28,963 bases of DNA from a virus. Below, piece by piece: positions 1-28,963 of this stretch. How positions within the stretch are numbered: position 1 is the first letter of the stretch; each line of letters begins with the position of its first letter. Position numbers and translations under genes: made by a program. Below the pieces are notes generated by a model. That model had not been told where the DNA came from. It did no database searches and worked only from the letters and a program-made list of their open reading frames with translations. The stretch lies in IMG/VR virus record IMGVR_UViG_3300046000_004265, positions 1 through 28,963 of that record. One strand, written 5' to 3'.

Positions 1-3000
1 AACTTTACTGGAACTACAAGCGTAGTACCAGAGGGAAGTAATTTATACTATACTCAAGGTAGATTTGATTCAGCTTTCGCTGCTAAGAGCACAACGAACT
101 TGGCAGAAGGAGCAAATCTTTATTTTACTAATGCAAGAGCAAGAACCGCTTTAAGTGTAACTGGAGGAACTGGTATTGCTTATGATAACGCAACTGGTGT
201 ATTCAACTTAGCTGCTATTCCAAACGCAAGTTTAGCTAATAGCTCAATAACAATAAATGGTCAAGCGGTATCATTAGGTGGTACAGTTACTTTAACTACA
301 ACAAACATTGCAGAAGGAACTAACCTATATTACACTCAAGCAAGATTTGATACTGCTTTTAGCAATAAGAGTACAACCAATTTAGCTGAAGGTTCAAACC
401 TTTACTATACACAAGCAAGATTTGATACTGCTTTAGCTGCAAAGACTACTACAGATTTAGCAGAAGGCTCAAATTTATACTATACAGATACTCGTGCAAG
501 ACTTGCATTGTCATCATCAGCTACTGGTTTAAGTTACGCCAATAATAGCGGTGTATTTAGCTTAACTGCTGGTTATGCTATTCCTACTACTGTTAAATTA
601 GGTCAATACGATACAGCTTACAATCGCTCTCTCATATCTGCTGCTGTAACTGGTACAACAACTAAAACAATATCTTTAACTCAACAAGATGCAAACGTTG
701 TTTCAGCTACTTGGACTGACTTAGGTATAACTACTATCAATGGAACCGCAAATCAGATTGCCGCTAATACTGTTGGCAATACTACAACCATCGCATTTAC
801 TAATGACGTTACAATGCCAAACAACTTAGTTGTAAGTGGTAACTTAACTATCAATGGTACTGCAACTTATGTAAACACTCAATCAATATCGGCTAAAGAC
901 CCATTGTTTGAGGTTGCAAATGATAACAATACTACAGATGCTGTAGACATAGGATATTATGGAAGATATTACGATACTCCTCAAACTCGTGTAGAGTTCA
1001 CTGGTTTATTTAGAGATGCTTCTGATGCTGGTAAGTTTAAATTCTTTACTGGCTTAGTAGATGAACCTACTAACGTAGTTAATACTACTGGAACTGGATA
1101 TACTGTTGGTACTTTAGTTGCAAACTTTGAAGGTAATTTAGCTGGTACAGCAAACGCTGCAAACGCACTTTCTACTGCAAGAACAATAGCTGCAAGTGGA
1201 GATGCTACTTATTCAGTAAGTTTTGATGGTAGTGCAAACGTAACATCTGCTTTAACTTTAGCTAATACTGGAGTTACTGCATCAACTTACGGAACTTCTA
1301 CTGCTGTGCCTACAATCGCCGTAGATAGCAAGGGTAGAATTACAAGTGCTTCAAATACAAACATTACTTTCCCAGTTACAACAGTTAACGGATTTGCTGG
1401 AACAGTAGTTCTAACAACATCAGATGTTGCTGAGGGAACAAATCAATACTTTACTACAGCAAGAGCACAAGCCGCTATTACTGGTGGTGCATCAAGCGTA
1501 GTAACTGCTAACTTAACTGCATCAAGAGCATTGGTTTCTGATGGTAGTGGTAAGATTGCAGCAAGTGCAACTACAACAACTACAGAGATAGGTTATTTAG
1601 CTGGTGTTACAAGTGCTTTACAAACTCAACTTGATAGCAAGTTAAACTTGACTGGTGGTACTTTGACTGGAGGATTAATCGGAACTACTGGTAGCTTCTC
1701 AAGTAGTGGTAGTGGAGATACTTTCACTATTGGCCATACAAGCGGAAGTGGCATAGCTCTAAACATTACTAAAAGTGGTAACGGAGAAGGATTATATATA
1801 AACAAAGCAAGTGGTAGTGGAAACGCTGCTACAATCATAGGTACTTTAAACGCAACTACTTTAGTTAAGAGTGGTGGTACAGCATCTCAGTTTTTAATGG
1901 CGGATGGTAGCGTTAATACTTCAGTTTTAGCAAGTGGTGCTTACTTACCTTTAGCTGGTGGAACAATTACTGGTGTATTAAATACAAAAGGCACATTAAC
2001 GGTAGGTGATGCTGGTGTAACAAATGCAATAATTAATTCTGCAGATGGAATGTATTTTAACATAGATTCAGATGCTTCTGGTAGTACTCCTGAATTTATG
2101 TTTGGTAAAGGTAGAAGTGGTACTAGCGGTGGAACAACATTTTTAACTATTGCTAATACTGGTGCTGCTACTTTTTCAAGTAGTTTAACAATGGCTTATG
2201 GAGGAACTCCAAGATTGACTTTACAAGATACTGATGCTGGTGCTGGTAATGTAGGTATATTATTCAAGGAATCTACAAATGATAAATGGACTTTAGCTTC
2301 AGCTTCTGGAAATTTTCAGTTTTTTAATGAAGCTACTGCAAGTAATGCGATGTATATTACTTCTGGTAACAATGTAGTAATAGGAGGTACAACTGCAGGT
2401 ACATCATTAAATACATCATTAACCGTAAATACTGCAAGTGCTGGTGATTATGCTGGTCTTATTGCAATGACTGCTAATACTCAAAGAGGTTATTATGGTG
2501 GAACAAGTACTGGTTTAGAAATTGGAGTTGCTGGTAGTGGATATTTTAGTGCTTGGACATCTGGCACTGAACGAATAAGAATCACATCTGGGGGTATTAT
2601 ACAATTTAATGGTGGATATTTTAAATCAGTTGGAGCATTATTTGAAAGTTATACATCAACTGCATATTCATCATTAATGGGTACTTTGAGTATTGGTAAT
2701 TCTTATGACCAAGCAAATACTGGAGATACTCTTTTAAGAACATATTCTTCTACTGCAAATGCAAGTCCAAGATTATATTGTGCATCTGGAAGTGGTGGTG
2801 TTTATTTAACTTTTGGTGCAACATCTTGGACTGCAAATTCAGATGAAACTATTAAAGATATTATTGAGCCAATTACAAATGCAAATGATAAATTAAAGGA
2901 TTTAAGAACAGTTGTTTATAAGCTAAAAGAAGATGAAGAAGGCGTAAGAAGAATTGGATTAATTGCACAAGATGTAGAAAAAGTACTTCCAGAATTAGTC

Positions 3001-3138
3001 ACAAAAGGATTTCAAAAGACTTATGATAGAGAAATACTTGGATTAAATTATACAGATTTAATTCCAGTTCTAATAAAAGCTGTTCAAGAACAACAAGCTC
3101 AAATAGAAGAATTAAAAGCATTGATTGCGGCTAAATAA
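1..3138 (+). CDS. Tail fibre/spike protein with C-terminal S74 chaperone domain (5' partial)
   Basis: The reading frame is open from base 1, so the gene starts before the window; the TTG at 100 is internal. The N-terminal part repeats a module of the form AEGxNLYYTxARFDxA, with copies near nt 28, 103, 310, 385, 460 and 1435. This module is common in fibres of phages of many hosts. The middle is a long, low-complexity Thr/Ser/Gly/Ala beta-rich shaft. The last roughly 99 residues form an intramolecular chaperone auto-processing (peptidase S74) domain: SDETIK gives the catalytic Ser (codon 2839-2841) and, five residues on, the Lys of the known Ser/Lys dyad. It is followed by IGLIAQDVEKVLPELV and a terminal coiled coil rich in Gln and Glu. 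Known S74 domains trimerise the fibre and then cut themselves off before this Ser. The protein probably binds the host surface. Its place before, rather than after, the tail tube genes is unusual. Confidence 0.9.
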   Translation, partial: NFTGTTSVVPEGSNLYYTQGRFDSAFAAKSTTNLAEGANLYFTNARARTALSVTGGTGIAYDNATGVFNLAAIPNASLANSSITINGQAVSLGGTVTLTTTNIAEGTNLYYTQARFDTAFSNKSTTNLAEGSNLYYTQARFDTALAAKTTTDLAEGSNLYYTDTRARLALSSSATGLSYANNSGVFSLTAGYAIPTTVKLGQYDTAYNRSLISAAVTGTTTKTISLTQQDANVVSATWTDLGITTINGTANQIAANTVGNTTTIAFTNDVTMPNNLVVSGNLTINGTATYVNTQSISAKDPLFEVANDNNTTDAVDIGYYGRYYDTPQTRVEFTGLFRDASDAGKFKFFTGLVDEPTNVVNTTGTGYTVGTLVANFEGNLAGTANAANALSTARTIAASGDATYSVSFDGSANVTSALTLANTGVTASTYGTSTAVPTIAVDSKGRITSASNTNITFPVTTVNGFAGTVVLTTSDVAEGTNQYFTTARAQAAITGGASSVVTANLTASRALVSDGSGKIAASATTTTTEIGYLAGVTSALQTQLDSKLNLTGGTLTGGLIGTTGSFSSSGSGDTFTIGHTSGSGIALNITKSGNGEGLYINKASGSGNAATIIGTLNATTLVKSGGTASQFLMADGSVNTSVLASGAYLPLAGGTITGVLNTKGTLTVGDAGVTNAIINSADGMYFNIDSDASGSTPEFMFGKGRSGTSGGTTFLTIANTGAATFSSSLTMAYGGTPRLTLQDTDAGAGNVGILFKESTNDKWTLASASGNFQFFNEATASNAMYITSGNNVVIGGTTAGTSLNTSLTVNTASAGDYAGLIAMTANTQRGYYGGTSTGLEIGVAGSGYFSAWTSGTERIRITSGGIIQFNGGYFKSVGALFESYTSTAYSSLMGTLSIGNSYDQANTGDTLLRTYSSTANASPRLYCASGSGGVYLTFGATSWTANSDETIKDIIEPITNANDKLKDLRTVVYKLKEDEEGVRRIGLIAQDVEKVLPELVTKGFQKTYDREILGLNYTDLIPVLIKAVQEQQAQIEELKALIAAK

Positions 3139-3145
3139 TTTTACC

Positions 3146-3153
3146 TAAATTTG
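3146..3153 (+). promoter_or_regulatory. Candidate Bacteroidota -7 promoter element (TAAATTTG)
   Basis: TAAATTTG matches TAnnTTTG, with a TTG (3125-3127) 18 nt upstream as a possible -33 element. It lies between the fibre stop codon and the small gene at 3169. A transcript from here would start the tail operon. Such 8-mers also occur by chance in DNA this AT-rich. Confidence 0.4.
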
Positions 3154-3168
3154 TAAAAATAACCAAAT

Positions 3169-3342
3169 ATGAAACCACAAGGACAAATTACACTTACAGA
3201 TGAGCAATTAAAGGAAATAGACGCTATTATAGGAGAGATACCAGCAAAGTATGCTATGCCATTGATTGGCTTCTTACAAGCTAACTATAAGGCTCAAAAT
3301 GGTCAACAAACGGAAGTTAAAGAACAAGAGGTAGAAGGATAA
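3169..3342 (+). CDS. Small hypothetical protein, 57 aa, at head of tail operon
   Basis: The ATG follows an A-rich leader (aaccaaat) and the frame runs 57 codons. Its stop overlaps the next start (TAATG), which is strong evidence of a translated gene. The protein begins MKPQGQITLTDEQLKEIDAI, has a short hydrophobic middle (YAMPLIGFLQ) and a Gln/Glu-rich tail. I do not recognise the family. Its position between fibre and tail terminator suggests a virion or assembly role, but that is inference only. Confidence 0.75.
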   Translation: MKPQGQITLTDEQLKEIDAIIGEIPAKYAMPLIGFLQANYKAQNGQQTEVKEQEVEG

Positions 3343-3770
3343 TGAAAGACTGCGGATATGCTATACGAAAGGCTTATTTCGACAAGATAAATGCTGCTGA
3401 GTACGAGTTATCGGTATATGATACCATTGCTCCAGATTACTCAGAGCCTCCATTCTTGTTAATAAGTTCTCAGACATCAGTAGAAAATAGTGATAAAACA
3501 AGCTATAACTTTGATGTAAGCATACAGTTTGACATTGTTTATAGAACATTTAAGTCTGGAGAAGTAGGACAAAAGTCCGTAGACACATGGGCTAACGCTT
3601 TATTGGAAATCATAGGAACAGCTCCTGCAGATTATCCAAATGCTTCTCCAGATTTCAAGATAGTTACAAGGAATATGGCATCAAACCAAGCTACTTTTGA
3701 CTATGTAGAAGAAACATATATTTTTAGAAGAGTTATAATAGTTAATCACTTTGTGACTCAAACAACATAA
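3342..3770 (+). CDS. Putative tail terminator / tail completion protein
   Basis: This is a 142 aa protein directly before the tail tube gene, where siphoviruses usually encode the tail terminator that caps the tube and joins it to the head. The pattern fits the DUF3168 / lambda gpU-like fold: an N-terminal helix (AIRKAYFDKI), then a Tyr and Pro-rich loop (VYDTIAPDYSEPPFLLIS), long strands (YNFDVSIQFDIVYRTF), a helix (SVDTWANALLEII) and two final strands (ATFDYVEETYIFRRVIIVNHF). Length is typical of that family. The start overlaps the stop of the preceding gene by one base. The call rests on fold pattern and gene order, with no single diagnostic motif. Confidence 0.6.
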   Translation: MKDCGYAIRKAYFDKINAAEYELSVYDTIAPDYSEPPFLLISSQTSVENSDKTSYNFDVSIQFDIVYRTFKSGEVGQKSVDTWANALLEIIGTAPADYPNASPDFKIVTRNMASNQATFDYVEETYIFRRVIIVNHFVTQTT

Positions 3771-3792
3771 ATAACATAAAAAAACAAATAAA

Positions 3793-4212
3793 ATGGCAAC
3801 AACTGGTGTATTTAACGGAACCCTATTGGTAGTAAAGATAGGTGGAGTAGCAGTAGCTCACTCTACAGCTTGTTCTTTATCAGTATCAACAGACTTACCA
3901 GACGCTTCTACAAAAGATAGCGGTGGATGGGCAGCTCAAATTCAAGGACAACGTTCTTGGTCAGTATCAACAGATGGTTTAGCAGTAATTGAGTCTGCAG
4001 CAGCTGGAGTAAACGTAGAGGACTTATTTTCTTCTGTTAGCTCAAGAACTGATGTTACTTTGACTTTCTCTACTTTCGTTAGTGGTGACAAGATTTGGAC
4101 TGGAACTGCAGCGGTTGAGTCTTTAGACTTTACTGGTGACATGGAATCTCCAGCTACATTCTCTGCATCATTTACTGGTACTGGAGCATTAGTGATGACT
4201 ACCAACGCATAA
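3793..4212 (+). CDS. Major tail tube protein (TP901-1 MTP-like)
   Basis: This 139 aa protein is rich in Ser, Thr, Gly and Ala and built of beta strands, without Cys-rich or membrane segments. Its core (CSLSVSTDLPDASTKDSGGW, then SWSVSTDGL, and an ending in ATFSASFTGTGALVMT) is typical of tail tube monomers of the TP901-1 major tail protein family, whose hexameric rings stack to make the tube. It sits between the tail terminator and the tail chaperone, the canonical place. The A-rich leader (aaaaacaaataaa) precedes ATG. The genes at 9010 and 9422 have the same S-W-x-V-x-x-D-G-L core, so this phage carries three proteins of this fold. Confidence 0.8.
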   Translation: MATTGVFNGTLLVVKIGGVAVAHSTACSLSVSTDLPDASTKDSGGWAAQIQGQRSWSVSTDGLAVIESAAAGVNVEDLFSSVSSRTDVTLTFSTFVSGDKIWTGTAAVESLDFTGDMESPATFSASFTGTGALVMTTNA

Positions 4213-4229
4213 ACTAAAAACCAAAATAT

Positions 4230-4601
4230 ATGAGAGGACAATTTAACCTATCACTTTCTGATGGTAAGGTAATACCGTTACGTTTCTGTACATGGTCTCT
4301 AAAGAGATTCTGTAAGTTACAAGGTATAGGACCAACAGAAATTGGACTAGCTTTAAGTGGCAAAGACGCATTAGACGCAATAGTTAACTTGATTAGAAGT
4401 GCTGCAGAGTACGAATTCGTAAAAGAAGGAAAGACTGCTAACTTTACAGAAGTTGATGTTTGTGACTGGGTTGATGACATGGGCGGTATCGCAGGAACCC
4501 AATTTCAAGATATAATGGCTGCCTTATCAGAAAGCATGACAAGTGGTTTAGAACAACCAGGTTCTACGTCAACAGAAGATGGTGAAGAAAAAAAAAATTA
4601 G
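4230..4601 (+). CDS. Tail assembly chaperone, short (gpG-like) form
   Basis: This 123 aa, helical protein lies between tail tube and tape measure, the fixed place of the tail assembly chaperone. N-terminal strands (FNLSLSDGKVIPLRFCTWSL) are followed by helices (DALDAIVNLIRSAAEYEFV, VCDWVDDMGG, QFQDIMAALSESM) and an acidic, disordered tail ending EDGEEKKN. The gene ends in a run of ten A (4588-4597) just before its TAG stop, and the -1 frame stays open into the next ORF. Such chaperones are made in a short form and a longer, frameshifted form that coats the tape measure protein during tail assembly and is absent from the finished virion. Confidence 0.8.
   Translation: MRGQFNLSLSDGKVIPLRFCTWSLKRFCKLQGIGPTEIGLALSGKDALDAIVNLIRSAAEYEFVKEGKTANFTEVDVCDWVDDMGGIAGTQFQDIMAALSESMTSGLEQPGSTSTEDGEEKKN
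4588..4601 (+). promoter_or_regulatory. Programmed -1 ribosomal frameshift site
   Basis: Frame 0 reads GAA GAA AAA AAA AAT TAG. The ten-A run contains the slippery heptamer A AAA AAA, where two Lys tRNAs can re-pair one base back. Slipping gives AAA TTA GAA TGG and continues through 4628 to 4915 without a stop. This is the same -1 direction as the lambda G/T shift. If the slip occurs at 4589-4595 the fusion is about 228 aa. No downstream pseudoknot was established by eye. Confidence 0.8.
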
Positions 4602-4915
4602 AATGGATTGACATAGAAAGATATACAATGGGGGAGTGTCAAATACTTCCCCATTTGTTTTGGGAGATGACCATGGCTGATTTAGACTTTGTTTGGTATG
4701 GTTATAGGCACAAAGAAGAGCAAGAGTGGGTAAGGTCAAGATGGCAAACTACTATGCTAATTAATATCCAACTACCAAAAGGTAAGAAGGTTAAACCAAC
4801 TGAGCTAATTGAGTTAGATTGTGATAAGAGGAATAAGAAGAAGAATGTAAGAATAATGAGTGACGAAGAGTTACAACAAGTTCTAAAGAAATACGAAAAT
4901 ATTAAACCAGTATAA
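4592..4915 (+). CDS. Tail assembly chaperone, frameshift extension (gpT-like)
   Basis: This segment lies in the -1 frame relative to the upstream chaperone. An ATG at 4628 could start a 95 aa protein, but the frame is open back to the A-run and reads LEWIDIERYTMGECQILP before it, so it is best read as the second half of a fusion. It contains a Pro/Phe-Trp motif (PHLFWEMTMADL) that matches the conserved helix of C-terminal chaperone halves in many siphophages, followed by a Trp-rich segment and a Lys-rich region. Two bases separate its stop from the tape measure start. Its expected job is binding tape measure protein during tail assembly. Confidence 0.75.
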   Translation, partial: KKLEWIDIERYTMGECQILPHLFWEMTMADLDFVWYGYRHKEEQEWVRSRWQTTMLINIQLPKGKKVKPTELIELDCDKRNKKKNVRIMSDEELQQVLKKYENIKPV

Positions 4916-4917
4916 TA

Positions 4918-7080
4918 ATGGCGAATAATGAAGGTGTAGATATTATAATTAAGGCCACTGACCAGTACACAGCTACGATTAATAAGATAGCTGCTTCTAA
5001 TAAGTTATTTGGTAATAGTGTCGAGAATACACAAAAGCAGATTTCTGCTTTAGAGAAGTACATGGTTACATTAGTGGCTAATGGTATAAATCCTGCAAGT
5101 GGTGCTATTAATGTTCTAAAAACTGACTTAAAACTTTTAAATCAATCTATTAATACTGGTAATGGTTCTTTAAAAGAGGCTAACAAAAAGTGGATGTCAC
5201 TTTCTTTAGTTGTACAAGATTTACCTTATGGATTTAGAGGTATTCAGAATAACTTACCTGCATTATTTGGTTCAATGGCAACTGGTGCTGGTGCTGGTTA
5301 TTTTGCATTTTCTGCTTTAACTGCTGCTTTAACATTCTTTGACCAAAGTTTAGAAAAAACAAATACAACTGTCAAAAACTTATTTGACACATTTAATACT
5401 CTAAAAACAGAAACCTTAGCCTTAGGTGGTATATTTTCTTCTGTTAGAGAAGGAACATTATCTGCTGCAGATGCCACTAAAATATTCAATGAAAAATTGG
5501 GTGATTTATATGGTACTGCTAAAAGCGTATATGAGGCTGAACAGCTTTATATTAAAAAAACAGAAGGGTATATTAAAGCTCAATACTTTAGAGCAAAGGC
5601 TGATATAGAATATGAAAAAGCTAAAGAAGCATTAGCTAAAAAAGATGCTGCTTATGCTGATAATCAAGTAGGTATATTAGGACAATTAGCTACTGCTACT
5701 GCTGCATTTTTTAAAGGTGGAGCAATGCAAGGTATTGCTGGTTTCTATAAAACTGCTAGTATTTATGCAAAAGACTTTACTGCACAGCAAACAGAATTAG
5801 CTGGTTATGAAACAGATTATCAAGAGGCACAGTTTCAAAAAAGACTTGCAATTGGACAAAAATATATGTCAGAGGCATATAAGATTGAACAACAATATGG
5901 TATCAAGTCTACCACAATAATAGATAAGAATGATAAGGCTGCAATAGCTGCTTTAGGTAAAAAAATAGAATTAGACCAAAGGGTTAATGAGCAAGTAATA
6001 CAGAATTTAATTGATGCAAAAAGGCAGGAAGTTCAATTATACCAAGAGGATGCCTTTAAGAAGTACGAGGCTTCTAAGGAACTTGCTGGATTAGAAAGAA
6101 CTTTAGCATTAGAAAAGATTAAGAATGGTGAATACACTACTAAGCAACAACTAGCTTTACAAGAAGGTGCGTATGTTGAATATGCAAATAAACTTCTTTT
6201 ATTAGACCAGGCTACTCAAGAACAAGTACTAGCTGTTGATGCAAAGGTTAGAAAAGAGAAAAAGAGGAGAGATGAAGAGGATTTTAAAAATCAAGAACAA
6301 TTTGGTAAGTATCAAATAGATATATTAAAGTCTGAACTTGGTGTTAAGTTAAAGCTAAATAAAGATAATTTAATTGGCCAACAAAATGCTGTTACAGAGT
6401 CTATGGCTAAGGTTGGTGCTTTAATGGTAGCTTCATTTGGTACTGGTCAATTCGGTCCTTTATTGCAATATTACGATGAACTAAATGCTAAGTTAGAAGC
6501 AATGGACCAAAATGCACTTAGGGGTGCAGAGGCTATGAAGCAAGTTAATAGTATTCTTAGTAGTATGGCTACAGATACTCTTGTATCATTTGCAGATAAC
6601 TTAGGTAAGGCATTGGCAGGAGAAAATGTAGATATGTTTGGTTCTTTTGCTGAAATTATGGGTTCTGGTTTACAAGCGATTGGTAAAGCATTAATTGCTT
6701 ATGGATTTGCTATGGAGGCATTTAAACAAGCCTTTAAAGACCCATACCTTGCTATTGCTGCTGGTGTCGCATTGGTTGCTGCTGGAGCAATTCTTAAATC
6801 AAGTATATCTAAAGTAAGCAGTGGAACAAGTGCTCCTGCTGGTAATATTCCTGCGTTTGCAAATGGAGGTATAATTTCTGGTCCTACAATGGGATTAATG
6901 GGTGAATATCCAGGAGCTAAATCTAATCCAGAAGTAGTTGCACCATTAGACAAGTTAAAAGATATGTTAGGTGGTGGACAAGGTGGAACGTTTGTATTAA
7001 GAGGACAAGACTTACTTTTGTCGGTAAATAGAGCACAAAAAGCATCAAATATTAAAGGACAAACAATTAGTTTAGCATAA
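4918..7080 (+). CDS. Tail tape measure protein
   Basis: This 720 aa protein directly follows the tail chaperones. It is largely alpha-helical with long charged coiled-coil stretches (about residues 180-500), and has two hydrophobic segments: about 122-140 (GAGYFAFSALTAALTFF) and about 608-627 (YLAIAAGVALVAAGAIL). These are typical of tape measure proteins that can insert into the host membrane during DNA entry. Near the C-terminus it has FANGGIISGPTMGLMGE followed by PEVVAPLDKL, a signature very common at the end of phage tape measures. The length sets tail length; at the usual ratio of about 0.15 nm per residue this would be a tail of roughly 100 nm. No peptidoglycan hydrolase domain was seen. 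Its stop overlaps the next start (TAATG). Confidence 0.9.
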   Translation: MANNEGVDIIIKATDQYTATINKIAASNKLFGNSVENTQKQISALEKYMVTLVANGINPASGAINVLKTDLKLLNQSINTGNGSLKEANKKWMSLSLVVQDLPYGFRGIQNNLPALFGSMATGAGAGYFAFSALTAALTFFDQSLEKTNTTVKNLFDTFNTLKTETLALGGIFSSVREGTLSAADATKIFNEKLGDLYGTAKSVYEAEQLYIKKTEGYIKAQYFRAKADIEYEKAKEALAKKDAAYADNQVGILGQLATATAAFFKGGAMQGIAGFYKTASIYAKDFTAQQTELAGYETDYQEAQFQKRLAIGQKYMSEAYKIEQQYGIKSTTIIDKNDKAAIAALGKKIELDQRVNEQVIQNLIDAKRQEVQLYQEDAFKKYEASKELAGLERTLALEKIKNGEYTTKQQLALQEGAYVEYANKLLLLDQATQEQVLAVDAKVRKEKKRRDEEDFKNQEQFGKYQIDILKSELGVKLKLNKDNLIGQQNAVTESMAKVGALMVASFGTGQFGPLLQYYDELNAKLEAMDQNALRGAEAMKQVNSILSSMATDTLVSFADNLGKALAGENVDMFGSFAEIMGSGLQAIGKALIAYGFAMEAFKQAFKDPYLAIAAGVALVAAGAILKSSISKVSSGTSAPAGNIPAFANGGIISGPTMGLMGEYPGAKSNPEVVAPLDKLKDMLGGGQGGTFVLRGQDLLLSVNRAQKASNIKGQTISLA

Positions 7081-8999
7081 TGGCATACGGAAAAAGATAT
7101 CTATTACAACAAGCATTAAGAGATGATACTAAATTGTTAGTAAATATCTATGAAGATGGATATACTGGTTCTGTTTATAATTATGAGGCAGTGTCTGTTT
7201 CTCTAAGTCCAAATTCTAATAGTGATGAGCCAGAGCCTGGTATCATATCATCTCAATTAAATATCTCATTTTTAATGAGTACTGCTACTGATAATAGCAA
7301 TTTCCCAAACTTACTTACTTTTAATGATAAATTATACTATGTAGAAGTAACTCGTATAGCTTCAATTGGAGGAGAATCTGTAGTTTGGAGAGGTTATACT
7401 TTTAATGACTATGTAACAATACCTTTTAGTACTGGTACTACACAAGTTGACATTATTTGTATAGACGCATTGTCGTTTATGAAAACCAGTTTTTACCCTT
7501 ATACGGCTGCATCAAATGAATTAGAAAGTCTATATAATGTATTAGCTCAAGGATTAAATTCAATAGGATTTGTTAATGCACCAAGTTTATACCAATGCTG
7601 TTCTTATTTTGGTTCTGCTATGAATAATAGAGGTGCAAGTGCTGCTAATGAACCATTTTCTCAAACATATATTTATAAAAGAGATTTACAGCAAAATAAC
7701 TATTATGACTTAATAGAAAAAATAATTAAATCTTTTGGGTGTAGATTATTTCAAAAAAATGGAGATTGGTGGATTATGTCAGCTAATGAAATGGCTGCAT
7801 CAACAATTTATTTTACAAAGTATAATTTAAGTACTGGAACATCTACTGGCGGAACATTAAGTAATGGAGTAACTATAGCACCATATTCTTATGGCAATAT
7901 TCACTTTGTTAACAATAGTCAAACTAAAATAACCAGAAAAGGTTATCCAGTTGTAAAGGTTTCTGCTCCAGTTAAGTTTTCAAATAACTATATAGCAAAT
8001 GGCACATTTAAGATAAATAGTGGTGGTGTTGTAACTAATTGGACTCAATCAGTAATTTTTTCAACAATTACAGTGATTCCTATTCCATCTGAACCTTATG
8101 ATGTAGTTGCATTAATTAATAATACATTTAGTGGAGGAGCAACTTTTTCTTATGTTACCGCTGGTACTTTGCCATATTTTTCTGCTCCAGGATTTAGTTT
8201 AGCCTTTGATTTTTCAATCTCACGTCCTGGAGGACCTCAAATTCAAGTATCTGTAGAAAATTCAATTGGACAAAGATTCTATGCTGATGCAAATGGTGTT
8301 TGGGGTGCACCTGGAGTAGTTAGAAATTTTATTGCTGATTCTACTGCTGGTGATAATGTATGGCAAACTTATAGTTTTAATTATGAGTTAGGTGCTTTTA
8401 ATATTTCTGGTACAAATTATAATGTAGAAGGATATTTTAGATTTGAATTTACTAATCTTGGTAGTGGATTTGTTTCAACTACAAAATTAAGAAATGTAAA
8501 TGCAAGTCAATCTGCAACTGCATTGCCAAGTTCATTAATTGCAACAAGATATGTAACCACAACAAATTCTTTAACTAAGGATTTTGAATCTTCTTTTGGT
8601 ATTTATAGGTCTGATATACAAAACTGTTATGGTGCTTTATTTTATTCAAGTGGAGCTCCTATTACATTATGGTATAGATATTCTCATATAGGAACAACAT
8701 ACGCTTCATTACCAATACTTATAGCAAGAGAGTTGTCTAATTTATTTAATAGAAACTATGCTACATTAGAGGGCGATTTAGGTAAAACATTTGATGGTAA
8801 TGGATTAATTTATTTATCTGGCACATATACTGTAACGGATTCTGGGTCTAGTGCATTAACTTATAATGGTAAAAAGTTTCTCTTAAATAGAATGTCAGCA
8901 ATACCATACATTGACCAATCAACAAGCATACAATTATTAGAAATAACAGATACGGATAACGCATCTACAGAGTCTATTACTTGGTTACTGAACAGTTAA
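7080..8999 (+). CDS. Putative distal tail / tail tip structural protein
   Basis: This 639 aa protein overlaps the tape measure gene by one base and is read next in the tail operon, the place of Dit or Tal-type tail tip proteins. It is rich in Tyr, Asn, Ser, Thr and beta strands. The first 130 residues (LVNIYEDGYTGSVYNYEAVS, then YYVEVTRIA and VVWRGYTFNDYVTIPF) look like a hub domain. Around residues 195-245 is a helical segment (YYDLIEKIIKSFGCRLFQ) followed by NGDWWIMSA. A Gly/Ser-rich carbohydrate-binding-like beta region (about 300-480) follows, and the C-terminus has a hub-like segment near residues 530-600 (LPILIARELSNLFNRNYATL). I cannot place it in a named family; the assignment is from position, length and composition. 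Confidence 0.6.
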   Translation: MAYGKRYLLQQALRDDTKLLVNIYEDGYTGSVYNYEAVSVSLSPNSNSDEPEPGIISSQLNISFLMSTATDNSNFPNLLTFNDKLYYVEVTRIASIGGESVVWRGYTFNDYVTIPFSTGTTQVDIICIDALSFMKTSFYPYTAASNELESLYNVLAQGLNSIGFVNAPSLYQCCSYFGSAMNNRGASAANEPFSQTYIYKRDLQQNNYYDLIEKIIKSFGCRLFQKNGDWWIMSANEMAASTIYFTKYNLSTGTSTGGTLSNGVTIAPYSYGNIHFVNNSQTKITRKGYPVVKVSAPVKFSNNYIANGTFKINSGGVVTNWTQSVIFSTITVIPIPSEPYDVVALINNTFSGGATFSYVTAGTLPYFSAPGFSLAFDFSISRPGGPQIQVSVENSIGQRFYADANGVWGAPGVVRNFIADSTAGDNVWQTYSFNYELGAFNISGTNYNVEGYFRFEFTNLGSGFVSTTKLRNVNASQSATALPSSLIATRYVTTTNSLTKDFESSFGIYRSDIQNCYGALFYSSGAPITLWYRYSHIGTTYASLPILIARELSNLFNRNYATLEGDLGKTFDGNGLIYLSGTYTVTDSGSSALTYNGKKFLLNRMSAIPYIDQSTSIQLLEITDTDNASTESITWLLNS

Positions 9000-9009
9000 A
9001 AACAACAAT

Positions 9010-9411
9010 ATGGCAATTTTAGGAACAGATGTGGTTTTATATTATATATATGATGGTAGTGTTTTAATACCATTTGCTGCGGCTAAAAACTGCTCATTTG
9101 ATACTTCCAATGATATAGTGCAAACTTCATCTAGTAGCAATGGGTGGTTTGCTAACTCTGCTATAGATACCTCTTCGTGGACAGTTAAGTGTGACGGATT
9201 AATTGTTAATGGTGATTTTGAACCTAAGTTAATGTTTGATGCTCAATTAGCCAGGACTCCTATATTTATAAGACTTACTATAGCTACTTCACCATCATAC
9301 TATATTGCAGGAACAACTAATATTGTTTCAATCAACAATACTGGTCAAGTAGAAAGCACTGCAACTTACTCAATATCTTTGCAAGGAACTGGAAGATACA
9401 CAATTACCTAA
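9010..9411 (+). CDS. Tail tube-like structural protein, paralogue 2
   Basis: This 133 aa protein is clearly related to the N-terminal part of its neighbour at 9422. Shared features are G-T-x-x-x-LYY near the start, PFAAxxNCSFDT, SWxVxCDGLI, a long LMxDAQLxR segment, and an ending S-L-x-G-x-G-[RK]-Y. It also shares the pattern C-S-x-x ... S-W-x-V-x-x-D-G-L with the major tail tube protein at 3793. It is therefore likely a tube-fold virion protein, perhaps at the tail tip or a decoration, rather than the main tube. The A-rich leader (aacaacaat) precedes the ATG. Confidence 0.7.
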   Translation: MAILGTDVVLYYIYDGSVLIPFAAAKNCSFDTSNDIVQTSSSSNGWFANSAIDTSSWTVKCDGLIVNGDFEPKLMFDAQLARTPIFIRLTIATSPSYYIAGTTNIVSINNTGQVESTATYSISLQGTGRYTIT

Positions 9412-9421
9412 AACAAACGTA

Positions 9422-10033
9422 ATGGCAACTAACGGAACAAATTTGATTTTATATTATCGTGGAACTGGAGGAGCTTATGTTCCTTTTGCTGCTTCTACTA
9501 ACTGCTCTTTTGATACTGATACAAGTCAATTAGATGTAACTTCTTACAATTCAGATTGGTTTAAAGAGTTTAAAAGTGATATTACTTCATGGAGTGTTAC
9601 TTGTGATGGATTGATAGCTATTAGCGGATTTGATTATAAAATGATGTTAGATGCTCAATTAAACAGAAGTAGAATTACATTAAGATTCCAAGTTGGAGTT
9701 TCTTCTTCTTATACTATTTTTGGAAGAGCATTTATAACCTCTTTTAATATTAGTGCACCATCAGAGGGCGTTGCCAGTTATTCTATTAGCTTAACTGGTG
9801 ATGGTAAGTATGCTTATACTGACCCAACAAGTTGTTTAAAATATGAAGTTATCGTTACATCGGCACCAGCTACTATTGAATGGGTTGCTTGTGAAACTGG
9901 TGATTTAATGTCTATGGGATTCCTTACTCCAACTACAATTACTCAATGTGCTCAAATATCTGGTGGATTGCCACAAATATTTTTTACAAGTGGAGCTGGA
10001 ACAATTACACAAGCAGGTTTCTGTGATGATTAA
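9422..10033 (+). CDS. Tail tube-like structural protein, paralogue 3, with Cys-containing C-terminal domain
   Basis: This 203 aa protein has two parts. Residues 1 to about 135 are a tube-fold copy like the 9010 product (LILYYRGTGG, PFAASTNCSFDTD, SWSVTCDGLIAISGF, YSISLTGDGKY). The last 65 residues are a separate small beta domain starting at SCLKYEVIVTS, with Trp and Cys in IEWVACETG, another Cys in TITQCAQ and a last Cys in GFCDD. Small Cys-bracketed domains of this kind are common in Bacteroidota phage and surface proteins, but I cannot name the function; receptor binding is possible. It is the last clear tail gene before the lysis-type genes. Confidence 0.7.
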   Translation: MATNGTNLILYYRGTGGAYVPFAASTNCSFDTDTSQLDVTSYNSDWFKEFKSDITSWSVTCDGLIAISGFDYKMMLDAQLNRSRITLRFQVGVSSSYTIFGRAFITSFNISAPSEGVASYSISLTGDGKYAYTDPTSCLKYEVIVTSAPATIEWVACETGDLMSMGFLTPTTITQCAQISGGLPQIFFTSGAGTITQAGFCDD

Positions 10034-10043
10034 ACTATAAACT

Positions 10044-10640
10044 ATGAGACATACTAAAGATTACTTACTAATTATTCTATCAGCATTTTTTGCTATTTGG
10101 GTATATAATGAACTAAATAGAACAGATAAACCAGTAGACTTTAGTAACACGAGTAAATACACAAAAGTTAAAGAGGTCAGAGATACCTTGTACAAGAATA
10201 CGTACAGAAATAGGTACATAAAAGGGGATTCTATTCCCTTTGTTATTATAGCTACTGATACGACCATAATTCATGATACTGTACGTATAATATCTGATTA
10301 TATGCGTACTTATGCGTATTCAGATACGATTAAGCAAGATTCCAATATCTTTGTAATAGATGACACGATAAGCCAAAATCGTATCAAGTCAAGAGGATTT
10401 AAGTCCAAGATTACCGAAAAAACCATCTATGTAAAAGAGTATTATGCTCAAAAAGCCAAACTTGGTCTTTATTACGGCATAAGAGGCGATTTTAGCCAAC
10501 AAAACGGATTAGAAGTACTAAGTCCTGGATTGATGCTAAATGCCAAAAATAAGGCTCTAATAGGTCTTAATATTAATATTAATAAAAATTATAATATTAG
10601 CTACTCTGGTAGCATATATTTTAAAATAGGAAAAAAGTAA
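10044..10640 (+). CDS. Membrane-anchored hypothetical protein, possible spanin-like
   Basis: This 198 aa protein begins MRHTKDYLLIILSAFFAIWV, a single N-terminal membrane anchor or uncleaved signal, so the rest would be periplasmic. Residues about 40-130 are charged with Thr/Asp/Ile repeats, including TTIIHDTVRI, a motif echoed in the protein at 10954 (DTIYIHDTIQV). The C-terminal 60 residues alternate in short strands (KLGLYYGIRGDF, LSPGLMLNAKN, LIGLNINI, YSGSIYFKI) like outer-membrane beta hairpins. A protein anchored inside and reaching the outer membrane, encoded near holin and endolysin candidates, would suit a unimolecular spanin-like role. That is inference; the family is not recognised. 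Confidence 0.6.
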   Translation: MRHTKDYLLIILSAFFAIWVYNELNRTDKPVDFSNTSKYTKVKEVRDTLYKNTYRNRYIKGDSIPFVIIATDTTIIHDTVRIISDYMRTYAYSDTIKQDSNIFVIDDTISQNRIKSRGFKSKITEKTIYVKEYYAQKAKLGLYYGIRGDFSQQNGLEVLSPGLMLNAKNKALIGLNININKNYNISYSGSIYFKIGKK

Positions 10641-10641
10641 T

Positions 10642-10947
10642 ATGGCTCCCAAAAAAGACGTTAACGTAAGTGCTAATCCTTTGCCGATTAGTTTCTCTCA
10701 GTTTAGTAAAGACCCTATTAAGGGCACGATGTTCTTAGTTATTATCGGTATAACTGTTTTGTACGTAGACATTAGAGGCAATTTCAACAATCAAATAACT
10801 GCTCAAGACGCAAGGATTACTAATCTTGAGTATAAAGACAGCTTAAAGACACAAGCGTTGATTGACTGTAAAACAGCCCTAAGTTCAACTACTACTAAGT
10901 TAGAAACCCTTGATGCAATGGGTGCTATTAAATCATCTGTAAAATAA
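10642..10947 (+). CDS. Small single-span membrane protein with coiled coil, lysis region
   Basis: This 101 aa protein starts one base after the preceding stop. It has a charged N-terminus, one membrane segment around residues 29-44 (TMFLVIIGITVLYVDI), then a heptad-like helical part (ITAQDARITNLEYKDSLKTQ) to the end. This topology, cytoplasmic start and extracytoplasmic coiled coil, is found in inner-membrane spanins and some holin partners. It could equally be a virion or exclusion protein. No family is recognised. Confidence 0.6.
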   Translation: MAPKKDVNVSANPLPISFSQFSKDPIKGTMFLVIIGITVLYVDIRGNFNNQITAQDARITNLEYKDSLKTQALIDCKTALSSTTTKLETLDAMGAIKSSVK

Positions 10948-10953
10948 TAGACC

Positions 10954-11331
10954 ATGAAATCACTTCTTTTAATTTTTAGTTTTCTAACAATAACAGCAAC
11001 AAGTATCAATGTAATAGGTAGTAAAGAGGATAAGATGATTACCAGTGACAAAGAGTTTAAACAGTTAATGAAGGACTTTAACAATACTTTAGATAAAAAT
11101 AAAAAGGTCCAAATTAAAGCAGATGAAACTAAAGATAAAATAATAGTAAGTACTACCAATAAGATAAATCAATTATCTACCGAGAACAAGTTACTTAAAA
11201 ACGATATTAATGAACTAAAAAGCATGATTAGTATAGTTAAAATTGATACTATTTATATTCACGATACTATTCAAGTAAAAGAAAAAAAGAACTTTTGGGG
11301 TAAGACTAAAATAGATACAACAGCAAATTAA
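10954..11331 (+). CDS. Secreted coiled-coil protein, lysis region
   Basis: This 125 aa protein has a signal peptide-like start (MKSLLLIFSFLTITATSI) without a lipobox cysteine, then a Lys/Asp/Asn-rich coiled coil (about residues 30-95) and a C-terminal segment DTIYIHDTIQVKEKKNFW. The IHDT motif is shared with the membrane-anchored protein at 10044, hinting at a common partner. It lies in a close-packed cluster with the holin candidate (one base gap downstream). It may work in envelope disruption, by inference only. Lack of a lipobox argues against a classical outer-membrane spanin lipoprotein. Confidence 0.6.
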   Translation: MKSLLLIFSFLTITATSINVIGSKEDKMITSDKEFKQLMKDFNNTLDKNKKVQIKADETKDKIIVSTTNKINQLSTENKLLKNDINELKSMISIVKIDTIYIHDTIQVKEKKNFWGKTKIDTTAN

Positions 11332-11332
11332 T

Positions 11333-11545
11333 ATGAAGCAATTTTTTACAGAAGATAACGGAAGGTTATCAATGAAACGTTTATGTGGCTTGTTATGCGT
11401 ACTATCGTTATGCGTTACTATGTACCACAATTCATTTAGTGCATTAAACACAGCTCCTGCTGAATCTTTGGTTTATGCGGTATCTGCATTAGCCTTTGGT
11501 TGCTTAGGATTAACTACCGTAGAAAAGGTATTTAAAAAAGATTAG
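11333..11545 (+). CDS. Putative holin
   Basis: This 70 aa protein has a charged N-terminus containing EDNGRLSMKRL, then two hydrophobic segments of about 17-20 residues (LCGLLCVLSLCVTMY and SLVYAVSALAFGCLGL), and a basic end (VEKVFKKD). Size, two spans and its location immediately before the endolysin fit a class II-type holin that would time and open the inner membrane. Short phage membrane proteins with an N-terminal NGRLS motif are frequent next to endolysins in Bacteroidota phages, from memory. A membrane protein with another role cannot be excluded. Confidence 0.6.
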   Translation: MKQFFTEDNGRLSMKRLCGLLCVLSLCVTMYHNSFSALNTAPAESLVYAVSALAFGCLGLTTVEKVFKKD

Positions 11546-11559
11546 TAATTTTATAAAGT

Positions 11560-12018
11560 ATGAAAGTATCAGAACACTTTGCATTAGCAGAATTTACACG
11601 TAGCGAATCAGCTAAAAGACATGGAGTATCTAACGAACCTACTCCAGAGCATTTAGAAAACCTTAAAGTTCTTTGCGAAAAGGTATTGGAACCAATAAGA
11701 GTTAAGTTTGGCCCTATCAATATTTCATCTGGATATAGGTCTAAGGCCTTGAACCACTACATAGGTGGAAGTTTAAATTCACAACATTGTGAGGCTAAAG
11801 CGGCAGATATTGATATGGATGGCATGGGTAGTGTATCAAATACAGAAATATTTAACTATATAAAAGATAGTTTAGATTTTGACCAGATGATATGGGAGTT
11901 TGGTGACAACAATAAACCAGACTGGGTTCACGTTTCTTATAATGGAGCTAAGAACAGAAAACAAATACTAAGAGCATTGAAGGTAAACGGCAAGACAGTC
12001 TATGCACCTTACAAATAA
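11560..12018 (+). CDS. Endolysin: M15-family zinc peptidase
   Basis: This 152 aa protein is a complete Peptidase_M15_3-type domain. The start (KVSEHFALAEFTRSESA) is the usual N-terminal signature. The motif ISSGYRS (residues 55-61) is followed by SQHCEAKAADID, giving the zinc ligands His76 and Asp83, and WVHVS with His124 as the third ligand. Such enzymes cut peptide stems of peptidoglycan (D-Ala or L-Ala/D-Glu bonds) and act as phage endolysins or virion-associated hydrolases. No signal peptide is seen, so export would depend on the holin encoded just upstream. There is no extra wall-binding domain. Confidence 0.88.
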   Translation: MKVSEHFALAEFTRSESAKRHGVSNEPTPEHLENLKVLCEKVLEPIRVKFGPINISSGYRSKALNHYIGGSLNSQHCEAKAADIDMDGMGSVSNTEIFNYIKDSLDFDQMIWEFGDNNKPDWVHVSYNGAKNRKQILRALKVNGKTVYAPYK

Positions 12019-12038
12019 ACTAACCAAAACCAAACATA

Positions 12039-12743
12039 ATGAGCAAAAAAAATGTCTTAATCATCGGAGACACTCATGAGCCATTCTGCCATCCACTTTA
12101 CAAAAATTTCTGCTACGAGGTAGCCAATAAGTTCCAATGTACTGAAATAGTACATATTGGAGATGAGGTTGACAATCATGCTATTAGCTATCACGAATCT
12201 AAGCCAGATGGCCATAGTGCTGGTAGAGAAGCTGATTTAGCTCAAGCAGCTATGTATAAATGGTATAAGACATTCCCAAATGTTAAAGTCTGCATAGGTA
12301 ACCACTCAGCCCTACATAAAAGAAAGGCTCAAACAAGCGGATTACCAGACCGATTCATCAAATCGTATGAACAAGCATGGGATGCACCAAAAGGCTGGAA
12401 ATGGGCCTTAGAATGGGAAATAGATAGTGTTTTATACACTCATGGCACTGGTAGTTCTGGACAGTCTGGTGCAATCAATAGAGCAAGAGATGCTCGTCAA
12501 TCAACAGTAATAGGTCATGTTCACTCCTTTGGAGGGGTTTTGTATTCTTCTAGTGACAAAGACATGATATTTGGCATGAATGTAGGCTGTGGTATCGATA
12601 TTGATGCCTACGCAATGGAATACTCAAGACCTTTCCCCAAAAGACCAACATTGGGCTGTGGAGTTGTTTTGGATAACGGAAGAGTTGCTATATTTGTTCC
12701 TATGCCATTGGGAAGTAAGATTATTAGGTTACCTAAGAAGTAA
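12039..12743 (+). CDS. Calcineurin-like metallophosphoesterase
   Basis: This 234 aa protein carries the ordered metal-binding motifs of the calcineurin-like phosphoesterase superfamily: GDTHEP (residues 10-15), GDEVDNH (41-47), GNHS (87-90), THG and GHVHS. The third motif normally reads GNH[DE]; Ser here is a variant. Substrate cannot be told from sequence; phage members include phosphatases and nucleases acting on DNA or nucleotide ends. It is placed after the endolysin at the end of the late operon, not with replication genes. The leader accaaaaccaaacataATG is a classic A-rich Bacteroidota start. Confidence 0.85.
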   Translation: MSKKNVLIIGDTHEPFCHPLYKNFCYEVANKFQCTEIVHIGDEVDNHAISYHESKPDGHSAGREADLAQAAMYKWYKTFPNVKVCIGNHSALHKRKAQTSGLPDRFIKSYEQAWDAPKGWKWALEWEIDSVLYTHGTGSSGQSGAINRARDARQSTVIGHVHSFGGVLYSSSDKDMIFGMNVGCGIDIDAYAMEYSRPFPKRPTLGCGVVLDNGRVAIFVPMPLGSKIIRLPKK

Positions 12744-12804
12744 CATTTAACAAGGGCGGTTTCAACATTTAACAATTAAGTGTGTATTACATTGATAGTC
12801 AATG
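12742..12804 (+). promoter_or_regulatory. Tandem 12-bp repeats and a small palindrome upstream of 12850
   Basis: AACATTTAACAA occurs at 12742-12753 and 12764-12775, 22 bp apart (about two helical turns). Next comes CATTGA TAG TCAATG (12790-12804), a 6-bp inverted repeat with a 3-bp centre. This is the only gap of note in the late strand and looks like an operator region for the two small genes downstream. Confidence 0.45.
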
Positions 12805-12840
12805 CGATATGCACTTTTTATTTCTAAAATAATTAAATAG

Positions 12841-12848
12841 TAAATTTG
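12841..12848 (+). promoter_or_regulatory. Candidate -7 promoter element (TAAATTTG)
   Basis: The site matches TAnnTTTG and ends one base before the ATG at 12850. No good -33 TTG is seen at the expected distance. If active, the transcript would begin at or just after that ATG, so the upstream gene might be leaderless or start later at 12889. Confidence 0.35.
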
Positions 12849-12849
12849 T

Positions 12850-12966
12850 ATGAGTACGGCAGAACAAAAGGAATTGATAGCAAAGTTGATGAAAGAAAGA
12901 GATGTGTTAGAAGCTAAGGTTAATGAACTCGCTAAGCAGATTAGGTATTTAGTTTTAAAAACATGA
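12850..12966 (+). CDS. Small coiled-coil hypothetical protein, 38 aa
   Basis: The ATG opens 38 codons starting MSTAEQKELIAKLMKERDVL and continuing EAKVNELAKQIRYLVLKT, a strongly heptad-like amphipathic helix. The composition is far from random AT-rich noise, and the next gene begins three bases after the stop. It may dimerise; nothing more can be said about function. An alternative start is the in-frame ATG at 12889. Confidence 0.6.
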   Translation: MSTAEQKELIAKLMKERDVLEAKVNELAKQIRYLVLKT

Positions 12967-12969
12967 TTT

Positions 12970-13242
12970 ATGTTAATGCACATTATACAACTTACGGAGG
13001 ATGAAGATGACAGCTATGATTTTCAAGATAGTATTGAAGAGTCAGATGCTTACATTAATATTCATCAAGTAGCAAGTATAACTGCAGATGAAGAATATCC
13101 AGACAGATGCTTTGTGTATATGGCTAATGAGGATTACTTCTACATAAACGAATCAATGGATAGTTTTATTGCTAGGTATCAAGCAATTCTTTACGGTACA
13201 GTTTTAACAAAATTTTATGATAGTTCTAATAAACAGAACTAG
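12970..13242 (+). CDS. Acidic hypothetical protein, 90 aa
   Basis: This 90 aa protein is strongly acidic in its first half (TEDEDDSYDFQDSIEESDA) with aromatic strands later (CFVYMANEDYFYINESMDSF). The start could be ATG at 12970 or 12976. It closes the + strand late unit just before an intrinsic terminator. The family is not recognised. Confidence 0.65.
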   Translation: MLMHIIQLTEDEDDSYDFQDSIEESDAYINIHQVASITADEEYPDRCFVYMANEDYFYINESMDSFIARYQAILYGTVLTKFYDSSNKQN

Positions 13243-13285
13243 AAGATGCTCTCTCATAGGTGTTTTGGTTTGGTTTTGGTAAGGG

Positions 13286-13313
13286 CCTCCAGGTAAAATC
13301 TGGGGGTTTTTTT
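13286..13313 (+). terminator. Intrinsic terminator of the late (+) operon
   Basis: The stem CCTCCAG/CTGGGGG (7 bp with one G-U) closes a 7-nt loop (GTAAAAT) and is followed by seven T. It stands 43 nt after the last + strand gene of this unit. Confidence 0.8.
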
Positions 13314-13319
13314 ATATAC

Positions 13320-13350
13320 AAAAAGACCCCACTAAGAATAGCAGGGTCTT
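13320..13350 (-). terminator. Intrinsic terminator of the early (-) operon
   Basis: Read on the - strand, AAGACCC (13350-13344) pairs with GGGTCTT (13329-13323) around a 14-nt loop and runs into TTTTT (13324-13320). With the + strand terminator 7 nt away it forms a convergent pair that insulates both operons. Confidence 0.8.
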
Positions 13351-13380
13351 ACCTTATTTATTTATCTACAAAACACAACA

Positions 13381-13563
13381 TTACTTTTTCTTATACTCTT
13401 TTACTGCAAATGTAACCATTGCAGCAATACAAAGTACATATAATCCTCTAAATGTTATATGCCATGACATTGGATTAAATTCAGCAACTAAAAATGCAAA
13501 TGGTACGTATAACATTAACATTAATGCTAAAAACCCAATCATTGCTTCAATTATATTTTTCAT
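13381..13563 (-). CDS. Small two-span membrane protein
   Basis: From ATG at 13563 this encodes 60 aa beginning MKNIIEAMIGFLALMLMLYV, with a second hydrophobic segment (GLYVLCIAAMVTFAV) and a basic end (KEYKKK). A longer frame starts at 13611 but would overlap the upstream gene, whose stop ends only one base before the chosen ATG. It is the last gene of the - strand operon. Function is unknown; superinfection exclusion or envelope change are typical guesses for such proteins, without evidence here. Confidence 0.65.
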   Translation of the reverse strand: MKNIIEAMIGFLALMLMLYVPFAFLVAEFNPMSWHITFRGLYVLCIAAMVTFAVKEYKKK

Positions 13564-13564
13564 A

Positions 13565-13810
13565 TTAGAATGGTAGTTTTTCTTTGTTAGCTTCTGGTTT
13601 CCATGGGTCAATTTCTACATAGAAATCTGATTCACCAGGATTGTGTGATTTCTTCATCTTAACTAAGATGTTTGCCCAACCTTTGTTTTCGGCAGCAAAG
13701 TCATTTAGTTTTTGTAGGTCTTGTGGGCCTAATGAGATTTTTCTTAAACTACCGAAAGCTGTTGTAAGCGTAAAGCATCTCCCTAGGTAGAGTTCTTTTG
13801 ATTTAGACAT
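13565..13810 (-). CDS. Conserved-looking hypothetical protein, 81 aa
   Basis: This 81 aa protein begins MSKSKELYLGRCFTLTTAFG and ends with a Trp/Pro motif (FYVEIDPWKPE). It has alternating strand and helix character (KISLGPQDLQKLNDFAAENK then WANILVKMKK). No family is recognised. It lies in a tight operon of replication and small genes, with an accaaataaaATG leader. Confidence 0.65.
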   Translation of the reverse strand: MSKSKELYLGRCFTLTTAFGSLRKISLGPQDLQKLNDFAAENKGWANILVKMKKSHNPGESDFYVEIDPWKPEANKEKLPF

Positions 13811-13827
13811 TTTATTTGGTTTTATTG

Positions 13828-14046
13828 TTATAAACTATTTTTTCTTTTTTCTATGATTTGCTTGAGTTTCTGTACGTACAAACTTGCATCCATCAGTTCA
13901 TCTTGCAAGTGATTAAGCCATTGTAACTCAGTTAAATCTTCTCTGTCAAGTGTCGTGTTATACTTTTGTAATCCAGTATGAGCCCTATCCTTGTACTTGT
14001 TAACTACATCGTTAACGACACTATCAAAGTGTTCGTTATTCTGCAT
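13828..14046 (-). CDS. Small MazG-like phage protein (putative)
   Basis: This 72 aa helical protein has the pattern R-A-H-T-G-L-Q-K-Y-N-T-T-L-D-R-E-D-L followed by WLNHLQDELMDASLYVQKL. That arrangement, GxxKYxTTLxRxDL then W-L-x-H-x-x-[DE]-E-x-x-D, is common in short phage proteins annotated as MazG-like nucleotide pyrophosphohydrolases. The acidic cluster DELMD could be part of a metal site, but the full EExxE...ExxD set is not present, so activity is uncertain. It overlaps the upstream gene (14036-14221) by 11 bases. Confidence 0.6.
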   Translation of the reverse strand: MQNNEHFDSVVNDVVNKYKDRAHTGLQKYNTTLDREDLTELQWLNHLQDELMDASLYVQKLKQIIEKRKNSL

Positions 14047-14221
14047 CTTTTTTATATTTTTTTACTTGAGCTTTAAGTGCTTCTCTCCACTTTAAGTCTA
14101 CAGAACCATCATCCAAGATGTCTTGAATAAGCTGTATTGTCTCGTTAGATACAAACTCTTTAGCCTTTTTAGTAGCCTTAGGAGCCTTCTCTGCTTTGTT
14201 TTCTAATTCTAATTCTTCCAT
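14036..14221 (-). CDS. Small charged hypothetical protein, 61 aa
   Basis: This 61 aa protein has a Lys/Glu/Ala-rich, probably disordered N-terminus (MEELELENKAEKAPKATKKA) and a helical half (NETIQLIQDILDDGSVDLKW then REALKAQVKKYKK). It overlaps the next gene in the operon by 11 bases. A nucleic acid or protein adaptor role is possible but not shown. Confidence 0.6.
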   Translation of the reverse strand: MEELELENKAEKAPKATKKAKEFVSNETIQLIQDILDDGSVDLKWREALKAQVKKYKKDAE

Positions 14222-14232
14222 AATTTTAATTT

Positions 14233-14358
14233 TTATCTGCCTTGGCCTCTATATTGTTTAGGCTTTGAGCTGTGTTTGTTATAAGATTTTTTAGCATTAC
14301 CTCTTTTGCGGCTGCCGAAGTTCACTTTCTGCGAACTCCCAGTCTTTACTTTCGCCAT
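14233..14358 (-). CDS. Very basic 41-aa protein overlapping the VRR-NUC gene out of frame
   Basis: An ATG at 14358 opens 41 codons: MAKVKTGSSQKVNFGSRKRG then NAKKSYNKHSSKPKQYRGQ and GR. Its first 62 nt lie inside the 3' end of the VRR-NUC gene in another frame; the rest fills what would otherwise be a gap up to the next gene. About a third of the residues are Lys or Arg, with Ser, Gly and Asn and no hydrophobic core, like small nucleic acid-binding tails. The composition is not what random AT-rich DNA would give, and the in-frame alternative here (a 23-codon frame from the TAATG at the nuclease stop) is less convincing. I would expect homologues in related phages, but could not check. Confidence 0.65.
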   Translation of the reverse strand: MAKVKTGSSQKVNFGSRKRGNAKKSYNKHSSKPKQYRGQGR

Positions 14359-14674
14359 CTTGATTAAATATTTTTACTATAATTTGTTCATCTCTTAACT
14401 GTTGGCATAACATTGCTGTACCTCCGCACATAGCTAGATTGATTAAGAAAGACATCTGTTCTGGTGATGCCTTATCACCGATAGCCTTAATCTCACAAGC
14501 CATAAAGTGACCATACTTCTTACTGTAACCAATGATGTCTGGTACGCCTTTCTTACCTATAAATGCTCTACCTTTTACAGCTAGATTATTATTACGCCAT
14601 ACCTCATTTCCTTTCTCACGTAAATAATCTAACATCATTTTTGTTAAGTCAGAAGCCGTTTTGTATGTTGCCAT
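14297..14674 (-). CDS. VRR-NUC domain nuclease
   Basis: This 125 aa protein has the PD-(D/E)xK layout of VRR-NUC nucleases. After a helical start (ASDLTKMMLDYLREKG) comes GRAFIGKKGVPDIIGY with the catalytic Asp46, then FMACEIKAIGDKASPEQ with Glu61 and Lys63, and a helix (MSFLINLAMCGG). Stand-alone phage VRR-NUC proteins are thought to act as structure-specific nucleases, for example on branched DNA during recombination or before packaging. Its C-terminus overlaps the small basic gene at 14233 in another frame. Neighbouring replication genes support a DNA-processing role. Confidence 0.85.
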   Translation of the reverse strand: MATYKTASDLTKMMLDYLREKGNEVWRNNNLAVKGRAFIGKKGVPDIIGYSKKYGHFMACEIKAIGDKASPEQMSFLINLAMCGGTAMLCQQLRDEQIIVKIFNQDGESKDWEFAESELRQPQKR

Positions 14675-14704
14675 AAATCAAAATTACAATATATTTATTA
14701 TATA

Positions 14705-15073
14705 TTAAGCCCATCTAATCATTTCTTCTACTGGAACCTGCACATATTTAACGTTATTTTCAACCTTTGTATTGTTTACTCTAAAGTATCTACGAGCCTT
14801 TTTACGTAGCATTTCAGCCCTCATAAAATAGATTCTGTCTCTAAGGTCAAAGTTGATAGCAAAGAACTCAATTCTTTTATCTGCTATGCCAGATGGTTCA
14901 TTATCACGCTCATACTCTAACCACATAAACCCATCTAATAGTGCTGTTGGCATCTGAATTACTAGAGTTTTAGTGTTTTTAGCAAATAGTTTTATAGCTT
15001 GGTAAGTACCATCTTGGTTACGAGCTTGTTCTATCTCGAACTTACGTCTATTCCTATCGCCTCTTTTATACAC
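14705..15073 (-). CDS. Hypothetical protein, 122 aa, basic
   Basis: This 122 aa protein begins MYKRGDRNRRKFEIEQARNQ, has an Ile/Leu-rich strand region (IKLFAKNTKTLVIQMP), a segment EFFAINFDLRDRIYFMRAEM and a Lys/Arg patch (RKKARRYFRVNN). It could bind nucleic acid. No family is recognised. It ends just before the VRR-NUC gene. Confidence 0.6.
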   Translation of the reverse strand: MYKRGDRNRRKFEIEQARNQDGTYQAIKLFAKNTKTLVIQMPTALLDGFMWLEYERDNEPSGIADKRIEFFAINFDLRDRIYFMRAEMLRKKARRYFRVNNTKVENNVKYVQVPVEEMIRWA

Positions 15074-15075
15074 AA

Positions 15076-15354
15076 CTATTTGTTTGGGTTATATAATCCA
15101 TCATCTTCATCTGCTTTCATTATGTCTATAATGTGCTGCTTTTGATTATAATATTCATTATAATAATCTTCAGCTTGTCTTGGTGCAGAGTTGTCGTCTC
15201 TTAAATAATCATAAGCATCACTCCATCCCTCAAAATGAGCTTCTATTATCTGTTCTTTTTCTAATTCTTTAGCTTGTTTAAATAGTTCTTGAGTATGATT
15301 TGCTCTAAACTCATAAGGCATTTGTTCAATTAGCCAATCAAGTGCTGTTTTCAT
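15076..15354 (-). CDS. Hypothetical protein, 92 aa, acidic
   Basis: This 92 aa helical, acidic protein begins MKTALDWLIEQM and has a central EQIIEAHFEGWSDAYDYLRD with a Tyr-rich end (EDYYNEYYNQKQHIID). Small proteins with the pattern TALxWLxxQ ... KxxExxQIxxA are common in Bacteroidota phages, as far as I recall, and lack a known function. It is two bases from its downstream neighbour and three from the helicase. Confidence 0.65.
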   Translation of the reverse strand: MKTALDWLIEQMPYEFRANHTQELFKQAKELEKEQIIEAHFEGWSDAYDYLRDDNSAPRQAEDYYNEYYNQKQHIIDIMKADEDDGLYNPNK

Positions 15355-15357
15355 ATT

Positions 15358-16695
15358 TTATAATTTATAGTCTACAAATGTCATTGTCTCTGGTAAAAAT
15401 CTTAATGGTATGTTTTTAGTTGTGCCATGTCTATTCTTCTCTACCTTACAGATAACCAAGTCATTAGTGGCATATTCTGTACCACCAATTTCTATAGGGT
15501 TTGTCATCTCATAGTAATTAGGCCTCATTAGCATAATAACAGCATCTGCATCCTGCTCAATAGAACCAGATTCTCTTAAATCGGACAACTGTGGCATCTT
15601 ATCAGCTCGTTCTTCTACTCTACGAGATAATTGAGATAGGGCGATAATCGGTACTTGCAACTCTTTGGCTAAAGATTTAAGGCTTCTGCTTATTAAACTT
15701 ACTTCCTGCTCTCGGTTTTGGTTTGATTTGCCTTGTCCACTCATAAGCTGTAGATAGTCAATAAAAATTACTTTAATGCCATACTTCTGCTTCATAATGG
15801 TTGCCTTTGCTCTAAGTTGTGAAATACTTATACCGCCCATATCTTCTATATGTAGAGGGGATAGTAATATCTTATCATCAGTTTTTAGTAGTATCTTTCT
15901 TTCTGCCTCATTCATATTATTCATTCTAAGGCGTTTTAACGGTATCATACTCGTTATTGACTCTAACCTTTCAACTAACTGCTCGGAGCTCATTTCGAGG
16001 CTAAAAATGGCCGTAGGAACCTTATTTACAATAGTTAGATGGTAGATAGTAGAAAGCATAAAAGCTGTCTTACCCATCCCTGGTCTTGCAGCTATGACCA
16101 CAAAGTCTGGTCTGCACCATCCTGCTAATGTGTTATTTATCTCTTCAAATCCAGTGTTATAACCTAATAAATCTCCATTTTGTGCCTTATCACGTGAGTA
16201 GTTTAACGACATAATCACGTCATCAATGGTTTTTTCATGGATATTACCATACTCTTGTAAAGCTATAACTTTACTATTTACGTTAGAAAGTAAATCTATA
16301 GATTGACTATCGTTATCTAAACACTCGTATTCAGTCTGTTTAAATAGTAAGAACGCCTCACGTTTCTTGTACAGTTCTATTACCATTTCAATATGGCTGT
16401 TAATATGACCAGCACCAGTAATATTATCTGTTAATTTTGATAGGTAAAAAGCTCCACCAAGTTCCTTGAACGCCTCATCACCAGTTAATTTTTGTGCAAC
16501 TGTGTTTAAGTCAACCGATATGTTATCATCGTACATCTTTTTAACTGCAGCAAAGATTTTTTGGTGTCCTAAATCGTAGAATATCTCTGTTTTTAGGTGT
16601 CCAACAACTAATGGTAATGTTCTTTTATCCAATAAAATAGCACCAAGTATGCTCTTTTCTAACTCTTTGCTGTTTGGTAGGTTTATAACTTCCAT
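15358..16695 (-). CDS. dnaB: Replicative DNA helicase (DnaB family)
   Basis: This 445 aa protein has the full DnaB layout. The N-terminal helical domain starts NSKELEKSILGAILLD. The RecA-like domain has Walker A ARPGMGKT (residues 203-210), FSLEMSSEQL, Walker B KVIFIDYLQLM (308-318), and the SDLRESGSIEQDADAVIML region with the Gln-containing H3 motif. A late basic segment (CKVEKNRHGTTKNIPLRF) contains the arginine finger region. It unwinds DNA at the phage fork as a hexamer. Its ATG overlaps the stop of the winged-helix replication gene upstream, suggesting coupled synthesis of helicase and loader. No primase gene is visible, so the host enzyme is probably used. Confidence 0.95.
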   Translation of the reverse strand: MEVINLPNSKELEKSILGAILLDKRTLPLVVGHLKTEIFYDLGHQKIFAAVKKMYDDNISVDLNTVAQKLTGDEAFKELGGAFYLSKLTDNITGAGHINSHIEMVIELYKKREAFLLFKQTEYECLDNDSQSIDLLSNVNSKVIALQEYGNIHEKTIDDVIMSLNYSRDKAQNGDLLGYNTGFEEINNTLAGWCRPDFVVIAARPGMGKTAFMLSTIYHLTIVNKVPTAIFSLEMSSEQLVERLESITSMIPLKRLRMNNMNEAERKILLKTDDKILLSPLHIEDMGGISISQLRAKATIMKQKYGIKVIFIDYLQLMSGQGKSNQNREQEVSLISRSLKSLAKELQVPIIALSQLSRRVEERADKMPQLSDLRESGSIEQDADAVIMLMRPNYYEMTNPIEIGGTEYATNDLVICKVEKNRHGTTKNIPLRFLPETMTFVDYKL

Positions 16696-17297
16696 TACTT
16701 CAATGATATTTTAGTTGTTTGTATAGGTAAATTGGTAGTAAAAGTACTACTGTTCCTCTTCCAAGTTCTTACTGCAGCCTTCCAATCCTTCATAGGATTT
16801 TTACCAATCATCCATCCCCTTGCTTCGTAATGGTCGTAAAAATGATTAGCATCTAAAACAAATCCTAATTCAGTAGCATAAGTACTTATTGTTTCAACTG
16901 ATGGCCTAATAAATGTATTCTTATTGTTAGTATTATTGTTAGGTAAACTTTTTGTACCAGTTTCGGTAAACTTTTTTGACTCTATTTGTAAAGAATCTTT
17001 ACCATCGGTAAACTTTTTGTAATCGTTTAAATAATCTAAAAATACTGACGTTACTCGTAAGTGTTTAGTAGCTGGACTTTTATATACTAACTCTTTAACT
17101 ATCAATGAATTAATGATGTTAATTACTGATTGCTTAGATAAATCTAAATCCTTAGCCATTGTTTCTTTGCTCATGTAGCACCAATGAGACTCGTTATTCT
17201 GCATACGCATAATCGTATCTAATACGCAGTATTCATTGCACGATAGTTTAAATTCCTTCCGTACTGGATGAATTATTGTTGTGTAGAACTGTGACAT
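16695..17297 (-). CDS. Winged-helix replication protein, probable helicase loader/initiator
   Basis: This 200 aa protein has an N-terminal winged helix (about residues 18-75), including YMSKETMAKDLDLSKQSVIN and a wing ending LVYKSPATKHLRVT. A Lys/Thr/Asn-rich linker (about 90-130) follows. The C-terminus, YATELGFVLDANHFYDHYEA then GWMIGKNPMKDWKAAVRTW, is the short helical domain often fused to such DNA-binding halves in phage DnaD/DnaT-like or replication-initiation proteins. It overlaps DnaB by one base, which supports a role in loading that helicase. A purely regulatory role is less likely. Confidence 0.75.
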   Translation of the reverse strand: MSQFYTTIIHPVRKEFKLSCNEYCVLDTIMRMQNNESHWCYMSKETMAKDLDLSKQSVINIINSLIVKELVYKSPATKHLRVTSVFLDYLNDYKKFTDGKDSLQIESKKFTETGTKSLPNNNTNNKNTFIRPSVETISTYATELGFVLDANHFYDHYEARGWMIGKNPMKDWKAAVRTWKRNSSTFTTNLPIQTTKISLK

Positions 17298-17301
17298 AAG
17301 G

Positions 17302-17466
17302 TTATTTTTGTACCCTAAAAACTATTGTTCTGCCATTAAACTCAAATCTCCTTTTGTTCATTGGATTTAATGCGTCACGAATACTTTTAGTGTTAATGTT
17401 TGTTTTCCTATTGGCTGATGCAATAGATATGAATGTAGTTTCTTGTTTGGTGTCCAGGTAAATCAT
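17302..17466 (-). CDS. Small NUMOD1-like hypothetical protein
   Basis: From ATG at 17466 it encodes 54 aa: MIYLDTKQETTFISIASANR then KTNINTKSIRDALNPMNKRR and FEFNGRTIVFRVQK. A longer frame starts at 17520 but overlaps the upstream gene by 47 bases; the shorter start follows an A-rich leader. The pattern of a strand, a helix, 'T-N-I-N-T-K-S-I-R-D-A-L-N', then a final strand resembles NUMOD1 modules that bind DNA in homing nucleases. This is a weak similarity judged by eye. It could help position a replication protein, but that is speculation. Confidence 0.55.
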   Translation of the reverse strand: MIYLDTKQETTFISIASANRKTNINTKSIRDALNPMNKRRFEFNGRTIVFRVQK

Positions 17467-17473
17467 TCTAATT

Positions 17474-17635
17474 TTAATTGAGTTTTCGAATCCTCTCGGC
17501 TCTAAATCTAATCCCATCAATAATTCGTTTTATTTCGTAAAAAAATTGTAGTGTAATGTATAACGTTACAGCTAACGGCACTGAAATTAATGTAAAAAAT
17601 GTTAATTCGTAGATAAATATTAAGGTAGTTTTCAT
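17474..17635 (-). CDS. Small membrane protein, 53 aa
   Basis: From ATG at 17635 it encodes 53 aa, with one long hydrophobic stretch (FIYELTFFTLISVPLAVTLY) and a basic, amphipathic end (IKRIIDGIRFRAERIRKLN). An upstream in-frame ATG at 17665 would overlap the 52-aa gene at 17637-17795, so the later start, one base after that gene's stop, is chosen. Function is unknown. Confidence 0.6.
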   Translation of the reverse strand: MKTTLIFIYELTFFTLISVPLAVTLYITLQFFYEIKRIIDGIRFRAERIRKLN

Positions 17636-17636
17636 A

Positions 17637-17795
17637 TTATTTTCCTTTAGGTGTAATAGGTACAATAGTTTTTTTGATGTCCTTGTTAAGCCATTTTAAG
17701 ATACTATCTGCTCTTGCAAATAAATGTTCTTCTTTACCTTGACTTAGTGCTACCCATAAAGCAAACTGCTCATTGTTCATAGTTGGTATATTCAT
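17637..17795 (-). CDS. Small hypothetical protein, 52 aa
   Basis: An ATG at 17795 opens 52 codons, beginning MNIPTMNNEQFALWVALSQG and ending KKTIVPITPKGK. It fills a 160-nt interval between two other genes, with one-base gaps on both sides, typical for this operon. It is helical in the middle (HLFARADSILKWLNKD). It is too short for a 60-codon cutoff. The family is not recognised. Confidence 0.7.
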   Translation of the reverse strand: MNIPTMNNEQFALWVALSQGKEEHLFARADSILKWLNKDIKKTIVPITPKGK

Positions 17796-17796
17796 G

Positions 17797-18261
17797 TTAT
17801 TTCTTTAATGATATTTTAAATGTTGTTGTCGAATACTTAGGAGCTGGATAAATCATCTCACCAGTTTCTGGGTCTACCAAAGGTTCTTTGATAGTCTTTA
17901 GCAATGATTCTCTTTCCTTTTGTTTGTACTTAATAGCTTCTAATTCCTGGTTCATCTTTAACCAAGAGTAATCACCATCGTAGGCATACTTTACGCCAGA
18001 TTCAAACTTACTCACTTCGGCTCCTAGGACCTCAGCCTTGCCTTGTGGATGGGTAGATAGAATTGTTATAACATCTTCCTTTAAATCGGCCCTAATGCCA
18101 TCTAAAAGCTGAATAAGGGCCTCTGCCTTAACTAGCATCTCTAGTGGATTGTCTCCAGTCTCTCTAAAATGCTGTACAATAGTTTGTTTAAGCAATTCAA
18201 CGCTAAACTTGGATGGTTCGATAGAACTAAGTTCTACTTTAGGTAATAATTCAAAACTCAT
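17797..18261 (-). CDS. Hypothetical protein, 154 aa, next to recombination gene
   Basis: This 154 aa mainly helical protein has a helix pair EMLVKAEALIQLLDGIRADL and DVITILSTHPQGKAEVLGAE, then YDGDYSWLKMNQELEAIKYK and a Lys-rich segment. A conserved-looking end reads KEPLVDPETGEMIYPAPKYS, followed by TTTFKISL. From memory, proteins with this ending recur in Bacteroidota phages beside DNA recombination genes, but I cannot name a function. The location two genes from the putative annealing protein suggests a partner in DNA metabolism. Confidence 0.6.
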   Translation of the reverse strand: MSFELLPKVELSSIEPSKFSVELLKQTIVQHFRETGDNPLEMLVKAEALIQLLDGIRADLKEDVITILSTHPQGKAEVLGAEVSKFESGVKYAYDGDYSWLKMNQELEAIKYKQKERESLLKTIKEPLVDPETGEMIYPAPKYSTTTFKISLKK

Positions 18262-18263
18262 AT

Positions 18264-18470
18264 TTATTGTTTTTGGTATTTATTAATAGCATCTTCTAAA
18301 TCTTTTGCAATATTGCAGTGAATTGTTAGTGTGCATTGGGGATTAACTCCAGTTGAATCATTTGTTATTGTTGTTATAACTCCTGGAATCTTACTTCCAT
18401 TAGGATTAATTACCATGTGCATACCATTTTCTTCAATTACAGTGCACCAGCGTTCATTAAAGTTTTCCAT
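18264..18470 (-). CDS. Small hypothetical protein, 68 aa
   Basis: This 68 aa protein (MENFNERWCTVIEENGMHMV at the start) alternates short strands and ends in a helix (AKDLEDAINKYQKQ). It has three Cys that are not in a zinc-binding spacing. It is set between the annealing protein and the 154-aa gene with 1-2 base gaps. No family is recognised. Confidence 0.6.
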   Translation of the reverse strand: MENFNERWCTVIEENGMHMVINPNGSKIPGVITTITNDSTGVNPQCTLTIHCNIAKDLEDAINKYQKQ

Positions 18471-18471
18471 A

Positions 18472-19188
18472 TTATTTTTTGGTTAGGTTTTCTTTTTTCA
18501 TTGATAATAGTTTCTTCAACTGTTCGTTAGAATCAAACACTTGCTTATACCCAAAGTATAAATCAGTTAATTGTTTCACTTTAGTACAATTTGCGATGTC
18601 AGCTTTAATAGCATCAATATCTATTTCTTCTTCTTCTACTATTTCTGCTACTACCTCTTGAACTGTTTGAGCAGGTTTTTTAGGTGCCTCATGTACATTA
18701 GCACCAGTTTGCACTGTCGCAAAGTCCATTTCTTCTGCTGGTGTAGCCTCAAATCCTGCAGCTTTCATTAACCATGCAAGTAAGTTACGATACGCCTTAC
18801 CTATTGCACGTGTCTGTGCCATTGATAGGATAGCATACTCATCAAACCTTTTTTTGCTTTGCTCAAAGTTGCTACATATTGCTACTCCAGTAGCTACTAA
18901 CTGACCAGTATTAATGTTTCGTACTTCGCACTTGGCCATGTACTTTATTTCTACTTGACCAGGTTCTGTGCCTCTTCGAGTTAAGTCCGTAGTTTCTGTG
19001 ATAATCGGCATTAACCCTAATGAAGCTCCAGCGAACTGCCATCCTTCAACATTAACGAATTGCTTTCCTTGTATGTTGCTTGACAATCCTTTTTCTTTGA
19101 TAAGTTTTGCTAAATCTTTAGATAAGTTTAGCATTGAATCCGAGTTGATTAAATCAAACCTTGGTTGATTAGTTAATTCTGTGCTCAT
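18472..19188 (-). CDS. Putative single-strand annealing recombination protein (ERF/RAD52-like)
   Basis: This 238 aa protein has a folded N-terminal domain (about residues 1-160) followed by an acidic linker (VVAEIVEEEEIDIDAIKADI) and a helical C-terminus. The domain includes FVNVEGWQFAGASLGLMPII, then strands (EIKYMAKCEVRNINTGQLVA), and a distinctive helix AILSMAQTRAIGKAYRNLLA leading to AGFEATPAEEM. The SMAQTRA...G-[YF]-x-A-T-P-A-E-E-M pattern recurs in phage proteins that I associate with the ERF/RAD52 annealing superfamily. The acidic tail recalls others that bind SSB. The neighbouring VRR-NUC and replication genes fit. Identity needs a profile search, so confidence is moderate. Confidence 0.55.
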   Translation of the reverse strand: MSTELTNQPRFDLINSDSMLNLSKDLAKLIKEKGLSSNIQGKQFVNVEGWQFAGASLGLMPIITETTDLTRRGTEPGQVEIKYMAKCEVRNINTGQLVATGVAICSNFEQSKKRFDEYAILSMAQTRAIGKAYRNLLAWLMKAAGFEATPAEEMDFATVQTGANVHEAPKKPAQTVQEVVAEIVEEEEIDIDAIKADIANCTKVKQLTDLYFGYKQVFDSNEQLKKLLSMKKENLTKK

Positions 19189-19378
19189 AGTTTAGTTTTT
19201 TGGTTGTGTTTAAATTATTTGGAAAATATTGTACATGATTAATTGGGTTCTCATCCCAGTAACTAATTAATAGTTGCATCATGTTGTAAGATGCCTGGTT
19301 GTAAGTAATCTCATGTATAATTTTTGCAGCGAATAGTTTTCGCTCTTGTTCTGATAAATTGTGAAAGGTAGATAACAT
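19169..19378 (-). CDS. Small hypothetical protein, 69 aa
   Basis: This 69 aa protein begins MLSTFHNLSEQERKLFAAKI and is helical and rich in Asn and Tyr. It overlaps the start of the annealing protein gene by 20 bases, implying translational coupling. It begins 10 bases after the DnaA-like gene. No family is recognised. Confidence 0.55.
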   Translation of the reverse strand: MLSTFHNLSEQERKLFAAKIIHEITYNQASYNMMQLLISYWDENPINHVQYFPNNLNTTKKLNYEHRIN

Positions 19379-19388
19379 AATTGTTAAT

Positions 19389-19763
19389 TTATTTGTTTGC
19401 GTAAATGTTGTTAGGTAATTCTATTAAATCCATTACTGATTCATACTTCTCCATGTAGAACGGTATTACTTCAATATCATTAAGAAAGGTATTAAGTCCA
19501 TGTAGTACGGTTGTTCTGTCTCTTTTAAAGTATGGAGATATTTGTGATGCCTTTTGAAAATAGGATGTGTGTAAAATGTAATAACACATATTTCTTGCTA
19601 ACACTAATTCTCTATCCCTAGATTTATGTGACATCTTTTTAATGTCAACCTCGAACGCCTTAGATACAATTTCTATAACATTATTAAATATCTTAGTATC
19701 TATTTTTGTTAATCTGTTGGTAAGTAATGATTCTCTCGTTGGTCTAGTTCTCACTGTAGTCAT
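19389..19763 (-). CDS. Free-standing DnaA domain IV-like DNA-binding protein
   Basis: This 124 aa protein matches the C-terminal DNA-binding domain of DnaA. After a basic start (MTTVRTRPTRESLLTNRL), residues about 28-95 read IIEIVSKAFEVD-like, SHKSRDRELVLARNMCYYIL, then SPYFKRDRTTVLHGL. In DnaA this region is KRxRxxxxARxxxMYL ... RDHTTVxHA, which contacts the DnaA box. The His at position 3 of the signature is Arg here. The AAA+ domain of DnaA is absent, so the protein cannot be an ATP-driven initiator by itself. It may bind origin sites, compete with host DnaA or regulate early genes. Phages of Bacteroidota often carry such short proteins. It is the best candidate to bind the repeats at 21233-21329. 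Confidence 0.8.
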   Translation of the reverse strand: MTTVRTRPTRESLLTNRLTKIDTKIFNNVIEIVSKAFEVDIKKMSHKSRDRELVLARNMCYYILHTSYFQKASQISPYFKRDRTTVLHGLNTFLNDIEVIPFYMEKYESVMDLIELPNNIYANK

Positions 19764-19944
19764 TGATTTGGTTTTTAAGTGCCTCTAATTTCTTTGCGTA
19801 ATAAGTTTTTACTATTTCTACTGTTTCGTAATCGTGTTTATCTAATCTAATTTTAAGTAGATAAGGCGTAAGCCCAGTGATAGCACAGATTTTTTTTATG
19901 TCTCCATGACGAAGCATTGCTCTATAATCCGTTACTTGTATCAT
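19744..19944 (-). CDS. Small HTH-like protein, 66 aa
   Basis: This 66 aa protein has MIQVTDYRAMLRHGDIKKIC followed by AITGLTPYLLKIRL, a plausible helix-turn-helix with Gly-Leu at the turn, and a long C-terminal helix (VEIVKTYYAKKLEALKNQ). It overlaps its downstream gene by 20 bases and its upstream gene by 23. It could regulate the early operon; only shape supports this. Confidence 0.55.
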   Translation of the reverse strand: MIQVTDYRAMLRHGDIKKICAITGLTPYLLKIRLDKHDYETVEIVKTYYAKKLEALKNQINDYSEN

Positions 19945-20215
19945 CTTGTAGTTGGTTGTTTTGATTAATTAATGTCTGCCCTGCTTCTGTTAATGTTCTA
20001 CAGAATAGGGTGAAGGTCTTGTCTCCATCTTGAAATGTAACGGTAGTCTCTTCTGTGTTAGCTAATACTAATCTAATAGCTGGTTCTTGGCCATCTATCT
20101 TTTCGTTGGTAGCTGCGAATACTTGTGGTTCATTGTCTCCGAATTTAAAGCACCACTCACAAGGGAATATTGGCGTTAATGTTTTTTCTGTTAATTCTAA
20201 TTCTTGGTTTTCCAT
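19922..20215 (-). CDS. Hypothetical protein, 97 aa
   Basis: This 97 aa protein (MENQELELTEKTLTPIFPCE at the start) has Cys and Trp in a CEWCFKFG segment and strands in TVTFQDGDKTFTLFC. It ends in a Gln/Asn-rich tail. It overlaps the HTH-like gene by 23 bases. No family is recognised. Confidence 0.55.
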   Translation of the reverse strand: MENQELELTEKTLTPIFPCEWCFKFGDNEPQVFAATNEKIDGQEPAIRLVLANTEETTVTFQDGDKTFTLFCRTLTEAGQTLINQNNQLQDDTSNGL

Positions 20216-20216
20216 A

Positions 20217-20504
20217 TTAATTGTATTTATTTATTGATGCGTTTAATTTTTGATACTCTGTTTCTGCTTTCATCTTAAAGGTGTGAAAAAATGCCATTGT
20301 TTCGTCAACTGGTACGCCATCTGTTTGCTCATTGTTGAATTCAATCATTAGTCTTTTTACTAATTGTCTGTTTTCTTCATCAATGCAGAATAAAGCGAAA
20401 GACTCTTCGATTGTTTTAATTGCGTAGACCATTTCTTTTAATAGACTAAGAGCGTGTTTTTTTTGTTGCTCGGTCATTTGGTCTGGTTGTGGTTGAATTT
20501 TCAT
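20217..20504 (-). CDS. Hypothetical protein, 95 aa, helical
   Basis: This 95 aa protein is helical (QQKKHALSLLKEMVYAIKTI then ENRQLVKRLMIEFNNEQ) with a last helix (FFHTFKMKAETEYQKLNASI). The leader aaccaaataacATG is typical of this operon. One base separates it from its downstream neighbour and one from its upstream neighbour. Function is unknown. Confidence 0.55.
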   Translation of the reverse strand: MKIQPQPDQMTEQQKKHALSLLKEMVYAIKTIEESFALFCIDEENRQLVKRLMIEFNNEQTDGVPVDETMAFFHTFKMKAETEYQKLNASINKYN

Positions 20505-20505
20505 G

Positions 20506-20736
20506 TTATTTGGTTTTGTTAAATAATTTTAGGTGTCTGTCTATCCCCAGAACAGATGCGTCAAGTGAGGCGTAATATGAGCTTCTCCAGTAGTACCATT
20601 TACCATTTAGGATTTGATTATCCCATTTAATAATCATGCCTTTATAGGTGTACTGTTTTGAGATTCTGCCGTTACTGTTTACGTAGGTATATTCTTCTTT
20701 TATACCTTTTTTCTTCTGTTCGAGGGTTAGTTTCAT
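20506..20736 (-). CDS. Hypothetical protein, 76 aa, basic
   Basis: This 76 aa protein, rich in Lys, Tyr and Trp, begins MKLTLEQKKKGIKEEYTYVN and has a KGMIIKWDNQILNGKWYYW region of strands. The spacing to the next gene is one base. Nothing more specific can be said. Confidence 0.5.
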   Translation of the reverse strand: MKLTLEQKKKGIKEEYTYVNSNGRISKQYTYKGMIIKWDNQILNGKWYYWRSSYYASLDASVLGIDRHLKLFNKTK

Positions 20737-20740
20737 TTGT

Positions 20741-20941
20741 TTAAATTGATGGTGTAGTCACCGTAAACAAGACTTTCTCTTCGCTTCTAGGTAATCCAAG
20801 TGATAGATTTTGGTATATCAAATACGCCTTATCGTAATCTTTGGACATTGTGCCAGAAACTATGAGACCGTCTAATCTGGTGAAGTAATATGTTTCGTTT
20901 AGTAAAAAATCGTGCTCTTCGATAAATGTGTAGGTTTTCAT
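20741..20941 (-). CDS. Hypothetical protein, 66 aa
   Basis: This 66 aa protein begins MKTYTFIEEHDFLLNETYYF and has strand-like Tyr/Thr segments, then a short helix (DYDKAYLIYQNL). It is placed one base from the upstream gene and four from the downstream one. Function is unknown. Confidence 0.5.
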   Translation of the reverse strand: MKTYTFIEEHDFLLNETYYFTRLDGLIVSGTMSKDYDKAYLIYQNLSLGLPRSEEKVLFTVTTPSI

Positions 20942-20942
20942 G

Positions 20943-21149
20943 TTATTGTGTTTTGGTGTTTAATTTAGATAATCTGGTAAAGTAGGTTTTTGTGTCTCCG
21001 ATGACAGCTTTAGACATAGACCGCTCATATTCCAATGGGTGGATGCAGTTTTTTGTCTCATAATTGTAGTAGGCTTGTTGACCTTTGTAGATGAGTGTAC
21101 CAGTGATAGCACATCTCATGGGATAAGTTAAGGTGATTAATTCAAACAT
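20943..21149 (-). CDS. Hypothetical protein, 68 aa, first gene after the repeat region
   Basis: This 68 aa protein begins MFELITLTYPMRCAITGTLI. The Cys-Ala-Ile-Thr-Gly start and a second Cys (KNCIHPLEYER) suggest a small possibly metal-binding fold. It is read off the - strand directly after the iteron-like region and has an A-rich leader (accaaaacaaaaaaccATG). It is the first gene of the downstream half of the early operon. Confidence 0.5.
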   Translation of the reverse strand: MFELITLTYPMRCAITGTLIYKGQQAYYNYETKNCIHPLEYERSMSKAVIGDTKTYFTRLSKLNTKTQ

Positions 21150-21509
21150 GGTTTTTTGTTTTGGTTTGGTAAAATTAAAGGTTTTTTGTTATTATTTAAT
21201 ATATTTTTGTTAAATTATTGTTATAACGTAAAAGATTTTTGTTATAACATTATCCGCACAGATTTTTGCCACTGCTGGATTTTTGCGTACCTATACCCAT
21301 GCAAGATTTTTGGCTATGCTAGATTTTTGGTATGCGTTTCCTAATGATGCCGTAGGTGTATTTATTACACATTAAGGTACTTTTATAACATTACATAGGT
21401 ACAAAGTAGTCTCAATATGCTTTTATTGGCACTTTACAGCCTCGTTTTGGGCTTATCTTTATTGTTTAAGGTATAGACCTCAAACGCTTTTAGTATGTCT
21501 TATTTAGCC
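21150..21509. other. Non-coding region with iteron-like AGATTTTTG repeats (origin candidate)
   Basis: No credible gene is seen here (a 62-codon + strand frame is low-complexity and lies on the repeats). AGATTTTTG occurs at 21233, 21260, 21304 and 21321, with GGATTTTTG at 21277. Gaps between copies are 18, 8, 18 and 8 nt, giving a 44-bp period. TTGTTATAAC recurs at 21218 and 21239 (21 bp apart). TTATCCGCA at 21250-21258 is one base from the E. coli DnaA box TTATCCACA. GTACCTAT (21287-21294) and ATAGGTAC (21395-21402) form a distant inverted repeat. The arrangement resembles an iteron-type origin or a multi-site operator. Confidence 0.5.
21233..21329. repeat. Five spaced AGATTTTTG motifs
   Basis: Copies are at 21233-21241, 21260-21268, 21277-21285 (first base G), 21304-21312 and 21321-21329. 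The 8-nt spacers both end in TGCT. The strict 18/8/18/8 spacing argues against chance. Confidence 0.75.
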
Positions 21510-21677
21510 TTATTTTGCTAAATATTCGTACCAATTTCTTTTTATTTGTTTTACATAGGTATTAAATGATTGCTTTGCTCCTTTCATACTCATAAAATAA
21601 TACGTTTGCTTAACTAATTGTTGGTTAATTATTGCCGAAATAACAATAACGCCATTTTCTTTGCGTTCAATAATCAT
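21510..21677 (-). CDS. Small hypothetical protein, 55 aa
   Basis: An ATG at 21677 (leader aaccaaaaattaataaaATG) opens 55 codons: MIIERKENGVIVISAIINQQ, LVKQTYYFMSMKGAKQSFNT and YVKQIKRNWYEYLAK. A beta pair followed by a helix is typical of short phage proteins with the pattern NGxxxISAxxNxxLxxxxYxxYxKxEA, common in Bacteroidota phages as I recall. The amino acid use is protein-like, and its stop is where the non-coding repeat region begins. It is too short for a 60-codon cutoff. Function is unknown. Confidence 0.7.
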   Translation of the reverse strand: MIIERKENGVIVISAIINQQLVKQTYYFMSMKGAKQSFNTYVKQIKRNWYEYLAK

Positions 21678-21699
21678 TTTATTAATTTTTGGTTAAGAT

Positions 21700-21722
21700 A
21701 AAGGCCCAATTAATAGGCCTTT
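21700..21722 (-). terminator. Hairpin between two - strand genes (attenuator candidate)
   Basis: AAAGGCC and GGCCTTT form a perfect 7-bp stem with a 9-nt loop, placed between the genes at 21756 and 21510. On the - strand it is followed only by TTTATC-like sequence, so it is a weak terminator or a processing site. Confidence 0.35.
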
Positions 21723-21755
21723 ATTTCGCTGAATTTAACAGCTCGTCAGTTAACC

Positions 21756-22043
21756 CTAAAAAAGAAAGTCTTGTCGGTCATTATAATATGGCTTTATTTG
21801 TAAGATAAAAGCCTCGTATTTGCTTTGCTCTTCTAATGTTTCAGCCTTAAAAGTGTTTACGTTAGCTTCCATCTGCAACAATTCAGCCATTTTATCAAAT
21901 AGCCATCTTTTTTTATCTTTTGCTGTTTGTTCTAATAAAAATTCGATTAAGTCTTCTGCTTCATAATCTTGTAATATTTGACTTGTCCATTTTTCTATTA
22001 TTGCAGGAGGTATGTTTTTGTGTCTATGTTGGTAGTAGTTCAT
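21756..22043 (-). CDS. Hypothetical protein, 95 aa, acidic
   Basis: This 95 aa helical protein begins MNYYQHRHKNIPPAIIEKWT and has EDLIEFLLEQTAKDKKRWLF. It is rich in Glu, Lys and Gln. The gene starts 13 bases after the stop of the 173-aa gene. Function is unknown. Confidence 0.6.
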   Translation of the reverse strand: MNYYQHRHKNIPPAIIEKWTSQILQDYEAEDLIEFLLEQTAKDKKRWLFDKMAELLQMEANVNTFKAETLEEQSKYEAFILQIKPYYNDRQDFLF

Positions 22044-22055
22044 TAATAATAAAGT

Positions 22056-22577
22056 TTAAAATATAAATAATTTACCATTTTCAGTGAATTGACATTCATT
22101 ATTGTCAAAATGGTCGGCTAAAAATTCGTCTGAGAATAAATATTCGTATTCAAATTGCAATAATTTCCAATATTCTTGCAATACGTCTTTTTGGAATTGG
22201 TATTCCAAATCGTTTAATTCTGCTTCTAATTCGTCTTCTTTTATTGGAGCTCCGTCAACAAATTCATAAGAGTCGCAAATTTGAAGCCTATCTTTTAAAA
22301 ATGCAGAAGCTAAATTATTCATATTTGTACCTTCTCCGAATTCATCTTCTAATTTTTCGGCTACTTCTATTTCTGACCATATAAATTCACCTTCTATTTT
22401 TTGCCCTCGGTCAAGGTCAAATCCTGTCAATCTTATGCCGTTTTCTTTCGCATTGTAGAAGGTATCTTCGTGCCAATAATCAGATATTCCCAATTCTCGG
22501 TATTTGTTTAATGCAAATTCCTTTGCTTTTTCGTTTAATTCACTAAATAAAAATGTTGTAATTGTTTGTGTGTTCAT
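22056..22577 (-). CDS. Conserved phage hypothetical protein, 173 aa (ELNEKAKEFAL family)
   Basis: This 173 aa acidic protein has FLFSELNEKAKEFALNKYRE near the N-terminus, then WHEDTFYNAKENGIRLTGFD, DLDRGQKIEGEF and later QFQKDVLQEYWKLLQFEYEY. The combination 'F-x-E-L-x-E-x-A-K-x-x-A ... Y-R ... W-x-[DE] ... D-A-K' is shared by many phage and plasmid proteins of unknown function, recognised from memory. It may have an anti-host role because of its acidity and early position, but this is a guess. Confidence 0.7.
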   Translation of the reverse strand: MNTQTITTFLFSELNEKAKEFALNKYRELGISDYWHEDTFYNAKENGIRLTGFDLDRGQKIEGEFIWSEIEVAEKLEDEFGEGTNMNNLASAFLKDRLQICDSYEFVDGAPIKEDELEAELNDLEYQFQKDVLQEYWKLLQFEYEYLFSDEFLADHFDNNECQFTENGKLFIF

Positions 22578-22599
22578 TTTGTAGGTATTAAAAGGTTAA

Positions 22600-22914
22600 T
22601 TAATCTTCGCATTCTAAAGAATAGGTATCAAAGTTTTCGGCTTCTTCGTATGTTTCAAAGAAGTGCTCTTCTCCATTCTTCATATTAGTTACTAAATATT
22701 CCACGTCTCTTCCGAGCATAGAACAAATAGAAACGCCATTTTCAAGAGCTATATAAACATATCCCGAATTAGGATTAAAGCCTATGCCGTCTTCTAATAT
22801 CTCTTCACCTATTGACGCATAAGCCTCAAATATCTTCGACATACCTAATGCCTCTAAATAACATAATGAATGCGAATCAAAGCCGTTAATTGTAATTTGT
22901 TGAATGTTTCTCAT
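22600..22914 (-). CDS. Hypothetical protein, 104 aa
   Basis: This 104 aa acidic protein begins MRNIQQITINGFDSHSLCYL. It alternates strands and helices and ends in a Glu-rich stretch (FFETYEEAENFDTYSLECED). It is encoded early in the - strand operon. No family is recognised. Confidence 0.55.
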   Translation of the reverse strand: MRNIQQITINGFDSHSLCYLEALGMSKIFEAYASIGEEILEDGIGFNPNSGYVYIALENGVSICSMLGRDVEYLVTNMKNGEEHFFETYEEAENFDTYSLECED

Positions 22915-22925
22915 TTTATTTATTT

Positions 22926-23180
22926 TTAGTGTGTTTTTAATATTGTATTCCCTTGTTCGTTAATTATGTCTATTTCCTCCATCTCTTTTAATGAATCGTA
23001 AACATATACAAAGTCAGTAAGGTTTTCGAATAGTTCGCCTTTGTGGTACATATCGACTGCTAATTGGTCGGCTTCATCTTGTGAAGTAGCTTCAATTATT
23101 TTAATGCTACTTGTCCAAATAGTACAAAGTTGGTCAACTTGTACCTTGAATTCCTTTGTTTGTGTTTGTGTGTTTGTCAT
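22926..23180 (-). CDS. Hypothetical protein, 84 aa
   Basis: This 84 aa acidic protein (MTNTQTQTKEFKVQVDQLCT at the start) has strands then a helix with the pattern ATSQDEADQLAVDMYHKGE. It is 11 bases from each neighbour. It may be an early protein; function is unknown. Confidence 0.55.
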   Translation of the reverse strand: MTNTQTQTKEFKVQVDQLCTIWTSSIKIIEATSQDEADQLAVDMYHKGELFENLTDFVYVYDSLKEMEEIDIINEQGNTILKTH

Positions 23181-23191
23181 TTTGTTAGGTT

Positions 23192-23302
23192 TTATTTGTT
23201 TTTGTTATCTAATGATTCTAATAATGTTTTGATGAATGCCCAAACTAAAACAGCTGTAATGCTTACTAAGATAGCTTCGGCAATTGTTATATACTCATTC
23301 AT
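23192..23302 (-). CDS. Micro membrane protein, 36 aa
   Basis: An ATG at 23302 opens 36 codons: MNEYITIAEAILVSITAVLV then WAFIKTLLESLDNKNK. It has one hydrophobic span of about 18 residues and a short charged tail. Its start lies one base after the stop of another tiny membrane protein gene. Both precede the first larger early gene. Missed by a 60-codon cutoff. Function unknown. Confidence 0.6.
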   Translation of the reverse strand: MNEYITIAEAILVSITAVLVWAFIKTLLESLDNKNK

Positions 23303-23303
23303 A

Positions 23304-23411
23304 CTATTTATTTTTATAGGTTAATGATAAGATAAGACGGCCAATGTTGAATAAGAAAGTAGCAAACAAAACTATTTGCACTACTTGTAAAGCTGTTGAA
23401 ATTGTTTCCAT
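23304..23411 (-). CDS. Micro membrane protein, 35 aa
   Basis: An ATG at 23411 (leader acctttaccaaATG) opens 35 codons: METISTALQVVQIVLFATFL then FNIGRLILSLTYKNK. One membrane span is clear and the end (NK) resembles that of its downstream neighbour. This appears to be the first gene of the - strand early operon. The pair might form a membrane complex; no family is known. Confidence 0.6.
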   Translation of the reverse strand: METISTALQVVQIVLFATFLFNIGRLILSLTYKNK

Positions 23412-23479
23412 TTGGTAAAGGTTTTATTTTGTGTTTGTCATTATTGACAGAGTAAAGATATGCACAAATATTAAATAAA

Positions 23480-23487
23480 CAAAAATA
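23480..23487 (-). promoter_or_regulatory. Candidate early promoter -7 element (TATTTTTG on - strand)
   Basis: The - strand sequence TATTTTTG matches TAnnTTTG and lies about 70 nt upstream of the 35-aa gene. No clear -33 TTG was found at the usual distance. Confidence 0.3.
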
Positions 23488-23565
23488 ATAGTAAATATTT
23501 TTAAATTATTTTGGTACATATTTAGACCAATGGTAAAGAAACTTTACTAACTTTTATTTGGTCGT

Positions 23566-23670
23566 ATACATTATATAATGTATTATATATTATATACTAT
23601 ATTATATAATATATACTATATTATTTAATTAATACTATATTCTATAATAAATAATAAATAGTATATTATA
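23566..23670. repeat. A/T-only repeat tract with 19-bp-spaced TACTATATT
   Basis: The tract is almost wholly A and T. TACTATATT occurs at 23595, 23614 and 23633, exactly 19 bp apart, and the longer TATATACTATATTAT occurs at 23591 and 23610. Two perfect palindromes are present: ATACATTATATAATGTAT (23566-23583) and TATATTATATAATATA (23598-23613). It could be a DNA-unwinding element, an operator array or a promoter cluster. Confidence 0.6.
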
Positions 23671-23935
23671 TACGGACTACTTTACCAACTATATTGAATT
23701 TGTGTTAGTTATCTTTTATAGTGGTGTGGGTTATGTTATGCGATTGAGACAGTAACAAATTGTATATAAAATAAAGTACTTAAACAGTACCAATAACTAA
23801 CCTATTTAACATAATACTAATTATAAGACAATTTTGTACTTGATTAACAGACGATTAAATATTATATATTTATACCATATACCCCCTACCCACTTTATTC
23901 GTACAACGAAAGTTTTCGTACCCTTGTGCCTCTCA

Positions 23936-23943
23936 TATTTTTG
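23936..23943 (+). promoter_or_regulatory. Candidate -7 element (TATTTTTG)
   Basis: This matches TAnnTTTG upstream of the tRNA-like segment on the + strand. The expected -33 position reads TTTTCG, a poor match, so support is low. Confidence 0.25.
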
Positions 23944-23990
23944 ATATAAAACATTGTTTTCACAAATTTTAATATTTGATATATATGTTG

Positions 23991-23998
23991 TAGCTTTG
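23991..23998 (+). promoter_or_regulatory. Candidate -7 element (TAGCTTTG)
   Basis: This matches TAnnTTTG. A transcript from it would begin about 30 nt before the tRNA-like segment and cover it and the packaging operon. No good -33 TTG is seen. Confidence 0.35.
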
Positions 23999-24036
23999 AC
24001 TGCTCCGCTATGGTCTCAGTATCATAGCTCAATGGA

Positions 24037-24109
24037 ATCTCGTTAGCTCAATTGGTCAAGAGCCCATCATAGTAGATGGAGTGTGTAGGTTCGAGTCCTT
24101 CACGAGATG
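24037..24109 (+). tRNA. tRNA-like element with non-canonical anticodon arm
   Basis: The acceptor stem ATCTCGT/ACGAGAT (24037-24043, 24102-24108) is a perfect 7 bp. The D stem GCTC/GAGC encloses a GG-containing loop. The T arm has the TTCGAGT loop with a 5-bp stem containing one T-T mismatch (24085-24101), and a 5-nt variable region fits. The anticodon stem CCATC/GATGG leaves a 6-nt loop (ATAGTA) with no base 26; if T70 is U33 the anticodon reads AGT, which is unusual in bacteria. The 3' end continues GCA, not CCA. It may be a decayed or specialised tRNA, or an attachment-site-like remnant. Confidence 0.5.
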
Positions 24110-24182
24110 CAAAGGTTTGACCATTTAAAGCTATTGGATTGAATCGGTAGTGTCCTTGAAGATGGTATCTTAAATTGATGTT

Positions 24183-24377
24183 ATGAGAGATACAATTGGT
24201 AAGAGGATATATAGATGCAAGTGTGGTACTTCATTGGAGGAGTATGTCTGGAGCAGCAAATTAGCTGCTACTCAATTTTGCTGTGTTAATTGTGGTAAGA
24301 TACTTGGATTTATAAATATCATTGTAAAAAGGACTGCACAGTCAGCAGCGATTAGAACGCCAACCAAAAACCGATAA
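24183..24377 (+). CDS. Small zinc-ribbon protein
   Basis: This 64 aa protein has four Cys in two knuckles: RCKCG (Cys12, Cys14) and CCVNCG (Cys33/34, Cys37), which fits a treble-clef or ribbon zinc site. A basic tail (KRTAQSAAIRTPTKNR) follows. It is the first gene of the + strand packaging unit, close to the tRNA-like element. Such proteins usually bind DNA or RNA or other proteins. The leader is atgttATG rather than the usual A-rich one. Confidence 0.65.
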   Translation: MRDTIGKRIYRCKCGTSLEEYVWSSKLAATQFCCVNCGKILGFINIIVKRTAQSAAIRTPTKNR

Positions 24378-24459
24378 TATGTTTATATTTTTAGGAGATT
24401 TTGGATGCAGGAAATCAATTCCTACGCCACCGCCAATTTCACAACCAAAAACAAAAATT

Positions 24460-24648
24460 ATGGAACCACACAAAGTAAGATTAATGATTGAACAAGAACA
24501 ACTTATTGAAAAGTTGAATAAATTAGAATGGGTGATTAATTCTACTTTATTTGAAACATTTGATGATAAAAGTAAAATATTATTACCAATACAATATAAG
24601 GCAATGCTAACATATTTAGAATGTTTAGAACAAAGAATAAAATTATAA
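24460..24648 (+). CDS. crAss001_48-related small helical protein
   Basis: From ATG at 24460, after an ideal A-rich leader (acaaccaaaaacaaaaattATG), it encodes 62 aa: MEPHKVRLMIEQEQLIEKLN, KLEWVINSTLFETFDDKSKI then LLPIQYKAMLTYLECLEQRI. A longer frame from 24379 adds 27 residues of low quality (PTPPPISQPK). The pattern R-x-x-x-E-x-x-x-L-x-x-K-[IL]-x-K-L ... LL-x-x-Q-x-x-A-M-x-x-Y-x-x-x-L-x-x-R-I is that of a widespread phage family I know as crAss001_48-related. Its function is unknown. It sits one base before the small terminase. Confidence 0.6.
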   Translation: MEPHKVRLMIEQEQLIEKLNKLEWVINSTLFETFDDKSKILLPIQYKAMLTYLECLEQRIKL

Positions 24649-24649
24649 T

Positions 24650-25186
24650 ATGAACGCAGAGTTTAAGGACATAACGAAAGAAGCATTTATCATTGCTTAC
24701 CGAGAGAATTTTGGAAATATTACTATAGCTTGTCAAGCGTGTGGTATTAGCAGAACGATGTACCAAGGATGGATGAAGAATGATATGGAGTTTAAAAAGA
24801 CTTTGGCTGAAATAGAACCAGAGGAGATTATGCTTGACTGGGGGGAGCACAAGTTAATGGAGAGGGTTACAAAGGGAGATACCCTGGCCACTATGTTTCT
24901 TTTAAAGACTAAAGGCAAGAGAAGAGGTTACATTGAAAAAACTGAGGTGGCCCATGAAGGCGATGTGGTCAAGCAAATTACGGTCAACGTAGTGAAGCCG
25001 TCAGAATTGCCTAACTTGCAGAAGCAACTTGATGGAGATGAGAATATAATAAATTTCGATACTCAGAAAGATAACAGCTTTACTGTTCCAGCCACATTGG
25101 CTAGTGAGATACCAGAGATTCCGTTATATGACCATGATAAAGGCGAGTTGCTTGATATGAATGACCAGGATGAGTACGAAGAGTAG
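24650..25186 (+). CDS. terS: Terminase small subunit
   Basis: This 178 aa protein has a helix-turn-helix near the N-terminus (NITIACQACGISRTMYQGWM, about residues 23-42), typical of small terminases that recognise the packaging site. A helical oligomerisation part follows (EIMLDWGEHKLMERVTKGDT then LATMFLLKTKGKRRGY), and an acidic C-terminal tail (ELLDMNDQDEYEE) suited to contact with the large subunit. The large subunit gene lies about 780 nt downstream rather than adjacent, which is unusual. Family-specific assignment would need a profile search. Confidence 0.8.
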   Translation: MNAEFKDITKEAFIIAYRENFGNITIACQACGISRTMYQGWMKNDMEFKKTLAEIEPEEIMLDWGEHKLMERVTKGDTLATMFLLKTKGKRRGYIEKTEVAHEGDVVKQITVNVVKPSELPNLQKQLDGDENIINFDTQKDNSFTVPATLASEIPEIPLYDHDKGELLDMNDQDEYEE

Positions 25187-25191
25187 TTATC

Positions 25192-25249
25192 GCTCAAATA
25201 AAGTTGCTTTATAGTGCAACTTGAGCCGTAAATGAACGATAAACGGCTC
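25192..25249 (+). repeat. Two mutually exclusive hairpins after terS
   Basis: GCTCAA (25192-25197) pairs with TTGAGC (25221-25226), enclosing GTTGC/GCAAC (25203-25207/25216-25220). The alternative GAGCCGT (25223-25229) pairs with ACGGCTC (25243-25249). Both use the GAGC at 25223-25226. Confidence 0.6.
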
Positions 25250-25302
25250 ATTACTGATTGATAAAGTTTTCTATTGGTAAACTTGTAACCAAAATGGGAA
25301 CT

Positions 25303-25364
25303 ATATTTCTAATCTGCATGAATTTTACAAAATATTCATGCAATAGTTTACAAATTAGAAATAT
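25303..25364. repeat. Nested 11-bp and 8-bp inverted repeats
   Basis: ATATTTCTAAT (25303) and ATTAGAAATAT (25354) are perfect complements. Inside, GCATGAAT (25316) pairs with ATTCATGC (25334) around a 10-nt loop. The right side has a 12-nt unpaired spacer. Confidence 0.75.
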
Positions 25365-25429
25365 ATGTCCAGTTTTTGATACTAAAAACATGACATTTGC
25401 CAAAGTCGGTAATTATTTTCAGCCAAAGT

Positions 25430-25484
25430 CCGAATTAGTGTCACAAATTTTCCATTATCTGTGACATAGTTAGGAGTAATTCGG
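25430..25484. repeat. Nested 8-bp and 7-bp inverted repeats
   Basis: CCGAATTA (25430) pairs with TAATTCGG (25477), enclosing TGTCACA (25439) and TGTGACA (25460). The right side has a 10-nt spacer, giving the same layout as the element at 25303. Confidence 0.65.
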
Positions 25485-25491
25485 TTATATC

Positions 25492-25522
25492 TTGTAACAT
25501 ATAAAGGGCAGATTTGTTACAA
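25492..25522. repeat. 8-bp inverted repeat
   Basis: TTGTAACA (25492-25499) is perfectly complementary to TGTTACAA (25515-25522) around 15 nt. Confidence 0.6.
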
Positions 25523-25566
25523 AATGGGTGCAAATGAATATAAATGGGTAGTAATACTACTACTAT

Positions 25567-25638
25567 TATCAAAAAATGTAAACTGTTCAAGTTTTGATAG
25601 TGTTCACGAGCCATGAACAAGCCTAATAAGTGAACAGT
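25567..25638. repeat. Interleaved inverted repeats, pseudoknot-like
   Basis: TATCAAAA (25567-25574) pairs with TTTTGATA (25592-25599), while ACTGTTCA (25582-25589) in its loop pairs with TGAACAGT (25631-25638). TGTTCA/TGAACA (25601-25606/25614-25619) lies inside the latter. Confidence 0.6.
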
Positions 25639-25792
25639 CCGCTATAATCGGACAAATCCCCAAATTGATATGATATTGGTGTACGTAATCACTAAAATCT
25701 TGTTGTACCAAAATTATAGTTTTGTACGTATAATAGCCGTACACTTGTTATACTTTTATGTATTAAAGTAACATAATACACTTATTCGTACG

Positions 25793-25888
25793 ATAAAGTG
25801 CCATAAAACGCACAAATGCACATCATATTGTGCAATTAATGACACATTATGCCATCATTAGTGTCAAATAATGCACTTTATGGTGCAT
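25793..25888. repeat. Branched inverted repeats rich in TGCAC/GTGCA
   Basis: ATAAAGTGC (25793-25801) pairs with GCACTTTAT (25873-25881). It encloses TGCACA/TGTGCA (25817/25829) and TGACAC/GTGTCA (25840/25861), a three-way layout. ATGCAC/GTGCAT (25871/25883) overlaps the right arm. Confidence 0.6.
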
Positions 25889-25967
25889 ATATCCTACGTT
25901 GTTATAAAACCAAAAAGTACTAACTTCGTTTTACCAATCCAGATTTTTTAATTTTTTCCCATGTCCT

Positions 25968-27104
25968 ATGAACGTAACTACCAACATCGTTTTCGAGATA
26001 CTACAAAACAGCCAAAAGAAAATATCTGTTATGCAAGGCGGAACAAGGTCTGGCAAAACATACAATGTCTTGACCTGGTTTATAGTCAAACTGTTGCAAG
26101 AAAAGGGAAAAACGCTGACTATCTGCCGTTCCTCGCTGCCGTCTATCAAAGGCTCCGTAATGAGAGACTTTGTAGAGATACTGTCGAAATATGGTTTATA
26201 CTCAGAGGAAAAACACAACAAGTCAGAAAATCTTTACTTCTTAGGGGGAAACGTAGTAGAGTTCGTATCTACCGACCAACCTCAAAAGATAAGGGGTCGA
26301 AAAAGGAACTACTTGTTTATAAACGAGGCCAACGAAGTTAACTACGAATCTTGGATGCAGTTAGCATTAAGAACGACAGAAAAGATAGTTATTGACTATA
26401 ATCCATCAGATTACTATTCTTGGATATATGATAAGGTGCTTACTAGGGAAGATGCTGATTTTACCATCACAACCTATAAAGACAATCCATTCCTTGAGAA
26501 ATCATTGGTGGAAGAGATTGAAAGATTAAAGGATGCTGACCATGAATATTGGAGAGTTTACGGTTTAGGCGAAAGAGCAATATCAGAAGCAACTATTTAT
26601 ACCCATTGGAAACGCAGACGAAACTTCCCAGAAGGAGGGGAAATATTTTATGGACTGGATTTTGGCTACAACAATCAAACCGCACTGGTACGTATCAAAC
26701 ACTTCGACAATGAGATTTTCGTGGAACAACTTATCTACGAAACTAAAATGTCCACTTCGTTACTTATCGATAGGTTAAAGGCATTTGGCTTTGACAAGCG
26801 AACTGAGATATTCGCAGATGCTGCTGAGCCCAAGACTATCGCTGAGGTTAATAAGGCAGGGTTGAGCCTTAAACTGGCCATTAAAGATGTTTTTGCTGGT
26901 ATCAACAAGGTAAAGTCGTTCCCATTGATAATTAAAAGCGATTCCTTAGATTTGTTAGATGAAGTAAAGAACTATAAGTGGAAAACAGATAACGATGGCA
27001 ACACGTTAGATGAACCAGTTAAGTTTAGAGACCATTTGATGGATGCCATGAGGTATGCCATATATACTAAATTTGCCAAACCGAAAAGAGGTTGGGTGGT
27101 ATAG
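25968..27104 (+). CDS. terL: Terminase large subunit
   Basis: This 378 aa protein has the ATPase and nuclease halves of a large terminase. Walker A is GGTRSGKT (residues 24-31), Walker B region YLFINEAN (about 115-122) with Glu120 as the likely catalytic base, and the coupling segment VIDYNPSDYYSW. The nuclease domain has the acidic triad of the RNase H-like fold: GLDFGYNNQTALV with Asp230, IFADAAEPKTI with Asp283, and a final DHLMDAMRY. It motors phage DNA into the prohead and cuts the ends. Length is at the short end of the family. The Walker B acidic pair is Asn-Glu rather than Asp-Glu. It lies downstream of a long structured gap. Confidence 0.93.
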   Translation: MNVTTNIVFEILQNSQKKISVMQGGTRSGKTYNVLTWFIVKLLQEKGKTLTICRSSLPSIKGSVMRDFVEILSKYGLYSEEKHNKSENLYFLGGNVVEFVSTDQPQKIRGRKRNYLFINEANEVNYESWMQLALRTTEKIVIDYNPSDYYSWIYDKVLTREDADFTITTYKDNPFLEKSLVEEIERLKDADHEYWRVYGLGERAISEATIYTHWKRRRNFPEGGEIFYGLDFGYNNQTALVRIKHFDNEIFVEQLIYETKMSTSLLIDRLKAFGFDKRTEIFADAAEPKTIAEVNKAGLSLKLAIKDVFAGINKVKSFPLIIKSDSLDLLDEVKNYKWKTDNDGNTLDEPVKFRDHLMDAMRYAIYTKFAKPKRGWVV

Positions 27105-27117
27105 GTTAAAAATTTGT

Positions 27118-27125
27118 TACTTTTG
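27118..27125 (+). promoter_or_regulatory. Candidate -7 promoter element before portal (TACTTTTG)
   Basis: This matches TAnnTTTG just after the terL stop, with a TTG (27092-27094) 23 nt upstream. The downstream sequence TTTGTAAAAATA is nearly the same as that after the candidate promoter at 3146, which supports a shared promoter type. Confidence 0.45.
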
Positions 27126-27142
27126 TAAAAATATCATATAGC

Positions 27143-28573
27143 GTGAAATTAACTGACATATTCGGTAGTCTTAATCCTTTTCAACAAAAGGCAAAAGCTC
27201 CCAATGGGATGATACAAGTCACAAGTCCATTTTCGGATTTTGCTGGACTACTTGCTGGAAGGACTTTGTACCCAGAACTAAATCAAAGAAAATTTGTAAA
27301 CGATTACGATAACAATAGCGAGGTGTATGCTATTATCAAACGTATATCTAAAACTGTCTCAAGTGTTCCATTTTACGTTTATAAGGTAAAAGATAAGAAA
27401 GCACTTACACGTTATGCAGCACTCACTAAAAACTCAACAACTACTCAAGACTTAGCTAAGGCTGAGTTAATCAGAGTTAAAGCTGTTGATGAGATTGCTG
27501 ACTCCCCATTAAACAGTCTATTAGAAAAACCTAACGAATATCAATCACTTTCTGAATTTATTGAAAGCGTTATTGGTTATAAACTTATTTGCGGCAATTC
27601 TTTTGTTTGGGCTAACCGATTAGAAAACGGTAAGGTTCAAGAATTAGTCGTACTCCCTCCGCAATACGTTGCCATCATTTCTGATGGAACAATCAATGGG
27701 GTTGAAGGTTATTCTTTTACACTTGTCGGATGGGATTTCTTAGATGCGAAAGACGTAATCCATCTAAAATACTTCAACCCTTACTTTGACACTAATGGTT
27801 CACAACTATACGGACTTTCTCCTTTACAAGCAGCTTACAGAACTGTACAACGTAGCAATGACGCAAAAGATACATCTGTTGGTATGTTGCAGAACCAAGG
27901 ACCTAAAGGCATATTGTATGCTGATGAGTCTAATAACTTTGGCCAAGAGGAAGCAGGAAAATTAAAAGAAGATTTCTACAATCAGTACGGAACTAAGACT
28001 CAAGGTCAAATCGTTCAGAACGCTGGTAAGATTTTAATTGCTGGTGCTAAATTAGGTTGGGTTAATATGGGATTATCTCCTATTGACTTGCAATTACTAG
28101 AATCAGAAAAAGTTACGTTAAGAGAACTTTGTAATGTGTACGGTGTAAACTCTGCACTATTTAACGACCCAGATAATAAGACTTATAATAACATGAAGGA
28201 AGCTAAAAAGGAAATGCTTACGCAAGTAGTACTTCCAGAATTAGTTGCACTTCGTGATGCTTTCAATAGATTTTTTGCAGTAGAAATTGGACAAGGATTT
28301 TATATTGATTTTGATATTACTGTATTCCCAGAGTTACAAGAAGATATGAAAGAACTTTCTGCTATCTTATCTCAATCATGGTGGATTAGTCCTAATGAGA
28401 AAAGAGCAGCAATGCGTTATGATACTTCTAATGACCCAGTAATGGATGAAATATTTATACCAGCAGGTTACTTACCTATTGATGAGTTAACCATGCTACA
28501 AGACCCAAGGAACGCACAGCAACAAGGTGATTACAATGTACCCCCAGTTAAAAATTTAAAAGATGGAATTTAA
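27143..28573 (+). CDS. Portal protein (HK97-like family)
   Basis: This 476 aa protein follows the large terminase and has the portal pattern of HK97-type phages. The N-terminal part has NSEVYAIIKRISKTVSSVPF, then LNSLLEKPNEYQSLSEFIES, GYKLICGNSFVWANR and VVLPPQYVAI. A crown and stem helical region ends AKKEMLTQVVLPELVALRDA. The start is GTG at 27143, giving MKLTDIFGSLNPFQQK, typical of the family. It forms the dodecameric vertex ring through which DNA passes and on which the terminase docks. A 20-nt poorly conserved leader and a nearby -7-like site suggest its own transcript start. Confidence 0.9.
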   Translation: MKLTDIFGSLNPFQQKAKAPNGMIQVTSPFSDFAGLLAGRTLYPELNQRKFVNDYDNNSEVYAIIKRISKTVSSVPFYVYKVKDKKALTRYAALTKNSTTTQDLAKAELIRVKAVDEIADSPLNSLLEKPNEYQSLSEFIESVIGYKLICGNSFVWANRLENGKVQELVVLPPQYVAIISDGTINGVEGYSFTLVGWDFLDAKDVIHLKYFNPYFDTNGSQLYGLSPLQAAYRTVQRSNDAKDTSVGMLQNQGPKGILYADESNNFGQEEAGKLKEDFYNQYGTKTQGQIVQNAGKILIAGAKLGWVNMGLSPIDLQLLESEKVTLRELCNVYGVNSALFNDPDNKTYNNMKEAKKEMLTQVVLPELVALRDAFNRFFAVEIGQGFYIDFDITVFPELQEDMKELSAILSQSWWISPNEKRAAMRYDTSNDPVMDEIFIPAGYLPIDELTMLQDPRNAQQQGDYNVPPVKNLKDGI

Positions 28574-28963
28574 GTCATTCGATGAAGCCTTCAAAGTAGT
28601 TGAAGATAATTTATCAGAGAAAAGAGTAAATAAGACTAACGCAAAAGGTATTGCTCATGCAAATAGCTTAATTGCAAGTGGTGATGTTACTAAACCATCA
28701 TCTTGGGAAAGACCATCTGTAGAAATGGAAAACGCATACTTAGAAGAAAATGGATGGGATAAACTTGCTCAATGGTATTTAGGAATTGATACCTCTATGG
28801 ATAAGGAAACTAAAGGGCATTACGGTTACATATATACTTCAGATTTTAAGACAGTTGATAGACAAGGTTTACGTGCTATCAGACAAAGGTCAGCACAAAA
28901 TGGATTAACTTCCGTTTTTGCAGCAGCAGGAAAAATGATTGAAGCTATAGACGGAAAAGAATT
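28563..28963 (+). CDS. Head-associated protein downstream of portal (3' partial)
   Basis: An ATG at 28563 overlaps the portal stop by 11 bases and the frame stays open to the window edge (133 codons seen). It begins MEFKSFDEAFKVVEDNLSEK and continues with SSWERPSVEMENAYLEENGW, KLAQWYLGID, KGHYGYIYTSDFKTVDRQGL and FAAAGKMIEAIDGKE. The last two segments (K-x-x-Y-x-[YF]-x-x-x-D-F-x-x-V-x-R then A-A-x-x-M-I) resemble a C-terminal module found in some phage prohead protease or scaffold-region proteins. That suggests prohead maturation or scaffold, but the visible part has no clear Ser protease motif, so this is a tentative reading. Confidence 0.75.
   Translation, partial: MEFKSFDEAFKVVEDNLSEKRVNKTNAKGIAHANSLIASGDVTKPSSWERPSVEMENAYLEENGWDKLAQWYLGIDTSMDKETKGHYGYIYTSDFKTVDRQGLRAIRQRSAQNGLTSVFAAAGKMIEAIDGKE

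Follow-up and report, generated by a model that had tools for sequence, protein, structure and literature searches.

Phage tRNAs escape tRNA-targeting defence through changes in the anticodon loop, according to the main text of van den Berg et al. 2023 (PMC10264068), and, in the part considered here of a second report (PMC11555353), phage tRNAs let phages evade retrons. The tRNAs of PMC10264068 resemble the RNA described below, which we call element A, in being phage-borne and having an altered anticodon loop. Nevertheless, these tRNAs are mutated but still serve translation, whereas in element A the length of the loop itself is changed; the main text of that paper contains none of the words insertion, deletion and 6-nt. 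B. cereus tRNA-Other, in the part considered of PMC3399842, is tRNA-like, does not work in translation and possibly lies inside a larger RNA, features that element A probably shares, but it is chromosomal, located at a genomic island and iron-responsive, whereas element A lies in a phage leader.

Canonical tRNA (RF00005) is matched by element A in length, in the acceptor, D and T arms and in the T-loop, and G18G19, A15-T48 and C74 are shared with the other tRNAs of the phage loci collected here. The differences are an anticodon loop of 6 nt, or of 5 nt in two of the relatives, the absence of base 26 and the lack of an assignable anticodon. The likeness to tmRNA is that tmRNA is a tRNA shell without an anticodon; ARAGORN, however, does not call a tmRNA at element A, whose D-arm is intact.

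A tRNA-like RNA with a short anticodon loop

The window, that is the whole stretch of DNA analysed, is a 28,963-base virus record with tailed-phage genes (tail fibre, tail tube, DnaB helicase, terminase, portal). Element A is built as follows.

24037..24109, + strand: element A, tRNA-like RNA, full cloverleaf by sequence, ARAGORN and cmscan
24037-24043/24102-24108, + strand: 7-bp acceptor ATCTCGT/ACGAGAT, then TA (sequence)
24046-24049/24060-24063, + strand: D-stem GCTC/GAGC, with loop AATTGGTCAA
24064-24079, + strand: anticodon arm CCATC-ATAGTA-GATGG, 5-bp stem with the 6-nt loop ATAGTA at 24069-24074
24080-24084, + strand: variable loop AGTGT (sequence)
24085-24101, + strand: T-arm GTAGG-TTCGAGT-CCTTC (sequence)
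24109 and 24110, + strand: discriminator G and C74, respectively (sequence)

The anticodon arm abuts the D-stem, leaving no base 26; in another reading, C26 would be followed by a 4-bp stem. ARAGORN reports 24037-24110 as tRNA-???, with anticodon (ag) and no isotype, as its only call in the window, where neither a tmRNA nor the tmRNA architecture with its tag ORF was found. In cmscan, element A matches RF00005 with 39.6 bits (E 3.3e-5), against a curated gathering score of 29, and is the sole Rfam match in the window at gathering threshold. We observe the elbow contacts of canonical tRNA in its sequence (G18G19, TTC-A58 and the 15-48 pair) but not the 7-nt anticodon loop with a readable anticodon. 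An earlier, sequence-only reading had proposed a tRNA-like element with a 6-nt anticodon loop here, which the sequence, the ARAGORN call and a covariance score above the cut-off all confirm. Its description of the arms as an almost perfect tRNA fit holds for the acceptor and the D arm, whereas in the T-stem of the window copy a single T-T mismatch had been missed (column pair 50-64 of the alignment). The folding energy of this copy is only moderately below that of shuffles (z -1.87, equalled by 9 of 200); the copy in L123, which does not have the mismatch, folds strongly (z -3.59).

Relatives were gathered via TerL relatives and a loop pattern. The same element is found in L002 and L116 (100% over 73 nt) and in L123 (98.6% over 70 nt), and diverged versions occur in L004 and L039 (80% in blastn); scanning with a D-arm pattern returned the same contigs only (5/5). 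In the alignment of the six copies, four of them distinct, 21 stem pairs were counted, with 81 of 82 cells paired (98.8%) and both-sided changes in 7 of the 21 pairs (13 cells). As a control, shifting the partners by 1-3 columns lowers pairing to 37-56% and leaves at most 3 both-sided pairs. None of 500 shuffles reaches the observed pairing, the number of cells changed on both sides or the covariation score; the number of both-sided pairs is equalled by 43 of 500, and for further pair types most shuffles (466 of 500) do as well or better. We consider the covariation support for the predicted fold to be good, resting on four sequences.

The loop is ATAGTA in the window, L002, L116 and L123, and is 5 nt long in L039 (ATTGT, stem CTCCC/GGGAG) and L004 (ATTAT, stem CTCCT/GGGAG), so that a 7-nt loop occurs in none of the six copies. 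G18G19 and TTC/A58 are kept across the versions, and A15-T48 is present in the four versions scanned. C74 is present in element A as in all 266 canonical tRNAs of the collected loci, which suggests that 3' processing is likely the same. The AGT-like anticodon read earlier is not assignable, because relatives carry ATTGT and ATTAT at the same place. A decoding tRNA with an unusual loop, for example Thr-like with AGT/TGT, or a frameshift or doublet reader, would be consistent with the T at position 33 in ATAGTA, ATTGT and ATTAT when these are read from the 5' side of the loop, as in decoding tRNAs. Nevertheless, anticodon loops of 7 nt are near universal for decoding, whereas here the loop is short by one or two bases, the implied anticodon varies (AGT, TGT, TAT) and ARAGORN assigns no isotype, which makes a decoding role very unlikely.

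A decaying phage tRNA, with its anticodon arm partly deleted and the element on its way out, was another possibility raised at the outset. This would fit the reduced RF00005 score, the T-stem mismatch of the window copy, a second element that was precisely lost or gained (window and L116 compared with L002) and the elements found in the same slot of L035 and L183, which resemble tRNAs of the Phe(GAA) type but have poor arms. Decay is nevertheless quite unlikely, because the stems co-vary and remain almost fully paired across the versions, and the loop stays short in all of them despite their differing stems. The special tRNA or tRNA mimic, also put forward by the sequence-only reading, fits best, since compensatory change keeps the fold and the loops of the relatives stay at 5-6 nt. 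Element A is a tRNA-like phage RNA whose anticodon arm is non-canonical; judging from its sequence comparisons, it is likely maintained and non-decoding.

tRNA genes are common attachment sites, and a copy of a host tRNA segment left from integration had been suggested as well. This is not supported by the gene content, as the phage integrase PF00589 is absent from all 10 records examined (29-37 kb), the window record being a fragment. The comparison with host sequences, a blastn search of 118 Bacteroidota genomes run without a positive control, returned nothing similar to element A, and the 5' half of the element is kept as well as the 3' half, so that an attachment site or integration remnant is hardly credible. 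The host is probably a member of the Bacteroidota, as we infer from TerL neighbours, MAG titles and a crAss-related protein. The contigs of comparison are metagenomic and mostly fragments; no near match was found among named phages, the distant searches gave partial matches that covered neither query to 80%, and no TerL relative occurs in the genome contigs searched.

The probable leader slot of the terminase/portal operon

Element A is followed by the genes of a terminase/portal operon and preceded by a conserved block, with the following features.

23925..24000 (roughly 23925-24005), + strand: conserved block upstream of a variable slot, ending in GTTGTAGCTTTGA (blastn, most relatives)
24007..24028, + strand: hairpin GCTATGGT-CTCAGT-ATCATAGC heading the leader (fold z -2.84, equalled by 0 of 200 shuffles)
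24110..24168, + strand: conserved spacer 3' of element A, present in L002, L004, L116 and L123
24183..24377, + strand: first operon ORF, small cysteine-rich protein, zinc-ribbon-like by eye, without Pfam match
24379..24648, + strand: crAss001_48-related protein (PF21825)
24650..25186, + strand: terminase small subunit (weak phrog match)
25968..27104, + strand: terminase large subunit
27143..28573, + strand: portal protein

The upstream block includes TAGCTTTG, which fits TAnnTTTG, a sequence we take to be the Bacteroidota -7 promoter consensus; for this reason the block is probably the promoter of the downstream operon, and the region its promoter and leader. A sigma-70 scan found no more sites than in shuffles. 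In the hairpin heading the leader, a G-U pair of the stem becomes A-U in L116, and the spacer is predicted to form a long hairpin of weak energy (fold z -0.72). Element A sits in this predicted leader, in the order upstream block, slot, first small ORF of the operon. Further upstream, the divergent intergenic region at 23553-23672 of the window is very AT-rich, with partly palindromic near-repeats in 19-nt steps, and is perhaps a replication origin.

The leader could be parsed in 127 of 363 records using fixed motifs, which miss diverged leaders, and removal of 17 repeat fetches of the same contig left 110 distinct contigs. The slot is empty in 67 of these, holds at least one tRNA-like RNA in 17, only the hairpins E1 and/or E2 in 13 and other inserts in 13. 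Phages with identical or 97%-identical TerL differ in the slot: L002 (TerL 100%) has element A and a second tRNA-like RNA that is missing from the window, and many relatives with 97% TerL have an empty slot. The slot is an accessory site with exchangeable inserts. It is not reserved for odd RNAs, given that in L026 and L064 a Trp(CCA) tRNA of normal appearance occupies it (65 and 66 bits).

The body of the second tRNA-like type in the slot is Leu-like, AGTTAGGTGGCGGAATGGTAGACGC...GCAGGTTCGAATCCTGCCCTAACT. A covariance model of this type (R1) gave 19 matches in 90 sources, the window and its relatives (838 kb), all of them in the slot, and members of this class adjoin element A in L002, L004 and L123. 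The window element A is itself one of these matches, a weak one (27.3 bits, E 0.0022), with a score that ordinary tRNAs can reach.

Other slot contents were seen along the way. E1, a hairpin-like RNA of L014, L018, L028, L032, L034, L057, L071, L173, L183, L207 and others, has an invariant GGTAAAGCCTCTT ... AACGTAACC and a loop insert of varying length; both sides of its stem change in register (ACTTGGT/ACCAAGT compared with ATATGGT/ACCATA in L183), and it has no Rfam match. E2 is a stem with loop GGGTGANTAAG and a tail ending in TAAGCACA, found in L011, L016, L018, L034, L123, L183 and L213; the stem reads GTCGTT/AACGAC or CAAGGTT/AACCTTG, as if compensated, and again there was no Rfam match in the loci scanned. 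A Ser-like tRNA shell, AGTCAAG...CTTGACT, occupies the slot in L005, L007, L011 and L016, with a very small anticodon arm by eye (CTAC-CTTA-GTGG). Mostly small ORFs are inserted in L014, L027, L031, L298, L321, L325-L327, L333, L334, L342, L345 and L353.

The position of element A, which lies with other hairpins between a conserved promoter-like block and the first ORF, would also suit a cis-acting leader, in which the fold serves the processing or stability of the operon mRNA and is not a free functional RNA, for instance if a cut by RNase P or RNase Z set the 5' end of the structural-gene transcript. B. cereus tRNA-Other offers a parallel, having been proposed, in the part considered of PMC3399842, as the tRNA-like part of a larger regulatory RNA. 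Nevertheless, the 67 empty leaders among 110 distinct contigs indicate that the operon does not need an insert, and we regard the cis-acting reading as unlikely; the setting of the shell class described below also argues against it.

tRNA shells in other phages

The slot neighbour of element A led to a wider class in unrelated phages, in which the anticodon arm of a near-constant tRNA shell is replaced by unrelated sequence of 20-119 nt. The shell, AGTYAGG...CCTRACT, was seen in L160, L163, L168, L171, L397, L415, L425, L484-L486 and about 100 further loci, with several elements per phage genome among normal tRNA sets. We found no description of this class in the literature searched, which for the most part did not include subscription papers and bioRxiv preprints.

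A scan of viral contigs with the 5' part gave 16 stretches, and a related pattern at least 120, most of which come from other phages, with contigs as long as 197 kb. GTDB genomes yielded 5 stretches, each from a MAG; three of these MAGs are Chitinophagaceae or Sediminibacterium. Among the matches listed, 136 of 147 occurrences have a matching T-arm and acceptor downstream, and 114 of the 116 distinct shell elements are shorter than 200 nt. The 5' part served to fetch the loci and is therefore constant by selection; the T-stem ACAGG, found in 88 of these 114 elements among the matches listed, is not constant for that reason. Nor are A at base 73 (101 of the same 114), C at base 74 (112) and T at base 48 (103), again among the matches listed. 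The interiors from D-stem to T-stem (20-119 nt) fall into 94 clusters, of which 79 are single, among the matches listed.

A strict tRNA-shape scan of all collected loci returned 512 elements, 458 of them distinct, and none in a mononucleotide-shuffled copy of all loci. A normal anticodon arm is present in 266 of the distinct elements and lacking in 192, the latter being an upper bound because some true tRNAs with a slightly different layout are included (such as Cys, Trp and Leu calls). The 15-48 contact is found in 249 of the 266 canonical and 170 of the 192 non-canonical elements; for the latter, chance pairing would give 143. All 266 canonical elements have C74, as do 187 of the 192 others. 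The acceptor is AGTCAGG or AGTTAGG in 154 of the 192, in loci that were selected by the shell 5' part. As a background, 181 loci fetched by unrelated, mostly unspecific patterns (1.56 Mb) gave one shell element, 5 canonical tRNAs and 3 other non-canonical calls in the strict scan; L136, one of them, also has a shell element under a looser rule.

The shell model matches 16 of 16 whole records, all chosen for holding an element, and one 62-kb record has 8 matches of at least 50 bits, low-scoring matches including ordinary tRNAs. In three stretches viewed closely, the shell elements stand among ordinary tRNAs of nearly all isotypes and many different acceptors. In 147 genomes of the Chitinophagaceae family (model at E 1e-10), a match was found only in the starting genome. 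This placement in tRNA arrays and the single match in 147 genomes suggest that the class behaves as a phage RNA class and not as a bacterial tRNA. The same three stretches speak against a cis-acting role, since the adjoining class in these large phages is found inside tRNA arrays, not mRNA leaders. One phage contig with a shell element also carries a freshwater-1 RNA (RF02979, L170:1991-2053, 73.1 bits).

Element A does not have the acceptor of this class (ATCTCGT/ACGAGAT instead of AGTYAGG/CCTRACT), but it shares a non-canonical anticodon arm in the same genomic slot. Its geometry in the window, a stem of 5 bp and a loop of 6 nt directly after the D-stem with base 26 lacking, is seen again in two other phages, L400 and L457, with acceptors AGTCATG and AGCCCGG; these were found by the shell pattern and are not TerL relatives.

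Several readings of the shell interiors were tried. An intron-bearing normal tRNA was rejected because canonical arms occur at chance level (23 of 108 distinct interiors against 21.9 +/- 3.9 in shuffles) and 20-nt interiors cannot fit an arm and an intron. An antisense payload directed at phage DNA was rejected as well: the best matches of 109 interiors compared with 4.09 Mb of phage DNA, with all tRNA-like elements masked, reached 28.5 bits against 28.3-28.8 in shuffles. For simple hairpin or anticodon-stem mimicry, 5-bp hairpins were counted at every loop size and are no more frequent than in mononucleotide shuffles. Compared with dinucleotide shuffles, folding of the interiors is slightly better (mean z -0.75, n=108); there is weak preference for a closing helix, and some 6-mers are enriched, such as GGTGGA (11 against 2.4 expected), with no meaning found.

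Proposed role and significance

For element A itself we observe the fold, compensatory change, a short loop that is kept, an exchangeable slot and a shared 3' signal. Our preferred explanation, to which we give a probability of about one half, is that it is a phage-encoded, non-decoding tRNA-like RNA released from the operon leader and acting in trans, with a decoy as the first choice of action. Element A would be transcribed within the leader of the terminase/portal operon, host tRNA 5' and 3' processing would free it and CCA would be added. The freed element may then persist in an L shape, its anticodon arm non-standard, and probably act in trans on a host tRNA-handling factor, possibly as a decoy or competitor for a host enzyme that targets tRNA, such as an anticodon nuclease or a similar defence.

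A decoy or competitor is favoured because a non-decoding RNA cannot replace a cleaved tRNA. We infer the target and the benefit, the decoy by likeness to published phage tRNAs, and taken alone the decoy step is doubtful. The operon, which contains structural genes, looks late, whereas an anti-defence RNA might be expected early. T4-type RNA ligase 1 (PF09511), a tRNA-repair enzyme, is absent from 14 of 17 records tested, including the window record and its two relatives tested, which also counts against a decoy; its presence in the other three (G008, G013 and G014, the records of L425, L368 and L372) hints weakly that anticodons are cleaved in the hosts concerned. RtcB was found in none of the 17 records. 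The preferred explanation as a whole is weakened by the small number of distinct versions of element A, only four, and by the T-stem mismatch and moderate folding energy of the window copy.

It is possible, though speculative, that the tRNA shell of these bacterial phages serves as a scaffold, in which a near-constant acceptor/D/T body displays a fast-changing RNA domain at the site of the anticodon arm, with element A a small member by function and the RNAs passed between phages as cassettes that counter or exploit host tRNA-handling systems. In this scaffold reading, the phages are those of environmental bacteria, probably Bacteroidota, and the body is made and processed like a tRNA.

If this is true, some phage tRNA genes labelled 'undetermined' would be a separate RNA class and not broken tRNAs, a class made of a constant shell and a variable head, often with several members per genome beside complete normal tRNA sets. 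It would provide a concrete test of phage tRNA roles beyond codon supply, and its members would be natural tRNA scaffolds carrying an exchangeable RNA domain.
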